The notes below the pieces were generated by a model. That model worked only from the letters and a program-made list of their open reading frames with translations. It ran no database searches and was not told the DNA's origin. A DNA stretch of 64,000 nt from Bacillus multifaciens (GTDB lineage Bacteria; Bacillota; Bacilli; Bacillales; Bacillaceae_G): the NCBI RefSeq assembly GCF_030756675.1, contig NZ_JAVBXD010000010.1, forward strand, positions 58,575-122,574, written 5' to 3'. A program made the position numbers and the translations under genes. Numbering within the stretch: position 1 is the stretch's first letter; each line of letters begins with the position of its first letter. This document shows positions 1-64,000 of this stretch, piece after piece.

Positions 1-644
1 AACTTTTCAGGAACAATTTCTCCAGTATGGCGGACAGTGTAATCTAAGTTTGGTTTGTGAAACAACTTATCGAAGCCGTCAGCTGTATTTATGACATATA
101 AATCATTAGTAGCAGCTCTCAATAAAAATAATACAAAAGTAAGCCCTACATGTTCGTAAGCATTATTTCCTGTCCAAATTGTAATTGAAACATGAGATGG
201 GATTGCATATAATTTCCCCAGAGCTTCTTTCATTTCTGGCAAGTATTCCTCATAACCGTAATCTTCTAATGGTATTTTCTCCTGTAGCCATTGCTGCCGT
301 GCAACTTGCCCTTCTTCTTCATCTAAATGAAAAAGAGGTCCAACAGAAAAAGCATCGGAAAACAATAGAACATGCTCATCGTGAATATTGGCTGTTTTTA
401 AGGCATATTTTAGAGATCCTGCTGCGGAATGGCCAAAAACAACATGAACATGTTTGCCTTTCGTAATATCAGTTTTTTGAATATACTGTTCTATCAGTTC
501 TTTCGGTGTATTTGTAAGTGAAGTTAATGTTTCCTTATTAAAATTTGTTTCTAGTGAGTGAAGTTGTGTGAGTGTCTTGAAGAGTAGTTCCCTTGCTTCT
601 CCTTCAGTTAAATGATTGATTGCTTTTTGTAGGTGTTTTAGCAT
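1..644 (-). CDS. DUF1835 domain protein (3' end outside window)
   Basis: An open frame runs from an ATG at 644 leftwards off the window edge, about 214 codons without a stop. A GGAGAAAC ribosome site lies just upstream. The N-terminal 50 residues are helical; then comes KGKHVHVVFGHSAAGSLKYA, DEHVLFFSDAFSVGPLF and a WTGNNAYEHVGL segment, which match my memory of the DUF1835 family of Bacillus. Family members usually continue into a DUF3658 domain, which would lie outside the window. Biochemical function is unknown to me. It stands alone, with a mobile-element remnant upstream. Confidence 0.8.
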   Translation of the reverse strand, partial: MLKHLQKAINHLTEGEARELLFKTLTQLHSLETNFNKETLTSLTNTPKELIEQYIQKTDITKGKHVHVVFGHSAAGSLKYALKTANIHDEHVLLFSDAFSVGPLFHLDEEEGQVARQQWLQEKIPLEDYGYEEYLPEMKEALGKLYAIPSHVSITIWTGNNAYEHVGLTFVLFLLRAATNDLYVINTADGFDKLFHKPNLDYTVRHTGEIVPEK

Positions 645-675
645 TGTTTCTCCTCTATCAATGTATTTTTATTAG

Positions 676-1112
676 GTATTGACACTCCCACCCCTAAAGG
701 GGCAAGCTGACTAACGTCAGTGGGATTCTTGCTACCAAAGGCGAAATTCATTTCTGATATCGCTGACGTGCAAGATTGCGGTGTGCCATCACCACTCCCA
801 CGACAGACCGTATAGGTTCGTGGGCTACGGTACTGTTACCATACCGTACAGCTTTTTGGATTCTCCACCATGTTTTAACGTCTTGTTCTTGACGACACAT
901 ATTGTTTTACACACGAAATGAAATTGATTCGTGCAACCTCATACAATATTCGTTTTTCAGAGAACATAATTGTTTTAGAGTCTTTTGCATGACTATGGCT
1001 TTATGATAACAGAACGAATGTTTTTATTCAAAAAGCAATACTTTCATCCCATGCCTAAAGGCGCACTAAAGTCCTACATGGGCTTTCTCGTATCGCAAAT
1101 TCTGTAATCGGT
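676..1112 (-). mobile_element. Gene-less IS200/IS605-type element
   Basis: Read on the minus strand, one end (near 1030-1100) folds as a hairpin with CCCATG/CATGGG arms around GACTTTAGTGCGCCTTTAGG, and the other end (680-730) has a TGACGTTAGTCA palindrome followed by CCCCTTTAGGGG and GTGTCAAT. These subterminal hairpins without terminal inverted repeats are what IS200/IS605 elements carry. No tnpA or tnpB frame survives between them, so this is either a deletion relic or a non-autonomous derivative. It fills the gap between the DUF1835 and DUF6155 genes. Confidence 0.6.
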
Positions 1113-1119
1113 CAAATTC

Positions 1120-1674
1120 TTATTCCTCTTCCTCTTCCTCTTCTAACCAAGGGATACAATAATATAACTCACTTAATTCTTCAGGAAATCCCCAAGCGAT
1201 TTCCATGCTATTACTTAAAAGGTTAGATAATCTCTCAGCATATGGTGTATAGTAAGATTCATCTTCTTCACATAAATCTACTAATTTTGCAAACATGGAT
1301 AAAAGTTTATTATAAAATTTTCCACCTATATCTCCATACGATCTTGTAAAATCTACACCCATTTCTACATAATACAACATTAAATCGATTGTTCTGATCG
1401 GATCATCTGTTGTTTTTTGAAAGCTGAGAATCATTTTTTCTAAATCAGCAAGTCTTAATTTTGGTAAACTACGCTCTGGGAAAAATTCATTTTCAATTTT
1501 CTTTCGTAATTGTTTATGTAAGTCTTCGTTTACTTCATCACCTAAAAATTTACTAGATAAATATTGTTGCACTTCTTTATTCATCTTAAATAAGTCAACA
1601 ATTAGCGTAATTAGTTCTGTCTGGTCATATTCTTTTAATTCTTTTTTTAACGTAGGGATTTTTATTTTTTTCAA
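1120..1674 (-). CDS. DUF6155 family protein
   Basis: A 184-residue soluble, acidic, helical protein beginning MKKIKIPTLKKELKEYDQTE, which I recognise as the DUF6155 family of Bacillus. There is no signal peptide or membrane segment. The C-terminus ends in a run of glutamates (LEEEEEEE), a low-complexity tail that may vary between strains. The start follows a GGAGCGATC-type ribosome site. Molecular role is unknown. It is monocistronic, with an IS200/IS605-type element right after its stop codon. Confidence 0.8.
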   Translation of the reverse strand: MKKIKIPTLKKELKEYDQTELITLIVDLFKMNKEVQQYLSSKFLGDEVNEDLHKQLRKKIENEFFPERSLPKLRLADLEKMILSFQKTTDDPIRTIDLMLYYVEMGVDFTRSYGDIGGKFYNKLLSMFAKLVDLCEEDESYYTPYAERLSNLLSNSMEIAWGFPEELSELYYCIPWLEEEEEEE

Positions 1675-1829
1675 AAGTGATCGCTCCTTTGTTTTTATTG
1701 TAGTTTATTTTCTAGTTAATGAGAAAATCCTCTAGTAATAATTGTTGATGGTGAAAATTATATAAAATAAGTATACAAATGATCACATAAAAAAGGTACA
1801 TCTAATAGTAAAATGTACCTTCCTCTACA

Positions 1830-2945
1830 TCATTTCCCCATCAAAAACCAAGCCGGTTTATACTTTGTCGCCCGATTCCCTTTCGCCATATAGCGGAAAT
1901 AAATGCTATGTTCTTTTAGAGGGAATAAAATTTCGTTAAGCTCCCAACCGCCGATGATCCATAATGCTCCGCCGCGGTTGCGTTTATCTATCATTTCAAC
2001 ATTGTGTTTTTTCAAATATGCCATAAGATTAAACTTTGTTGTTTTTGTCTGCTCTTGCTTTACATCTTGTTTTGTTGTTATTTTTGATTTTCCATTTGTA
2101 ATGTATGAACCAAATAAAAACCAAGCTGGCTTTCCTCTTGTTATCCGGTTTCCTTTTTCCTTATAGCGGAAGAATATTTTCTTTTCTTTTAATGGGAATA
2201 AAACTTCATTTAACTCCCAACCGCCAAGAACCCACAATGTGCCTCCAATTTCACGTTTGTCAATTACATTTACATTGTGTTTTTGAAAATATGCGTCTAA
2301 ATCAAAAGGTGCATCAAGTGCTTGTTCTGTTTTTTCTTCATTTGAAGTAACAATTTCTGTTTCTTCTTGCTTTTTGAGATCGACATTAAACATCGCTTGT
2401 TGCATCATCATATGTGCGAATACTTCTTGTATCGTTGTTTGAATGGATTTTTCAATCGCTACTTCTACTGTTTTACTTAATAGTTCTGTTAATTCATCGT
2501 TATGATTCTCCGCTGTCTGTTGCGGGACCTCTGGAGCTCGATAGCCCGGAGCTTGAAATCCTTCATCGCCATATGACTCCATAAACCAAACAGCAACTTT
2601 AAAAACAATACGATAGATTCGCATAGAATCCACCATACTGCCGTAATGGACATCATGAGCAGCCTTATTGCCTATGGAACGGATTAAATCAAAATAACCA
2701 CGGAATGTTTCATCAATAATTCCTTCACGAAATAATTTTTGTATGCGCTGAACGTACTTTATCTCATATACGCTTTGTAATTTTTCTTGATCCCAAATTT
2801 CATTTACTACAGCTTCAAGAAATAGGCAAGCTTTCACAATTGCTTCATGTGGATCTTCGTAGATGTTCTTTTCTATGCTATATGCAATCTCGGCTAAATT
2901 TGGATATTGCGGTTGCAAAAAGGAGAGTACATAATTATCTTTCAT
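1830..2945 (-). CDS. DUF4145-like (HEPN-type) protein with two tandem C-terminal repeats
   Basis: 371 residues. Residues about 10-125 resemble the DUF4145 domain (helical, conserved RSIGNKAAHDVHYGS), a HEPN-like fold often found in restriction and nuclease-linked proteins. A linker rich in Glu and Gln (130-215) follows. The C-terminus holds two copies of a 65-70 residue module, each with HNVxxIDKR, GGxLWxxGGWELNExLFPLKE, FRYxxKGNRxT and KPAWFLxG. The modules are clearly duplicated but divergent. A GGAGGGCG site precedes the ATG. Function is unknown; an N-terminal interaction or nuclease-associated domain plus two ligand-binding modules is an inference. Confidence 0.75.
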   Translation of the reverse strand: MKDNYVLSFLQPQYPNLAEIAYSIEKNIYEDPHEAIVKACLFLEAVVNEIWDQEKLQSVYEIKYVQRIQKLFREGIIDETFRGYFDLIRSIGNKAAHDVHYGSMVDSMRIYRIVFKVAVWFMESYGDEGFQAPGYRAPEVPQQTAENHNDELTELLSKTVEVAIEKSIQTTIQEVFAHMMMQQAMFNVDLKKQEETEIVTSNEEKTEQALDAPFDLDAYFQKHNVNVIDKREIGGTLWVLGGWELNEVLFPLKEKKIFFRYKEKGNRITRGKPAWFLFGSYITNGKSKITTKQDVKQEQTKTTKFNLMAYLKKHNVEMIDKRNRGGALWIIGGWELNEILFPLKEHSIYFRYMAKGNRATKYKPAWFLMGK

Positions 2946-3082
2946 GACGCCCTCCCATTGTTAATTTTTTCTATATATTTAACTATAAAATATTCATTCT
3001 AATTGGACAACGGCTATTTTTTACAAAAACGCGCTTTTATATTTATTCTTGTTCAAATTTATGATAATTAATATGTATATTA

Positions 3083-3147
3083 TTACAACGAAAAAACCCG
3101 TAATGCCTATCGATTATTTGTAGACATTACGGGTTTTTTCGTTGTAA
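3083..3147. terminator. Bidirectional intrinsic terminator
   Basis: Two perfect 23-nt inverted arms (3083-3105 and 3125-3147) with GC pairs next to T-runs on both strands. It lies just after the stop of the minus-strand membrane protein gene. Confidence 0.9.
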
Positions 3148-3158
3148 AAGAACATTCT

Positions 3159-3926
3159 CTATGCATTATAACGATTTTTTCTTCGTTCCATTCTCGTTTG
3201 TCCTTGTGCTGTTCCAATATCATTATGTTGCTCTGTTGGCGTTGTATGATAAGTTGGTGCTGCTTCTTGATGATTTCGTTCATACGTGCGAGTGTCTCTC
3301 TGTTTAGAAGATTTTTTACCGAACTTTAGCATTTTAAATTTTAATCTCGGTAAACTCGGAATGCGAATTTTAAATGTAGGTCTCATTCGCTTCTTTTTTT
3401 GTTGAAATGCGCTTGTTTTTTCTTGCTTTCCGTTATCACGGTGCAGCGCGTTTGCAAGCAAACCGCCGAGTAAGAAGCCTGCCACTAAAATGACTAAATA
3501 CAACCGTTCTGTTGTAAGTAGGTTCATCATGCGCTGAAGAACTGCTAGTGATTGAATTTGCTTTGCATCCCAAAGCATTACGCCCCATAATGCAAGAAGT
3601 CCTAGTGTAATCGCATATGTACGGAATCGGAATAAAAACGGGATGACAGCAATACATGCAGCGATTTTTGCGTTCGCAATTAAAGAATCAACTGTTATGT
3701 ATTGATTCCAAATTGACATCAAGAGTGTAATAAATGCTGCGTATGCTACCCAACTAAATATTCGTGAATGCATTCGTTTGGCATGATAGCTCCCAAAACT
3801 AGTTAAAAATAATAAACCACCTATATATAATGATAATTGTAGGGGCATTTGTTTCATTAAACCTGTAACTGGGAATAGGGCGCTGAGCACCATTAACAGT
3901 ACATCAAGTTTTCTCACAATTCTCAA
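3159..3926 (-). CDS. Integral membrane protein with basic cytoplasmic tail, unknown function
   Basis: 255 residues. Six hydrophobic segments fill residues about 8-165 (for example LLMVLSALFPVTGLM, LYLVILVAGFLLGGLLANAL). From about 170 the protein becomes a strongly basic soluble tail (QQKKKRMRPTFKIRIPSLPR, KMLKFGKKSSKQ) ending MERRKNRYNA. I do not recognise a family with certainty. The tail would lie in the cytoplasm under the positive-inside rule and could bind nucleic acid or acidic lipid, but this is a guess. It stands alone, ended by the hairpin at 3083-3147. Confidence 0.75.
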   Translation of the reverse strand: MRIVRKLDVLLMVLSALFPVTGLMKQMPLQLSLYIGGLLFLTSFGSYHAKRMHSRIFSWVAYAAFITLLMSIWNQYITVDSLIANAKIAACIAVIPFLFRFRTYAITLGLLALWGVMLWDAKQIQSLAVLQRMMNLLTTERLYLVILVAGFLLGGLLANALHRDNGKQEKTSAFQQKKKRMRPTFKIRIPSLPRLKFKMLKFGKKSSKQRDTRTYERNHQEAAPTYHTTPTEQHNDIGTAQGQTRMERRKNRYNA

Positions 3927-4346
3927 TCCCTTTCAGCTTTCTAACTTCTATAGCATAATGGTATTTTTCTGTTTTGTATATATGCATTCAGCTATACAAT
4001 AACATGCTTATAAAACATCTTAATCCTATTCATGCTAAGAAGTAAACAAAAAAAGTGGAGTGATAATTGACAAGAAATGATTATTTTAAAATTAGAAAAT
4101 ATCTGAGTGATAAACAAGATGTTTAATGAAGGGTTTAAAAATGGTTGTTAAATTATATCTTTTAGTGCGATTGTGAAAAAACTAAGTATTATGGTGTGCC
4201 TCAAATTACTGCGTCTATATGAATTTTTAACGTGAGTAAGTATCTTATCTTTATCCAAGTAGATAAGTGCAAGTAAGCATTTTTTCATCTATACATTCAT
4301 GATGAATACAAAAAGCCTTATTGTAATACAATTTAAATTTTGTAGA
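3927..4346. other. Intergenic stretch at the trailer end of the CRISPR array
   Basis: About 420 bp of AT-rich sequence. A short TTG-initiated frame near 4067 (19 codons) stops early and has no supporting homology that I recognise. I see no cas gene, RNA gene or clear hairpin here. Confidence 0.6.
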
Positions 4347-4513
4347 ATTTCAATCCATGCACCCTATGAAGGATGCGACTTTTTAAGTATGTTAGTTATT
4401 CATATACAAAACAATTTCAATCCACGCACCCTATGAAGGATGCAACTTGGCGTTTCGGGTTCCGGGAAAAGTGTAGCAATATTTCAATCCACGCATCCTA
4501 TGAGGGATGCGAC
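4347..4513 (-). CRISPR. Orphan CRISPR array, three 33-nt repeats, subtype I-C type
   Basis: Repeats lie at 4347-4379, 4414-4446 and 4481-4513, separated by two spacers of exactly 34 nt (4380-4413 and 4447-4480). On the plus strand each repeat starts ATTTCAATCCA and ends GATGCGAC or GATGCAAC; the reverse complement GTCGCATCC...GGATTGAAAT is the well-known subtype I-C repeat form. Repeat 1 has CCATGC for CCACGC, repeat 2 has GCAAC for GCGAC, repeat 3 has GCATCC...GGGATGC. Transcription should run on the minus strand from the leader at higher coordinates. No cas gene is present within the window, so the array is either a relic or depends on a Cas set elsewhere. Confidence 0.9.
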
Positions 4514-4690
4514 AGCGATTTTTGTTCAAAATAACACGCAAATACGTAAATTCTGTATAAAAACCAGTTATTTTCTTTAATAAAATTAAAAACCTTTACA
4601 GAAAATCATAAAATTCAATCGTAAATCGTGAAAATTCAGGTGCGAATCCCCTTGGAATTTTATGTGCGCTTTACATTCGCACATAAAAAT
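4514..4690 (-). promoter_or_regulatory. CRISPR leader of subtype I-C appearance
   Basis: An AT-rich stretch adjoins repeat 3. Further out come GGTGCGAATCCCC (4639-4651) and an 11-bp inverted repeat TTTTATGTGCG/CGCACATAAAA (4658-4668, 4678-4688). From memory, I-C leaders carry similar GTGCGAAT and GCGCACAT-type boxes between cas2 and the array, so this supports both the subtype and the minus-strand direction. Confidence 0.6.
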
Positions 4691-4944
4691 TAAAGGACTT
4701 TACAAAATTAGTTGTTTCTTTTCCACCAATAAGTTCTACCTAGTACTTGTCTCGAATGAAGCTACCACTTCACTATTTTAGCATTCAATGAGTATTAAGT
4801 AGAAATTAATTTATATCTAAATTTCCAATAACATCAAACTCTCATATAACAAAACTCTAATTTCAATCATAACAATTAGAATCCATACAAAAAGCTTGTG
4901 GTTGACTATTCCTTCTCGCTCAAAACTTTTACAGATTTACTATT
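4691..4944. other. Non-coding stretch where cas2 would be expected
   Basis: About 250 bp. In a complete I-C locus cas2 would end here. Reading the minus strand I find only short frames broken by stops and no recognisable Cas2 or Cas1 residue pattern. Confidence 0.55.
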
Positions 4945-5460
4945 TTAAAACACATAGCGTTTAACTGATGCTTTGTTGACAGGTAAATATAAAACGAGCT
5001 GAGGCCCAATCGGCCCCATTCGACGCTGTCCTCTATCTTCAAAACCAACTGTTATGTATAATTTTTGCGCAGGAATATTTTTTTCATTGACTGCCAATAC
5101 GATTTCTTCTATGTTTGGAAAGTATAAACCTACATAATTTGGTAGCAGTTGCAGTGCGCGTTTTGCATACCCGTTTCCTTGTTCAGTGTAATTAATCGAA
5201 AATGAAGTGAGTAACAAAGACTTTTCTTTCGTTGTATATTCTTGCACACGACTTCCTGATTGTAAGGAAAAAATACCTACTGGCTTGTCATCAGCTAAAA
5301 TAACAATAGGATTTCGAGTTGGATCCTGCTTCGCATGATTTAATAGTTCCATTGGATGAGCAGTAAATTGTACTTGTTCTTCGGGTAAAGTATAGGTTTG
5401 AAAAGTTTCTTTATATTCCTCTGTATATGGAACGAGTTGAATAGATTGATTCATTTGCAT
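4945..5460 (-). CDS. GNAT family N-acetyltransferase
   Basis: The start chosen is the ATG at 5460 (MQMNQSIQLV), 9 nt after GGGGGA; an upstream in-frame ATG would add 20 residues without a ribosome site. The 171-residue product has the GNAT layout: early strands, ADDKPVGIFSLQSG, the acetyl-CoA loop region NYTEQGNGYAKRALQLLPNY (Q/R-x-x-G-x-G/A variant) and the NEKNIPAQKLYITVGFEDRG segment typical of motif B. Substrate is unknown. It ends the block next to the CRISPR leader and is transcribed alone. Confidence 0.85.
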   Translation of the reverse strand: MQMNQSIQLVPYTEEYKETFQTYTLPEEQVQFTAHPMELLNHAKQDPTRNPIVILADDKPVGIFSLQSGSRVQEYTTKEKSLLLTSFSINYTEQGNGYAKRALQLLPNYVGLYFPNIEEIVLAVNEKNIPAQKLYITVGFEDRGQRRMGPIGPQLVLYLPVNKASVKRYVF

Positions 5461-5550
5461 AACATAAATTCCCCCAGTTATAAAAACATATGTTTCCTTC
5501 CATGTAAAATCATATAACATTTTTAGTAATAAAGGAAATTTTCAGTTTTC

Positions 5551-5604
5551 AAAACGATAAAACAATCCCCGTGCTGCATTACACGGGGGATTGTTTTATC
5601 GTTT
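5551..5604. terminator. Intrinsic terminator of the sleB operon
   Basis: AAAACGATAAAACAATCCCC pairs with a near-perfect complement ending in TTTTATCGTTTT, around a short loop. It overlaps the last codons of ylaJ, so the coding end forms one arm of the hairpin. Confidence 0.85.
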
Positions 5605-6210
5605 TAATTGTTGATTCGATTGATCGACTTGTTCTTGTTTTAATTCATTTTGTTCATATTTTGGTAATTGTTGATTATTTTCTTTAACTGGATTCGTCTT
5701 TTTGTTTTCTAATAAATCATTAGGCACTTGCGGCATCGCACGTCCAACGATTGCCGCAAGTTCATCAAGAATTCCTTCGCCAGCTTTTCCTTCTTTAATA
5801 CGCTTTCCAATTTGTTTTAAACGCTCGTACGTATCTAAATCGGCCACTACAACTGCATTAGAACCTTGTGGATCATGTTTTAAGCTCTCTGCAACTGAGT
5901 ATTTAATTGTTTCTACTCTTGTACGATCTAACTTAGCACCTACATCAATACCAACAATGGAATACTTACCAAGAACAACAGCTGTTGCACCTTTTACACC
6001 TGGTATATTTGAAGCAATATTTGCAAGATGATCAGCTTTTGTTTCTTCTGATTTACGTGTATTTTCTTTATATGTTACGTTTTTTGTTGTATATTGATTT
6101 GCATTTGAAGTTGGTTTTGGATTTGCTGCGTTATCATTCTTTTTTGTACTGCAACTTGCTAATAGAAGCAAACAGATACAAAAGTATAAGGGTTTCCTCA
6201 AAGGTATCAC
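5596..6210 (-). CDS. ylaJ: YhcN/YlaJ family sporulation lipoprotein
   Basis: 204 residues. An N-terminal signal of the lipoprotein type ends in LLLLASC, putting the lipid-modified cysteine at residue 20. After a polar Asn/Thr-rich linker comes the YhcN/YlaJ domain (about 58-160) with HLANIASNIPGVKGATAVVL and KYSVAESLKHDPQGSNAVV. The tail is Gln-rich. It is the third gene of sleB-ypeB-ylaJ, 9 bp after ypeB; the same trio exists in other B. cereus group genomes. In that operon the protein is a spore membrane lipoprotein with a minor or unclear role in cortex lysis. Confidence 0.92.
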   Translation of the reverse strand: MIPLRKPLYFCICLLLLASCSTKKNDNAANPKPTSNANQYTTKNVTYKENTRKSEETKADHLANIASNIPGVKGATAVVLGKYSIVGIDVGAKLDRTRVETIKYSVAESLKHDPQGSNAVVVADLDTYERLKQIGKRIKEGKAGEGILDELAAIVGRAMPQVPNDLLENKKTNPVKENNQQLPKYEQNELKQEQVDQSNQQLKR

Positions 6211-6219
6211 TCCTATTCA

Positions 6220-7560
6220 TTAATCAAAAATTTGTTCTACACTTTGTAGTTTTTTCACTTTTTCTTCGGTACCACTATTAGCATTAATAAAGATTTGATA
6301 GGTGTCTTTTCCAAGTGTCCCTAAAAATTCATAACATAGTACCTCTTTATGCAAGTCATTTACAACGATTGCTTCACGCTCTTCCATAACTTTTAAATTC
6401 GGATTAATTTTCTTTCGTGCATCCGAAACCGATAATGTTGGTTTTGGAATTTTTATATCTTTACGTGAAGCTAAATAGTCTCTAGCAGAGAAACCAACAA
6501 TCGAACCGTCATCAAGCGCAATTTTCATTTGGATGGATTCGGGATATATACGTACGTTGTCCCGATTCGTTACGAATGTGAAAACACCGATAGAGTCGTA
6601 TTGTGAGCTTTCATATAACTCCATATTTTTAAATTTATTTTGTTTTAAAAAGGAAAGCCCCTTTTCTCCTGCTTCATTTAAACTGATTTTTTGTTCTTTT
6701 ACTTCACGGTTGTTCATGACCCAAATTGGATAGCCGCCTTTTTCCGTAATATCCATATTCGTTTCACTATTTGTCTTAGGATCTTTTACTGTAATGCTAT
6801 AAAATTTTTCTTTTGCTCCTTTGCCGCTTTTTTCAGCAGAAATCGTTTCAGATCCCTTTAAGCTAAGGAAAGATTTTGCGATATTTATTGCTTGTTCTTT
6901 TGAAATTATTGGACCGGATATGTGCGTTTCACCCTTTTTTTCTGTCTGCAAACTTGTAAACGTTGGTCCAAAAGGGCTTTGTGAATAAGAGTTACTGTTT
7001 TTTTCTACTGTTTTAAATCCATCTATAATCGTGTTATCAGCTGGATTTTTATTAGAAGCAAGCGCTAGTTCAACATCCATCCAACGTAGATTGTTTTTTA
7101 AGGCAAGATGCTGTACTTTACGCAGTTCATCTTGAATATTTGCCGCGTTACTATATAGTTGCTGAAGTGTATTATATTCTTGGTCATTCAGCGGTTCTTT
7201 ATCTAAATCACGTATAGCTGTACGGTAACTAAATTCTCCGATATTTGATAGAAATTCTTCTGTTTTATTAAATGGGAGTAATGTAAGTGGTAATTGGCCA
7301 ATATCAGAATGAGCTTGAGATGTGATGCGCCACACATCGGCTAATGCAGGTGATAATGATGTGCGTGAATTCATTGCTAATGTTGTCCCGATTTTGTCAT
7401 GTAATAAATCGACTTGATAGGCTAAATCATGGAAAGCCCGCTGGTAGTTATTTTCAGCGTGAATTAAGACCGCATTTTTCTCTTGGTGCTCTTTATATCC
7501 CCAATATCCTGTGCCTACAACTCCGATTGTTAATAAAACAATAAGTAAACCTCTAAACAT
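6220..7560 (-). CDS. ypeB: Germination protein YpeB
   Basis: 446 residues, the usual size for YpeB. A single N-terminal membrane helix (FRGLLIVLLTIGVVGTGYWG) anchors it in the inner spore membrane. The N-terminal half is helical; from about residue 215 there are PepSY-type repeats with ISKEQAINIAKSFL, GGYPIWVMNNREV and DDGSIVGFSARDYLASRK. YpeB is needed for the accumulation and control of SleB in dormant spores. It lies 18 bp downstream of sleB and 9 bp upstream of ylaJ, so the three are very likely cotranscribed in the forespore. Confidence 0.95.
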   Translation of the reverse strand: MFRGLLIVLLTIGVVGTGYWGYKEHQEKNAVLIHAENNYQRAFHDLAYQVDLLHDKIGTTLAMNSRTSLSPALADVWRITSQAHSDIGQLPLTLLPFNKTEEFLSNIGEFSYRTAIRDLDKEPLNDQEYNTLQQLYSNAANIQDELRKVQHLALKNNLRWMDVELALASNKNPADNTIIDGFKTVEKNSNSYSQSPFGPTFTSLQTEKKGETHISGPIISKEQAINIAKSFLSLKGSETISAEKSGKGAKEKFYSITVKDPKTNSETNMDITEKGGYPIWVMNNREVKEQKISLNEAGEKGLSFLKQNKFKNMELYESSQYDSIGVFTFVTNRDNVRIYPESIQMKIALDDGSIVGFSARDYLASRKDIKIPKPTLSVSDARKKINPNLKVMEEREAIVVNDLHKEVLCYEFLGTLGKDTYQIFINANSGTEEKVKKLQSVEQIFD

Positions 7561-7578
7561 ATCTCATCCACCTCCTAA

Positions 7579-8346
7579 CTAGTGACAAAAAATGTGTCTT
7601 CCAATTTTCTTAATTTGCGGGCGGCTCCAAATCCATTTACTTGTTGCTGTATCCGGATTAAAGTAATAAAGCGCTCCTCCAGATGGATCCCATCCGTTAA
7701 TTGCATCAAGTACAGCTTTTTTTGCTGTTTCATTTGGTGTTAAATTGATCTGGCCGTCTGCAACAGCAGTAAACGCACGCGGCTCATAAATAACGCCTGC
7801 GACTGTGTTTGGAAAAGATGAACTGCTTACGCGATTCAAAATAACAGCTGCAACGGCAACTTGTCCGATATAAGGTTCACCGCGTGATTCACCATATACA
7901 GCATTTGCCAAGATTTTAATGTCATTTTGCGAGTATCCATTCGGAACATTTGTGCCTTTATTTTGTGCTGGTTTATTATTTTGTGACGGTTTATTACCTT
8001 GGTTGTTCGCTGTGTTACTTGGTTGCTTTTCATATTTGGTAGCTTTTACGAGCTTTTGTTTTGTTGTTGCACCAGCAAGTCCATCAACCTTTAACCCGAA
8101 TTTTTGTTGGAAATTTCGAAGTGCCCAATATGTACCCCACCCAAAGACACCATCTACTTTGCCAGTGTAAAATCCAATGTATTTCAGTCTTGATTGTAGC
8201 TCGATTACATCTTCCCCAGAAGCTCCTTTTTGGATAATTTGATTTGAAAAAGCCCCTACCTCCTTCTCATGAACACTACTTACCAACAAAGTAATCGCCG
8301 CTGTAATAAGCAGAAGCGGCACTTTGAAGAAAGCTTTACGCTGCAT
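7579..8346 (-). CDS. sleB: Spore cortex-lytic enzyme SleB
   Basis: 255 residues. A secretory signal covers residues 1-32 (FFKVPLLLITAAITLLVSSV). A PG_binding_1 domain (about 36-100) carries the QSRLKYIGFYTGKVDGVFG and LRNFQQKFGLKVDG motifs. An Asn/Gln/Lys linker (105-138) leads to the Hydrolase_2 catalytic domain (140-255) with the YGESRGE motif at 151-157 that holds the catalytic glutamate. SleB is a lytic transglycosylase acting on muramic-delta-lactam cortex during germination. The start follows AAGGAGG. It heads the sleB-ypeB-ylaJ operon. Confidence 0.96.
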   Translation of the reverse strand: MQRKAFFKVPLLLITAAITLLVSSVHEKEVGAFSNQIIQKGASGEDVIELQSRLKYIGFYTGKVDGVFGWGTYWALRNFQQKFGLKVDGLAGATTKQKLVKATKYEKQPSNTANNQGNKPSQNNKPAQNKGTNVPNGYSQNDIKILANAVYGESRGEPYIGQVAVAAVILNRVSSSSFPNTVAGVIYEPRAFTAVADGQINLTPNETAKKAVLDAINGWDPSGGALYYFNPDTATSKWIWSRPQIKKIGRHIFCH

Positions 8347-8427
8347 AGTTCAACCTCCTTGAATATGACGATGATTTCAAGGTTATTTTTTGTAAATCAT
8401 GCGGTTTTATGTAACGAAGACAAAAAA

Positions 8428-8451
8428 AGGCACATTCATATGAATATGCCT
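8428..8451 (-). terminator. Minus-strand hairpin with T-run upstream of sleB
   Basis: AGGCACATTCATATGAATATGCCT is an imperfect 24-nt palindrome flanked by seven A residues on its left, which read as a T-run on the minus strand. It could stop transcripts before they enter the sleB operon, or sit in the sleB leader about 80 nt from the ATG. Confidence 0.5.
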
Positions 8452-8492
8452 AAATGTAAACACTATAAAAAATGCTATAAAGGAGCTTTAAG

Positions 8493-8828
8493 ATGACACG
8501 GTTATATACTCGATTAATTATATGTATCAGCCTTGCTGCAATTATATTATTTATTTATAAACCTTTCTCCGCTGTTCATGCACAGCCTCCATATGCGAAA
8601 TGGGGAAAGATCGCGGTGCAAATGACGAAAGAAAAATACCCGCAAGCTGATATTATCGATTACCTTCATATTGGAAGAAGGCCGAAAACAGGAAATGTAT
8701 CAGTTGAAAAATTTAAGTTATGGTTGCGTGACAAGAGTGGAAAAGAATTTGGAGTATTTGTTGATGTAGAGTTTGAAACGAAAACAGAAAAATTTATTAA
8801 CATTTCATTCAAAGAGACTCCAAGATAA
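8493..8828 (+). CDS. YqzG/YhdC family secreted protein (DUF3889)
   Basis: 111 residues with an N-terminal signal segment (LIICISLAAIILFIYKPFSAVHA, cleavage likely after VHA). The mature part begins QPPYAKWGKIAVQMTKEKYP and contains QADIIDYLHIGRR and a KLWLRDKSGKEFGVFVDVEF segment, the pattern of DUF3889/YqzG-YhdC proteins. AAGGAG lies 7 nt before the ATG. It is divergent from sleB and followed by its own terminator. The family is exported and of unknown role. Confidence 0.85.
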   Translation: MTRLYTRLIICISLAAIILFIYKPFSAVHAQPPYAKWGKIAVQMTKEKYPQADIIDYLHIGRRPKTGNVSVEKFKLWLRDKSGKEFGVFVDVEFETKTEKFINISFKETPR

Positions 8829-8940
8829 AAACAACATGCCGTGCCAAAAGAAGAAGCTTTTTTCAAGGCGTGGCAACTCTATTCCATTGCTGAAGTTTAT
8901 AAATCATGACTTTAAAATCGTATGTAGTACAATTTTAGTG

Positions 8941-8980
8941 AGAGGTTTTGTAAATTTCCGAAACAAAACCTCTCTTTTTT
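8941..8980 (+). terminator. Intrinsic terminator after the DUF3889 gene
   Basis: AGAGGTTTTG (8941-8950) pairs with CAAAACCTCT (8964-8973), followed by six Ts. It is convergent with the serine hydrolase gene on the other strand. Confidence 0.85.
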
Positions 8981-9902
8981 AGTACACTTCTTGTAAATAT
9001 TTCACAAACATTTTTAGTGGTACTAAACCCCGTTTAGGCATTTGACTTGTAATAACTGCGGTGAGTTCTAATTGAGGCACAATGAAAATATATTGCCCGC
9101 CGTATCCCATCGCAAAATATGTATGATATGGCACATTGCATGTGTCTCTATCTAGAACCCACCAGTGAAATCCATATGCTCCAATATGTTTGTACGTAAT
9201 AAATCGGTTTTGCTGCGATTGTTCGATCCAGTTCGAAGACACGAGTTGTTGTCCATTCCAACAGCCGTTTTGCAGACAGAGTTGACCGATTTTCAGCAAA
9301 TCTTTTGGTCTCATTTTCATACCAAAACCACCCACAAAAATTCCTTGTGGATCTTGTTGCCACTCATAGTTTGTAATATGTAACGGTTCAAATAAATATT
9401 TCTCAGTAAACACTGCTGTTGACATCCCTGTTGCAAGTTGCAAAATATAACTTAATACATGTGAAGAACCAGAATTATAATTCATTTTAGTCCCTGGTTG
9501 TTCAATAATCGGTTTATTAAGAATATAGTCAATCCAGTTTTTTGATTCTACGAAATCATTTGGGAAAATAACACCGTCACCAAACTCGTTCCACTCTTCT
9601 CCCGTTGTCATCGTTAGTAAATGATACATTGTTAACAGCTGTTTTTCTTTTGGTGCGTTTGGAATCCACTCAACAATAGGTGTATGAATACTATGGATAT
9701 ATCTTTTTTCAAGTGCAATGCCGATTAAAATAGAAATGATACTTTTTGTTATTGAATTAACTTTAAATACATTTTGTGCACATTTCTCTGTTTTATAATA
9801 TTCTCTAACGATTTCTCCTTTTTGATATACGAGAAAAGCATTTACTTTCTTCTTTTTCAATGTATGTTCTAATTCTGGTAAGTTCAATTTAAACTCCTCC
9901 AT
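8979..9902 (-). CDS. Serine hydrolase, class C beta-lactamase / PBP-like
   Basis: 307 residues without a signal peptide. The SxxK nucleophile motif is in VNSITKSIISIL (Ser-Ile-Thr-Lys, about residue 50), the YxN motif is YNSGSSHVL, and a C-terminal AMGYGGQYIFIV stands where the HxG/KTG box normally lies. This is the Beta-lactamase (PF00144) fold used by esterases, D-peptidases and PBP4-like proteins; absence of a signal peptide argues for a cytoplasmic esterase or amidase rather than a resistance enzyme. It lies next to an IS231 end. The start ATG follows GGAGG. Confidence 0.88.
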   Translation of the reverse strand: MEEFKLNLPELEHTLKKKKVNAFLVYQKGEIVREYYKTEKCAQNVFKVNSITKSIISILIGIALEKRYIHSIHTPIVEWIPNAPKEKQLLTMYHLLTMTTGEEWNEFGDGVIFPNDFVESKNWIDYILNKPIIEQPGTKMNYNSGSSHVLSYILQLATGMSTAVFTEKYLFEPLHITNYEWQQDPQGIFVGGFGMKMRPKDLLKIGQLCLQNGCWNGQQLVSSNWIEQSQQNRFITYKHIGAYGFHWWVLDRDTCNVPYHTYFAMGYGGQYIFIVPQLELTAVITSQMPKRGLVPLKMFVKYLQEVY

Positions 9903-9986
9903 AATTACTTAGCGCTAATTTGACTTATTATAACGAAATTTGAAATGAGAAACAAAAAAGAGTAGATTTTTTCTAGGCTACCGTCA

Positions 9987-10006
9987 CATGCCCATCAACT
10001 TAAGAA
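9987..10006 (+). repeat. IS231 terminal inverted repeat
   Basis: CATGCCCATCAACTTAAGAA matches the IS231 terminal repeat as I remember it. It is about 105 bp beyond the C-terminal end of the transposase fragment at 10111, which is the expected place for the right end. The matching left end was not found. Confidence 0.75.
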
Positions 10007-10110
10007 CGGAAACAAAATGAACTTTCGTTCAAATGAATTAAAAAACTCTTAAAATACTTTTTGTCCTTAAAAATGAGCATGCCAAATAAACCTCAATCAA
10101 ATTTCAAAAA

Positions 10111-10662
10111 TTATGCAGCTTTCTTTTGTTTTCCAAACCCACTATACTCATAGACAACACCCATAATATCAAAGACTGTTTTCTTCTCATATCGATGAGA
10201 TTTTCGCCCATTTTTCTGTAATAGGTGGTGTAGGCGGATTAGAATCTTTGTTATTTCTTGGGTGTCTTTCTGTATAGCTTGATACAAAAGATATAAATAA
10301 TCTTGAATCATCCCTATCGCTTTATATTCGCTTAATTCTCTTTTCTTCTTTTGCAAAAGAAGTTGGCGCATTTTAAACATAATAGAGGTACACAGGAAAA
10401 TAGCGATTAGCTTTCCATATAATTGGCACTCTAATCGTTCCTGTTTTACATGACGATAATGGTGTATTTTGAAGAGTGATTTCCACGTTTTAAAGACAAT
10501 CTCTATTTGCCAACGCAAAGTATATAACTCATGTACTTGTTCCATCGGACCCATTCCCAAGGTGTATTCGTCACGTACACGTTTAACCCCGCTATATGTA
10601 TGTAATCCGGAAGATGCAGTCTTAGTAAAAAGGACAAGAGGTGTTCTCATGTACGAAAACAC
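10111..10662 (-). pseudogene. IS231-type (IS4 family) transposase, C-terminal fragment
   Basis: The frame holds about 145 residues of the transposase C-terminus from [20 protein letters not shown] to the end GFGKQKKAA, including the IS4 signature Y-(2)-R-(3)-E-(6)-K in [16 protein letters not shown] full IS231 transposase is about 475 residues, so two thirds including the first two catalytic aspartates are missing. The first 38 residues ([20 protein letters not shown] and on) do not look like IS231 and probably come from fused foreign DNA. It cannot be an active transposase. Confidence 0.85.
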
Positions 10663-10835
10663 CTCTGTAGTCTACAACTATTTTTAACAGTCTAAGACTT
10701 TTTTCTATAGTCTAAAACATTTTTTTAATCAAATCCCCCTAGGGATAGTCACTCTATCTAGAAACCTAGAAAAGTCACTTCAGAAAATCTGAGTTTACTT
10801 TTATAATCCGGATTATCTGAAGTTAATAAAGTATG

Positions 10836-11786
10836 TTACAATCTCTTCTGTAAGAACGTTTCTATAATATCCTTCTTGAATCTTTCATAATCCAACTGAA
10901 AAGCTACATTATGCGTTTTATATCCTGGATTAGTCACAAAACGAAAGTCTGCAATGCTTTGACCAAATCCTTCTCCTTGATCAGGAATTACTTTAATGGG
11001 TACTCTTGAAAGGCTAACAGCCTCTTGATTCAGCAAATACCACACTGTTACAAAATCATGCATAGGACTTCCGCTTATACCGGGATTAGACTTGGAGTAG
11101 AAACTATAATAATAGTCTAACATAGGTTTGATGATGAGTCCTGCAAGATCCTGTGTATTCTGATGAAATGCATCGATTTGTTGGACCATTTCGGGTGTAA
11201 CAATCGCATGTTGAGTTACATTTAACGGAATAATTGTCAAGTTCTTCGCATGCTGCAAAATTAAGTTTGCTGCATAAGGATCGGCATAAAAGTTAGCTTC
11301 AGCTACAGCAGTCACATTACCTGGATAAAAAAAAGCTCCGCCCATGCAAATACATTCCCTTACGTTCCGCATTGTTTCTAAATTTAATACAAAAGTTGTA
11401 GCTAACGAAGAAAGTCTTCCTAAATTGATAATTGTAAGATCTTCTAAATTTGAATGTATAACTTGGTAAATATCATTTAAGGGATAAACTGGATAAGAAA
11501 TTTCAGGGGGAATGATAGGTCCTAATCCGACTTTTCCATGTACCTCGGGGAAATACTGAACCAATATACCTGTCAACGGTACAGAAGCACCAAGGAATAC
11601 AGGTATCTCTTCTCTTCCTGCAATGTACTTCAAATAGTTAATATTTCTGATAACATTCTCTCTTGATACATTTCCATAATCGGCGACAATCCCTACAAGT
11701 TGAATATCTTTACGAAAAAAGGTATACAAAATAGCAAACGCATCATCAATTCCCAAATCCGTAAATAGGAGAACTTTTTTTTGCAT
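10836..11786 (-). CDS. Nucleoside hydrolase (inosine-uridine preferring family)
   Basis: The start is the ATG at 11786 (MQKKVLLFTDLGIDDAFAIL), 7 nt after GGAGGA; the 36-codon upstream extension has no ribosome site. 316 residues. The N-terminal calcium-binding Asp cluster is TDLGIDDAFA (family consensus DTDPGxDDAxA, here with Leu for Pro). PGNVTAVAEANFYADPYAAN and the later HDFVTVWYLLN supply the other conserved residues. These enzymes split N-ribosides to base and ribose in purine/pyrimidine salvage. The substrate cannot be decided. It is a single gene. Confidence 0.88.
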   Translation of the reverse strand: MQKKVLLFTDLGIDDAFAILYTFFRKDIQLVGIVADYGNVSRENVIRNINYLKYIAGREEIPVFLGASVPLTGILVQYFPEVHGKVGLGPIIPPEISYPVYPLNDIYQVIHSNLEDLTIINLGRLSSLATTFVLNLETMRNVRECICMGGAFFYPGNVTAVAEANFYADPYAANLILQHAKNLTIIPLNVTQHAIVTPEMVQQIDAFHQNTQDLAGLIIKPMLDYYYSFYSKSNPGISGSPMHDFVTVWYLLNQEAVSLSRVPIKVIPDQGEGFGQSIADFRFVTNPGYKTHNVAFQLDYERFKKDIIETFLQKRL

Positions 11787-11969
11787 ATATCTTCCTCCAA
11801 ATTTATAGAATCCTATTTTCACTAAGGATGTAGTGAGTAGGATAGGCTTGTACGTATATATTTTATGTATTCCTAAAAAGTGAATTCTATTCATATGTAG
11901 TTATCATAAAAACAATTATTGGTATAAAAATGTGCCTTACATAACCAATCATTATCGTAGCAGACAAAA

Positions 11970-12010
11970 AAGCTCACTTCTTATCTTTTTTCAAATAAGA
12001 AGCTAGCTTT
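11970..12010. terminator. Possible hairpin terminator
   Basis: AAGCTcacTTCTTAT pairs with ATAAGAAgctAGCTT around a T-rich loop. It lies between the kyn operon end and the nucleoside hydrolase start; function is tentative. Confidence 0.4.
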
Positions 12011-12082
12011 GTCGTTTTTGGGGTGACTTTATTTCGTATAACAATAATATAAAGCATAATTTCAATTTAAAAATATGCAAAT

Positions 12083-12121
12083 AAGCATAAAAGCTTTTTC
12101 ATAGAAAAAACTTTTATGCTT
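12083..12121. terminator. Terminator of the kynurenine operon
   Basis: AAGCATAAAAGCTTTTTC (12083-12100) pairs with GAAAAAACTTTTATGCTT (12104-12121), 14 nt after the kynA stop. Confidence 0.8.
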
Positions 12122-12134
12122 ATTGTTTAATCGT

Positions 12135-12974
12135 TTATAGTTTTGTCCGAATAGCCCAAAGCTCTGGGAAAAATGATTGATCAAGCACACGTTTTAAATA
12201 CGAAACGCCTGAAGAACCGCCAGTGCCCATCTTATGACCAATAATACGTTCTACTGTTTTCATATGACGGAAGCGCCACTGCTGCAGCCAATCTTCAATA
12301 TCGATTAGCTTCTCAGCTAATTGATATAAATCCCAGTATTTCTTCACATCTGAGTACACTTCTAACCACGCTGCTTCTACTGTTGCATCTGGTTCATATG
12401 GTTGTGTAATATCACGTTGAAGCACAATCGGATTGATTGGAAAACCTTCTTTAGCAAGCGTTTGAATCGCAACGTCATATAAACTCGGTGTGTGAAACGC
12501 CTTATGTAGACGAGTATATAACTCTTCATCTTTTTCATAGATTTTAAGAATATGTGGTGTTTTATAACCAAGTGCAAATTCAATCATCCGATATTGGTAA
12601 GATTGAAATCCAGATGATTGACCGAGTGCATCGCGGAATTCAATATATTCTGCCGGTGTAAGCGTCGCAAGAATATCCCACGACTGAATAATTTGCGATT
12701 GAATTTTTGAAACGCGTGCAAGCATCTTAAAAGCAGGCGCAAGATTTCCATTTTGAATGGACTCAATAGCTGCTTCTAACTCATGCAAAATTAATTTCAT
12801 CCAAAGTTCACTTGCTTGATGAATCACGATGAACAACATTTCGTCGTGATGATTGGACAGTCGCTTTTGACTTGAAAGCAAACTGTCTAGTTGTAAGTAC
12901 TCTCCGTATGTCATGTTGTTACGAAAATCTGTATGAATTCCTTTTTCCATAATCACTTTTTCATTTTCTGTCAT
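12135..12974 (-). CDS. kynA: Tryptophan 2,3-dioxygenase
   Basis: 279 residues, the typical length. It oxidises L-tryptophan to N-formylkynurenine with haem and O2. Seen: N-terminal [20 protein letters not shown], the substrate-facing [20 protein letters not shown], and the C-terminal [20 protein letters not shown] with the haem-ligand histidine region and the GTGGSSG loop. The ATG follows AGAGGATG. It is the last gene of kynU-kynB-kynA (transcribed in that order on the minus strand), 36 bp after kynB. Confidence 0.96.
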
Positions 12975-13010
12975 ATGTGTACATCCTCTCTATGCAGTAT
13001 ATATTTATTT

Positions 13011-13640
13011 TTATAATGGTTTTAATACGGCACGCACTGGACTACCGTCTGCATCTGTTAGTGAAAGTGGCAGGGCAATCAGTTCATAGTCTCCGTCTTG
13101 TACATTTTCCAAAACAACATTTTCTAAAATATGAATACCGTGTTTAAATAATTCATGGTGTGCTGCTAGCTCTTTATCATTAAGTGGGTCCACAGACGGA
13201 ACATCAACACCAATTAAACGAACTCCTTTTTCATGAAGGTATGGTGCAAGATCTGCACGTAAATACGGAATCGTTTCAGGAAATACATGTGGATTTGTTT
13301 TTGATAAGGTTCGCAATAATAATCTACTTACCCCTTCTAAATCATAATTTTCAAGTTCTTTTGCTCCGATGCTTTCGAGACCTGTTACATCTATAATTCG
13401 AGCAGGACCGATGTAGATGTTAATATCAAGATCACTTACTTTTTTACCATCATTATCGAAGTGAAACGGAGCATCAATATGTGTGCCGGTGTGAATACTC
13501 ATCGAAATTTTACCAACATTAACCGAGCCGCTTTGCTCTTTTGTCCATGAAACTTCATAGGAAAAAGGTGTATCGCCAGGCCAAGTGGCAATTTTATTAT
13601 TTAGAGGTTGAGAAATATCAATCCATTTGTGTTCTTTCAT
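13011..13640 (-). CDS. kynB: Kynurenine formamidase (arylformamidase)
   Basis: 209 residues of the cyclase family. It hydrolyses N-formylkynurenine to kynurenine and formate. The metal-binding motif SIHTGTHIDAPFHF (H-x-G-T-H-x-D-x-P-x-H-F) is intact, as are DISQPLNNKIATWPGD near the N-terminus and LIGVDVPSVDPLN. Its ATG lies 2 bp after the kynU stop, with GAGAGG inside the kynU end acting as ribosome site, so translation of the two is probably coupled. Confidence 0.95.
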   Translation of the reverse strand: MKEHKWIDISQPLNNKIATWPGDTPFSYEVSWTKEQSGSVNVGKISMSIHTGTHIDAPFHFDNDGKKVSDLDINIYIGPARIIDVTGLESIGAKELENYDLEGVSRLLLRTLSKTNPHVFPETIPYLRADLAPYLHEKGVRLIGVDVPSVDPLNDKELAAHHELFKHGIHILENVVLENVQDGDYELIALPLSLTDADGSPVRAVLKPL

Positions 13641-13642
13641 CT

Positions 13643-14929
13643 TTATGCCACAACCTCTCGTTTATTTTCAAATTGTTTATACTCCTCATCTACCATAATC
13701 TTTTTCAAAATTTGGACAGCGTTCCATACTTCTTCATACGTATTGTATAACGCGACAGGAGCTAAACGAATGCCATTTGGAGCGCGAAAATCAGGAACAA
13801 TTCCATTTGCCTTTAATGCTTTACAAATCCGCGCCGCTTCTTTATGTTCTAAATAAATATGTCCGCCTCGTATTTCATCCTCTAACGGATTACCAAGTGT
13901 AAAGTCCATATCTGCTAATTCATGTTGAATAAGGTTTATCATATAACGTGTAATATGAAGGGATTTTTTCCGTAAGCGCTCTATACCTGCTTCTTTAAAA
14001 ATTTCTAAAGAACCAATAAGCGGTGCAACACTTAATACGTGCGGTGTTCCAATTTGATAGGCACCGGCATGCTCAGCTGGTGTAAGTTCGTGCTCCATAT
14101 CAAACTGCTTATCTTTTCGAGAGCCAAACCAACCCGCTAATCCTGGTAGACGATTAAAATGTTTTTTATTTACGTACAAGCCTCCAACACCGCCTGGTCC
14201 GGCATTTAAATATTTATAATTACACCAAACTGCAAAATCAACGTCCCATTCTTGAAAATGATGCGGAATAGAACCGATAGAATGGCAAAGATCAAAGCCG
14301 ATATGAATCCCTCGTTTATGTGCTTCTTCTGTAAGAAATTTCATATTTAAAATTTGACCACTTCGATATAACACAGCTGGAAGGACAATAAGTGCAATAT
14401 CTTCTGTCATTGCAGCAATAATATCTTCTTCATTTAACGTTCTTCCATCCCTGCTTTTCACTTGAACAAGATGCTCAGCAGGGTCCAATCCTTTTAAACG
14501 AATTTGGCTTTGCAAAGCATAAATATCAGATGGAAATGTTAACTCATCGGCAAGGATTTTTGTTTTTCCTTCTTTCGGTTCGAAAAACGTAGCAACCACT
14601 TGATGTAAATTTGTCGTCGTGGAACCGGTTACAATTACTTCTTCTGGCGTGGCACCAATAAGAGGCGCAGTTAATTCTCCTAATTGCTCAGATAAGAAAT
14701 ACCAAGGATGCGGTCCTTCTGTCCAGCCGTCAATGCCAAATTGTTTCCATGAATCTAGTAATGTTAATAAAGACTGCTCAGCTCGTTTAGATAGAAGCCC
14801 AAGTGAATTTCCATCCAAATAAATGGTTCCTTCTTTTTTATAAAATTCATGTTGAAACGATGCGAGCTCATCATTACGATCACATTGACGGGCGTACTCA
14901 TAAGATGGCTCAAATGGTTTTGTGTACAT
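13643..14929 (-). CDS. kynU: Kynureninase
   Basis: 428 residues, a PLP-dependent fold type I enzyme that cleaves kynurenine to anthranilate and alanine. The Schiff-base lysine is in [20 protein letters not shown]; other conserved parts are [22 protein letters not shown] and [30 protein letters not shown] site precedes the ATG. It is the first gene of the operon, so the order of translation is kynU, kynB, kynA. The promoter region carries the TGACA/TGTCA palindromes at 14991-15024. Confidence 0.95.
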
Positions 14930-14990
14930 TCTATCACCTTCTCTTGAATTTTCTTTTAATTCTAATTAATAAAAAATATATCACTAAAAC

Positions 14991-15024
14991 TGACATAGCG
15001 TCAATGACATAATGTCAGTTGACA
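14991..15024. promoter_or_regulatory. Operator cluster between kynU and the TetR gene
   Basis: Three linked palindromes: TGACATAGCGTCA (14991-15003), TGACATAATGTCA (15005-15017, perfect) and TGTCAGTTGACA (15013-15024). They sit between the divergent starts of kynU (14929) and the regulator (15092). The arrangement suggests binding of a dimeric regulator, most simply the adjacent TetR protein. Confidence 0.65.
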
Positions 15025-15091
15025 GTTTACTATCGGTTCCTCTACAATGAAATTAATTTTTCTGATATTTCAGTATAAAGGTGTGGTACAT

Positions 15092-15703
15092 ATGACTAAA
15101 AATACTTTTTCAGCAAGACAACGCCGTTCGCTAGAAACAAAAAAGAAATTATTATTGGCTGGGCGTGAAGTATTTATAGAACAAGGCTTTCAAAAAACAA
15201 CAATTTCCCAAATTATAAAAAAAGCAGAAACAGGATATGGGACTGCTTACGTATACTTTAAAAATAAAGATGATTTACTCATTGTATTAATGGACGATGT
15301 AATGAATCAATTTTATACAATTGCAGAACGTGTTTTTCAACCCGTAACAAAGCAAGAAGCTCATAGTATGATTCAAAAGCAAGTTCATGCATTTTTACAA
15401 ATGGCAGAAATAGAAAGACAGCTACTACAAGTTGTTGAAGAAGCAATTGGTACATCCAATGAAGTCAGGAACAGATGGGATGCTATTCGAGAACGATTTA
15501 TTGAGCGAATTGTTCAAGATATTACATATTCACAAAACAGCGGTTTAGCGCGTAAAGATTTGAACAGTTTTTTAGTAGCAAGAAGTTGGTTCTTTGCAAA
15601 TGAAATGTTTTTATGGGAAATCGTACGAAATGAACGAGAATTTTCTCTCGAGGACATAGTACATACATTAACAGAAATGTATATGGGCGGACTTTATTCC
15701 TAA
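15092..15703 (+). CDS. TetR/AcrR family transcriptional regulator
   Basis: The start is the ATG at 15092 (MTKNTFSARQRRS) preceded by AAAGGTGTG; the longer upstream frame lacks a ribosome site. 203 residues. The N-terminal TetR helix-turn-helix is clear: RRSLETKKKLLLAGREVFIE, then QGFQKTTISQIIKKAETGYG and YVYFKNKDDLL. The rest is a helical ligand-binding region. It faces the kyn operon across the palindrome cluster and is followed by an SDR gene on the same strand, so either could be its target. The ligand is unknown. Confidence 0.9.
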   Translation: MTKNTFSARQRRSLETKKKLLLAGREVFIEQGFQKTTISQIIKKAETGYGTAYVYFKNKDDLLIVLMDDVMNQFYTIAERVFQPVTKQEAHSMIQKQVHAFLQMAEIERQLLQVVEEAIGTSNEVRNRWDAIRERFIERIVQDITYSQNSGLARKDLNSFLVARSWFFANEMFLWEIVRNEREFSLEDIVHTLTEMYMGGLYS

Positions 15704-15758
15704 AATGTACGGTATAAAACAGGCCTTTTAAAATGTCTATTCTAAATCGTACATTTTA
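15701..15758 (+). terminator. Possible hairpin after the TetR gene
   Basis: TAAAATGTACG (15701-15711, including the stop codon) and CGTACATTTTA (15748-15758) are perfect inverted repeats separated by 36 nt. No strong T-run follows, so this may be a weak terminator or an operator pair. Confidence 0.4.
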
Positions 15759-15974
15759 ATTTCTCGTAATTTTAGGTTATTACTTATTGGAAATAATGTT
15801 TCCCTATTATTTCCCTGGTAAGCGCATATTTTGACAGATAAAAAGGAATTTCCCTATAAATCTACCTTTTAAAATAAGAATATAAATATGTCTATGTAAA
15901 TAATCTATTGAAATTCCCTTCCTCCTTTCGATATGATGAAATCAAATTGAATTTCAATAGAAAGTGAGAAACAA

Positions 15975-16814
15975 ATGACAGAAAAAATTGCGATTATTAC
16001 AGGTTCATCAAGTGGATTTGGGCTTCTTACATCGTTAGAGTTTGCGAAAAAAGGATATCTTGTCATCGCTACAATGCGAAATGTTGAAAAACAAACAAAA
16101 TTGCTCGAACAGGCAGCACTGTTACACTTAGAGCATAAAATAAAAATCCATCAGCTTGATGTAACTTCTCAAAAATCTATTGAGAAGTTTACATCTTTTA
16201 TAAGTACTCTTGAACGAATAGATATACTTGTGAATAATGCCGGCTACGCAAGTGGTGGATTTGTAGAGGAAATTCCACTTGAAGAGTATCGGAAGCAATT
16301 TGAGACAAACGTATTTGGTGCCATCGCAGTAACACAAGCTGTTCTTCCAATAATGAGAAAACAAAAACACGGAAAAATCATTAATATTAGTAGCATCAGT
16401 GGAAAAATAGGGTTCCCTGGCCTCTCTCCTTATGTTGCATCTAAATATGCACTTGAAGGCTGGAGTGAATCTCTTCGTCTAGAAGTAAAACCATTTGGAA
16501 TCGATGTTTCATTAATTGAACCAGGATCATATAACACAAACATTTGGGAAATTGGCCAAAAACTTGCGGAATCTCCCTCTGAATCTAAGTCCCCTTACAA
16601 AGAATACATGAAGAAAATTGAACAACATATTCATAACGGGAATGAGAGTTTGGGAGACCCGCAAGATGTTGCCGAGAAAATAGTAAGTATTGCACAATCA
16701 CAGCATCCAACTTTACGTTATCCGATCGGAAAAGGTGTAAAGTTAATGGTACTTATAAAGAACATTCTACCTTGGAAATGGTGGGAGTTTCTTGTTTTAA
16801 AGCGTTTTAAATAG
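15975..16814 (+). CDS. Short-chain dehydrogenase/reductase (SDR)
   Basis: 279 residues, classical SDR. The NAD(P)-binding TGSSSGFG motif is at residues about 9-16, followed by NNAGYASGGF, the catalytic serine in NISSISGKIG and the Tyr-x-x-x-Lys pair in SPYVASKYALEGWS. After the catalytic lysine, SLIEPGSYNTNIWE fits the PG motif. It is a cytoplasmic oxidoreductase of unknown substrate. GAAAGTGAG precedes the ATG. The upstream TetR gene, 270 bp away on the same strand, could control it. Confidence 0.9.
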   Translation: MTEKIAIITGSSSGFGLLTSLEFAKKGYLVIATMRNVEKQTKLLEQAALLHLEHKIKIHQLDVTSQKSIEKFTSFISTLERIDILVNNAGYASGGFVEEIPLEEYRKQFETNVFGAIAVTQAVLPIMRKQKHGKIINISSISGKIGFPGLSPYVASKYALEGWSESLRLEVKPFGIDVSLIEPGSYNTNIWEIGQKLAESPSESKSPYKEYMKKIEQHIHNGNESLGDPQDVAEKIVSIAQSQHPTLRYPIGKGVKLMVLIKNILPWKWWEFLVLKRFK

Positions 16815-16954
16815 TGCAAAAAAATATCAAAATTACTTTATAAAAAGTCATAAAAAATAAGGGGTGATACATATTAGTCATGTTTCACCCTTTTAATTTT
16901 AGTTTTACATAGAATAAGTGTTCTGGGATTTTAAATAAACATTACGCCAATAGT

Positions 16955-17265
16955 TTATACCGTAGAATCAATCTCCTTTTTTGTATAAAACATTTTTTTA
17001 TTTTCAGCAACTTCCCAAAGATAATGAAATACATCTTCAAATGTTTTATTTTGTTTTGTCCAATTCTCATTATACTTAATGATTTTATCAGAGGTTACTT
17101 TATTTTCTCTCCATACCTCACCATCTGTATGTACATTTTGTGTAAACGCCTGCATTTTATCTATCACCTGAACAAAACGCGCTTCCTTCGTTTCATTTGC
17201 TTCTTATTCATTCCAAAATTCGTGGAATTCAAGTTCTGAATTATTTGGTAACCCATTGAGAAACT
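16955..17265 (-). pseudogene. HD-domain protein relic, C-terminal half
   Basis: The minus strand encodes KFLNGLPNNSELEFHEFWNE, a stop codon where the paralogue at 19966-20502 has Tyr, then EANETKEARFVQVIDKMQAF and on to the true C-terminus FHYLWEVAENKKMFYTKKEI. The N-terminal half with the HD residues is absent. It is a close but not identical paralogue of the gene 3 kb away, which itself lacks this C-terminal end. Confidence 0.85.
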
Positions 17266-17355
17266 TTTGAATTTGAAAGACTTGTCAGAAGTCCCTGTAT
17301 TAAAAACAGCATTGACAGAGATTCATTTTTAACTGCTTATGATGTATAAAAAGGG

Positions 17356-17448
17356 GGAAATATAACAGCGGTTGAAGCCAAGAAGCGAGCAAGAATGAAA
17401 AAAATAACATTTTATAAGCTAGTAAAAGAAAAAGAACAACAACAATAA
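17356..17448 (+). pseudogene. Serine recombinase (resolvase) C-terminal relic
   Basis: Thirty codons read GNITAVEAKKRARMKKITFY KLVKE and then a Glu/Gln tail, the helix-turn-helix end of Tn3-type resolvases and Pin-type invertases (consensus I-T-A-V-E-A-x-x-x). The frame is closed by a stop just upstream, so the catalytic domain is gone. The next 220 bp up to the GMC gene hold no gene; a short minus-strand GLVLKARKGMTVKEIKQ segment near 17510 may be a second such tail. Confidence 0.65.
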
Positions 17449-17672
17449 TCATCGTCCTTTTTCTTTTATTATTTTACTTTCTGTTTGATTTCTTTAACTG
17501 TCATACCTTTGCGAGCCTTTAACACTAATCCTTGTGTATATTGTGAAATATCGAAAATACATTATTGCATTTTCTGTAAGTTATTTTGCGCTTTATGACA
17601 CGGTTGCTGCATCTATCCTTAACATTGAGTCTTGAGAATCTCTTAGCGTATAAAACCGTTAAAATGTGTGTG

Positions 17673-19514
17673 CTATCCTTTATAATCATCAAATTCTTTA
17701 TCATCTACTACATAAGGGTGAGGATCCTCCTGAATAAATCGTACCGCATTTAAACCAATCATCTGAGCAGGGATGGAAGTGTTGCCGTCTGGTAAAATAG
17801 GTGAAATGGAAAGATCAGCAACTTTAAGATTTTTAGTACCAAAGACATTGAGGAATCCATCCACTACGCCTTCTTGAATCGTCCGTCCCATCTTACATTG
17901 TCCCCCAAAATGAAAGAAGTTCGAATAAGATGCCCTGACATAATTCTCAAGTTGCTTTCGTTTTTTTGCCTCATTAGGTAACTTGAAGATTTCTTCCGGA
18001 GGGTATACAACCTCATGTATGCCGCTATTATGAGTTCGAGCCTGCTTAATAATTTTGTAAGTGTTTATATATTGATCTACCAGAAAATTTAGATCATCAA
18101 GATTTTGCAACGGATTGAAGGTAAGCGACGGAAAAGCTTCAGGATCGCTATGCGCCACCATAATCGTACCCTTGCTTTTCGGGTTAAGATCTAATATACC
18201 AAAACTCATGATATTGGTACTACTGAAACTATCAAAATTCCAACCATTACGGATTACATCTTGAATAGGGAGAAATAAAGCTGCGGGGGCTCCAAGAATT
18301 TGGAGGCGACGCCCCTCCAGACTCGCCGGATTTTCCGCTTTAAAGGCACCTAGGGCAATGGGTTGGGGATCAGTCGACAATATAGGTACAAGTTCGGATG
18401 TCTCTACCTTAACGCCCATTCCAACATAAGCTTGAGTTTGAAGATTGTAACCAACATTTGGACTCTCTATCAATGTTGGTATCCCCGCCTTAGCCAAATC
18501 GCACGATTTTCCGATTCCTGAACGTTGTAGAATGACTGAAGAAAAAAATCCCGCAGAGACGATAATGCCTTTTCTTGCAAATCTTCTTTGTGAAATACCG
18601 TTCTTGACAAATTCAACGCCAACTGCAATGTTCAGTCCCTGTATTTTCTTAAATAAGATTTTATTAACAGTTGTTTTAGCTAAAATAACTAACTTTCTTC
18701 CATTAACCCCAAACTCATCTGGATGGACCTCGTCTCCTTGACTGACAATATGTTCATTTAAATATCCTGTTGCTGTCGATGAACGGACAAATTGACTATC
18801 TTTTTTCTGTTGGATATATTGTGATTTGTAAAATGTACAATCCCTGACACCTGTATTATAGTCATCAACAATGTCGATACCTAAAACCTTTGCGGTTGCG
18901 TTGGTCAAGGTTTCTATCAGCCCATGAGGAGGAATAAGTTGTTGTCTAACAAAAATAGGACCTTCCGTTCCTCTCTCGTTAGAGCTTTGAGTCGCTCCTA
19001 TATATGTCTCATTTTTCATAAATAAGGAACGAATCTGATTGTAACTCCATTGGTCACCAACGAGAGCTGCCCACTTGTCATACAGTTCTTTACTCCCACG
19101 TACTGCATACATGTCATTAATTTCTGAGCTTCCCCCAATTACTCGACCATTTTGTGAAAGAAGTGAACGTTCAATGATTTTCTCTAGGTTAGAAGTAATA
19201 TTAAATGTAAACTTATTATCGCTGGCTAAATTAATCGAATCTGTAATAGAAGCACTACTTAGCTCATTCGTCATATTCGTTCCTGCTTCAAGCACTAGTA
19301 CAGAAGTGCTTTTGTCATCCGTTAATTCTTTGGCGATTACTCCTCCGGCAGTTCCGGCACCAATCACGATATAATCAAATCCGGTCGGCTCGGTTGATTG
19401 TGTAGGTTCTGGAATGGGTTCTGAAATAGGTTCTGGAATGGATTCTGAAATAGGCTCTGGAATAGGAACCGGAAATGCAACAGGAATGAAGAAGCCTCTA
19501 TGTTTTAATGACAT
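17673..19514 (-). CDS. GMC family FAD-dependent oxidoreductase with Pro/Glu repeat leader
   Basis: 613 residues. After a short N-terminus, residues about 13-42 are a PEP-I-S/E repeat (PIPEPISESIPEPISEPIPE), then the Rossmann motif FDYIVIGAGTAGGVIAKELT. NGRVIGGSSEINDMYAVRG is the second GMC signature, and the C-terminal HFGGQCKMG and PDGNTSIPAQMIGLNAVRF hold the His/Asn active-site region. GMC enzymes oxidise alcohols, sugars or sterols with FAD. No clear secretion signal precedes the repeat. It is flanked on both sides by relics of recombinases, transposase and an HD-domain gene, which suggests insertion as a cassette. Confidence 0.88.
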   Translation of the reverse strand: MSLKHRGFFIPVAFPVPIPEPISESIPEPISEPIPEPTQSTEPTGFDYIVIGAGTAGGVIAKELTDDKSTSVLVLEAGTNMTNELSSASITDSINLASDNKFTFNITSNLEKIIERSLLSQNGRVIGGSSEINDMYAVRGSKELYDKWAALVGDQWSYNQIRSLFMKNETYIGATQSSNERGTEGPIFVRQQLIPPHGLIETLTNATAKVLGIDIVDDYNTGVRDCTFYKSQYIQQKKDSQFVRSSTATGYLNEHIVSQGDEVHPDEFGVNGRKLVILAKTTVNKILFKKIQGLNIAVGVEFVKNGISQRRFARKGIIVSAGFFSSVILQRSGIGKSCDLAKAGIPTLIESPNVGYNLQTQAYVGMGVKVETSELVPILSTDPQPIALGAFKAENPASLEGRRLQILGAPAALFLPIQDVIRNGWNFDSFSSTNIMSFGILDLNPKSKGTIMVAHSDPEAFPSLTFNPLQNLDDLNFLVDQYINTYKIIKQARTHNSGIHEVVYPPEEIFKLPNEAKKRKQLENYVRASYSNFFHFGGQCKMGRTIQEGVVDGFLNVFGTKNLKVADLSISPILPDGNTSIPAQMIGLNAVRFIQEDPHPYVVDDKEFDDYKG

Positions 19515-19766
19515 GAATAATCAAGCTCCTTTTTTTGTATTTAGTATATTAAATGTAAAAAAAGCGTGTTTTCTTGTGCCATTGTCTTTACTTATCAAAA
19601 AAAACATAGATGTATGTTCTATCGCTAGCGTCACATAATTAAGTTTTGAATTTTCTGTTTTTACCCTTCCCTTTATTAGAAGAAAAACATAGACACTTTA
19701 ACAGGGGTAGTAAACATCCATTTTTTTCTATAACCTTTAGCGAGTGTAACAGAGACATGAAAAGCT

Positions 19767-19978
19767 TTATGGAACACTTTTTCCTTGGATTTTACGTTGC
19801 CAAATGTGTGCTGGTTTCCATAATGATGCTTTTAAAAAACGACTGATTTGCAAATAGGTTCGTTTACTTTGCGAAAACAGCTCAGCTAACACATTTAAAT
19901 AGTACACAATCATCGCAATATATACTTGATTGTGCACAGCTTGTTCGCTCTGACCGTAAAACTTCTTAATGTTCAAAT
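19767..19978 (-). pseudogene. IS4-type transposase C-terminal fragment
   Basis: The frame reads HLNIKKFYGQSEQAVHNQVY, IAMIVYYLNVLAELF and ISRFLKASLWKPAHIWQRKI, then stops. GQSEQAVxNQ followed by a hydrophobic helix is the C-terminal pattern of IS4/IS5377-like DDE transposases as I remember them. Only about 70 residues remain. Its left junction cuts the HD-domain gene at 19966-20502. Confidence 0.7.
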
Positions 19979-20502
19979 GTCTTATTTTGTTCTGTCCAAA
20001 TTTCATTATATTTAATAATTTGATCCGAGGTTACTTTATTTTCTCTCCATACCTCACCATTTGTATGTACATTTTGTGTAAACGCCTGCATTTTATCTAT
20101 CGCCTGAACAAACCGCGCTTTCTTCGTTTCGTTTGCTTCATATTCATTCCAAAGTTCGTGAAATTCAAGTTCTAACTCATTTGGTAACTCATTTAACAAC
20201 TTTTGGATCGCTTCCTCTTCTCGTTGTTTCTTATTTATTCTAGCAAAAGAATCATGTGCATAGGTATCACCGGCATATATTTCACCAAGATCGTGTATTA
20301 ATATTAATTTTAAAGCTCTTTCTAAATTAATCTTCTCTCCTATTTCTTTATATAACAAAAGAGCAAACATACACATATGCCATGTATGTTCTGCATTATT
20401 TTCATGACGACTACTATGAGAAACTTTAGTTTTTCTTTCAATCAATTTAAACTTATCTATTATCCGTAAAAACTCTATAATTTGTTCAATTCTCATTTCC
20501 AC
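19966..20502 (-). CDS. HD-domain hydrolase, C-terminally truncated
   Basis: 178 residues of an HD-superfamily phosphohydrolase (YfbR-like 5'-nucleotidase group): metal ligands appear in NNAEHTWHMCMFALLL and LILIHDLGEIYAGD. Comparison with the relic at 16955-17265 shows that the last 25-30 residues (FEDVFHYLWEVAENKKMFYT and on) are lost: here the frame runs from NKTFE into IS4 transposase sequence and stops at once. The fold core and HD motif remain, so activity is possible. A GTG at 20502 is the likely start; an ATG two codons later is an alternative. Confidence 0.8.
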   Translation of the reverse strand: MEMRIEQIIEFLRIIDKFKLIERKTKVSHSSRHENNAEHTWHMCMFALLLYKEIGEKINLERALKLILIHDLGEIYAGDTYAHDSFARINKKQREEEAIQKLLNELPNELELEFHELWNEYEANETKKARFVQAIDKMQAFTQNVHTNGEVWRENKVTSDQIIKYNEIWTEQNKTFEH

Positions 20503-20532
20503 ATTTGCTAATTCCCTTCTTCAACTACATTT

Positions 20533-21339
20533 TTAACCAACACTAACCGTACGAATTAACTTCTCTAACACTTCCGCGACACCATCTTCATCATTAGATT
20601 TTGTAACGAAATGCGCAATTTCTTTTAATTCACTGATTGCATTTTCCATAGCAACCGGAAAACCACACGCTTGAAAGAGATCTAAATCGTTCCAATCATC
20701 ACCAAATGCCATTATACTGCTCATAGATATTTGGCTTTCAACGCAAAGGTCCATTATAGCTAGTTTTTTAGAAACACCTTTAGCCATAATTTGAATTAAA
20801 GTTCCCGAGTCGGTACATACAGTGTTTACTTTATGTTCAAATTGTTTGTGTAATTTCTCGTAATACGGATATTGTGTGATTAATAATTTTGAAGCCTTAA
20901 TTTCTTTCAATTCATCTAATGAAACTACAACTGGATTTACAATTGCATTCATAGCTTTACTATAATCTAACGTCTTGTTGCTATACCACGTATCTTCAGA
21001 TTCGATAGAAAGACAAGCATCTGAATGATGAGTAATTACATATTCAAAAATTTCATCTGTAATAGCTGATTCAATCGGATAATGTTGTTTGTACTCTGAT
21101 GTGTTATCAATGATTAATGCGCCGTTGTAATACACAAACGCCGCCATGTCTTGAAGTTCCTGTGGAAGAAAGGCTTTTACTGAGCGCGGGGGTCTTGCTG
21201 TCGCAAAAATAACAGTTATTCCGTTTCTATAACATTCACGGATAGCTTGTAAGTTTCTTTTCGATACTTCTTTTTGTGAATTTAATAACGTACCATCTAA
21301 GTCTAAAACAATTCCTTTAACATTTGATATAAGATCCAT
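20533..21339 (-). CDS. Cof-type HAD hydrolase
   Basis: 268 residues. HAD motif I is VLDLDGTLLNSQ, motif II the threonine in IFATARPPRSVKAF, motif III the lysine in SKKLAIMDLC, motif IV GDDWNDLDLFQACG. The C2-type cap lies between residues about 85 and 190. Cof/YkrA-type phosphatases act on sugar phosphates or flavin/PLP precursors; the substrate is unclear. AAGGAGATG precedes the ATG. It lies 30 bp upstream of the HD-domain gene, so the two may be cotranscribed. Confidence 0.9.
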   Translation of the reverse strand: MDLISNVKGIVLDLDGTLLNSQKEVSKRNLQAIRECYRNGITVIFATARPPRSVKAFLPQELQDMAAFVYYNGALIIDNTSEYKQHYPIESAITDEIFEYVITHHSDACLSIESEDTWYSNKTLDYSKAMNAIVNPVVVSLDELKEIKASKLLITQYPYYEKLHKQFEHKVNTVCTDSGTLIQIMAKGVSKKLAIMDLCVESQISMSSIMAFGDDWNDLDLFQACGFPVAMENAISELKEIAHFVTKSNDEDGVAEVLEKLIRTVSVG

Positions 21340-21564
21340 GTGAACATCTCCTTATCTGAAAATATCTTTTTCTTATTCTAGATATGGTTTGGAAATCCTC
21401 TTTGTTTAAAATTAGTAATTAAAACAATTAAAAACTTGGCAAAAAATATTATTTATGTTATGATTAATTATTTGTTCATTTAACAATGACGTGAAGCGTG
21501 GTAAATTATCATAGTGTAGTAGTTAATTACTAAACAAACACACTTCCTAAGGAGGGCTTAATCA

Positions 21565-22290
21565 ATGAAGGTTTCAAATGGAGTTGCGACACTTGAATTA
21601 AAAATACAAGGTTTCATCTTACATCCTACCCTTATCTGGGATGATGAGGAAGCTGTTTTGATTGATGCGGGCATGCCCGGTCAGTTGGAACAAATACGTA
21701 CTTTGATGAATGATTTAGGGGTTCCCTTTGAGAAATTAAAGGCAGTCATTGTATCACATCAAGATATAGACCATATCGGAAGCCTTCCAGAAGTAGTAGA
21801 TGCATCTACTACTAAAATTAATGTGTATGCACACAAGCTTGATAAACCATATATCGAGGGGAAATTCCCGCTTATAAAAACAGATCCTGAACGTATGAGT
21901 AAAGAAGCATGGGCATCTCTTCCTAAAGAAATGAAATTGTTATATACGAACCCTCCCAACTGTAAAGTCAATCAAACTTTAGAAAATGGACAAGAACTTC
22001 CGTATTGCGGAGGCATTCAAGTACTCCATACACCTGGACATACTCCAGGACATGTTAGCCTTTATGTAAAGAAAAGCAAAACTCTTGTTGCTGGCGATGC
22101 TTTGATATGTGTAGATGGTTCTTTACAAGGACCTGTCGAGAGAACAACGTTAGACATGAAGGAGGCTCTTACTTCTTTAAATAAATATTTAGATTTTGAT
22201 ATCAAATCCGTCATTTGTTATCACGGAGGCATTTGTATGAATGCTCCCAAAAAACAAATTCAAAATCTTGTAGAAAGAGTTAAGTTATAA
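21565..22290 (+). CDS. MBL-fold metallo-hydrolase
   Basis: 241 residues. The metal site is VSHQDIDHIGSLPE (second His of the usual HxHxDH replaced by Asp, a variant seen in this subfamily), with further ligands in HTPGHTPGHVSLY, VAGDALIC and CYHGGIC. The product is a cytoplasmic hydrolase of the glyoxalase II / lactonase type; substrate unknown. AAGGAGGG lies 9 nt before the ATG, and a strong terminator follows. Confidence 0.9.
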   Translation: MKVSNGVATLELKIQGFILHPTLIWDDEEAVLIDAGMPGQLEQIRTLMNDLGVPFEKLKAVIVSHQDIDHIGSLPEVVDASTTKINVYAHKLDKPYIEGKFPLIKTDPERMSKEAWASLPKEMKLLYTNPPNCKVNQTLENGQELPYCGGIQVLHTPGHTPGHVSLYVKKSKTLVAGDALICVDGSLQGPVERTTLDMKEALTSLNKYLDFDIKSVICYHGGICMNAPKKQIQNLVERVKL

Positions 22291-22361
22291 AACTCGATAA
22301 TTATGGATTCAATACGTGACTTATTATAAATAAATGTTTTTGATACAATACTTTTCAAAGA

Positions 22362-22400
22362 AAAAGCCTCTTTAAGAATCAACTTAAGAGGCTTTCGTTT
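22362..22400 (+). terminator. Terminator after the MBL-fold gene
   Basis: AAAAGCCTCTTTAAG pairs with CTTAAGAGGCTTT around a six-nt loop, about 75 nt after the stop codon. Confidence 0.85.
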
Positions 22401-22439
22401 CCATTCTTCTAAAAGGGGGATTTTCTTTAAAATTTAAGT

Positions 22440-22715
22440 TTACTGAGGAGCTTTTGTTTGAAGCAGCTTCAACCCCATACCGATAAAAATCATCCCTGTT
22501 ATTTTATTTAGCACCATTCCTACTTTTTCATTTCCTCTTAGTTTCTTTGTGACATAGGAAGAAAACTAAGCAATAAATAGACACCATAATAATCCAGTAA
22601 TCGTAAACGTAAGTCCTAAAATAATAAAAGATATAGGACTAGAAGCTTTTGTATCTATAAATTGCGGGAGAAAGTGTTTTAAGATGATTAAAAATCCGTT
22701 GATTTGCCCATACAT
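22440..22715 (-). pseudogene. LysE family exporter, broken C-terminal part
   Basis: The minus strand reads GFLIILKHFLPQFIDTKASS, FIILGLTFTITGLLWCLFIA, an in-frame TAG, then FSSYVTKKLRGNEKVGMVLN and GMIFIGMGLKLLQTKAPQ. This is the last half of a LysE/RhtB amino-acid exporter. The N-terminal half is missing and the stop disrupts the rest. Confidence 0.85.
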
Positions 22716-22878
22716 GATAGTTATATAGATTTTCTACATGATTAGCTATACAATCGCCCCCTGACCGTCACTTTTCTTACTATTCTTTATCTGAATAAAT
22801 TATTCCTCATTTCAAAACAATACGACTTTCTTATTAACAGTAAATCTTTGTTTTAAACCAACAATAGTCATACATCTC

Positions 22879-23355
22879 TTATTGAAACCATCGATAAAAC
22901 CTCCACATAAAAAGCAAGAAAATCAGGTATCCAAAAAAGGAGTAGGAATGATGCCATGCTTCGCTATGAACGAACCATCCTAGCTGCTCCGCAAATCGTT
23001 CAGAAATACTCATACAAAGTCCAATCGAAATGATAAATATGATTTTTGATAATGTAGGTAACATTTTCATGATCCACACAAAAAGAGCAGTGCAAATAGG
23101 TAATATGAATAACGTAAACGCAATATTGATTGTAAAAACTTGCGGGAAAGGTCTTGCTGGGAAGGCGTAGATTTGTTTACTGACAAACAATAAGTCTAAA
23201 TATGTTCCGATTAAAGAAGAGAATATAATCGTAGCTACAATTACTTTATGGTCATTCCTCCCCTGTTTCTTCTCGGAGCAAGACATTTTTTTTGACCAAG
23301 ATGGCAAGTTCAATTTTTTCAAGCGTTTTGCAGTATTCGTTATAAATCTTTCCAT
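22879..23355 (-). CDS. CBO0543-like membrane protein
   Basis: 158 residues. After a basic N-terminus of about 35 residues come four hydrophobic segments (VIVATIIFSSLIGTYLDLLF, FTINIAFTLFILPICTALFV, IIFIISIGLCMSI, FGYLIFLLFMWRFYRWFQ), the pattern of the small CBO0543 family. Function unknown. The start at 23355 has AAGGAGA 8 nt upstream, which means the first 104 bp overlap the end of the DUF2515 gene in another frame. Confidence 0.75.
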   Translation of the reverse strand: MERFITNTAKRLKKLNLPSWSKKMSCSEKKQGRNDHKVIVATIIFSSLIGTYLDLLFVSKQIYAFPARPFPQVFTINIAFTLFILPICTALFVWIMKMLPTLSKIIFIISIGLCMSISERFAEQLGWFVHSEAWHHSYSFFGYLIFLLFMWRFYRWFQ

Positions 23356-24442
23356 TTGTACTTTCTCCTTTATCGATTAAATAGTCCACAATACGCCAGT
23401 CTTCAAACCAGTCTTCGCTTTCCGCTTCTTCATGATTAAGATCTTTCCATGCGTATATGAATCGCGGGCTATATAAGCGATTCGCACCCTTTCTTAATTG
23501 ACAGTTTTTTATTCGGCGCTTATAAAATGCACGAGAGAATGATTCGTTTACATCATAAAATAAATGTGGCCAGTAGTCTTTTCGTGAACCGGTATGTGGA
23601 TGATCATGAGCCCAGTTTATTACTTTTTGTAAGATGTTCTCGCGGTGAAATAATAGTGAGTATAATCGTTTTCCGAGTAGAATTCGTTCATGGAGGGAGA
23701 TGAAATGTTTGATTGTATCACCGAACAGCAGTGTTTTTTGTTTAGTCTCATCTTTATAGAATGGAAAAAGGATATGATTAAAGCGAAAAAAATCGTAAAG
23801 TTTAAATGCAATACTGTTCAATACCGTCTTTTTAAAATGTTCATTTTGAATAACCCTTTTTTCTAAATAGCTTTGTTCATTAATAACGGTGGCAATGGCT
23901 AATGTATAGCGGTCACCTGTACTCCAAAAATAGTTCCAAATTGTTTCCATAAATGTTGACACATGAAAAAAGGGTAGAAGATAGAATAAGTTTTTTTCTT
24001 TTTTTATACTTTGTTCGTACAGCAAAAACTGCGGAAATACATCCTGGAAGATTAACCAGTTACCTCGTTCTAAAAAAGAAAAGAAGGTGAGTTGATCTTT
24101 TTCTGACAATAATCTCGTATATAACTCCCCTTTCAAATCGGTCATATTCCAACCGCCATTACGCGATACCATATGTCCAAGCAATGCCCACTGTATTTCT
24201 GGATAGCGGAGGTAAAAACGATAATAAGCTTGCGTTCGCGTCACATTATTTTTGTTATGTTTTCTTGTTTGGTCATTGATTTGATGAATGAGCACCCTTT
24301 CTTCTTCTGTTAACTTCCATGTTTTAACGGGAAGTTGTTTGTTTTCACATTTTTTCATTAGTTCATTTTTTATATCCAAAAGAGAATGCGGCATTGTTTT
24401 GGAAAAGTCGTTCCATTTCTTTTTCCGATCACTGTAGTGCAT
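23252..24442 (-). CDS. DUF2515 family protein (YppC-like)
   Basis: The start is the ATG at 24442 (MHYSDRKKKWNDF), right after GGGAGGAAGTGAA; an in-frame ATG 21 bp upstream would place that ribosome site inside the gene. 396 residues, soluble, Trp- and Tyr-rich, with NNVTRTQAYYRFYLRYPEIQ and MVSRNGGWNMTDLKG, which I associate with DUF2515/YppC. Catalytic role unknown. Its 3' end overlaps the next gene by 104 bp, implying translational linkage. Confidence 0.82.
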   Translation of the reverse strand: MHYSDRKKKWNDFSKTMPHSLLDIKNELMKKCENKQLPVKTWKLTEEERVLIHQINDQTRKHNKNNVTRTQAYYRFYLRYPEIQWALLGHMVSRNGGWNMTDLKGELYTRLLSEKDQLTFFSFLERGNWLIFQDVFPQFLLYEQSIKKEKNLFYLLPFFHVSTFMETIWNYFWSTGDRYTLAIATVINEQSYLEKRVIQNEHFKKTVLNSIAFKLYDFFRFNHILFPFYKDETKQKTLLFGDTIKHFISLHERILLGKRLYSLLFHRENILQKVINWAHDHPHTGSRKDYWPHLFYDVNESFSRAFYKRRIKNCQLRKGANRLYSPRFIYAWKDLNHEEAESEDWFEDWRIVDYLIDKGESTNGKIYNEYCKTLEKIELAILVKKNVLLREETGEE

Positions 24443-24530
24443 TTCACTTCCTCCCGTTAACATGAATGTTCTTGTATCATTTTATTACGAACGCCTTGAA
24501 TAAATGATGACTGTTTCATATCGCCATGAA

Positions 24531-24560
24531 GGGGTCACGTCACATCGCTATCAAGCTAAG
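24531..24560 (+). repeat. Solo Tn3-family-like terminal repeat
   Basis: GGGGTCACGTCACATCGCTA TCAAGCTAAG starts with GGGGTC and ends with GCTAAG, the shape of Tn3-family terminal repeats. It lies at the downstream border of the GC-rich efflux operon. No inverted partner was found in the window. Confidence 0.4.
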
Positions 24561-24587
24561 AAAAAATTAATACCCCTAAAACAAAAA

Positions 24588-24622
24588 AACGCCATTCTTT
24601 CGAAAGAATGGCGTTCTTTCTG
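24588..24622 (-). terminator. Terminator of the ABC efflux operon
   Basis: A perfect 28-nt palindrome AACGCCATTCTTTC/GAAAGAATGGCGTT (24588-24615), followed on the minus strand by seven Ts. Confidence 0.85.
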
Positions 24623-24774
24623 ATTGTTGAATAACATGAAGGTGTTATATCGACAATCGTTACCCTGAGAACATGACAAATAAATAAAGCACAGAAAATT
24701 TTCCCGTGCTTTTTCAAACATATATTTTATTTCAGAAGATTTAGTTGCCACGAGACACCGAACCGATGGTGTAT

Positions 24775-25524
24775 TCACCCTAACTGGCGTTTAAATGCTT
24801 TAATGGCAAAGAAGTAAGCGATGACCATGATGCCGACGCACCAAGCAAGCGCGATCCAGATACCGTTGCCAACAGATCCTTCATACAAGAGGGCACGAAT
24901 CGCATTCACGATTGAAGTCACGGGCTGGTTCTCAGCGAACGCACGGACAATTTTAGGCATGGTTTCGGTGGGGACAAAGGCTGAACTGATAAACGGCAGG
25001 AATATCAGCGGGTACGAGTAGGCTGTTGCCCCTTCCATAGATCTCGCTGTCAATCCAGGAATGACCGCCAGCCATGTCAGCGCCAGCGTAAACAGCCCGA
25101 GTATTCCAGCTACCGCGAGCCAATCTAGGATATCAGCGCTGGAACGGAAGCCCATCAAGAGTGCGACGAGGATAACCACCACGATAGTAAGTGCATTGGA
25201 AACAAGTGAGGTCAATACGTGAGCCCACAATACCGACGAGCGCTTGATGGGCATGGTAATGAAACGCGCCATCAGCCCGCTCTTTACATCCGTAAACAGC
25301 CGGACGGAAGTGTAAGCGACGCCGGATGCAATAGCCATCAGCAAGATTCCCGGCAATAAATAATTGACGTAGTTGTCCGTTCCTGTCTCTATGGCACCTC
25401 CAAATACGTAGACAAACAGCAGCAGCATCATAATTGGCGTAATTGCCACTGTGATAATCGTATCCGGGCTGCGCATGATGTTGCGCATTAAACGCCCTAG
25501 TAATACCCCTGTTTTGCTTTTCAT
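24775..25524 (-). CDS. ABC-2 type efflux permease (DrrB-like)
   Basis: 249 residues with six membrane segments, for example TIITVAITPIMMLLLFVYVF, LLPGILLMAIASGVAYTSV and WIALAWCVGIMVIAYFFAIK. The conserved ABC-2 segment TARSMEGATAYSYPLIFLPF IS followed by ENQPVTSIVNAIRALL marks the DrrB/daunorubicin-type subgroup. Its ATG directly follows the TAA of the ATPase gene (TAAATG). It forms the membrane part of an exporter, probably for a lipophilic drug or peptide. Base composition is clearly richer in GC than the flanks. Confidence 0.9.
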   Translation of the reverse strand: MKSKTGVLLGRLMRNIMRSPDTIITVAITPIMMLLLFVYVFGGAIETGTDNYVNYLLPGILLMAIASGVAYTSVRLFTDVKSGLMARFITMPIKRSSVLWAHVLTSLVSNALTIVVVILVALLMGFRSSADILDWLAVAGILGLFTLALTWLAVIPGLTARSMEGATAYSYPLIFLPFISSAFVPTETMPKIVRAFAENQPVTSIVNAIRALLYEGSVGNGIWIALAWCVGIMVIAYFFAIKAFKRQLG

Positions 25525-26286
25525 TTACATCTCCTCCTTTTTGCCGATGATCGCGAGGAAAATTTCCTCTAATGTTGGTTGCTTCTCGATGTATTCCACT
25601 TTCGCTGGTGGGAACATTTCTTTGAGTTCGGTAAGGGTACCGGTCGTGATGATTTTTCCGTCATGCAGGATGGCGATACGGTCTGCCAGTTGTTCAGCTT
25701 CCTCCAGGTACTGGGTTGTCAGCAAGATGGTTGTGCCGCCGCCGGCAAGCTCCTTGACGGTATCCCAGACTTCAATCCGCGCTTCGGGGTCAAGCCCTGT
25801 CGTCGGTTCGTCGAGAAAAATGACTGCTGGCGTCCCAATCAGGCTCATGGCGATGTCAAGCCGGCGCTTCATCCCGCCGGGATATTGGTCTGCCCGGCGG
25901 TTAGCCGCATCGGTCAGGCTGAATCTTGCAAGCAGATTGTCGGCGACTTGAGCGGGATTGGAAACTCCACGCAACTTAGCGATCATTATCAGGTTTTCCC
26001 GCCCAGTGAGCATGCCGTCTAAAGCTGCGAACTGCCCTGTCAGGCTGATGCTCTGGCGAACATGATCCGGTTGACGCTGGACGTCAAAGCCGCAAATACC
26101 TACTTCGCCGCCATCGGCCTTCATCAGCGTCGAGAGGATGTTGACCGTCGTCGTCTTGCCCGCTCCATTTGATCCCAGCAGTGCGAAAATTTCACCACGC
26201 CGCACCTCAAAATCCACCCCCTTTAAGACTTCCTTGTCTTTAAAAGATTTTTTTAACCCTTTTACAGAAATCACTGCACTGCTCAT
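25525..26286 (-). CDS. ABC transporter ATPase (DrrA-like)
   Basis: 253 residues. Walker A is LLGSNGAGKTTTVN, the signature loop is YPGGMKRRLDIAMS, Walker B VIFLDEPTTGLDP, and the switch residue is Gln in LLTTQYLEEAEQLADRI, as is usual in DrrA proteins where His is replaced. The C-terminus has the short extra segment (KVEYIEKQPTLEEIFLAI) of this group. It powers the permease encoded directly downstream. The gene sits in a GC-richer island and belongs to the PadR/DUF1048 regulatory cluster upstream. Confidence 0.93.
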   Translation of the reverse strand: MSSAVISVKGLKKSFKDKEVLKGVDFEVRRGEIFALLGSNGAGKTTTVNILSTLMKADGGEVGICGFDVQRQPDHVRQSISLTGQFAALDGMLTGRENLIMIAKLRGVSNPAQVADNLLARFSLTDAANRRADQYPGGMKRRLDIAMSLIGTPAVIFLDEPTTGLDPEARIEVWDTVKELAGGGTTILLTTQYLEEAEQLADRIAILHDGKIITTGTLTELKEMFPPAKVEYIEKQPTLEEIFLAIIGKKEEM

Positions 26287-26392
26287 ACTTTTTTCCTCCT
26301 TATAAAAAGCGCTTTGCGGAGCTAGATTACATATATTTCACTATTTAGTCTGACTGATAATCTGTATGACTTAGTACCAAGACGAAAAAATA

Positions 26393-26439
26393 ACTGAATA
26401 GAGAGGGTGGCAATTCACATTTGTAACCAGCTATTCAGT
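26393..26439. promoter_or_regulatory. Inverted ACTGAATAG/CTATTCAGT pair upstream of the ABC genes
   Basis: ACTGAATAG (26393-26401) and CTATTCAGT (26431-26439) are exact inverted repeats inside the gap between the DUF1048 and ATPase genes. The same ATTCAGT core recurs upstream of padR, so this may be a PadR operator or an RNA hairpin. Confidence 0.5.
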
Positions 26440-26457
26440 CGGTATTATCTATTGAAT

Positions 26458-26799
26458 TCATTTTTTTCCCAATCGATTCATGATACTCTGATTTAAATCT
26501 TCACGATACTTGGCAACATAGGTTTTAGCGTTTGCCACTAGTTCGTCGGCAAAGGACGCCACGTCGTCCCCGGTGATTTCCAGCACTTGTCTACCTTCCG
26601 CCGCACCGGCTTCGAACAAATCGATTAATTCATACTGTATGTGTAGCATATCCATCCCGTTGCCCGCTGAGAAATTCCACATGTAGTTTTGAATTTTCTT
26701 AAATACAAACTGGTAGTCCTCTGGCAAGGCTTCAACCCGTGCCATCATCATCTTGTATTCTTTTTTATCACCAATTATTTTTTTGAACATTTCCATCAT
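26458..26799 (-). CDS. DUF1048 family protein
   Basis: 113 residues, helical, with MFKKIIGDKKEYKMMMARVE, ALPEDYQFVFKKIQNYMWNF and GMDMLHIQYELIDLFEAGA, which match DUF1048. Members of this family are commonly found between a PadR regulator and DrrAB-type ABC genes, as here. The role is unknown; a small helical accessory or ligand-sensing partner is an inference. AGGAGGAAAA precedes the ATG. It lies 71 bp after padR. Confidence 0.85.
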   Translation of the reverse strand: MMEMFKKIIGDKKEYKMMMARVEALPEDYQFVFKKIQNYMWNFSAGNGMDMLHIQYELIDLFEAGAAEGRQVLEITGDDVASFADELVANAKTYVAKYREDLNQSIMNRLGKK

Positions 26800-26870
26800 G
26801 TTATTTTTCCTCCTTTTTTATAAAGCTGAACAAGATACTCCAAAAATATCGGACGGAATATCTTATGAAG

Positions 26871-27191
26871 CTAGATTGACTTTAAGACGTTAATTTTTGA
26901 TGATACAAAATCCCATTTTTTCCAAAATAATTCAAGTTCCTGGCGGCCAGCCTCATTAAGTGAGTAAAACTTGCGGGGCGGGCCCATATCTGACGGTTTC
27001 TTTTCTATATTCACAAGTTTTTTCTTTTCTAATCGCACGAGGATGGTATAGACCGTCCCTTCCACGACTTCGGTAAACCCAAGCTCGTTCAGGTGGCGGG
27101 TAATCTCATAGCCATAGGTTTCATGGCGGCTGATGATTTCCAGCACACAACCTTCCAGCGAACCTTTCAGCATTTCAGTTAAATTTTCCAT
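26871..27191 (-). CDS. PadR family transcriptional regulator
   Basis: 106 residues. Winged helix of the PadR type: LKGSLEGCVLEIISRHETYG, YEITRHLNELGFTEVVEGTV and YTILVRLEKKKLVNIEKKP with SDMGPPRKFYSLNEAGRQEL. It has the short C-terminal helix of PadR subfamily 2 (like LmrR and LadR), which bind hydrophobic drugs and repress a neighbouring exporter. Here the neighbours are a DUF1048 gene and an ABC exporter, so drug-responsive control of that operon is likely. GGAGGATC precedes the ATG. Confidence 0.92.
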   Translation of the reverse strand: MENLTEMLKGSLEGCVLEIISRHETYGYEITRHLNELGFTEVVEGTVYTILVRLEKKKLVNIEKKPSDMGPPRKFYSLNEAGRQELELFWKKWDFVSSKINVLKSI

Positions 27192-27231
27192 GTTCAGATC
27201 CTCCTCTACCTCCTTTATTCTGTCTGACTTA

Positions 27232-27334
27232 TATTCAGTATAACAGAGTACTAAGGGGAATTTTTATTCAATAGCTTTTGAGAAAATACACTATTCAGTA
27301 TTACTTATTACATGTATATCGTAACACTGAGTAG
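27232..27334. promoter_or_regulatory. Repeated ATTCAGTAT-type motifs upstream of padR
   Basis: TATTCAGTATA (27232-27242), AGTACTAAG (27247-27255), TATTCAGTATTA (27292-27303) and CACTGAGTAG (27325-27334) lie within 100 bp upstream of padR. Related words occur past the Tn3-type element at 27821-27830 and 27844-27853. They are candidate PadR binding sites. Confidence 0.5.
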
Positions 27335-27425
27335 CAGGGGTGTCAAATGGATTTTCTAAATATTTTTAAAATCAGCTACCCCCATTAAATACAGCAGATT
27401 TTCTTTATGAAGCTTTTATTTCCTC

Positions 27426-27551
27426 CTATACTTCTTTCACAAAGATTACATCGCTTATCATTCCCATCCAGCAGCTGTACATGTAGGTTCCCGGTTTCTC
27501 TGGTGTGAAAATGATGAGATTTTCTCCTACTTGCTCCCTGGTTACAGCAAC
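27426..27551 (-). pseudogene. Cupredoxin-domain protein, C-terminal relic
   Basis: The minus strand encodes VAVTREQVGENLIIFTPEKP followed by GTYMYSCWMGMISDVIFVKE and a stop. The spacing of Cys and Met (SCWMGM) is that of a cupredoxin copper site as found in membrane-attached copper/heavy-metal proteins. Everything N-terminal is missing, and the Tn3-type miniature element starts about 30 bp upstream. Confidence 0.6.
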
Positions 27552-27577
27552 ACTGATACTGGGCCAATATGCGTAAT

Positions 27578-27794
27578 AGGTGGGAGTCCCGAAAATGCGG
27601 ATTTACAACGCTAAGCAGATTTTAACGTTAAAAGTTAATGAATTCACAACGGTAAAACTTCTGACACAAGTCATATGAGACGCTATAACGCCTAATTTCA
27701 TTGAAATCTAATTTTATATCAATAGGGTATACACCATTGATACAAGGCCTTTCTCCTTAACGTTGTAAATCCGCATAATCCTGACGCTATCCCC
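27578..27794. mobile_element. Miniature Tn3-family element (TIME-like)
   Basis: Inverted ends share 20 of 21 bases, ATGCGGATTTACAACGCTAA G at 27595-27615 against the complement of 27756-27776. The right end continues to give GGGGATAGCGTCAGGAT, so the whole right repeat (27756-27794) looks like the 38-bp repeats of Tn1546-like transposons. Only about 140 bp lies between the ends, without a gene. Confidence 0.65.
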
Positions 27795-27899
27795 TTATTC
27801 CCTGCTCCTGTACTTATTAATACTCAGTACTGCTACATAATATTACTAAGTAGATAAAAATGTGAAATAATTTTATTCAAATTATGTATTTCCGCGAAA

Positions 27900-28073
27900 A
27901 TGAAGAAAAAAATTCAACAAACCTATGCCTCACCTGCACATTTTACCGAAAAAGAGGTTCATAAGGTCATTCAAGCTTTAAAAGGGATCCGACCACACAT
28001 CCATCAGCTTAAGAACAGAAACAAAGTAAATTTTCGTTCAACAATACCCTTAGCTTTAGCTAAGATTATCTGA
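27900..28073 (+). other. Short open frame containing an IS231-like end
   Basis: A 57-codon frame (MKKKIQQTYASPAHFTEKEV and on) without a ribosome site. Its second half covers CATCCATCAGCTTAAGAACA G at 27998 onward, which resembles the IS231 end at 9987-10030 over about 43 bp. I do not regard it as a proven gene; it may be the front of a broken gene interrupted by IS231 debris. Confidence 0.3.
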
Positions 28074-28167
28074 GATACAGATAGTTCAAAAATTACTTTA
28101 CCGGGGGGCACGTCACCAAAAGTAAAAAATCGTACATTATCAAGACTTAAATTGAAAAGATCCTAAT

Positions 28168-28219
28168 AAAAAAAGGACAATACATATTTTATATGACTAA
28201 TATGTATTGTCCTTTTTTT
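28168..28219 (+). terminator. Strong hairpin with T-run in the rph leader
   Basis: Arms of 19 nt (28168-28186 and 28201-28219) pair perfectly and end in seven Ts, 172 nt before the rph start. It is either a terminator insulating rph from upstream reading or an attenuator. A second weaker AAAACAG/CTGTTTTTT pairing follows at about 28233-28270. Confidence 0.8.
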
Positions 28220-28379
28220 AATTAAAGATCCCTATTAGTGAAGTAAAACAGGCAACACCTATGTATTTTAGCTGTTTTTTGAACTCTTCCTAATTTAATT
28301 ATAGCATTTTAAAAATGGTTAATATAGACTTTTTATTCTCATTTACTACTGCTAAAATCAATAAAACATTAATGGTTAG

Positions 28380-31007
<2,628 letters not shown>

Positions 31008-31009
31008 TT

Positions 31010-31400
31010 GCCGAATACTTTAAAAATGGCGCTATTAAGAAACAATCGGAATATATACAAATCAATGTAAAACAGATTTCGAAACAACTACATCCCGGAG
31101 AAACATTTGAATTAAAACAGGAGCGATTAGAGTGCCAGTTATACGGAAAGCTAATCGCTATTTTCCTGTGCTCGTCTACGATGTTTAAAATGCGTTAACT
31201 TCTTTAAAAAAAGAAAAGAGAATTAAGTGAATATAAGGCAATTGGAATGATTCAAGATTATTTATATCTGTTGTACCAAGCTATACAACAAAACACCCAC
31301 GAAATAACAAAGATTCTAATTCTTCTGTTCCATCTCCTACAGAAGAATGGACGAAAATCTCATCGATACGAGAAGAAAACAGTCTTTGATATTATATTTG
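31010..31400 (+). pseudogene. IS231 transposase relic with internal deletion
   Basis: The frame starts AEYFKNGAIKKQSEYIQINV (middle of an IS231 transposase), then at [20 protein letters not shown] jumps to the C-terminal region, losing the part with the Y-R-E-K signature. Two stops follow (after FKMR and LL), then [20 protein letters not shown] and [14 protein letters not shown] match the fragment at 10111-10662. It ends against the GNAT gene stop codon. Confidence 0.85.
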
Positions 31401-31406
31401 TCTTTA

Positions 31407-31973
31407 TCATTTATAATCCTCTTGAAGAACACTATATATTTCTAAATCAACAATTCCCTTCCCAGACCATAATGTAGCCTGTCTTAATAATCCTTCTTTC
31501 ATGAATCCGTTCTTTAAAAGCACCTTCTTTGATATATCATTTGCTGGCATTACTTCGGCTTGGATTCGATTTATATGGACATCCTCAAATAAAAATTTCA
31601 CAACTGTTTGAACCGCCTCAGACGCAATGCCTTTCCCCCAGTATTCTTCCGCTAAAAAGTATCCGATTGTGGCCATATTTACCTTGCGATTAAAATCCAA
31701 TGCTTCAACAATTCCAACTAATATATCGCTTTTATTCTTTTGAAAAATTCCCCATTTGATTCTACTCTGCTTGTCATAGTCTCTCTCAAAGTGTTGAATC
31801 ATTTTACTTACCGTTTTTATATTATGCTTCGGTATAATTCCGCAGTATTCAAATACTTTATCGTTATTATAGATGGCATATAGTTCCTGTAAATGAACCT
31901 CTTCAATTTTCTTCAATACTAAATTTTGAGATTCTAAAACTGGAAATTCTTCAAAAACCATTTCTAGATCCAT
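31407..31973 (-). CDS. GNAT family acetyltransferase (RimJ/RimL-like)
   Basis: 188 residues. The layout is that of the RimJ/RimL group: [20 protein letters not shown] at the start, the acetyl-CoA loop [20 protein letters not shown] (with W-G-K-G-I/Y-A-x-E-A) and the C-terminal [20 protein letters not shown] followed by [12 protein letters not shown]. Such enzymes acetylate ribosomal protein N-termini or small molecules. Its last codons touch the IS231 relic, and the end YSVLQEDYK looks normal. GAAGGAGAGTAAC precedes the ATG. Confidence 0.9.
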
Positions 31974-31997
31974 GTTACTCTCCTTCTTTATAAGTAT

Positions 31998-32843
31998 TTA
32001 GCTTTCCTTTTGAAATAATTGATCGTTTGGATAAGTAGATGGTAAAGAATTGATATAATCCCAGCTTACAATAGTCGCACTATCTCTTCCATGCTGCTCA
32101 TGTACATGTTGTAATATCTTTTCAACACAATCCGTTAGTTGTATACTCTCTTTATCTGCATAGAGATCAGTATATAAGTTATTTGGTTTTTCGTAATATT
32201 GTTCCCCGCATTCTAATACACCATCTGTCACCATTACAACACGATTATGTCCTGTACGCAATTCTCGAACTCCAGATGAATAACAAGGAACTGGTAATGA
32301 AAATGTATTGATAAAACCAATCCATTCATAGAAGTTTCGTTGGTTCAAAGTGTACTGACCTAATTTATGTAGTTCGTCATGCAGAAGATATACTAAACAA
32401 TCCCCAACGGATAACCACCAGAGATAATTTGCTTTTCGTACACAAATTAAACAAGCCGTCTCTCCTTTTATTCGCTGACAAGATTGTCGAAATGATTCAG
32501 ATTGAAAAATCGATAATATATGTTTTTCCACAGATTTAAACACCGTTTCTATTGGTTCATCTAACAAGACTTTTAGATTAGAAAACTCATTTTGCATTGT
32601 TTGTACTAATAATGCTGTACTTTCCGCGCTATAATGAGCATCTAAAATCATAGCGAGTTCCCAATCATCATGGGCCCATACTAATGCTCCGTCTTCGTTC
32701 TTTTTGGCACCAGCAATTTTGTTTCCGCCATATCTCCCGATGATTACATCGCCGCATTGATCAATTTTTATTTGATCGATACACATCTCTTCATTCCCTA
32801 TCCATGAAAACTGCAGAGGTTTATCCGTTATATTCATATTCAT
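31998..32843 (-). CDS. PP2C-like protein phosphatase domain protein
   Basis: 281 residues with the order of PP2C motifs but altered residues: GAKKNEDGALVW for the first metal Asp, LDAHYSAESTALLVQ in place of DGHGG, LSVGDCLVYLL for GDSR, VMVTDGVLE for the SDGL box, and GRDSATIVSWDY for the last DN. Several metal Asp residues remain, so it could be active or a regulatory pseudophosphatase. Its start overlaps the end of the HIT gene by 23 bp, suggesting an operon with HIT. Confidence 0.75.
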   Translation of the reverse strand: MNMNITDKPLQFSWIGNEEMCIDQIKIDQCGDVIIGRYGGNKIAGAKKNEDGALVWAHDDWELAMILDAHYSAESTALLVQTMQNEFSNLKVLLDEPIETVFKSVEKHILSIFQSESFRQSCQRIKGETACLICVRKANYLWWLSVGDCLVYLLHDELHKLGQYTLNQRNFYEWIGFINTFSLPVPCYSSGVRELRTGHNRVVMVTDGVLECGEQYYEKPNNLYTDLYADKESIQLTDCVEKILQHVHEQHGRDSATIVSWDYINSLPSTYPNDQLFQKES

Positions 32844-33291
32844 TCACCAAATACATTTTAATCCTTTCACATAATTGTTCGATTTCTTTTTCTCTTCCTA
32901 GAGGCGCTTCAGGCCAAGTTGCAATTTTTGTTGGAGACCAATATTCTTTTGGAGTGTTCGGATATCGCGGAATAAGATGCATATGCATATGTGGTACACC
33001 ATTTCCAGATACAAATGCATAAATATGTTCCGCACCTTCGCATTCTTTTAAAGCCCGGCTCACCCTACTAACAATGAGCCCGAATGCTTGCGCTTCTTTT
33101 TCATTTAATTCCGCTAATCCTGGTGTATGTCTTTTCGTATCGATCATCAGATAGCCTAAATATGTTTCCTCCCCCTCCCAATACACATGTCCAACATAGA
33201 CAAAGTCATCTTCGTAAATGACACCACCTGGCACAGATATACTTCCTTCATGTTTCTTACAAATAAAGCAATTTTGATCGTGAGAAAACAT
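32821..33291 (-). CDS. HIT family protein
   Basis: The start is the ATG at 33291 (MFSHDQNCFICKKHEG), 5 nt after AGGGGGAG; an upstream ATG would bury this site. 156 residues. The histidine triad is PHMHMHLIPRYPNTP (H-x-H-x-H), with the Cys-x-x-Cys N-terminus (CFICKK) of Zn-type HIT proteins. HIT enzymes hydrolyse or transfer nucleotide moieties. It overlaps the PP2C-like gene by 23 bp. Confidence 0.9.
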   Translation of the reverse strand: MFSHDQNCFICKKHEGSISVPGGVIYEDDFVYVGHVYWEGEETYLGYLMIDTKRHTPGLAELNEKEAQAFGLIVSRVSRALKECEGAEHIYAFVSGNGVPHMHMHLIPRYPNTPKEYWSPTKIATWPEAPLGREKEIEQLCERIKMYLVNEYEYNG

Positions 33292-33378
33292 ACATACTCC
33301 CCCTATTTGTATACTCATAAGAAAAATCGATCAAGTTTGAACGATCGTGCCTTTTTAATAAAAAAAGAATACTTAAAA

Positions 33379-33741
33379 TTACTTATTCATATGTGATTTG
33401 GTTCCCGTTACAGTTGATTCTAAAGCTTCGTTTCTCATCTCCAATATATACTCCTTTAACACATGCTCTCTTCCGCCATGTTTTTCGTACCAATCATGAA
33501 TCCGTTTAAGCTGAGCCTGATCACTTCTAATTTTGGATTCAATTTCTACATAATCTTCATAACTGTCATATTCCCATAAAGCAAAAACTTCAGTGGTGTC
33601 ATCACCATTATCCTTCATCCATCGACCTACTAGCCGTGAACCATATTTTAGTTGATTCGGTAAGTTTGTTTCATTAAAATGCCTGTTAAAAATCTCGACA
33701 AACTCGCCTTTTACAATATAAAATTTTCTCCTATAAAACAT
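33379..33741 (-). CDS. NIPSNAP family protein
   Basis: The start is the ATG at 33741 (MFYRRKFYIVKGEFVEIFNR) after CAGGGGGAC; a longer frame to 33864 overlaps the P1 peptidase gene and has no ribosome site. 120 residues, ferredoxin-like NIPSNAP domain with LKYGSRLVGRWMKD and TTEVFALWEYDSYEDYVEIE. Function unknown; related domains are dimeric alpha/beta barrels. It lies 35 bp after the P1 peptidase gene. Confidence 0.82.
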   Translation of the reverse strand: MFYRRKFYIVKGEFVEIFNRHFNETNLPNQLKYGSRLVGRWMKDNGDDTTEVFALWEYDSYEDYVEIESKIRSDQAQLKRIHDWYEKHGGREHVLKEYILEMRNEALESTVTGTKSHMNK

Positions 33742-33776
33742 AAAGTCCCCCTGTCTATGACAATACATTGTCCAAT

Positions 33777-34829
33777 TTAAGATTTTAGGATTTCTACTAA
33801 CCGCTCTAACGGCAACGCATGTACCTGTCTCCCTTTTTGTCCTGTTATCGTTTCTGCCATACACATAGAATTAACAATTGCTTCTTGGACAGATTCAAGC
33901 GCTGCTTCAAAAATAAAATCTAACTGTTCCGATGGAAACATATTAATAGGATAAGGTGTTTCATTATCGTAAGAATAGCAATTCCCAGTTGAAAAAGTTA
34001 GGAAGAAATCTCCGCTTCCTTCTTCTCCGATACCACCTAATTTAGCCATTGCTAACGATGCTCTTTTTGATATTCTTTCACATTGTGAAGGTAATAACGG
34101 TGCATCTGTAGCTACTGTAACGAGAAGAGAGCCTGCGTTTTCCGGAGTACTCCATGGTAATGGTACTTCCGTTTCATTTAAGATACTGCCAACTGGACTA
34201 TGGTTAAGAACAAAATCTTCTCTTCTACCAAAATTGGTTTGTACAAGAGCGCCCACTGTATAAGTCCCTGATTCACATTCAATTACGCGAGAAGAAGTAC
34301 CGATACCGCCTTTAAATTCAAAACAAATCATTCCAGTACCACCGCCGACATTTCCTTCTTCGATTCCGCCAGATTTGGCATAGGAAATCGCTTCTTCTAA
34401 ATCCTCATATGTCATGGTTGTTTTTTCTAAATCACTTAACCATCCATCCCATGTCTCTGCAACTATTCCATTTGAGAAAGGCTCTAAATTTTCGATTCTT
34501 CTTGTAGCACGCGAAAGAAAATGATGTGCTAATCCAAGTAAATGGCTGCCAGTAAATACAATCGGAGTTACTAGAGTACCTGTTTCGTCAATCCAATGAC
34601 TTCCTGTAAATTCACCCGTTCCATTAAAAGAGAAAAAGCCTGCTGGAAAATGCGATCCAGCTAGATTCCCATTGTTAGGCAAAATAACAGTAAGCCCTGA
34701 ACAAACATCCTTATCTAAAATTGTTTTGTGACCGACGATAACACCTTCTACATCTGTAATTGCATTAAATGTTCCTGTCCTCAATTTTCCAATACGAATA
34801 TCTAAATCTCTTAGTCTTTTTCTTTGCAT
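33777..34829 (-). CDS. P1 family peptidase (DmpA/BapA-like aminopeptidase)
   Basis: The start is the ATG at 34829 (MQRKRLRDLDIRIGKLRTGT) after AAGGAG; a start six codons earlier would overlap that site. 350 residues. These are autoprocessing N-terminal nucleophile-like hydrolases; the cleavage region is FEFKGGIGTSSRVIECESGT, with the nucleophile Ser after GIGT. NAITDVEGVIVGHKTI and EEGNVGGGTGM are typical. They remove D- or beta-amino residues. It is followed closely by the NIPSNAP gene. Confidence 0.9.
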   Translation of the reverse strand: MQRKRLRDLDIRIGKLRTGTFNAITDVEGVIVGHKTILDKDVCSGLTVILPNNGNLAGSHFPAGFFSFNGTGEFTGSHWIDETGTLVTPIVFTGSHLLGLAHHFLSRATRRIENLEPFSNGIVAETWDGWLSDLEKTTMTYEDLEEAISYAKSGGIEEGNVGGGTGMICFEFKGGIGTSSRVIECESGTYTVGALVQTNFGRREDFVLNHSPVGSILNETEVPLPWSTPENAGSLLVTVATDAPLLPSQCERISKRASLAMAKLGGIGEEGSGDFFLTFSTGNCYSYDNETPYPINMFPSEQLDFIFEAALESVQEAIVNSMCMAETITGQKGRQVHALPLERLVEILKS

Positions 34830-34934
34830 TGTAAACTCCTTAAACAATATGTATTTTATATATTAATAACAAAGAATATATAATATTTTCATTTTATTCC
34901 ATTAATTGAGAAAATTCAATTGTTTATCATTTAA

Positions 34935-34972
34935 AAAGAGGTTATTGAACAATTTGTTTCAATAACCTCTTT
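34935..34972. terminator. Terminator after clpP2
   Basis: AAAGAGGTTATTGAA (34935-34949) pairs perfectly with 34958-34972; T-runs flank both sides. It lies 6 nt after the clpP2 stop. Confidence 0.85.
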
Positions 34973-34978
34973 TCAACT

Positions 34979-35554
34979 TTAACCGATAATCCCATCTACA
35001 ATGCCATATGTTTTCGCCTCTTCTGCGCTCATAAAGTAATCCCGTTCTGTATCTTTTGCTATTTTTCCGACTGGTTGCCCTGTTTTATCGGCAATGATTT
35101 GATTGATATGTTCTTTTAATTTCAAAATCCGTCTTGCTGAAATCTCAATTTCAGTTGCTTGCCCTTGCGTTCCGCCGAGCGGCTGATGAATCATAATTTC
35201 GCTATTTGGCAAAGCAAATCGCTTTCCTTCTGCTCCCGATAGTAACAATAATGCTCCGAACGAAGCTGCTAGACCGATACAAATGGTTTGCACATCCGGC
35301 TTAATATAATTCATCGTATCTAAAATAGCAAACCCCGCAGAAGTTGAACCGCCAGGACTATTAATATAAATAGATATGTCCTTCTCTGCATCTTCTGCCG
35401 TTAAGAATAATAACTGCGCTACAACACTACTGGCAACTTGATCATTAATTTCTTGCCCAATCATAATAATTCTATCCTTTAATAACCGAGAATAAATATC
35501 ATATGACCGTTCACCAAGTTTCGTTTGTTCTATTACATAAGGAATCGCATTCAT
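34979..35554 (-). CDS. clpP2: ClpP-type protease subunit (second paralogue)
   Basis: The start is the ATG at 35554 ([20 protein letters not shown]) after GGTGGAGGG. 191 residues. The catalytic triad is present: Ser in [14 protein letters not shown] (canonical is ASMGAFLL, so Met is Phe here), His in [14 protein letters not shown], Asp in [19 protein letters not shown]. cereus group genomes carry a main ClpP and this shorter second one. It forms tetradecameric chambers with Clp ATPases. It starts 24 bp after the sigma factor gene and is ended by a terminator, so the two likely form an operon. Confidence 0.9.
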
Positions 35555-35578
35555 GAAAAATCCCTCCACCATTTTAGA

Positions 35579-36271
35579 TTAAGCAGCACATGAGAAACAG
35601 TTGTAAGAAGATCTTTTGTGTAATAAAGGGAATGGGTGTTGTGAGATTTTTGAAAATTGTAGTGTTGGCATAAGTTTTACTAATAACTCTGGCCTTTGTT
35701 GCCGAATCGCTTTTACGAGTATTTCCATATTTTCTTCCGTGTCTTTTGAAATTACAAAACGTTCCTCTTCTTTTATCGTTTTCAGTTTGTTACGTGTTCG
35801 AAACAAGGAAGCTTTTATTGCTCCTTCTGACATAGAAGTAATAGTTGCAATATCAGCTAAGCTATATTCAAACACATCCTTTAATAAGAAAATAACAGTT
35901 TGCATTTCATTTAAACAAGAAAGCATCGTTTCGATTAAAGCATATAATTCAGCGACGTTTTCATGTGGTTCATAAGAAGCTTCTTTATTACTTTCTGTTT
36001 CATATGCTTTTGTCCTCATTTCATCTAGCCATTGATTGCGAGCTACTTTGTAGAGCAGTGTTAAACAAATACTTTGACTCCATTCCGTATCTGTATATTT
36101 TTTTAACACTTTACAGATCGTTTCTTGTGCGAGATCTTCTCCGTCCCATCTATTTTTCGTTAAAAATGTACAATAACGCTTTAATTCCGCATAATGTTTA
36201 ATAATAAACGATCTATTTGATTGCTGAATTTCTGAAGTATGATGTAAAATCATCTTTCTTTTCGTATTCAA
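35579..36271 (-). CDS. Sigma-70 family (ECF-like) sigma factor with Cys-containing tail
   Basis: A TTG at 36271 is the best start, 8 nt after AAGGAG; a GTG three codons earlier overlaps that site. 230 residues. Sigma region 2 is AELKRYCTFLTKNRWDGEDLAQETICKV and KVARNQWLDEMRTKAYE; region 4 is LNEMQTVIFLLKDVFEYSLA DIATITSMSEGAIKAS. From about residue 170 an extra 60-residue C-terminus follows (ILVKAIRQQRPELL), ending SSYNCFSCAA with two cysteines. No anti-sigma gene is adjacent; clpP2 follows by 24 bp. Confidence 0.88.
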   Translation of the reverse strand: MNTKRKMILHHTSEIQQSNRSFIIKHYAELKRYCTFLTKNRWDGEDLAQETICKVLKKYTDTEWSQSICLTLLYKVARNQWLDEMRTKAYETESNKEASYEPHENVAELYALIETMLSCLNEMQTVIFLLKDVFEYSLADIATITSMSEGAIKASLFRTRNKLKTIKEEERFVISKDTEENMEILVKAIRQQRPELLVKLMPTLQFSKISQHPFPLLHKRSSYNCFSCAA

Positions 36272-36452
36272 AGTGATCACTCCTTTTAAGCGCGCTTATT
36301 TAATAAACGATTCAATAAAGAAAAAAGTTACGGGAGTCATGAATTTTTTATAATAATTTTTTCATTTAGGAAATATTGTTGGTCTTATGTTTACCTTTTA
36401 CAGGGTAAGGTGATAATTATGTTATTCATATTTTATAGAAGGAGAGTATAAA

Positions 36453-36773
36453 ATGCCAAAAATAACTGTTCCAGGAAAAGGAACTTTTGAAGTGGATGCA
36501 GGAACAAAATTAGTGTTGGCTCTTGAAGATAATGGTGTGAATATCCTTCACCGCTGCGGCGGTAAAGCAAAATGTACAACTTGCCGCGTGGAAATTTTAG
36601 ATGGTGATTTTTGTGAGCCTGGCAAGATTGAAAAATCTGTATTTGCGGAAAAAGGTATTGAAGATCACTTGCGTCTATCGTGTCAAGTATACGTAAATGA
36701 AGATATGACAGTTCGTCCTGTTTTAACAGTAGAAACATCAGGGATGGATGCTGGCCCAAGACCGGTTGAATAA
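36453..36773 (+). CDS. 2Fe-2S ferredoxin
   Basis: 106 residues. Plant/adrenodoxin-type cluster motif: HRCGGKAKCTTCRVEI followed by a fourth cysteine in LRLSCQVYV. N-terminal VPGKGTFEVDAGTKLVLALE is the beta-grasp start. It serves as a small soluble electron carrier; the partner is not evident. GAAGGAGAG precedes the ATG. It is a single gene, convergent with helD across a long hairpin. Confidence 0.92.
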   Translation: MPKITVPGKGTFEVDAGTKLVLALEDNGVNILHRCGGKAKCTTCRVEILDGDFCEPGKIEKSVFAEKGIEDHLRLSCQVYVNEDMTVRPVLTVETSGMDAGPRPVE

Positions 36774-36814
36774 ACATACTATTCATGTTATTTTCGATAC
36801 GAACAACTTATGAA

Positions 36815-36873
36815 AATAGCTATAACCCTAAAAGTACCAGTCAACATAGCGTACTTTCAGAGCTATAGCTTTT
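36815..36873. terminator. Long hairpin between ferredoxin and helD
   Basis: TAGCTATA...AAAAGTAC (36816-36837) pairs with GTACTTT...TATAGCTTTT (36851-36873) with small bulges. It serves both convergent genes. Confidence 0.75.
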
Positions 36874-36892
36874 AAATTCATTTTCTTCTTAA

Positions 36893-39001
36893 TTAATCAT
36901 CTATCCTTTCTTCGTATAACTCTTTTGGAATTTGTTGAATTAAAGGTGAACATGTCCCCGAATAAAAAATCCATAAATCATGTAGGGAGCGAGTACACCC
37001 GACATATAACAATTTCGCATCTTGTTTTGTTTGTTTATAATGTGTTGCATCTACATCCATCAGTAATACTGCATCGAATTCTAATCCTTTCGCTAAATAA
37101 ACAGGAACGACTGAAATACCACCTTCATATTTACTTTGATTCGCTTCTATAATATTTGCAGAAATACCAGCTTCAGTGAGTTTTTCATATATCTCACGGC
37201 ATTCTTCCTCTGTACGTCCGATAATCGCAATCGTTTTTACACTTTGTTCTCGCAAAGTCTTTACAGTAGATAAAATGGATTGCAATTGATCATTTGTTGA
37301 AACAACTTTTATACTTTCACCGCTGCGAAATACTGGATTAGCAAGACCTACTGGAATATTTGCCGTTTGAATGACTTCATTTGCAAAATAAATAATTTCT
37401 TTTGTTGACCGATAACTTCTCGTTAATTCAAAGTACTGTGCATTGTGATCAAATACATCTTGAAACTGATTCCAATCGTCAATACCTTGATATTCATGAA
37501 TCGCTTGTGATAAATCACCTAAAATAGTAAAAGAATTACCAAGTGTTATTTCTTTTAAAATGGAAAGTTGAAATGGTGAGAAATCTTGCGCTTCATCAAT
37601 TACAACATGATGAAATTTCTGTCCAATCTTTATGCCCTCTAGATAGTGATGAATATAAATGAGCGGTGCTAAATCTTCTAGTGACACTTCTTTTTTTCGG
37701 CAGTTTTTTGCTGTTTCTTGTACGAGTTCAGCTGGCAACACACTTAAAATATCATCTTGTTTCATTAACATACTGTAAAAGGATAATGCAGTCATCTTCG
37801 ACCAACACTTTAAATAACTGTTCAATCTTTGCGTTGCTTGTTTTTTAAGTTGCTTCTTTTTATTTGCGTCTGAAACCATCTTAAGTTCCATCTCAATCCA
37901 ACGCTTCATACGAGCTACGATTCGCTCTCTTCGCTTTCCAACTGGATAGTGTTTATATTCTGTTTCAAACCATTGCTGAATTACCTTTCCTTGTAATACG
38001 GAACCATCCCAAGGTTCAAAATCTTTCGTTAGCACTATGCTTTTCTCGTAGTTGGACAAACTTTGCTTAATAAATAGTTGAAACTCAATTGATCCTTTTA
38101 ATTTTCCAGCCATAATCTCATGCTTGTTTTTATGAATGGAGAACGCTTGTTGAAGTTGTTTATCAGTATTCTTTACAAAAACACTATTTTCTAAAGTATG
38201 TAATGCCCAGTCTTGAAACGTAGTTTGATAAATATCACCAACACCGAGCTCTGGTAACACACTGGAAATATAATCGAGAAATATACTGTTTGGTGCAAAA
38301 ACAATCATTTTCTCAGCCTTGAGCTGCTCTTGATATTGATAAATTAAAAAGGCAAGACGATGCAGAGCAATCGTTGTTTTTCCGCTCCCTGCAACACCTT
38401 GAATAATAAGAGGAACATTTTTTTCAGCACGGATAATATCATTTTGTTCTGCTTGAATTGTTGAAACAATATCCTTTAATTTGTTATCTTTATTTTCCCC
38501 TAAACGATAGAGAAGAAAATCATCTGCTAGTGACAGATCCTCGCTTCCCCTTACATATGTATCTACAACACGTTCGAGTATTTGCTTCCTAACAGCAATG
38601 TTGCGTTTTAGGTAAACAACTCCTTCAACGATTCCTTCAGGAGAATCATAAAAAGCCGCATCTTCTCCTCCTGTAAATGAATAAAACATACTGGCAACAG
38701 GCGCCCGCCAATCAACAACGATTGGTTGCTGCGTTTCTTCATCAGAAGCACCAACTTTCCCAATATAAACAGGTGCTGGCTGCGCATGTCCCTCTTCTTG
38801 AAAATCTAATCGTCCAAAATAAGGTTCTTCACTGGCAATGCGAAGTCTTTGACGACTAGATTCTCGCATCGTTTCAAGCACTTGTTCTGTAAAATTTTCT
38901 CCGTGATAAACCGGGATACTCTCTAGTTTCTTCAATTGGTCATTAATTTTCGAAAGCGTACGATTTAATTTCTCTAACTCTAGTTCATAAATGTCACTCA
39001 T
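36893..39001 (-). CDS. helD: RNA polymerase recycling ATPase HelD
   Basis: The start is the ATG at 39001 (MSDIYELELEKLNRTLSKIN), after GGGAGGGG; the six codons before it are the ribosome site. 702 residues. An N-terminal coiled coil (1-60) inserts in the RNAP secondary channel. The UvrD/Rep-like core has the Walker A GVAGSGKTTIALHRLAF, VVIDEAQDFSPFQLSIL and TRSYRSTKEIIYFANEV. Class I HelD of Firmicutes releases stalled RNAP and is linked to rifamycin tolerance in some species. An rph gene lies about 6 kb away. Confidence 0.92.
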   Translation of the reverse strand: MSDIYELELEKLNRTLSKINDQLKKLESIPVYHGENFTEQVLETMRESSRQRLRIASEEPYFGRLDFQEEGHAQPAPVYIGKVGASDEETQQPIVVDWRAPVASMFYSFTGGEDAAFYDSPEGIVEGVVYLKRNIAVRKQILERVVDTYVRGSEDLSLADDFLLYRLGENKDNKLKDIVSTIQAEQNDIIRAEKNVPLIIQGVAGSGKTTIALHRLAFLIYQYQEQLKAEKMIVFAPNSIFLDYISSVLPELGVGDIYQTTFQDWALHTLENSVFVKNTDKQLQQAFSIHKNKHEIMAGKLKGSIEFQLFIKQSLSNYEKSIVLTKDFEPWDGSVLQGKVIQQWFETEYKHYPVGKRRERIVARMKRWIEMELKMVSDANKKKQLKKQATQRLNSYLKCWSKMTALSFYSMLMKQDDILSVLPAELVQETAKNCRKKEVSLEDLAPLIYIHHYLEGIKIGQKFHHVVIDEAQDFSPFQLSILKEITLGNSFTILGDLSQAIHEYQGIDDWNQFQDVFDHNAQYFELTRSYRSTKEIIYFANEVIQTANIPVGLANPVFRSGESIKVVSTNDQLQSILSTVKTLREQSVKTIAIIGRTEEECREIYEKLTEAGISANIIEANQSKYEGGISVVPVYLAKGLEFDAVLLMDVDATHYKQTKQDAKLLYVGCTRSLHDLWIFYSGTCSPLIQQIPKELYEERIDD

Positions 39002-39301
39002 TTTAGAATCCCCTCCCATTCGTCGGAATTTTCAGTCGAAGTTTAATTGTATTGAAAGTGAATCCTATAAGTCAAGTGGTTATAAAAAATTCACAAAAAA
39101 ATCCACATGAAATTTCTAATCCATGCTGATGAAGAAAATTGTTCTTTTAGGTGCCTCCTTACATGTCCATCAACTAAAAAATAGGTAGCACCTATCACCA
39201 TCAATCTAAGATTATAAAGTATCCCCAAAACAAATTTTTTCTCTCTATATTTATTTATGAGAATTAAATTCATTTTTTGGCTTTGAGGAACAATCAATTT
39301 T

Positions 39302-40288
39302 TCACTTACATGCAGGAATTACATACTTACCAAATAAGTCTAGGGATGAAAGTACTTTATGATGTTCTAATCCACCAAAATTCATTACTGCCATAAAATT
39401 CGTAACACCTATTTCCCTGTAGGACTGAATTTGTTTAATAACTTCATTAGGACTTCCTATTACTGGATTGAATTTATGTTTAAGATCTTCATATGAGATA
39501 TTCGTCCCACGCGGAGTATTCATAAATAGTTGATAAGGATATTTTGCATTGGATTCAGCAAATGCATATGTTTCACCAACATGAACATGAAATGCAACAG
39601 GGATTTCCAACTCTTCTGGATTACCGTATCCTGACTTTAGATACGTATTCTTGTAAGTATCAATCAGCTTTGCTAATTCATCTCGTGATTTACTAAACCC
39701 AAGCCCCATGAACTTGTTTCCCATACTGGCAACATGACTAACACCTTTTTCACTAGAGGTTGCAATCCAGTGAGGCGGAAACGGAGCTTGTGTTGGCTGA
39801 ACATTAAGCCTAAGGTCTTTGTATTGAAAAAATTTCCCTTGATGAGAAAAAAGCTTTCCTGACCATGCCTTACGTAACACTTCTAGAGACTCGTTAAAAC
39901 GCTCAGTTTTGTCCTCCAATGAAATATTATAACCATCAAATTCCTTCTGTGCATATCCACTACCTAACCCCAAATCTAATCTTCCATTTGATAAAAGATC
40001 AACCATCGCATAATCTTCAGCAACTCGTATAGGGTTGTGTAATGGAAGTACTGAAACACCCACACCAAGACGAATTCTATTCGTCCTTTGAGATACCGCA
40101 GCGAGCAGAACTGCTGGAGAGGGATTAATGCCAAAATCTGAGAAATGATGTTCTGCAAACCATACCCCATCAAAATTCATTTCTTCAGCCCGAACGGCTT
40201 GCTCCAATACCTCATTATAGAATTGTCCAGGAGTTCGAGGAAGTTGATTGGGGTAATTATCAAATATTGTTAATGTGCTAAATTTCAT
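39302..40288 (-). CDS. LLM-class flavin-dependent oxidoreductase
   Basis: 328 residues, bacterial luciferase-like fold. FDGVWFAEHHFSDFGINPSP near the N-terminus, TNRIRLGVGVSVLPLHNPIR, EDYAMVDLLSNGRLDLGLGS and IATSSEKGVSHVASMG match the LLM family. It would use FMNH2 to oxidise an unknown substrate. AGGAGCGA precedes the ATG. It lies 90 bp downstream of a small RHH-like protein gene on the same strand, so the two may be cotranscribed. Confidence 0.9.
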   Translation of the reverse strand: MKFSTLTIFDNYPNQLPRTPGQFYNEVLEQAVRAEEMNFDGVWFAEHHFSDFGINPSPAVLLAAVSQRTNRIRLGVGVSVLPLHNPIRVAEDYAMVDLLSNGRLDLGLGSGYAQKEFDGYNISLEDKTERFNESLEVLRKAWSGKLFSHQGKFFQYKDLRLNVQPTQAPFPPHWIATSSEKGVSHVASMGNKFMGLGFSKSRDELAKLIDTYKNTYLKSGYGNPEELEIPVAFHVHVGETYAFAESNAKYPYQLFMNTPRGTNISYEDLKHKFNPVIGSPNEVIKQIQSYREIGVTNFMAVMNFGGLEHHKVLSSLDLFGKYVIPACK

Positions 40289-40379
40289 TTCATATCGCTC
40301 CTGATAATTTTATTTAGTTTCTTTACTTCATGGATTTCTTACAAAAATCTAGATGGTACTGTATTTGAAAATAATCATT

Positions 40380-40667
40380 CTAGTTTTCCGAATCATTCCA
40401 CTGACGACTTATTTCTAGACCATAATCCATATCGTAAACTTCTTTTATAGCTTTAACTTTTTCAAGACTTTCCTCGCTAAACACAGGTTTGTTTTCAAAA
40501 GAATGAAGAACTATTCTTTCAAGAAGAACTCCTAGTGAAATATCATGATACTCTGCCATTGCTTTCAAAACTTTTACCATTCTTTTTTCCATCCTAATTC
40601 CAGTTTGTACACGTTCAACTTTAATTTTTTGATCTTTTCCATTCATTTGTTTATTATGTTGTTTCAT
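40380..40667 (-). CDS. Small basic protein, possible ribbon-helix-helix
   Basis: 95 residues. The central part VERVQTGIRMEKRMVKVLKA followed by MAEYHDISLGVLLERIVLHS has the strand-helix-helix rhythm of RHH DNA-binding proteins (a G-I-R-M-E-K-R strand, then two helices). The N-terminus is basic and the C-terminus acidic. GAAGGATG precedes the ATG. It could be a regulator of the LLM oxidoreductase gene just downstream; no direct evidence. Confidence 0.65.
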   Translation of the reverse strand: MKQHNKQMNGKDQKIKVERVQTGIRMEKRMVKVLKAMAEYHDISLGVLLERIVLHSFENKPVFSEESLEKVKAIKEVYDMDYGLEISRQWNDSEN

Positions 40668-40800
40668 AATTTCACATCCTTCTCGTCAAAAATTCTATTT
40701 TGTTACCTATATAACAATGTACCATTATAACAATATTACGTGTTTTGTCAACTGTGGCATTTATCGATTTAACATAATAGTAATTTCTATCCATATAATA

Positions 40801-40910
40801 AAAAAAACGCTATTCTGTTTACAGAAATATACAAAAGGGATAGCGTTTTTGATATGAATTTATCGATTTCTGATGAACTAGAATTAGTTTCTAAAGAATT
40901 GCAACGATAT
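40801..40910 (+). pseudogene. IS231 5' end relic with transposase N-terminus
   Basis: The hairpin AACGCTAT...ATAGCGTT (40805-40848) is followed by ATGAAT; after a one-base insertion the frame continues LSISDELELVSKELQRYDTF, resembling the IS231 transposase N-terminus (MNLSIxDELxLxxEEL). Similarity ends after about 20 codons. Such a hairpin over the start of IS231 transposase genes limits translation from outside transcripts. Confidence 0.6.
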
Positions 40911-40986
40911 GATACCTTTATTTATTTCTACCCAAATAGAGAAAAATACTTTTCAAATTCACCTTCAAAAATCATTATCAAAAACA

Positions 40987-41030
40987 AAATGCCATAACAT
41001 ATTAGTCATATATAATATGTTATGGCATTT
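40987..41030. terminator. Hairpin, possible bidirectional terminator
   Basis: AAATGCCATAACATATTA (40987-41004) pairs perfectly with TAATATGTTATGGCATTT (41013-41030). Confidence 0.65.
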
Positions 41031-41153
41031 ATATTTTAAGTTTTTTTGAATTTAGGTAGTGATAACATGCAAACAATCACCTTTATACGATATAATTGGA
41101 TTACTAAATATTTTCTTATTATTAAAGGATCACCTTCTCAAAATAGAATAGTT

Positions 41154-41189
41154 AAAAGGCGTATTCCATAAACAGGATACGCCTTTTTT
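41154..41189 (+). terminator. Hairpin terminator
   Basis: AAAAGGCGTATTCC (41154-41167) pairs with GGATACGCCTTTTTT (41175-41189), ending in a T-run. No intact plus-strand gene precedes it now, so it may belong to a lost gene. Confidence 0.7.
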
Positions 41190-41226
41190 ATTTCATTGTT
41201 ACTATAACAAAAACAATTCCTTATCA

Positions 41227-41438
41227 CTAATTAAATTTAGAAAGAGTGAATTTGGCTGTAAAATTCATTTTCTTAATAAATGAAGGATTCACCCCTGCTT
41301 GAATTTGTACAGAAGTATTACCGTCTTTTTGCGCTTTGAATACGCTCCCATAAGGTGAATTAGCATTGTATGTACCAATTACTTAATTGTCCACATCAAA
41401 GACTGTATAAGAAATCGGGAATCCTGAATTTTTAAGGA
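41227..41438 (-). pseudogene. Fragment of a secreted-protein-like gene with in-frame stop
   Basis: The minus strand reads NSGFPISYTVFDVDN, a TAA stop, then VIGTYNANSPYGSVFKAQKD, GNTSVQIQAGVNPSFIKKMN and FTAKFTLSKFN before a TAG. It looks like the beta-rich C-terminal part of a small exported protein. No start or upstream part is present. I do not recognise the family. Confidence 0.55.
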
Positions 41439-41452
41439 GCTAAGTTAGTTTA

Positions 41453-41923
41453 CTAATTCTTTACTCCTGTATGTTCAATGATACGCTTCATTGCTTGAAT
41501 TTGCCCTAAGTGATTTGCTTCATGCATTAATGTAAGCCCGGCTAATTCCCCAAAGGTTTCAAGTCCCATAAATGGTTTTTCCAGCGTTTCATTTAACCGT
41601 TCAGCAGGAATTTGTTGAAGACGTACTAACTGATCTTTCAACTCTATAATAAGTTTATCTACAGTAGGTACATCTTCTTCCCAATCAGCCGGCTTTGTAC
41701 CGTTTCCAAATAATTCGATATAATTTGCGGGAAGATGGGTCGTTTTATGTGGAAAGCCAAGCATAAACTGTTCAGCAACCGTTAATACATGGCCAATATG
41801 CCATTGGATCGTGTTGTTAAAACCGTCTGGCTGCACATTTACGATATCCTTCGAAAGTGATTCTACGTTTTTAATAAAATAACCTCTTGTCATCTTAAAT
41901 TGTTTAAATACTAGTTTATCCAT
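41453..41923 (-). CDS. DinB family protein
   Basis: 156 residues, four-helix DinB/YfiT fold. The metal-binding histidines appear in NTIQWHIGHVLTVAEQFMLG and LTLMHEANHLGQIQAMKRII. Such proteins include thiol-dependent S-transferases (bacillithiol-linked) and damage-induced proteins. GGGGAGTAAGGT precedes the ATG. It stands alone next to a repeat element. Confidence 0.87.
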   Translation of the reverse strand: MDKLVFKQFKMTRGYFIKNVESLSKDIVNVQPDGFNNTIQWHIGHVLTVAEQFMLGFPHKTTHLPANYIELFGNGTKPADWEEDVPTVDKLIIELKDQLVRLQQIPAERLNETLEKPFMGLETFGELAGLTLMHEANHLGQIQAMKRIIEHTGVKN

Positions 41924-42008
41924 ACCTTACTCCCCTTTCAAATCTCTCTCATTCCTTAATATATGAAAAATCTAGATACATTAGAAGACATATAAAACAA
42001 ATATTGAT

Positions 42009-42210
42009 TCTATATGAATCCATTTTGATTTTCCGACATATAGATTGCTGCTATGCAGACAAAAAGGAGATTCCACTCGCTTTCTCCCTTTGTTTAAACT
42101 TCGCATGTGGCAGGAAAAGGCACTGACCGCTTCTATGCTTGGCCAGGCGCTCTCGTCCACCTAAAAAAGATGGTTTTATGTCGTTTTTTAAATTTCTATA
42201 TATATAGTCT
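42009..42210 (+). repeat. bcr1-like repeat, copy A
   Basis: About 200 bp starting TATATGAATCCATTTTGATT and ending with GTCGTTTTTTAAATTTCTAT. Core words shared with the other copies are CGACATATAGATTGCTGCTA, CTCGCTTTCTCCCTTTGTTT, CGCATGTGGCAGGAAAAGG and TTTTATGTCG. I take this to be the B. cereus group repeat bcr1. It lies between dinB and recQ, outside both coding regions. Confidence 0.8.
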
Positions 42211-42224
42211 TTACTATCACACTA

Positions 42225-44384
42225 CTATTTCTTCATTTGTAAATAAGCGCGAATCATAAAATAACTTATATAATCAGGAAGTTGTTCTTTAATAGCCTTC
42301 AGTCCACCATCAGCGTTCTCAATTGCGGTTGCAATTATAGATTCATATTCTTTCGGTACAAACCTTGGCCAATCTACGTCCATTCCTTCTTCAAAACAAC
42401 GAATTAGATGATTTTCTACAGTTTGCAAAGACAACTCACGTAGTTCAGCAATATGAGAAAGCTCTTTCTCTTGTTCATACATTTCATATGTTGCATGATG
42501 AGAATTTTTCATTGCTTTTTTTGACTGCTTACGTTCAGTTATAACTTCGGTCTTAATCATCGCTTCTATATCGGGATTCTGTTCGATAAAATTTGTGATA
42601 ACTTGCAAAAATACATTTCCATATTTATCAAGTTTATGCTCCCCAATTCCTTTTACCCCTAGCATTTCCTCTAATGTTTTCGGTAGTTTTGCACACATAT
42701 CTTGCAATGTTTGGTCAGAGAAAATAACAAATGGCGGTACTCCTTCTCCTTGGGCAATTTCTTTACGCACATGACGTAACTCTTCGAATAGTGGATGATC
42801 TTTCACTATTTGTTTTGTTTCTACTCTTTCTTTTTGGAAAATAAGTTGGTTCCCAAGTAAAACATCTTTTCCTTTTGCCGTTACTTTTAATGTTGGATAC
42901 GTACCATGTTCAACAGCAATGAGTTCTTCTGAGATTAAAAACTCAATGAAATCACTCACTTCTTTTACACTTTGATTTGACAGCAGCCCATACGTTGGTA
43001 ACGTGTGAAAATTAAATTCCATTACCTTTTTATTTTTCGATCCTGTTAATACTTGCGCAATCATTTGCTTACCGAAACGTTGATTTGTTCTAATCATGCA
43101 TGACAGTACCATTTGTGCTTCTTTTGTAACATCGACACTATTTCGATCGTCTGTACAATTGCCGCAGCGGCCGCAATCTTGTTTTGGCTCTTCCCCAAAA
43201 TATTGTAGAACGAATGATTGTAAGCAATTCTCTGTATGGCAATAATCTGTCATATGTTGCAATTTTTCTAATTCATTAGAAAATCGAGACGTTCCTGTTG
43301 ATTGATCAATTAAATAACGTTGTACTTGCACATCTTGCGGTGAATATAGCAAGATACATTCACTATCTAACCCATCACGTCCAGCACGTCCTGCTTCTTG
43401 ATAATAACTTTCCATGTTTTTTGGAAGTTGATAATGAATCACATACCGAATGTTCGATTTGTCAATTCCCATACCAAATGCCGATGTCGCAATCATTACA
43501 TTTACTTCGTCTCGTAAAAAACGTTCTTGCTGTTCATTTCGGTCATTATCACTCATACCAGCATGATAACGTGCGACCGAAACGTCTTCTTTATTTAATT
43601 TTTCATACAGCCCATCAACAACTTTACGCGTCGCTGCATAAATAATTCCCGCTTCTTTTTTGTTTTGACGAATATAACATGATAAAAAGGCATCACGGTC
43701 CTGTCCCTTTACAACGGAAAACGATAAATTTTCTCGTTCAAAAGTCGTCAAAATTGTATTCTGTTCTGCTATTCCTAAAGCGCTGCAAATATCTTGTCGT
43801 ACTTGGGGCGTTGCTGTTGCTGTCAATGCAAGTATGATTGGCTGAAATGGAAGATAATCAAGTACACGATGAATATGTAAATAGCTCGGACGAAAATCAT
43901 GTCCCCATTGCGAAATACAGTGTGCTTCATCAATTGCAATTAATGGGATCTTCATATCAATAAGTTGATCAATAAAATCAATTGAATCCAGACGCTCTGG
44001 TGCAATATATAACAATTTATAATGCCCCTGTTTCGCTAGTTGTATGCGCTGATTTGCTTCCGTAATTGAAATAGAACTGTTAATGTATGTTGCTGGAATA
44101 CCATTTTGAGTTAAGGTATCAACTTGATCTTTCATCAAAGAAATAAGTGGAGAAATAACTAATGTTGTTCCCTCTAACACTAATGCTGGAATTTGATAGC
44201 ATAAAGATTTTCCGCCGCCTGTTGGCATAATGCAAACGGTATCTCTTCCATCCAATATATTTTTAATCGTTTCATCCTGCCCTCTACGGAATGACGAGTA
44301 GCCAAAATAGGAAGCTAAAAGTTCTTGTGCTTTTGTAAACAAAAAAGATTCACCTGCTTTTCTTAGTCTTTCATCTATTAGCAT
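42225..44384 (-). CDS. recQ: ATP-dependent DNA helicase RecQ
   Basis: 719 residues. Walker A region TGGGKSLCYQIPAL, DEAHCISQWGHDFRPSYLHI for the DExH box, IATSAFGMGIDKSNIRYVIH, and QEAGRAGRDGLDSECIL for motif VI. The Zn-binding cysteines are in CHTENCLQSF and DCGRCGNCTDD, followed by the RQC winged helix, an HRDC domain (about 515-595) and a C-terminal helix-turn-helix (ELSHIAELRELSLQTVENHL) as in Bacillus RecQ. It unwinds 3'-5' in recombination and fork repair. A bcr1-like repeat lies right after its stop. Confidence 0.95.
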   Translation of the reverse strand: MLIDERLRKAGESFLFTKAQELLASYFGYSSFRRGQDETIKNILDGRDTVCIMPTGGGKSLCYQIPALVLEGTTLVISPLISLMKDQVDTLTQNGIPATYINSSISITEANQRIQLAKQGHYKLLYIAPERLDSIDFIDQLIDMKIPLIAIDEAHCISQWGHDFRPSYLHIHRVLDYLPFQPIILALTATATPQVRQDICSALGIAEQNTILTTFERENLSFSVVKGQDRDAFLSCYIRQNKKEAGIIYAATRKVVDGLYEKLNKEDVSVARYHAGMSDNDRNEQQERFLRDEVNVMIATSAFGMGIDKSNIRYVIHYQLPKNMESYYQEAGRAGRDGLDSECILLYSPQDVQVQRYLIDQSTGTSRFSNELEKLQHMTDYCHTENCLQSFVLQYFGEEPKQDCGRCGNCTDDRNSVDVTKEAQMVLSCMIRTNQRFGKQMIAQVLTGSKNKKVMEFNFHTLPTYGLLSNQSVKEVSDFIEFLISEELIAVEHGTYPTLKVTAKGKDVLLGNQLIFQKERVETKQIVKDHPLFEELRHVRKEIAQGEGVPPFVIFSDQTLQDMCAKLPKTLEEMLGVKGIGEHKLDKYGNVFLQVITNFIEQNPDIEAMIKTEVITERKQSKKAMKNSHHATYEMYEQEKELSHIAELRELSLQTVENHLIRCFEEGMDVDWPRFVPKEYESIIATAIENADGGLKAIKEQLPDYISYFMIRAYLQMKK

Positions 44385-44518
44385 TATATCATTAGTTAAA
44401 AGTCATTGTACTCTATACTTCTCCAATAAAATTAACAGATTCTTCTCTCAATCCACCTTCCCCCTTTACATTTAACATATATCGATATATTTTATTAGTA
44501 TCTTTTTGTATACTGGAT

Positions 44519-44621
44519 GAGACCCCACCTTAAAATTTGGCAAAGTAAAAGAAATTAGATGGGAGATATGCTACCCGTAAAAGCCCGATTAGTGAAGGCT
44601 GATTAAAGTTTCACTTTATAT
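44519..44621 (+). repeat. Deleted copy of the miniature element nested at 52134-52279
   Basis: GACCCCACCTTAAAATTTGG through CCCGTAAAAGCCCGATT to TGATTAAAGTTTCACTTTAT matches the complement of the element at 52134-52279, except that the internal CCCCCACTGATTA hairpin is missing. It ends 11 nt before the ribosome site of the next gene and so forms its leader. Confidence 0.75.
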
Positions 44622-44638
44622 TTATAGGAGGCAACACA

Positions 44639-45010
44639 TTGATAAACGCAATAGGTATCGCTTTTATTCTTTCTAATAAGCCTGAAAAGAAGAAAAAAGT
44701 TTATCTTAATGATAGATTTGCACTAATAGACGTATTTGAATCTAAAGATGTATATGATTCTGAAGGTAACCTACTAGTAGAGCTAACATGTAAATATAGC
44801 GTTTATTTAGATGAAAAATACTATTGTAAATCTCTTGAAGACTATACTGGACAAATATTCCCTTTCCTAAAGGAAAAAATCGGAAAAGGCCTTGTTAGAA
44901 ATTTAAATTATTACTCTTCACATATTGATATATACGATAAAAAACCACCAGTTAAAGAGATAAGAAATCTTATGGAGCAAGTGATAAACTATTACCAACA
45001 TTTAGAATAA
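44639..45010 (+). CDS. Hypothetical protein, 123 residues
   Basis: A TTG start follows TAGGAGGCAACACA, a good ribosome site. The protein begins MINAIGIAFILSNKPEKKKK and is soluble with alternating strands (KVYLNDRFALIDVFESKDVY; LLVELTCKYSVYLDEKYYCK). No family recognised. It is a single gene whose leader is a repeated element copy, which may supply its promoter. Confidence 0.65.
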   Translation: MINAIGIAFILSNKPEKKKKVYLNDRFALIDVFESKDVYDSEGNLLVELTCKYSVYLDEKYYCKSLEDYTGQIFPFLKEKIGKGLVRNLNYYSSHIDIYDKKPPVKEIRNLMEQVINYYQHLE

Positions 45011-45086
45011 AGGGGGATCCCTAATGCCCCTTTATTTTTCAATAACTACTTATTAATCTGCTTCATAAATTAAATTCTTTTACCTT

Positions 45087-45539
45087 TTACTGAATCTCGT
45101 TATGATTTTCAACTGCCTTATTCAGCCTCTGCATCATATATCCAATCCCTTTACAGCCTTCTAATGGATAAGAAATGATCTCTTCTGGATATAACTTTGT
45201 CACTACTTTTTTATGCTTCTTGCCTGCAAGCAGAACAATTTCATCAAAGCCTAGTAAGTCTTTATCAATCATCTGTTTTTTTAGTTGTTCTATACTAATA
45301 ATCTCACTACTTTTCGAATTAAAAGCAAGATTATAGTTTTCTTTCACTATATCGGTTGGCAGTAAAAATCCATGCTTTGCAGATAAAATAACCCAGTGTG
45401 TAAAAAATTGAGAAGCATACGCTTGGCACACTTTTCCGAATGGACTAATGTACACTTCTCTCGCTTCTGTCAGTCCCATATCAGGGCACTTATCCCAAAT
45501 CTTCTTTTTCCCACATGGAATTATACATAGTCTTTTCAT
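45087..45539 (-). CDS. DUF6884-like protein
   Basis: The likely start is the ATG at 45539 (MKRLCIIPCGKKKIWDKCPD), preceded by AAGAGGTA; an ATG ten codons upstream includes this site. 150 residues. The IPCGKKKIWD start, YISPFGKVCQAYA, WVILSAKHGFLLPTD and EIVLLAGKKHKKVV fit the DUF6884 family, related to DUF4433/DpdA-TGT-like folds that bind nucleic acid bases. Exact role unknown. It is a single gene. Confidence 0.75.
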   Translation of the reverse strand: MKRLCIIPCGKKKIWDKCPDMGLTEAREVYISPFGKVCQAYASQFFTHWVILSAKHGFLLPTDIVKENYNLAFNSKSSEIISIEQLKKQMIDKDLLGFDEIVLLAGKKHKKVVTKLYPEEIISYPLEGCKGIGYMMQRLNKAVENHNEIQ

Positions 45540-45628
45540 TGTTACATTCTTACCTCTTTTCTCTTTCAACCCTATATAATTTTCTTCATTTTTTCATTAT
45601 TATTTTTAAGAAATGACATAAGTAATTA

Positions 45629-45805
45629 TATGAATCCACTTTAATTTTTCGACATATAAGAATGCGGCTGTGCAGAAGAGCCTGCACTTGCTTTCTCCCT
45701 TTGTTTTACCTTGCGTGTGGCAGGAAAGGGCTACATGGCCAGATGCTCTCGCTCACCGAAAATGAATGGCTTTATGTCCGTTTTTTAATTTGGATTTATA
45801 TAGCA
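45629..45805 (+). repeat. bcr1-like repeat, copy B
   Basis: Starts ATATGAATCCACTTTAATTT and ends GTCCGTTTTTTAATTTGGAT. It shares the TCGACATATA, GCTTTCTCCCTTTGTTTTA and CGTGTGGCAGGAAAGGG words but has lost about 12 bp around the CTGACCGCTTCTATG part. The rest of the 430-bp gap up to ppaC holds only its terminator. Confidence 0.78.
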
Positions 45806-45944
45806 ATAAAATCATAGCATTTTTTATTCACAAATAAAAATATCAGGTTTTTCAATTCTCCCTACTCAAATTCCATCTTTCCTATATGAAACATTAAAAT
45901 AACAGACTTTAATATCCGAATTTTTATGCCTCCTAAAAACAAAA

Positions 45945-45980
45945 AAAGAACAAGTAGACTGTATATCTGCTTGTTCTTTC
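45945..45980 (-). terminator. Terminator of ppaC
   Basis: AAAGAACAAGTAGA pairs with TCTGCTTGTTCTTT around a short loop, about 20 nt after the stop; A-run on the left reads as Ts on the minus strand. Confidence 0.85.
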
Positions 45981-46000
45981 CTTTTCGTCCAAAGCTTCTC

Positions 46001-46933
46001 TTATAGAGTTTGGAATGTTTCTGTTAATACAGGAACGATTTGTTTTTTACGTGAAACAACACCTTTTAAAGTAGCTGTGTTGTTTTCTAACGTTACGTTG
46101 TATGCTTTCTCAACAACTTGTGCTGCTTTACCAATTGCAAGACCAACAGAGTCGTTTGTTAAAATATCTGTTACAACGAATAAGAATAGGTCTAAACCTT
46201 TTTCTTCAACTACTGCAGAGATTACTTTTTCTAATTCTGCTTGGTGTACAAGAACGTCATTTGTATCAACAGCGTTTACTTGTGCGATTTCAACTTTTGC
46301 AGTGCCCATTTGGAACTCTTTTGCATCAAGAGAAATTAATTGTTCCATTGTTTTACCGCTTAAATCCGCACCAGCTTTTAACATTTCTAAGCCGTAGCTT
46401 TCAGCATCTACACCAGCGATCTTTGCTAGTTCACGAGCCGCTGCTACGTCTTGGTCTGTGCAAGTTGGAGATTTAAATAGTAAAGAATCAGAAATGATTG
46501 CAGATAACATTAATCCTGCAACTTCTTTACGAACTGCAACGCCGTTTTCTTTGTACATTTTATTTAAAATTGTAGCTGTACAACCAACAGGCTCACAACG
46601 GTAGTATAAAGGATCGCTCGTTTCAAAGTTAGCAATACGATGATGATCGATTACTTCTAATACACGAACAGATTCGATATCATTCGCGCTTTGTTGGCGT
46701 TCGTTATGGTCAACTAAAATAACATTGTCCACTTCGTTTGCAACTGTCTCAACAAATCGTGGTCCTTCTACTTTAAAATAATCTAAAGCAAATTGTGTTT
46801 CACCGCTGATTTCACCTAAACGAACAGGTTCAGCATCCATTCCTAATTCTTTCTTTAGCTCTGCATATGCAATTGCAGAACAAATTGCATCTGTATCTGG
46901 GTTTTTATGCCCGAAAATAAGTACTTTTTCCAT
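46001..46933 (-). CDS. ppaC: Manganese-dependent inorganic pyrophosphatase
   Basis: 310 residues, family II pyrophosphatase (DHH). It hydrolyses PPi with Mn2+. Motifs: [42 protein letters not shown] and [10 protein letters not shown] in the DHH domain; the DHHA2 domain ends with [13 protein letters not shown] where the Arg-Lys-Lys binds substrate. AGAGGTG precedes the ATG. It is monocistronic with a clear terminator. Confidence 0.95.
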
Positions 46934-47178
46934 GATTTCACCTCTCTACAAAAGGATATCTTAAAGGGCAGGATATGACAATATTTTAGGCGAATTTTTT
47001 TAGAAATAATCGAGGTTTCTTTTAAAATTACGTAAAAAATAAAGATTCTGTACCGATATATAAGACTATTTCGTAAAAAAGTCGATGGTATTTTTTTGAA
47101 GCTTTGAATACATAGCTGCAATAAAGCATATTTTCGAATATATAACTTATTTTCTTTTTGAAAAGGAGGCTGATATAC

Positions 47179-48003
47179 ATGCCTTATATGGAACTTGATA
47201 ACGAAGTGAATATATATTATGAAGATCAAGGAAAAGGAATCCCAATTATATTTGTACATGGAGTTTGGATGAGCAGTCGTTTTTTTCATAAACAACTACC
47301 GTATTTTAGTGAGAATTACCGTGCGATTTCACTTGATTTACGAAGTCATGGCCGTTCTTCACACGTTCAATACGGGCATACAATTACAAACTATGCTCGT
47401 GATCTACAGGCATTTATCGAAAAATTATCTCTTGAGAACGTTGTTTTAGTTGGCTGGTCTATGGGAGCATTTGTTGTTTGGGAATATTTAAAACAATTTG
47501 GAGAAAACAATGTAAAAGCCTCAGTTATCGTAGATGAACTAGCCTCTGATTTTAAATGGGCTGATTTTCCAATTGGAGCTTTTGATCTTCCGGCCCTTAT
47601 TCATATTATGCGAGAAATGCAAATGAATCGAGTTAACTTCTTGAAAGAATTTATATCATTAATGTTCAAACATCCCCTTTCTGAAGATGATTTTGAGTGG
47701 ATATTACAAGAAGTCACAAAAATCCCGGAGTCTACCGCAAGTGCTATTTTGTTCGACCAGTCTGTTGTGGATTATCGAGACTTCCTAGCTCAAATTACGA
47801 TCCCTACTTTACTTTGTTTCGGCAAAGAAGAAAAGCTCATTCCTGTTGCAGCAGGCGAACATTTACACAAGCACCTTCAAAACTCTCAGCTTATCATTTT
47901 TGAAAATAGCTGTCATTGTCCATTTTTAGAAGAAGCGGACCATTTTAATAAAGTAGTAGATCATTTCATTCAGTCTATAAAAAACAATAAAACACCTTTA
48001 TGA
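47179..48003 (+). CDS. Alpha/beta hydrolase
   Basis: The start is the ATG at 47179 (MPYMELDNEVNIYYEDQGKG), 9 nt after AAAGGAGG. 274 residues. Oxyanion region FVHGVWMSSRFF, nucleophile elbow LVGWSMGAFV (G-W-S-M-G), catalytic Asp probably in LLCFGKEEKLIPVAAG (Glu/Asp position unclear), and His in FENSCHCPFLEEADHF. The family covers esterases and peroxidase-like hydrolases. It is a single gene with a terminator. Confidence 0.88.
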   Translation: MPYMELDNEVNIYYEDQGKGIPIIFVHGVWMSSRFFHKQLPYFSENYRAISLDLRSHGRSSHVQYGHTITNYARDLQAFIEKLSLENVVLVGWSMGAFVVWEYLKQFGENNVKASVIVDELASDFKWADFPIGAFDLPALIHIMREMQMNRVNFLKEFISLMFKHPLSEDDFEWILQEVTKIPESTASAILFDQSVVDYRDFLAQITIPTLLCFGKEEKLIPVAAGEHLHKHLQNSQLIIFENSCHCPFLEEADHFNKVVDHFIQSIKNNKTPL

Positions 48004-48045
48004 AAACCCCTTTTGATTACTAAACATATATACTCATATACAAAC

Positions 48046-48087
48046 AAAAAATAGCTGCTGAGACCGTTCATCTCAACAGCTATTTTT
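48046..48087. terminator. Bidirectional terminator
   Basis: AAAAATAGCTGCTGAGA pairs with TCTCAACAGCTATTTTT; it lies between the convergent hydrolase and YxcD genes. Confidence 0.85.
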
Positions 48088-48090
48088 ATA

Positions 48091-48399
48091 TTACTCATAA
48101 GAATTATTTAAATTCGCATACGCGATAATACCTTCTTCATCATGTAATTCAAGCTGTAATCTTGCAGCAAATGGATTAATGTTATATTCCATATCAAGCC
48201 ATAAGCGAAGTGCCTCAATTAAATTTGCTTGAATTAAAATTTGTTGACGTCCGTTTACTTCTACTTCAGCCGAAAAACCATAATCGTCATCATACATCAG
48301 TTCTACCGACACTTGTTCCGGGGCAACTTGACGTTTTTGTGCAATATATACACAAAGTGCGTTAATCAGCTCTTGTTCAGATATTTTTATCGTTTCCAT
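48091..48399 (-). CDS. YxcD family protein (DUF2653)
   Basis: 102 residues, small acidic cytoplasmic protein: METIKISEQELINALCVYIA, QKRQVAPEQVSVELMYDDDY GFSAEVEVNGRQQILIQAN. This is the YxcD/DUF2653 pattern. Function unknown. Its first codons overlap the end of the upstream membrane protein gene by 13 bp, so the two are translated together. Confidence 0.85.
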   Translation of the reverse strand: METIKISEQELINALCVYIAQKRQVAPEQVSVELMYDDDYGFSAEVEVNGRQQILIQANLIEALRLWLDMEYNINPFAARLQLELHDEEGIIAYANLNNSYE

Positions 48400-48839
48400 G
48401 CTGCTTCTTCCACCTGTTTCTTACGTTGGTTTTTAAAATATTTGAAGGCGCGAACTACTAGCATAATAATACCAGCCATTACTAGCATATTGACCATAAA
48501 TGCTAATACAGAGCCAAGAACTCCCATGTTAGCAAATAAGCTTCCCATTAATAAACCACCAAGACCACCAAGTAAAAGACCTTTCATAAAGCTTCCTTTA
48601 TTACTTTTTGGTGCCGTATTTGTTGCTTTTGCTTTTGAATCTGTTGTTTTATTTGCATTTACATTAGAATCTTTTTTATTCAAATCTACTTTTGATTTTT
48701 GTGTTTGACTTGAACTTGGACTATATGATTTTTTACCAGATTTGTAGCTTTTTGCGTAAGCACTATCTACTGAAATGAAACTACTTGCGGCAAAGACAAA
48801 CATAAATGCTGTCAATATTGTAACCATTTTTTTTAACAT
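48387..48839 (-). CDS. Exported membrane protein upstream of yxcD
   Basis: 150 residues. A signal or first membrane helix (MVTILTAFMFVFAASSFISV) is followed by a Ser/Lys/Asn-rich linker (residues about 30-80), a Gly-rich turn KGLLLGGLGGLLMGSLFANM, a membrane helix VLAFMVNMLVMAGIIMLVVR and a basic tail. The layout resembles Tim44-like/DUF proteins found next to yxcD. Role unknown. It forms a two-gene operon with yxcD. Confidence 0.75.
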   Translation of the reverse strand: MLKKMVTILTAFMFVFAASSFISVDSAYAKSYKSGKKSYSPSSSQTQKSKVDLNKKDSNVNANKTTDSKAKATNTAPKSNKGSFMKGLLLGGLGGLLMGSLFANMGVLGSVLAFMVNMLVMAGIIMLVVRAFKYFKNQRKKQVEEAAWKR

Positions 48840-48934
48840 TTACTATTCATTCCCCTTCTTCTATAAATGTATATCATAGCTATCCTTCTCTTAATTTATG
48901 AAAAAGATAGATGATTTTTAAAGTTAATCAAAGA

Positions 48935-48955
48935 GTTCTTATGAACTTATTATAT
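48935..48955. promoter_or_regulatory. Upstream operator copy for the DUF1836 gene
   Basis: GTTCTTATGAACTTATTATA T matches the complement of 49058-49078 with two changes. The core GTTCTTATGAAC is itself nearly palindromic. See the promoter entry at 49036-49078. Confidence 0.55.
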
Positions 48956-49035
48956 GAACTTTCACAAGAATAATCAAGAGTTATTTATTAAAATTATTAA
49001 CTTGATTAACTACAAGAGCAATCGTGAAAATAAAA

Positions 49036-49078
49036 TTGACTTTATATAGAACAATGCATAATATAAGTTCATAAGAAC
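49036..49078 (+). promoter_or_regulatory. Promoter and operator of the DUF1836 gene
   Basis: A sigma-A type promoter with TTGACT (49036-49041), 17-bp spacer and TAATAT (49059-49064). The operator ATAATATAAGTTCATAAGAA C (49058-49078) covers the -10 box; an inverted copy lies 100 bp upstream. Confidence 0.65.
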
Positions 49079-49102
49079 CTTTATATTATTGGAGGTGAAA
49101 AG

Positions 49103-49864
49103 ATGGAAACATTTCATCTCACACGTAGCGAAATGGGGATGCTCCTTCTTTCTCTTAGAGGATGGAATACAAAAAAGCCTCTTGCAATTTTACAAGAAGC
49201 CTGGGCAAAGTCACATAAAGAAGATATTGAAAGCGGTCAAAGTTTTACAGCCATTATTACAACTGCATTAGCACCTATTTTTGAAAAACTGATTAAAATC
49301 GAAGAAACGGATATTGGATTCTCATTAAACGAAATTGTAGCTCTAGGGAATCAAATTGAAAATACTAACTTTTCTATTACAGCACTCCAAAATTGGGTGA
49401 AACGTGATATAAAAGAAATGATTGGCTCTCCGCAAAAGGGGAAAAAATATTCAATTGAACAAGCGGCCTTATTATTTATTGTAGAAGATTTAAAAACAAC
49501 GCTCGATTTTGACTCTATCCGAAAGTTGTTAAAGCTTATCGTGAATGACCCTGCAGATCGCACTGATGATTTAATTAACCCTATACAATTATATGTTTTT
49601 TACTCTTCTTTATTTGAAAAATTAAATCAACGAGGTTACATTCAATTCAATACAACGAATACGATTTATACGATTGAACAAACAATAAAAGAAAATGCCG
49701 ATGAGTTAGCAGCTAAAATTGAGCATATAAACAAGGAACAGCGCGAAGCCATTCGAAATGCAATTGTTATTGCAACGTTATCAGTTCATACTGCGTATGT
49801 TCAAAGATTAGCGAAACGATACGTATCAGCTACGCTGTTTTTACAGCACTTAAATGTGAATTAA
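49103..49864 (+). CDS. DUF1836 family regulator-like protein
   Basis: 253 residues. The DUF1836 core is TNFSITALQNWVKRDIKEMI GSPQKGKKYSIEQAALLFIV EDLKTTLDFDSIRKLLKL, which has a MerR-like helix-turn-helix feel (ALQNWVKRDI, then KKYSIEQAALLFI). The C-terminal 90 residues are helical and may dimerise. GGAGGTG precedes the ATG. The promoter has two inverted operator copies, so autoregulation is likely. DUF1836 proteins in Bacillus include YitT-adjacent regulators; a specific target is unknown. Confidence 0.82.
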   Translation: METFHLTRSEMGMLLLSLRGWNTKKPLAILQEAWAKSHKEDIESGQSFTAIITTALAPIFEKLIKIEETDIGFSLNEIVALGNQIENTNFSITALQNWVKRDIKEMIGSPQKGKKYSIEQAALLFIVEDLKTTLDFDSIRKLLKLIVNDPADRTDDLINPIQLYVFYSSLFEKLNQRGYIQFNTTNTIYTIEQTIKENADELAAKIEHINKEQREAIRNAIVIATLSVHTAYVQRLAKRYVSATLFLQHLNVN

Positions 49865-49872
49865 ACCTCTGC

Positions 49873-49918
49873 AAACCGCATATAACCGAAAACAAATGTT
49901 ATCGGTTATATGCGGTTT
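49873..49918. terminator. Bidirectional terminator
   Basis: AAACCGCATATAACCGA (49873-49889) pairs perfectly with 49902-49918; it lies between convergent DUF1836 and MFS genes. Confidence 0.9.
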
Positions 49919-50450
49919 TGTTCTTTATTCGGCAAAGTACGATCCCACTTATCATATATAGAATAGAAGCGACGTAAAAAATCGTTCCAATCGTTAAAAA
50001 ATCCACCAAATACCCTGTTAAAATAATGGCTATCGCTGCTCCTAAAGATGTCCAAATATGATATTTTCCAATTTCATAGCCAGCTTCTTTACGTTCTATT
50101 TTTCGTACAAGCGATGTTTTTTCTGCATTTTTCTGCATAGCCCCTAACAATCCCATCATAATTTGCAAAATATATACATGCCAAACTTCTGTCGCGATTG
50201 GAAAACATAACATTAACACAGCCATTGACCAGGAATATACAATCAATAGTTTTTTATCACCAAACCGATCAGAAACCTTACCGATTAAAGGATAGGCAAG
50301 CGCTGATGTTAATGCAAATAAACCATATGCCCATCCAAATTGTGAAAAGCTATTTCCTACGTTTCTTAGCAATAATACATAAAAAGGAAATACCATACTT
50401 CCAGCCATCATAATGAGACTTTGTGAAACTACAAATCTTGTATATGTCAT
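49899..50450 (-). CDS. Half-size MFS transporter-like protein
   Basis: 183 residues with six membrane segments and the MFS loop motif LIGKVSDRFGDKKLL (G-x-x-x-D-R-x-G-x-x) between the second and third. A usual MFS protein has 12 segments and about 400 residues, so this is one half: the motif after helix 2 identifies a bundle of six. It may work as a dimer or be a remnant. The end RIKNKTAYNR falls inside the terminator arm. Its ATG overlaps the stop of the FAD oxidase gene (ATGA), with AAGGAG upstream. Confidence 0.8.
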   Translation of the reverse strand: MTYTRFVVSQSLIMMAGSMVFPFYVLLLRNVGNSFSQFGWAYGLFALTSALAYPLIGKVSDRFGDKKLLIVYSWSMAVLMLCFPIATEVWHVYILQIMMGLLGAMQKNAEKTSLVRKIERKEAGYEIGKYHIWTSLGAAIAIILTGYLVDFLTIGTIFYVASILYMISGIVLCRIKNKTAYNR

Positions 50451-51883
50451 TGACCATACTCCTTGTAAAATAAATTAACAAACCGTTCTTGTGGATCATA
50501 TTCCCTCTTTTTTTGAAAAAACTCATCTGAACGAGAGTAAGCTTTTTGTAACTGCTGTTTTTCCGGATATTGATAATAAGGCAAATAGTAACTTCCATCA
50601 TGTTGTAAAGTAACGTTTATCATCTTCTGGATTACTCTTTTTGTTTTTTCTATTTCTTCTTCAGAACGCCCTTGATTAATAAGAAGAACAAGAGCAAACA
50701 TATCCTCTTTCGCATAGGATAAAACCGCACTTTCGTTTTTTGTCACATACCGAATAGTGATATTAAGAAGGTTTAGTTCGTCATGTCCTAATACATTTCT
50801 CAAGTCATCTATATAGGTAGAAAAGTTATCAACTGGAATAAAGTACTCTTGTAAAATTTCTGTACGATTCGGATTTTCATATTCCATGAATGCACTATCT
50901 GATCTCATGACGTTATTACGAGTTTCATAGGATCCATCCGTATGTTCAAAATATTTCTTTTGGGTATTCCAAAACATTGTTTTTCCCCAGTCACTGTATC
51001 TAGATAACCCAAGAAAAAACTTTGGCAGGGCAACATTCGTCTCTTCTTTTAAGGTACTATATTGCTCTCGCTTTTCTTGATCCGTAGCGAGAACGTAATT
51101 TGTCACGTACATCTCACGTAAAAATGAATCTGGTGCAACAGAAATACGTGCTAAATGCATATGCACACCTTCATCACCTTCCACATGTTTCTTAAAATAG
51201 GAAATATATTCACGATAGTCTAACGTCTTAGTTCGTATTTGATATAGTTCATCTTCCGTTAATTTTAATGTTACATCTAGAATGAATCCGAATAGACCGT
51301 ATCCACCTATTACGAGAGAGAATAACTCTGTATTTTCATTTCTACTGACATTTTTTATGTTACCGTCTGCCATTAATAACCGAAATGAATCAACTGTATC
51401 TATCAGTGCATCATGCCGAATATCTCGACCATGTACATTTGCACTTAAAGAACCACCTATCGTAAAGATATTTTGCGATTGCATCACTTGAATCGCAAGA
51501 CCATATGGATTAATCACCTTTTGGATATCATTCCATGTTGCACCGCTTTGCACTCTTATTCTTTTTTGCCCTGGATTAAATTCCAATATTTTATTGTACC
51601 TTTTCATATCCAAAACAGTGCCATTTGGATAATATGTATGACCACCTTGCGTATGCTGCATCCCCGCAATAGAGAGCTTTTCATTTGAAGCATTTGCGCC
51701 TTGAACCATTTGTTGTAATTTCTTTTCATCTTCAACGTTTTCGATTCGTTTAATTTTTGTTGGAAGTAACCGCCCTGCATCTGCCATTACAGGTTGGGCT
51801 AGCTGCATTGTATATGTGTATATAGATACAGTTAGTAAACTTGCGTATATTACTATAGAAAGTATAATTTTACCGATTTTCAA
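50447..51883 (-). CDS. FAD-binding oxidase (sugar-lactone/alditol oxidase type)
   Basis: A TTG at 51883 after GGGGGAGGT is the start. 478 residues. An N-terminal membrane helix (IILSIVIYASLLTVSIYTYT) suggests anchoring outside the membrane. The FAD_binding_4 domain follows with LSIAGMQHTQGGHTYYPNGT, IRVQSGATWNDIQKVINPYG and IFTIGGSLSANVHGRDIRHD. The C-terminal substrate domain resembles the D-arabinono-lactone/alditol oxidase group. It is translationally coupled to the half-size MFS gene, and a 34-bp palindrome sits directly upstream. Confidence 0.85.
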   Translation of the reverse strand: MKIGKIILSIVIYASLLTVSIYTYTMQLAQPVMADAGRLLPTKIKRIENVEDEKKLQQMVQGANASNEKLSIAGMQHTQGGHTYYPNGTVLDMKRYNKILEFNPGQKRIRVQSGATWNDIQKVINPYGLAIQVMQSQNIFTIGGSLSANVHGRDIRHDALIDTVDSFRLLMADGNIKNVSRNENTELFSLVIGGYGLFGFILDVTLKLTEDELYQIRTKTLDYREYISYFKKHVEGDEGVHMHLARISVAPDSFLREMYVTNYVLATDQEKREQYSTLKEETNVALPKFFLGLSRYSDWGKTMFWNTQKKYFEHTDGSYETRNNVMRSDSAFMEYENPNRTEILQEYFIPVDNFSTYIDDLRNVLGHDELNLLNITIRYVTKNESAVLSYAKEDMFALVLLINQGRSEEEIEKTKRVIQKMINVTLQHDGSYYLPYYQYPEKQQLQKAYSRSDEFFQKKREYDPQERFVNLFYKEYGQ

Positions 51884-51895
51884 ATTACCTCCCCC

Positions 51896-51929
51896 TTCAA
51901 TTAAAGTGTAATATTACACTTTAATTGAA
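51896..51929. promoter_or_regulatory. 34-bp perfect palindrome upstream of the FAD oxidase gene
   Basis: TTCAATTAAAGTGTAAT (51896-51912) followed directly by its exact complement (51913-51929). It lies 13 nt from the start codon and next to the ribosome site, so it could be an operator, or a hairpin masking translation. Confidence 0.7.
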
Positions 51930-51975
51930 ATTATATCATTGTTTTTCACGTATAGAAAGTTATATTTTTTATTAA

Positions 51976-52331
51976 TATATATGAATCCATTTTGATTTTC
52001 CGACATATAGATTGCTGCTATGCAGAAAAAAAAGGAGATTCCACTCGCTTTCTCCCTTTGTTTAAACTTCGCATGTGGCAGAAAAAGACCCTGACCGCTC
52101 CTATGCATGGCCAGATGCTCTCGCCCGCATAAAGTGAAACTTTAATCAGTGGGGGGTTCTTCATCCCCCACTGATTATTAGTTGAACCAATCGGGCTTTT
52201 ACGGGCAGTTTATCTCCCACCTAACTTCTTTGCTTTCGCCGAATTTTGAGGTGGGAGTATTACTGCCCGTTAATGCGGGATAAAAAGAAAGAGGTTTTTA
52301 TGTCGATTTTTTAATTTGTATTTATATAGAT
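51976..52331 (+). repeat. bcr1-like repeat, copy C, interrupted
   Basis: The outer sequence is a normal copy: 51976-52133 (ATATGAATCCATTTTGATTT to CTCTCGCCCGCATAAA) and 52285-52331 (AAGAAAGAGGTTTTTATGTC to TTTATATAG). Between them lies a 146-bp insert flanked by ATAAA on both sides. Confidence 0.82.
52134..52279. mobile_element. Miniature element nested in bcr1 copy C
   Basis: 146 bp starting GTGAAACTTTAATCAGTGGG and ending CCCGTTAATGCGGG. It folds strongly: AATCAGTGGGGG/CCCCCACTGATT and CTCCCACCT/AGGTGGGAG stems, plus CGGGC/GCCCG. ATAAA stands on both borders (52129-52133, 52280-52284). A deleted copy in the other orientation lies at 44519-44621. No open frame. Confidence 0.7.
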
Positions 52332-52631
52332 ACCTTTTTCATTTTCTTTATAAAGATGTATAAAGAAATGTTATTGATTCTTTGCTATCCCACTTAATTA
52401 TTCAGAACATAAAATTATTATGTAAACTATATGCAAATTAATTTACTTCAAAATATAACCAAATCAATTTAAGGCTTTTATAAACCTCTTTTCGGGGCTT
52501 TATATAAGTTGAACCTTATCATATTGTTTTATAGATTATCTCCTCTTAAAAAAGAATCTGAAAGGTCATTTTTAAAGACATTTTGGATATTTTTGTATAT
52601 AAAAAGACTTATCAATAACATGATAAGCCTT
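52332..52631. other. AT-rich intergenic stretch
   Basis: 300 bp downstream of the HTH/RHH protein gene. I see no gene or clear terminator, only a CTCTTTTCGGGGCTTTATAT stretch of unknown meaning near 52490. Confidence 0.5.
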
Positions 52632-53615
52632 TTAGTATTTTATTGTATGACGATTTAATTTTTCACGAATTGCAGAAGTAATAAATTCTTCAATTGACAT
52701 CTTTTCTTCAGTTACAATGTTTGAGATAGATTGATACTCTGATGAAGATAGTACAACACTTTTCGTAACACTATTGCTATCTAAGTAAATATTATTATTT
52801 GGCCGTTTTACTAATTTCCCTTCTATTATATAGGGCATAAGAGAATCAATCCACTCTTGTTGGATTTGCATAGGAACTTGAATGAGCGATTGGCGAATTT
52901 CAATAATCCAAAAATTGTGTTCTTCTGAAATTCGAAGATTTCGTGGTGAGACATATTGCAATAAAAAATCAATTCGCTGGAAAATATCACTTCGTAAATT
53001 GTGTGTTTTCAAAAGACGAAACTTCACGAATTTTTGATGGTGACTTCTCGGTTTGTCTAATAATTGATACGCTGCTAAAAAGCCGCTTTCTTTTGCCTGC
53101 TGTAATGTCAGCTCATTTCCAAATTCATCTGTTACGATAATATCTCCTCTTTTTGGAATAGAGGTTATGCGGGCAATTGTATTCCCTTGTATAAATTTTT
53201 GAAATAAAACAACATTATATTTTCGAGAATATGTATAAAGACTATTACTATCATCTAATTTTTCAGCCAGATTCTTAACGTCATCTTCTTGTACAAACTT
53301 TGTTTCTTTATTTCTATGCATTTGAATTGTATAGGATAACTCCCCTTCTTCAATCCATTTCCATAATTGATACATACTAATATGAAACTGTTTACTTGCT
53401 TGGTTTAATGTGATTCCTTCTATACGTAACTGAGATTGTAATGCAGTAACCTCATTTTTTCGAAACAAAAAACTTCCATCCAATCGCCACGTATCTTTAT
53501 TAATTGGTGTTAATTTATGTTCTCTCATTAATTTCTTAAATGTGAAATTTGAAATACATAAATAATCTTTTACCTCATTTGTATCCATATATTGTTCATA
53601 TGTTTGATCGTACAT
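52632..53615 (-). CDS. Multi-domain DNA-binding protein paired with a tyrosine recombinase
   Basis: The start is the ATG at 53615 (MYDQTYEQYMDTNEVKDYLC), 10 nt after AGAAAGGA; the longer frame to 53639 includes that site. 327 residues. Two excisionase/MerR-like helix-turn-helix segments appear: TNEVKDYLCISNFTFKKLMR and LNQASKQFHISMYQLWKWIE EGEL. The C-terminus SEYQSISNIVTEEKMSIEEF ITSAIREKLNRH looks like a ribbon-helix-helix. The middle (130-260) is unassigned. It faces the recombinase gene over about 350 bp of very AT-rich DNA, so a recombination-directionality or regulatory role is an inference. Confidence 0.75.
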   Translation of the reverse strand: MYDQTYEQYMDTNEVKDYLCISNFTFKKLMREHKLTPINKDTWRLDGSFLFRKNEVTALQSQLRIEGITLNQASKQFHISMYQLWKWIEEGELSYTIQMHRNKETKFVQEDDVKNLAEKLDDSNSLYTYSRKYNVVLFQKFIQGNTIARITSIPKRGDIIVTDEFGNELTLQQAKESGFLAAYQLLDKPRSHHQKFVKFRLLKTHNLRSDIFQRIDFLLQYVSPRNLRISEEHNFWIIEIRQSLIQVPMQIQQEWIDSLMPYIIEGKLVKRPNNNIYLDSNSVTKSVVLSSSEYQSISNIVTEEKMSIEEFITSAIREKLNRHTIKY

Positions 53616-53966
53616 AAAAATAAAATCCTTTCTAATCAAAACTAAATATAATTTATATGAAATTAGAATTTAAAATATAAATGTTATACAGTGTAAATTT
53701 ATTATAACACATATAAAACAAAATTATAATTATAGTATAAACAGACGTAATTTCTTTTTGTTTTTAAATTAAATTTTATATTATTTTAATTCAACTTATG
53801 AAAATTAAAATTTATAAATAGATTTTAAATCATAGAAAATGTGTGATTTTCTATGGTTATTAATAACTATTGAATTTTACTTACATAAAATTTAAAATAT
53901 AATATAGTTATAGTTTATTTTGTTTCATTCATGATATAAGTGAAATAAATAAGGATTTGATATAAA
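53616..53966. other. Very AT-rich region between the divergent recombinase and DNA-binding genes
   Basis: About 350 bp, nearly all A and T. It contains ATTTAAAATATAA at 53668-53680 and 53889-53901, other TTTAAA-rich words, and a perfect inverted repeat CATAGAAAAT-GTGTG-ATTTTCTATG (53831-53855). It must hold both promoters and may contain binding or recombination sites. Confidence 0.6.
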
Positions 53967-55127
53967 GTGAAATTTAATTTATTACCAATTCAAAATCAAC
54001 AGTCGTTATTACACAATAAAAATAACAAAGAAAGATTCGCAAATACAATTGCGATATGGAACGAAGATTTTTTAAAGCAAGCTGAAGATCGAAAAGAACA
54101 AAATGAACGTCAACATACATACTCATATGAAGGTTTTTCTGACGAAGAAATTTTGTACTATTACTTAAATCGCCAAACGCATTTTGATAAAGAGAAACGA
54201 GTGAAAGATACATCTCGTCTTCTCTATTCTAGAGATTTATCACAATTTTATTTTTTTATTAAAGAGCATATGGAATTTTTACAAATGGATGTGGAACATT
54301 TCATAGAAGGTAAAGTTTGGATGAATTTACGAAAACGACATATTCGTAATTATCAAAAGTGGCTTGCTGAAGAAGCTATATCCTATCAATCTAACGAAAA
54401 ATATAAGCCAGCAACAGTAAGTAGAAAGATACGCATTACACGTTCTTTTTTAAAATGGTTATATGAAATTGAATATATTAAAGAGCCTTTGTACATTGAT
54501 ATACTAAGTACAACGATAACACAAAAACATAAACCAAAAAGAGAGTTATCTTATGAAGAAGTAAAACAATTGCTTTCCTATTATAAAGATAATCCTATCA
54601 ATTATGCCTTGCTTTCAATATTGGCAACAACCGGATTACGTGTTGCTGAAATTGCGCATGCAAGGTGGGAAGATTTAGAATATGATGCATTACGCGATCG
54701 CTATTTTCTTTATGTGAATACAAAAGGAGATTCTGAACGAATTGTACCCATTAATAAGGCAGTGTTTGAGAGAATCATTGCTTTTCGAAGACGACGACGC
54801 CTGCCAATTGAATTAGGAATTAATCATGGCGGTACAATTTTTCAAACAAAAAATCATACAGCGTATAAAGAAAATTACCTATCTCAATATATTACGAAGA
54901 TTATAAAAGAAACTGATCTATCTTTTACAAAGAATGAAAAAATAACCCCCCATTTCTTTAGGCATTTTTATGTTCAATATTTATATGACTATAAACAATT
55001 ACCACCGCATATTATCGCCGCAGCTGTTGGGCATAAAGATGATAGAACAACGAAAGAAAATTATTTGAAGCAGCGATTGATGAAAGATCATGACGCGGGG
55101 AATTTAATTAGTGATGATGAATTTTAA
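53967..55127 (+). CDS. Tyrosine-type site-specific recombinase
   Basis: A GTG at 53967 after AAGGA is the start. 386 residues. The N-terminal 70 residues are polar and unlike XerC/D; the core-binding SAM-like domain spans about 75-185. Catalytic residues: Arg in LATTGLRVAEIAHARWEDL, Lys in VNTKGDSERIVPI, HxxR in TPHFFRHFYVQYLY, His in IIAAAVGHKDDRTTKENYLK, and the Tyr just after in KENY. It is complete and should be active. A winged-helix gene lies downstream, a DNA-binding protein is divergent. Confidence 0.9.
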   Translation: MKFNLLPIQNQQSLLHNKNNKERFANTIAIWNEDFLKQAEDRKEQNERQHTYSYEGFSDEEILYYYLNRQTHFDKEKRVKDTSRLLYSRDLSQFYFFIKEHMEFLQMDVEHFIEGKVWMNLRKRHIRNYQKWLAEEAISYQSNEKYKPATVSRKIRITRSFLKWLYEIEYIKEPLYIDILSTTITQKHKPKRELSYEEVKQLLSYYKDNPINYALLSILATTGLRVAEIAHARWEDLEYDALRDRYFLYVNTKGDSERIVPINKAVFERIIAFRRRRRLPIELGINHGGTIFQTKNHTAYKENYLSQYITKIIKETDLSFTKNEKITPHFFRHFYVQYLYDYKQLPPHIIAAAVGHKDDRTTKENYLKQRLMKDHDAGNLISDDEF

Positions 55128-55185
55128 GTATAAAAGAAGAAGAGCATATTTACAGCTCTCCCTCTTTTTGTTTACAATAATATAA

Positions 55186-55416
55186 TTATATTAAACTATA
55201 TCTATTTTGCTTGCGGCCTTTTCCAGTTTCCTTTGTTATATACGATTTCATAACAAGTGTAGTTAAAGAATCTACTAATGTTTTATATGATAAATTCGAT
55301 AAAACCAGTAAATCATTTGTATATAATATACTATGTTTTTCTAATAGTAATAAAACAAGTCGTTCTGATGGCTTTAATCCCTCATCACTCTCAAGAATAA
55401 AGTCAATGTTTTTCAT
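55186..55416 (-). CDS. Small winged-helix DNA-binding protein
   Basis: 76 residues: GLKPSERLVLLLLEKHSILY TNDLLVLSNLSYKTLVDSLT TLVMKSYITKETGKGRKQNR YSLI. This is a MarR/DprA-like winged helix: helix, recognition helix LSYKTLVDSLTTLV and a basic wing. AAGGATGG precedes the ATG. It is convergent with the recombinase gene and may belong to the same module. Confidence 0.7.
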   Translation of the reverse strand: MKNIDFILESDEGLKPSERLVLLLLEKHSILYTNDLLVLSNLSYKTLVDSLTTLVMKSYITKETGKGRKQNRYSLI

Positions 55417-55639
55417 GAAATACCATCCTTAAAACAAAATTTAAACACCTAAATTTCAATATTTATTCTATTAAAATTATATAATAAAATTGTTGTTTTG
55501 TCTTAAAAAATATTTACAAGTAGGTGTTATCCCTTTAAAATAGTTATTACTTTTTGGTGTTATTTTTAGTTAAACGGTTATTTATAAAATACATTTATGT
55601 TCTCATACTATTTGTAGCATTTTAGTAATTGATACGAAT

Positions 55640-55684
55640 AAAAAAAGAAACAGTCCCTTATTTTAAAGAGACTGTTTCTTTTTA
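55640..55684. terminator. Terminator of the DegV gene
   Basis: AAAAAAGAAACAGTC pairs with GACTGTTTCTTTTT around a short A/T loop; it overlaps the end of the DegV gene. Confidence 0.85.
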
Positions 55685-56539
55685 TACTTCATTTAAGAAA
55701 CAGATAGCTAATGTACCCGGACCAGCATGAGCTCCAATAGCTGCACCAATTGAATTTACTACAAATACTTTGCAACCAAATTTCTCGGTAATCATTTCTT
55801 TTAATATGTCGACACTTTCTAAATCATCACCGTGTGAAATTCCAATTGTTTGATTTTTAAGGTCCTTACCCCTTGTTTCCATAATCTCAACTATACGTTG
55901 AAATACTTTCTTCCGCCCGCGTATTTTTTCCAGTGGAATAAGCTTTCCATCTTCTACATTTAAAATTGGCTTAATATTTAATAAACCACCTAAAAATCCT
56001 GCCACTTTACTTAACCGTCCACCACGAACTAAATATTGTAAATCTGCAACAGTGAATATATGTTCCATATGCTCAGTCAAAAATGCAATACGGTTTAAAA
56101 TTTCTTCTTTTATCGCTCCGTCTTGTGCCATTTTCGCAGCCTCTACTACGACTAATCCTAGGCCAGCTGATACACATTTCGTGTCAATAATTTCTAGAGA
56201 AGCATTAGGGTAGGATTCTTTTACTTCCTCTTTTACGAGTACAGAGGATTGATATGTGCCAGAGAGCTCAGAAGAAAAAGCTAAATAAATACAGGTGATA
56301 TTCTGTTTTGCATATGTAGTAAATACTTCTTGAATTTTTTCTAAGGAAGGTAATGATGTTTTATATAATTTTCCTTCTCTCATATTTCGTAGTAAATCAA
56401 TAGGATCTAGTGTTACACCATCAAAGAATTCGTTTTCTTGTTCATCAAATACACGAAGAGGAATAACCTCTATATCATAAGCTTGGAGCAGGTCCTCCGG
56501 TAAATCCGCCGCACTATCTGTAATAATTTTTATTGTCAT
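55682..56539 (-). CDS. DegV family fatty-acid-binding protein
   Basis: 285 residues. DegV/FakB fold: KIITDSAADLPEDLLQAYDI EVIPLRVF, FTTYAKQNITCIYLAFSSEL SGTYQSSVL, VADLQYLVRGGRLSK and the C-terminal GPGTLAICFL. FakB-type proteins present fatty acids to the kinase FakA for phosphorylation. The gene has a GAGGTTTAAC ribosome site and its own terminator. Confidence 0.92.
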   Translation of the reverse strand: MTIKIITDSAADLPEDLLQAYDIEVIPLRVFDEQENEFFDGVTLDPIDLLRNMREGKLYKTSLPSLEKIQEVFTTYAKQNITCIYLAFSSELSGTYQSSVLVKEEVKESYPNASLEIIDTKCVSAGLGLVVVEAAKMAQDGAIKEEILNRIAFLTEHMEHIFTVADLQYLVRGGRLSKVAGFLGGLLNIKPILNVEDGKLIPLEKIRGRKKVFQRIVEIMETRGKDLKNQTIGISHGDDLESVDILKEMITEKFGCKVFVVNSIGAAIGAHAGPGTLAICFLNEV

Positions 56540-56835
56540 TGTTTGTTAAACCTCAATTCTTTTCTAAATAAATAGTCCGATTCGTCTCTTCTAAATTATA
56601 TATGCAATATAAAGATTAAGAAAGCGAAAAATTTTATGCATCGTATTTCTACTTTATTGTATTCAACCAAAGAAGTAACAATGACTTTTTCCTCAAATAT
56701 AACTAGAAAATCGATAAAAACTTATTTAATTATATCACTTTTTCATTTACAGACATGTTACTGTTTCATGTTTTTCATAAAAAACGTTATAATAATATAT
56801 AGCCTCTTAGATTAAGAAATAAAGGAGAATAGAAT

Positions 56836-57156
56836 ATGGCAAAAATTAAAGTATATCAACCGAAAGAAAAGCATGTAGATGCAGTAAAAAATATAGTTGA
56901 TGTTGAGGAATTAAATCCATCAGCTACTGATTTACAAAATTTATATGCATGTGTATTAGAAACTGAAGATATGTCTTTACCTGAAACGTACATTGAAGAA
57001 GATATTTTAATCGACTCTGTTGAAGGAATGGTAAATGCTTCAGCTAATAAGCTGAAAAATTTAGGAACGTATGATGTGATTGAAGTACATAACAAAGGTA
57101 AGAAGTTACAAATTTTATTATTAGCAGATGAAGAATACGAGATTATTGAAGAATAA
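56836..57156 (+). CDS. Hypothetical acidic protein, 106 residues
   Basis: A clear AAAGGAGAA ribosome site lies before the ATG. The protein is acidic (MAKIKVYQPKEKHVDAVKNI VDVEELNPSATDLQNLYACV) and ends LQILLLADEEYEIIEE. No signal peptide. I recognise no family. It has its own terminator, so it is a real single gene. Upstream 56540-56835 shows nothing but promoter-like AT-rich sequence. Confidence 0.7.
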   Translation: MAKIKVYQPKEKHVDAVKNIVDVEELNPSATDLQNLYACVLETEDMSLPETYIEEDILIDSVEGMVNASANKLKNLGTYDVIEVHNKGKKLQILLLADEEYEIIEE

Positions 57157-57186
57157 TTTCAATTTAAGTTTCTAAAACAATAAATT

Positions 57187-57220
57187 AAAAACACTCTCTT
57201 CATATGAAGGGAGTGTTTTT
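57187..57220 (+). terminator. Intrinsic terminator
   Basis: AAAAACACTCTCTTCAT pairs with ATGAAGGGAGTGTTTTT, 30 nt after the 106-residue protein gene. Confidence 0.85.
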
Positions 57221-57399
57221 AATCAATTTCTAAAAACTTCCCTCTAAATCTTGAGGTAAGACACGGGATAAAGTGGATCTTATATCGTGAATTTCAGTAT
57301 TCATCTATACTTGTTTATATTCTTTCACAAGTGATTGATTCTTATTTTTGTATGTTTCATGATATTCCACTACTCCAATTTCACACTCTGAACCAATCG

Positions 57400-59175
57400 T
57401 TACATTGTTACGTTATGTTGTTGTTTAAACCATATATAATAAAAATTAATCCATCCCTGAGAGTTAATTGCTACATTTTGTATTGTCTCTTGCGTATGTA
57501 TTGTCATATTATTTCGATACAAAGGAATGATATGAATATTTTCTAACAGCTCCTGTTCTGTTTCCCCTAACAATTGCAAACGAACACTCCAGTTTTGTTC
57601 CTTAAATACACGTTGCAACTTCTCATTTAAATTGAAAGAACTATGCTGATGAAGAAAACTATTTGTCGTTAATAGTAAATATAGATAACTTAATTCCGTA
57701 TGCTCGCTTATTGTAGCACTATCATGTATCAAATCAGATTCTTGTATTACCCGAGGTGTAAGAAGTTCATGTGCATCTAAAAAAGATAGTTCTATCTTAA
57801 TTCCATACTTAGCACATTCCCTTTGAATCCAATGTGAATCTTCAGCGTGATCTTGCTCTTGAAAGGTATATAAATATAATGTTTCCCCTCTATACCCGCT
57901 AATCCCTAATAAATCTTTAATTGAATTTCTGTTCTTTATTTCAATTGTTTTTCCTAATAACAGATTCGTTGCTACTTCTCCTCGTTCTCCTCTTAAATCA
58001 TTAAATATTTTCTTGCCATTTATAATTTGTTGTAAGGCTTGTCGAAAAGCTAAATGTTGTATCGGACCTTGCTTTTTTATATTAAGTGTTATGTATGTTA
58101 CATTCGCTTCTAATTGAGACGTTTCTTTTGGAGCGCTCTTTCTATCATGTTGTATAGAACCGGATAATACTTCATAACCACTATAACTGCTTAAATCTTG
58201 TGCGTACCAAAGCTCAATACGATCAAGAAATGGACGCTCGCGAAAATATAAAGGATTTACTTCTAAAATAAGGAGTTCATCATCATTTTTAACAAGTTTG
58301 AATGGACCTGTTCCATTTAATAAGTATTGATTAGTCTCTGTTTTATATGATTCGGAAATGATAGAACAATGTTCCCCTCCTAAAATATGTAAAAATAATT
58401 CATTTTCTCTTTGTAAGTGAATTTCGATTGTATATTCATTTACGATATGTATTCTTTTAATATCTTGTAGCATCCAGCGATATGGATTGTATTTTGTACT
58501 TAAAAAACGATTGAAAGTATACTTGACATCATGTGCAGTAAGCACTTTTTGATTATGAAAATGAACGCCTTTACGGAGATAAAATGTCCATATTTTATGT
58601 GTATGATTATATTCCCAATAAAAAGCGAGACGAGGTTCGACTTCATTTGTCAATTCATTATAATGAACGAGCGTATCACAAACGTGCTTAACAATGTGAC
58701 ACTCAGAGCGAAGCGTTACATACATAGGATCTAAACATGTAATTGGCTGCATGCGCATGTTTAGACGTAAAACATCGATTCTTCCTTGAGATGACTGTTC
58801 AATGTGGTATCCAAAAAGTGTGTCAATCCATGTTTTGAATTGTTCTAATACATAGGGAAAATGCTCTGCATATGTTTGAATAAAAGCTTTTCCGCTTTTG
58901 ATTTCGCCCCGCTTCACTAGCGCCTTTCCTTTTTCATAAATAAGCGTTGCCGGATCTTGTAAAAAAGCGATTTTAGACCGATTTCCTCTTCCTCGTCCTG
59001 GCAACCAACAAATCCATTTCATTTCTTCTAGTTTTTTTATTGTGAATTTACTATTTCGATCTGTACAATATAATGATTTTGAAATGTCTTGCAGTGATAT
59101 TTCTATGTTGTCGCCAAGGTCTCTCCCTTTTGCATACTGAAACCAGAGCTGTATGTAATGATCCAAAATTATCAT
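57400..59175 (-). CDS. SgrR-like transcriptional regulator
   Basis: The start is the ATG at 59175 (MIILDHYIQLWFQYAKGRDL), directly after GGGGGAT; 13 upstream codons have no site of their own. 591 residues. The N-terminal SgrR_N winged helix (1-120) has EISLQDISKSLYCTDRNSKF TIKKLEEMKWICWLPGRGRG NRSKI. The rest is an SBP_bac_5 domain (about 160-520) with HKIWTFYLRKGVHFHNQKVL TAHDVKYTFNRFLSTKYNPY. Such proteins sense a ligand with the periplasmic-binding-like domain in the cytoplasm. The MFS gene diverges from it 100 bp away and is the likely target. Confidence 0.88.
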   Translation of the reverse strand: MIILDHYIQLWFQYAKGRDLGDNIEISLQDISKSLYCTDRNSKFTIKKLEEMKWICWLPGRGRGNRSKIAFLQDPATLIYEKGKALVKRGEIKSGKAFIQTYAEHFPYVLEQFKTWIDTLFGYHIEQSSQGRIDVLRLNMRMQPITCLDPMYVTLRSECHIVKHVCDTLVHYNELTNEVEPRLAFYWEYNHTHKIWTFYLRKGVHFHNQKVLTAHDVKYTFNRFLSTKYNPYRWMLQDIKRIHIVNEYTIEIHLQRENELFLHILGGEHCSIISESYKTETNQYLLNGTGPFKLVKNDDELLILEVNPLYFRERPFLDRIELWYAQDLSSYSGYEVLSGSIQHDRKSAPKETSQLEANVTYITLNIKKQGPIQHLAFRQALQQIINGKKIFNDLRGERGEVATNLLLGKTIEIKNRNSIKDLLGISGYRGETLYLYTFQEQDHAEDSHWIQRECAKYGIKIELSFLDAHELLTPRVIQESDLIHDSATISEHTELSYLYLLLTTNSFLHQHSSFNLNEKLQRVFKEQNWSVRLQLLGETEQELLENIHIIPLYRNNMTIHTQETIQNVAINSQGWINFYYIWFKQQHNVTM

Positions 59176-59275
59176 GCCTATCCCCCTAAAAGATGAAAAA
59201 TTTCTTTGCTTCATTCTACTCTTTTTCCTCTTTCCTTTCCATCATAAAATTTCCATATAGAAAGGAGAGAATGAA

Positions 59276-60487
59276 ATGATGACATTTGCAAAACGTTATA
59301 GTAAACCGATATTGATCCGGTTATTTGGAGAACTGTTAACGAGTATAACCGGAGCAATGCTCGCACTTATTTTCATCATATATGTAAACAAAGCTTTAAA
59401 TGGAAACGCCTTGTTTACTATGTTACTTTTTGGACTACAACCGCTTAGTGAAATTCTCTTTACACTTTTTGGTGGTAGCATTACAGATCGATATGGAAGA
59501 AAAAGAATTATTCTAACTGGACTACTCTTACAAGCATTCGCTATGACTGGTTTTATTTTCACCAAATCCGTTATACTATTCGCTTTCTTCTACATTATGA
59601 ATGGTCTAGGGCGTTCTCTTTATATTCCTGCACAACGAGCACAAATTGCAGATGTAACAGAGAAAGAAAAGCAAGCCGAAGTATTTGCTCTCATTCAAAC
59701 AGTTGGAGCTGTTGGAGCAATCGTTGGCCCAGCTCTTGGATATCTCTTTTATAAAGATAATCCAACCATACTTTTTATCCTAGAGGCCGCTGCTTTATTT
59801 TTTTATTCGTTAATTGTATGGACTCAACTTCCAGAAACAGCTCCAATCCTTCAACATAACGAACAAAAAAACACTTCTATGAAATGGACACATTTTCTCA
59901 AGCAACATTATAGCGTGTTTGGACTTATGATTTTTATGCTACCTATCAGTTTTTTCTATGCACAAACGGAAACAAACTATCGACTATATGCTGAAAAAGA
60001 ATTATTCACCAATTTTATGTTTGTTTTTACATTTATGGCTACATGTAAAGGTATTATGGAGATTGTTTTGCAAGTCGGAATCGTAAAATGGGCAGAGAAA
60101 TTTTCAATGCAAAAAATTATTGGTATTTCTTATGTTTGCTATACGATCGCTGCGATTGGTTACGGCTACTCCAATACATTATGGTTATTATTTTTCACAC
60201 TATTAATTTTAACAATCGGTGAAAGTATAGCTTTAAATCATCTATTACGTTTTGTTTCAGAATTAGCACCAGCACATATGCGAGGGATTTATTTCTCTAT
60301 ATACGGTACACACTGGGATATTTCACGGATGCTTGGTCCAGCAGCCGGAGCTTTATTATTACAACACTTTAGCGGGAGTTTCTTATTTAATATGTGTGCC
60401 GTTTTTCTCATAATTGGCGGCGCTTGCCAATACCTCTTTATCAATTATATTCTTAAACAAGACAAAACAAAAAGGCTGTCCGCATAA
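59276..60487 (+). CDS. MFS efflux transporter
   Basis: 403 residues, 12 membrane segments. The MFS loop motif is LFGGSITDRYGRKRIILTGL (G-x-x-x-D-R-x-G-R-K-x); AEVFALIQTVGAVGAIVGPA LG in helix 5 fits drug or sugar efflux MFS proteins (motif C). AAAGGAGAG precedes the ATG. It is divergent from the SgrR-like regulator, as setA is near sgrR in enterobacteria, so sugar-phosphate or drug export is possible. Its stop lies inside the terminator hairpin. Confidence 0.9.
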   Translation: MMTFAKRYSKPILIRLFGELLTSITGAMLALIFIIYVNKALNGNALFTMLLFGLQPLSEILFTLFGGSITDRYGRKRIILTGLLLQAFAMTGFIFTKSVILFAFFYIMNGLGRSLYIPAQRAQIADVTEKEKQAEVFALIQTVGAVGAIVGPALGYLFYKDNPTILFILEAAALFFYSLIVWTQLPETAPILQHNEQKNTSMKWTHFLKQHYSVFGLMIFMLPISFFYAQTETNYRLYAEKELFTNFMFVFTFMATCKGIMEIVLQVGIVKWAEKFSMQKIIGISYVCYTIAAIGYGYSNTLWLLFFTLLILTIGESIALNHLLRFVSELAPAHMRGIYFSIYGTHWDISRMLGPAAGALLLQHFSGSFLFNMCAVFLIIGGACQYLFINYILKQDKTKRLSA

Positions 60488-60502
60488 GGAGCAGCCTTTC
60501 TT
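60471..60502 (+). terminator. Terminator after the MFS gene
   Basis: AAAGGCTG (60471-60478) and CAGCCTTT (60492-60499), followed by CTT; it overlaps the MFS stop codon. Confidence 0.7.
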
Positions 60503-60508
60503 ATGTAA

Positions 60509-60904
60509 TTAAGCTTCAATCTCTTTACCATCTTCTACGATGTGATAAAGTAAATGTGCTAAATGATGAATTGGACCGTTTTCTTCCTCTTCTTCATCCG
60601 TTTCACCTTGGAACTCAAGATCATTTAAATACAGGGCTACAAATTGATAAAATAGTTTTAAATCAAAACCGTAGCACGCGCTTGGTTCTTCATGATCCCC
60701 TTCATATTGAAGCATTAAATATTGCTCATTACCTTCAGCATCTTCCGCATCAAAGAAGACAAAAAACCCTACATTAGTATCTAAATCAAACAGATGACGC
60801 GTACCGCCTTCTGTTGCTTTATTAAAATCATCTTCATTTAATTTATAAACAGTCGTTGCTTTTGCATTATCTTCTTGATGAAAATTAACTGTAAATTCTT
60901 TCAT
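60509..60904 (-). CDS. Hypothetical acidic cytosolic protein
   Basis: 131 residues, strongly acidic (GETDEEEEENGPI). Begins MKEFTVNFHQEDNAKATTVY and has HLFDLDTNVGFFVFFDAEDA EGNEQYLMLQYEGDHEEPSA. I recognise it only as a conserved Bacillus cytosolic protein of unknown role. GGAGGTGTC precedes the ATG. Confidence 0.75.
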   Translation of the reverse strand: MKEFTVNFHQEDNAKATTVYKLNEDDFNKATEGGTRHLFDLDTNVGFFVFFDAEDAEGNEQYLMLQYEGDHEEPSACYGFDLKLFYQFVALYLNDLEFQGETDEEEEENGPIHHLAHLLYHIVEDGKEIEA

Positions 60905-60972
60905 GTTGACACCTCCAAATGTTATGTCCTTAGCATAACAGATTTACAAATATAACACAAAATTAACGAAAA

Positions 60973-61006
60973 AGGACTGCTTACATAAGTAAACAGTCCT
61001 CCTACT
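60973..61006 (-). terminator. Terminator of the GlsB/YeaQ gene
   Basis: AGGACTGCTTAC pairs with GTAAACAGTCCT around ATAA; five Ts follow on the minus strand. Confidence 0.8.
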
Positions 61007-61255
61007 TTACTTTTTCATCATCCGAAGCAAAAAGCTAACAATAAAAATAAGAATAATGGAACCAATTAAAGCTGGGACTATCGAAAAACCACCAATCACA
61101 GGACCGAATTTTCCAAGAAGTGATGTACCGATCCAAGATCCAATAATACCTGCAATAATATTTCCAATTACCCCACCAGGAACATCTCTTCCAATGATTA
61201 AGCTAGCAAACCAACCTAAAATGCCTCCAATAATTAATGACCATAATAATGCCAT
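61007..61255 (-). CDS. GlsB/YeaQ/YmgE family stress membrane protein
   Basis: 82 residues, three membrane segments, Gly-rich: LLWSLIIGGILGWFASLIIG RDVPGGVIGNIIAGIIGSWI GTSLLG. The I-x-G-G-x-x-G-x-x-A and GGxxGNIxxGIIGA patterns mark the Transgly_assoc (GlsB/YeaQ) family, often under stress or sigma-B control. AAGGGGGAAA precedes the ATG. Confidence 0.9.
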   Translation of the reverse strand: MALLWSLIIGGILGWFASLIIGRDVPGGVIGNIIAGIIGSWIGTSLLGKFGPVIGGFSIVPALIGSIILIFIVSFLLRMMKK

Positions 61256-61390
61256 GCGCTATTTCCCCCTTAAAATTGTTAACATATCAAATGTGTAATT
61301 ACTTACGTTTAGTTATGCTACATTTTTATGGAAAAATACGCTAAAACGTTCATGTGAAATAGTAATTTTTTCATTGAAAAATGATTAAGA

Positions 61391-62173
61391 TTAATCACAG
61401 AAAAATTTCTCTCTTTCTACAGATATCCATGGTTGTAAATTATCTTTGCTTTCTTGCATCAATCGATTCACTAGTACATCATGCCATATGTAATTTTCTA
61501 ATAGAGATACATGTACAGAATCATCTGTATAAAAGGTATTTCCATTTTGCTCTACAGGGTGGCCGTAAATCATTTCTTTGCCGTCAATTGAAATAATAAA
61601 CCATTTTTTTTCGCCGATGTTATCTACGTAATCCGTCTTACGATGAATCACTAAATTTGGTAATGGATTCTTAACTTGAAAGACAATTCCCTTTAGACTG
61701 CAAGTTTTTTGCATCTCTTGTAAGTCTTCTTCAAGCTTTCCATACATCGTATCCCACATAGATATGATAATTCTGCTTTGAGCTCGGCGTAGGAGAATAC
61801 GACAAAATGAAAGGATTGTTTCTTCTCCCTTTATAGTTGTAACACGCGGATCAGCTTTTGGTCTTTGGCTCTCAACTTCTTTTAATTCTTGTTGTACAGA
61901 TGTATATGTATCTTCCCATTTTTGTTTTATTGACTCTAGAAATACATCAACAGGCAAAGGAGAATATTGTGCAGCTTCATTTACTTCTTCTTTCATCACT
62001 ACACCCATTTTTTCTAATCCTTCTAACACTTCATAAATACGAGCACGAGGAACACCAGATTGTTTACTTACTTGATAAGCACTTGATGTCCCTAAATATA
62101 CTAGGGCTACATACGCTTTCGCTTCGTATTGATTAAAACCTAACGATTGAACTTTTTGTAAGATTTTTTCCAT
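61391..62173 (-). CDS. TrmB family transcriptional regulator
   Basis: 260 residues. N-terminal TrmB winged helix: KVQSLGFNQYEAKAYVALVY LGTSSAYQVSKQSGVPRARI YEVLEGLEKMGVV, then a coiled region (95-115) and a PLD-like effector domain (TILSFCRILLRRAQSRIIIS MWDTMY). TrmB proteins respond to sugars or other small ligands. AAGGTTATT precedes the ATG. It is divergent from the TauE/SafE gene across a bcr1-like repeat and three copies of a 13-bp motif. Confidence 0.88.
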   Translation of the reverse strand: MEKILQKVQSLGFNQYEAKAYVALVYLGTSSAYQVSKQSGVPRARIYEVLEGLEKMGVVMKEEVNEAAQYSPLPVDVFLESIKQKWEDTYTSVQQELKEVESQRPKADPRVTTIKGEETILSFCRILLRRAQSRIIISMWDTMYGKLEEDLQEMQKTCSLKGIVFQVKNPLPNLVIHRKTDYVDNIGEKKWFIISIDGKEMIYGHPVEQNGNTFYTDDSVHVSLLENYIWHDVLVNRLMQESKDNLQPWISVEREKFFCD

Positions 62174-62392
62174 AATAACCTTCCTATATAAACATTTTAT
62201 ATAATGATATTACTTCTACACACGATAAACATATAACTACTAAAACTAATAGTATCGTTAAACAACAGTTTAGTAAATAAATTCTATTGTGTTATTAATT
62301 GCTAATATTTATTTAAATAATGTAACTACTCAGCTATACCTTTTAGAAATTTAGAAAAGGGTATGATTCTAGTGAAGATGTGTCTCTCTATT

Positions 62393-62570
62393 ACTTATAA
62401 ATTCATTTTTCGGCATATAGACTGCTGTCATGCAAACAAGAGCAGGAGCCTGCACTTATTGGCTACTTTTCCTTGTGCGTGGCAGGAAAAGGCCCTAACC
62501 GCTTCTATGCATCGCCAGTCCCTCTCGACCATTTAAAAAAATGCTTTTCTGTCGGTTTTTCATAAAGTAA
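62393..62570 (+). repeat. bcr1-like repeat, copy D
   Basis: Starts TAAATTCATTTTTCGGCATA and ends TCTGTCGGTTTTTCATAAAG. It shares GCATATAGACTGCTGTCATG CA, TGCGTGGCAGGAAAAGGCCC and CCGCTTCTATGCAT with copy A but is more diverged and has lost part of the CTTTCTCCCTTTG block. Confidence 0.78.
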
Positions 62571-62575
62571 TTGAG

Positions 62576-62703
62576 TAGTGACTAAATAAATAAATTTGAT
62601 TTCTCAGTCCCCCTTATTAGTCATTATTTTCAAATTTTTCATTCACAAACACTTATGATTTTGCTAATATGTATTTAGTCACTACTTTAATAGTGACTAA
62701 ATA
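62576..62703. promoter_or_regulatory. Three copies of a 13-bp motif upstream of the TauE/SafE gene
   Basis: TAGTGACTAAATA occurs at 62576-62588 and 62691-62703, and inverted at 62672-62684. The last two form a perfect inverted repeat with a 6-nt centre, about 50 bp before the TauE/SafE start. This looks like an operator. Confidence 0.7.
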
Positions 62704-62750
62704 TCAAAATCTTTCACTAAAAACAAATTTATATTATAGGGGTAGTTATT

Positions 62751-63521
62751 ATGGAAGATATAAACTTATACACACTAGTTTTTTTAGTACTCTCTGGTTT
62801 TTTAGCTGCATTCATCGATTCAGTAGTTGGAGGAGGCGGGTTAATTTCTATTCCGGCCTTACTGTTTACAGGATTACTACCTTCAACTGCAATTGCTACG
62901 AACAAATTAGCAAGTTCAATGGGAGCTTTAACAAGTACTATATCGTTTATTAAATTAGGAAAAGTAAATTTTCGACTTGTATCTAAATTATTTCCTTTGA
63001 CTGTTTTGGGTTCTTTTTTTGGGGCATATGTGGTAAAACATATTTCTTCGCAAATATTAAAACCGTTAATGCTCGTATTATTAATTACAGTTGCTATCTA
63101 TACCCTTTTAAAAAAAGATTGGGGGAAAGATTCTAAATATAAAGGAATGAGCTGGAAAAGAGGAGCAGTTTTTTCGGTGACAGTATTTATGATTGGATTT
63201 TATGATGGATTCTTTGGAGCTGGAACTGGTTCGTTTTTGCTGTTTTCCTTTTTAATGATTGGCTTTGATTTTATTCAGTCAGCTGGCAATGCAAAAGTTC
63301 TTAATTTTGGTAGTAACATTGCCGCTCTCATCATGTTTTTATACTTAGATGTTGTGAATTTTTCATATGGAATTCCGATGGGGATTGCTATGATTTTTGG
63401 AGCTTTTGTAGGATCAAACTTTGCAATTAAAAAAGGCGTCTCATATGTGAGAATACTGTTTATTGTCGTTACTCTTTTATTAATCGGAAAAAATATTTTA
63501 GATTATCTACATATTATTTAA
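62751..63521 (+). CDS. TauE/SafE family sulfite/anion exporter
   Basis: 256 residues with about eight membrane segments: FLVLSGFLAAFIDSVVGGGG LISIPAL (the G-x-x-x-D-x-x-x-G-G-G-G motif) and GFYDGFFGAGTGSFLLFSFL MIGFDF in the second half are the two TauE repeats. The family exports sulfite, sulfoacetate or other organosulfur anions. AGGGGTAG precedes the ATG. The upstream inverted repeat and divergent TrmB regulator suggest regulated expression. Confidence 0.92.
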   Translation: MEDINLYTLVFLVLSGFLAAFIDSVVGGGGLISIPALLFTGLLPSTAIATNKLASSMGALTSTISFIKLGKVNFRLVSKLFPLTVLGSFFGAYVVKHISSQILKPLMLVLLITVAIYTLLKKDWGKDSKYKGMSWKRGAVFSVTVFMIGFYDGFFGAGTGSFLLFSFLMIGFDFIQSAGNAKVLNFGSNIAALIMFLYLDVVNFSYGIPMGIAMIFGAFVGSNFAIKKGVSYVRILFIVVTLLLIGKNILDYLHII

Positions 63522-63560
63522 TTTATTCAAAAAGGGTACTCCTTCAATCTCATGCAAAAT

Positions 63561-63594
63561 AAAATAACCAAACCTAAATAGGCTTGGTTATTTT
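63561..63594. terminator. Bidirectional terminator
   Basis: AAAATAACCAAACCT pairs with AGGCTTGGTTATTTT; between convergent TauE/SafE and DUF3970 genes. Confidence 0.88.
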
Positions 63595-63773
63595 ATTTCT
63601 TCTTTTTGCTTATATGTGAGATATGCTAAAACACTCTTACTATTTGTATACTTCGGATTATTTCCTTTTCGCGGCTCACGTGAATATGTTCTTTCATATC
63701 CAGGTACTTCAGGCATATCTTTTAAAAATTGCATAACTTCAGTTTCTGTTCCTTCAATACGTACACGAATCAT
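63588..63773 (-). CDS. DUF3970 (YvzF-like) small protein
   Basis: 61 residues: MIRVRIEGTETEVMQFLKDM PEVPGYERTYSREPRKGNNP KYTNSKSVLAYLTYKQKEEI K. This matches the DUF3970/YvzF family of Bacillus. Cytoplasmic, unknown role. GGGAGCAATAAC precedes the ATG, and the 3' end forms part of the terminator. Confidence 0.82.
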   Translation of the reverse strand: MIRVRIEGTETEVMQFLKDMPEVPGYERTYSREPRKGNNPKYTNSKSVLAYLTYKQKEEIK

Positions 63774-63790
63774 TGTTATTGCTCCCTGCT

Positions 63791-63914
63791 ATATAAATCA
63801 ATTTTAATTTTTCGACATAGAAGTTGCTGTTTTGTAGACTGCAACACCACCTGTACTCGCTTTTTCCCTTTGTTTTAAAACATCGCATGTGGCAGGAAAA
63901 GGCCCTGACCGCTT
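63791..63914 (+). repeat. bcr1-like repeat, copy E, truncated
   Basis: Starts CTATATAAATCAATTTTAAT and contains TTCGACATAGAAGTTGCTG, CTCGCTTTTTCCCTTTGTTT and CGCATGTGGCAGGAAAAGGC, but breaks off after CCTGACCGCTT where other copies continue CTATGC. Confidence 0.78.
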
Positions 63915-64000
63915 AAAGTGTACCCTTTGTAAAGGACATTTTAAAAAAAGCCTAGGCAGTTTTAAGAAGATGATTCCTGAATTGAATAGGGCTCATCTTT
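63915..64000. mobile_element. Likely insertion-sequence end at the window edge
   Basis: From the point where bcr1 copy E breaks, the sequence reads AAAGTGTACCCTTTGTAAAG GACATTTT and then AGCCTAGGCAGTTTTAAGAA GATG. TGTACCC...GGACA is the sort of end found in IS3-family elements. The rest lies outside the window. Confidence 0.4.

What the first reader, a model, noticed from the sequence alone, without database searches (positions are those of the whole stretch)
4347..4690. Leader-bearing CRISPR array of subtype I-C type without cas genes
Three 33-nt repeats, two spacers of exactly 34 nt, and an I-C-like leader with GTGCGAATCC and TTTTATGTGCG/CGCACATAAAA boxes are present, but no cas gene lies within 64 kb. 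Equal spacers and an intact leader argue that the array was once, or still is, active with Cas proteins in trans. B. cereus group genomes rarely have CRISPR arrays.
Basis: partly seen in the sequence, partly recalled or inferred. Interest (0 to 1): 0.75.

Follow-up and report, generated by a model that had tools for sequence, protein, structure and literature searches.

The report
Orphan type I-C CRISPR mini-array
A tiny, real bacterial immune-memory array (three repeats, two spacers, with its leader) sits here with no Cas genes beside it, and its drifted repeats suggest that it stopped recording new invaders long ago; such stranded arrays are common.

Summary
On the minus strand lie three 33-nt repeats (4481-4513, 4414-4446, 4347-4379), two 34-nt spacers and a leader (about 4514-4690); 100 shuffles gave no match to the repeat. 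The leader is a subtype I-C leader: a 41-nt box 126 nt before the first repeat keeps all 17 columns near-invariant in 12 boxes near I-C cas genes, and the junction TCGCT|GTCGC is that of a Bacillus halodurans I-C substrate. No cas gene was recognised in the window. The genome is not held, so Cas proteins in trans stay untested. New here: the first two repeats differ at 3 of 33 positions, against none in 13 of 13 cas-adjacent I-C arrays, so spacer uptake probably stopped long ago. No protospacer was found; one spacer reads as a Walker A motif. Such arrays are ordinary: 8 of 40 Bacilli genomes matching an I-C array pattern showed no cas7c, and published surveys report many orphan arrays. Verdict: new member of a known kind, probably dormant; interest low.

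The parts
4481..4513 (-). repeat R1 (leader-proximal), 33 nt, perfect 7-bp stem
4447..4480 (-). spacer 1, 34 nt; on the + strand it reads GVSGSGKSVA (Walker A) in one frame
   Evidence: no protospacer
4414..4446 (-). repeat R2, 33 nt, 3 differences from R1
4380..4413 (-). spacer 2, 34 nt, AT-rich, no protospacer found
4347..4379 (-). repeat R3 (distal), 33 nt, 3 differences from R1, 2 from R2
4514..4690 (-). subtype I-C leader, ending in AAAAATCGCT at the first repeat
4640..4682 (-). leader box with inverted arms GTGCGAAT (4675-4682, minus strand) and ATTCGCAC (4640-4647, minus strand), 126 nt before R1
4945..5520 (-). GNAT acetyltransferase gene upstream of the leader (flank, not part of the system)
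3159..3926 (-). DUF3959 protein gene downstream of the array (flank, not part of the system)

Best explanation
It is an orphan subtype I-C CRISPR array: leader, three repeats and two spacers left near core sporulation genes of a Bacillus that looks like a divergent B. cereus-group species, away from any cas operon. It would be read on the minus strand from the leader, and I-C Cas proteins would be needed to use it (Cas5c cutting the repeat hairpins, then the Cas5-Cas8c-Cas7 complex and Cas3; pathway recalled). Shown: anatomy, subtype of repeat and leader, no recognised cas gene in the window, drift of the repeats. Inferred: that spacer uptake stopped long ago because the Cas1-Cas2-Cas4 module was lost or never came with it, and that the array is now mostly a dormant record.
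For: Repeat and spacing. I-C leader box: 17 of 17 near-invariant columns kept; its distance to the first repeat is 126 nt, against 124-128 nt in 19 of 27 rows (range 118-161). In 12 genome loci such a box lies 1.96-2.10 kb downstream of cas7c on the same strand, room for cas4-cas1-cas2 (positions compared by hand), and in L007 it lies beside cas1 and a Cas2-like ORF (named from memory). The last five leader bases and first five repeat bases equal those of a B. halodurans Cas1-Cas2 substrate (PMC6519985). No cas gene recognised in the window. R1-R2 differ at 3 of 33 positions against 0 in 13 of 13 cas-adjacent arrays. All differences between repeats are transitions.
Against: The genome is not held, so I-C cas genes elsewhere in it cannot be excluded; 32 of 40 Bacilli genomes with the array pattern do carry cas7c over its cut-off. 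Leader box and repeat hairpins are intact. Of 12 remote, other-contig or cas-less arrays with at least two repeats, 9 have identical R1 and R2, so standing apart does not by itself mean dormant. PMC12814883 (passages) states that arrays with identical repeats are updated about equally whatever their distance from cas.
Confidence: 0.72

Rival explanations
1. A remote array still used in trans: I-C Cas proteins encoded elsewhere in the genome or on a plasmid process its transcript, so its two spacers still give immunity even though uptake is slow or stopped.
For: Remote leader-bearing I-C arrays coexist with I-C cas genes in one replicon or genome: Paenibacillus amylolyticus plasmid (arrays roughly 24-29 kb before the start of the I-C operon), G377 (516 kb). 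Repeat hairpins all fold. PMC7242445 (section 18) reports 88% of classified B. cereus-group loci as plasmid-borne, so cas genes on a plasmid are plausible.
Against: Repeats have drifted at the leader end; no cas recognised in 64 kb; no protospacer found.
Confidence: 0.22
2. A mini-array with a task other than phage immunity, such as excluding incoming I-C systems or regulating a gene with a partly matching spacer.
For: Orphan arrays with anti-cas spacers are known (Almendros 2016, seen here only as a reference in PMC12814883, PMC8954581 and PMC9071438).
Against: Neither spacer matches elsewhere in the window within 3 mismatches; no target found; spacer 1 reads as a Walker A motif.
Confidence: 0.04
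3. Not CRISPR: an unrelated dispersed repeat.
For: None found; only three copies in 64 kb.
Against: I-C leader homology and junction; equal, unrelated spacers.
Confidence: 0.01

Closest known systems
Subtype I-C CRISPR array of Bacillus halodurans (substrates in Table 1 of PMC6519985, passages seen)
   Same: Repeat GTCGCACTCTTCATGGGTGCGTGGATTGAAAT is closely alike; leader end TCGCT is the same
   Different: Here the repeat is 33 nt instead of 32, there are only three repeats, all different, and no cas genes beside them
Cas-adjacent I-C arrays of Bacilli genomes G035, G037, G084 (L086, L090, L089)
   Same: Leader box, spacing, AAAGAAAATA stretch and junction
   Different: They lie about 2 kb after cas7c and hold 17 to 23 repeats in the stretch fetched, the first two identical
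Remote I-C arrays of Paenibacillus sp. 598K (L003)
   Same: One leader box shares an exact 19-mer with the window; R1-R2 differ by 1 and 2 bases
   Different: That genome has one cas1 match, on another contig beside another I-C array
Orphan I-C arrays of Weizmannia coagulans (PMC8954581, passages and Table 4 seen)
   Same: Orphan I-C arrays, three of them with only 3-5 repeats
   Different: Other repeat sequences; cas operons elsewhere in those strains

Membership tests
Subtype I-C CRISPR array | Repeat of about 32-33 nt with inner stem and 3' end TGGATTGAAAT | tested here: met
Subtype I-C CRISPR array | Unrelated spacers of equal length | tested here: met
   34 and 34 nt
Subtype I-C CRISPR array | I-C leader box at the usual distance and leader-repeat junction | tested here: met
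Subtype I-C CRISPR array | Spacers match mobile elements next to a PAM | tested here: inconclusive
   no convincing protospacer in phages, plasmids or viral contigs
Subtype I-C CRISPR array | Transcribed and cut into crRNAs | not testable with these tools
   no RNA data; promoter-like matches in 4200-4950 at chance level, 4 found against 3.9 expected
Complete I-C CRISPR-Cas locus | cas3-cas5c-cas8c-cas7c-cas4-cas1-cas2 beside the array | tested here: not met
   none recognised in the window
Complete I-C CRISPR-Cas system in the genome | I-C cas genes anywhere in the genome | not testable with these tools
   own genome not held
Acquisition-active I-C array | Leader-proximal repeats identical | tested here: not met
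   3 differences of 33; 0 in 13 of 13 cas-adjacent arrays

The most novel reading that the evidence does not exclude
A two-spacer I-C mini-array is kept for a standing task (crRNAs for Cas proteins supplied by visiting plasmids, or control of such elements), with leader and hairpins under selection although uptake has ceased.
Probability: 0.07. Interest if true: 0.5.

Novelty: new member of a known kind. Interest (0 to 1): 0.2.

Why it matters
It adds one clean case to the known picture of stranded CRISPR arrays and of CRISPR loss in the B. cereus group. A simple measure, identity of the first two repeats, set this array apart from 13 of 13 cas-adjacent arrays; 3 of 12 remote or cas-less arrays also showed differences and 9 did not, so it may help to sort dormant from live orphan arrays. 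The conserved inverted repeat of the I-C leader is a testable protein-binding site.

Tried and rejected
Whole-genome search for cas genes: not possible, genome not held. Reaching close relatives through drawn genomes: the longest DNA matches to the flank were 68-72% identical (up to 77% over about 0.34 kb), so no near relative was reached and no orthologous or empty site could be compared. Of 8 relatives' loci examined (L060, L119-L125), 5 hold YhcN beside YpeB and SleB, and none gave a GNAT or DUF3959 match at 1e-3 in the stretch fetched. Rfam on 3800-5300 gave one weak match (18 bits, gathering 38) outside the array at 3913-3937, taken as chance. Array plus leader in plasmids: no match at 1e-5; at E up to 10, 34 records, of which Paenibacillus (two) and one Monoglobus record hold I-C arrays with the leader box; a 35-nt Priestia match was not borne out as an array (L009 shows no I-C repeat); the others are taken as chance. 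In phages, 51 records at E up to 10, none with 80% of the query. Protospacers: nothing convincing; partial matches of spacer 1 to traC and an ABC transporter gene fit a shared Walker A motif and are not targets. Repeat and leader-box patterns in viral contigs: 0 matches each. The leader 19-mer in genome-contig hit 6 loci; only L003 is a CRISPR leader.

Biases and limits. Most compared leaders were fetched with a pattern that asks for CGCAC at a set distance before an I-C repeat, so the share with the box (27 of 31 usable first repeats; 10 more too near an edge and left out) is not a frequency; that pattern also matches repeat to repeat inside arrays. The 12 loci near cas7c were picked because a box lay close to cas7c; L097 and L098 carry the same box, and L036 and L086 are one locus. 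The 8 of 40 genomes without cas7c rest on one model (TIGR02589) and on assemblies of unknown completeness; for 5 of the 8 the array DNA was read and shows the leader box (L101, L106, L108, L110, L111), for G110, G226 and G297 it was not read. The Walker A motif was noticed first and tested afterwards. Paper searches for the I-C leader (listings seen) showed no title on this box; that is no proof that it is unpublished: a passage of PMC12814883 cites Alkhnbashi 2016 and Buyukyoruk 2025 for type-specific leader motifs, neither of which I read, and Shmakov 2020 is not held.

Full report
What is there. On the minus strand of 4347-4690 lie a leader, three 33-nt repeats and two 34-nt spacers. Start-to-start spacing is 67 and 67. 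The repeat pattern occurs nowhere else in the window and never in 100 shuffles. Each repeat folds into a hairpin (-10.6 to -11.0 kcal/mol).

Why subtype I-C. The repeats resemble the B. halodurans I-C repeat printed in Table 1 of PMC6519985 (passages seen), and the leader ends in TCGCT directly before the repeat, as in that paper's substrate. Further up, 126 nt before the first repeat, is a 41-nt box. Such a box stands before I-C arrays of other Firmicutes, 118-161 nt from the repeat (27 rows; 27 distinct boxes, the window's included). In 12 genome loci it lies 1.96-2.10 kb downstream of cas7c on the same strand (positions compared by hand), and in L007 it lies beside cas1 and a Cas2-like ORF (named from memory). 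All 17 columns that are near-invariant in 12 such boxes are kept in the window. The box has inverted arms, GTGCGAAT/ATTCGCAC; 7 to 9 of 9 arm positions pair in the 27 boxes, and in L036 both arms carry the matching change GCGGAT/ATCCGC. A dimeric protein could bind it (inference).

No cas genes in the window. Pfam scans of 50 proteins and 29 small ORFs found no Cas protein; a PADLOC scan of 81 ORFs showed 25 of 99 matching families, none a Cas protein apart from a 'possible alternative Cas3' model matched by the RecQ helicase. The recognised genes are mostly metabolism, regulation, transport and sporulation, such as a spore cortex-lytic enzyme (SleB). SleB is roughly 85-90% identical, by eye, to PDB 4fet; that 4fet comes from the B. 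cereus group is recalled. The species is not determined; a divergent B. cereus-group species would fit.

Dormant rather than active. Integration happens at the first repeat and leaves it on both sides of the new spacer (PMC6519985 passage), so in active arrays the first two repeats should be the same. They were in 13 of 13 cas-adjacent arrays. Of 12 remote, other-contig or cas-less arrays with at least two repeats, 9 also showed no difference and 3 (L003 twice, L057) showed 1 to 4. L101 has a single repeat and was left out, and L036 duplicates L086. The window has 3. The last uptake was therefore probably long ago. The intact leader box does not speak against this: at about 4% change per lineage, 17 sites would stay unchanged about half the time (my estimate).

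How common. Of 398 Bacilli genomes drawn, 40 matched the I-C array pattern and 53 had cas7c above its cut-off. Of the 40, 32 had cas7c over the cut-off and 8 had no match even at E 0.001; the array DNA of 5 of these 8 was read. Published surveys agree that orphan arrays are frequent: 207 orphan arrays in a non-redundant set of 17,828 plasmids (PMC9071438, passages), 13 of 30 arrays in W. coagulans (PMC8954581, passages and Table 4); for most types, I-C included, more distant arrays are shorter (PMC12814883, passages). In the B. cereus group 164 of 260 systems were judged defective through loss of cas genes (PMC7242445, sections 18-19).

Spacers. Neither spacer has a convincing match in phages, plasmids or viral contigs. 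Spacer 1 reads GVSGSGKSVA, a Walker A motif, which arises in any frame of 142 of 200,000 shuffles of the same letters and in 4 of 3763 stretches of the window. The motif was noticed first and tested afterwards. Its lost target was perhaps a P-loop ATPase gene (inference).

Verdict. A genuine I-C mini-array without cas genes in the window, probably orphan and dormant; ordinary in kind.

Noticed in passing
L008 and L118 (NZ_CP145893.1): Paenibacillus amylolyticus plasmid with an annotated complete I-C operon, III-B cmr genes just upstream, an I-C leader box after cas2, and further leader-bearing I-C arrays roughly 24-29 kb before the operon with no annotated cas gene near them.
   Followed up: partly
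L003: Paenibacillus sp. 598K contig with two leader-bearing I-C arrays of different repeats; the genome's only cas1 match is on another contig beside a third repeat type.
   Followed up: partly
L057: Monoglobus plasmid array whose successive repeats alternate between two versions (0, 4, 0, 4 differences from the first).
   Followed up: no
10111-10662: Transposase stretch matching only the end of the DDE domain profile, apparently a remnant; similar DNA is annotated as IS4 family on a Bacillus arachidis plasmid.
   Followed up: no
10836-11894: Nucleoside hydrolase gene 85% identical to one on a small plasmid recorded as Pseudomonas fluorescens (NZ_CP100661.1), an odd host for it.
   Followed up: no
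12135-14929: Tryptophan 2,3-dioxygenase, putative cyclase and kynureninase genes in a row, which looks like a kynurenine pathway cluster.
   Followed up: no
53967-55127: Phage-type integrase with no recognised phage structural gene beside it.
   Followed up: no
49899-50450: MFS transporter ORF of 183 aa that covers only the first half of the family profile.
   Followed up: no
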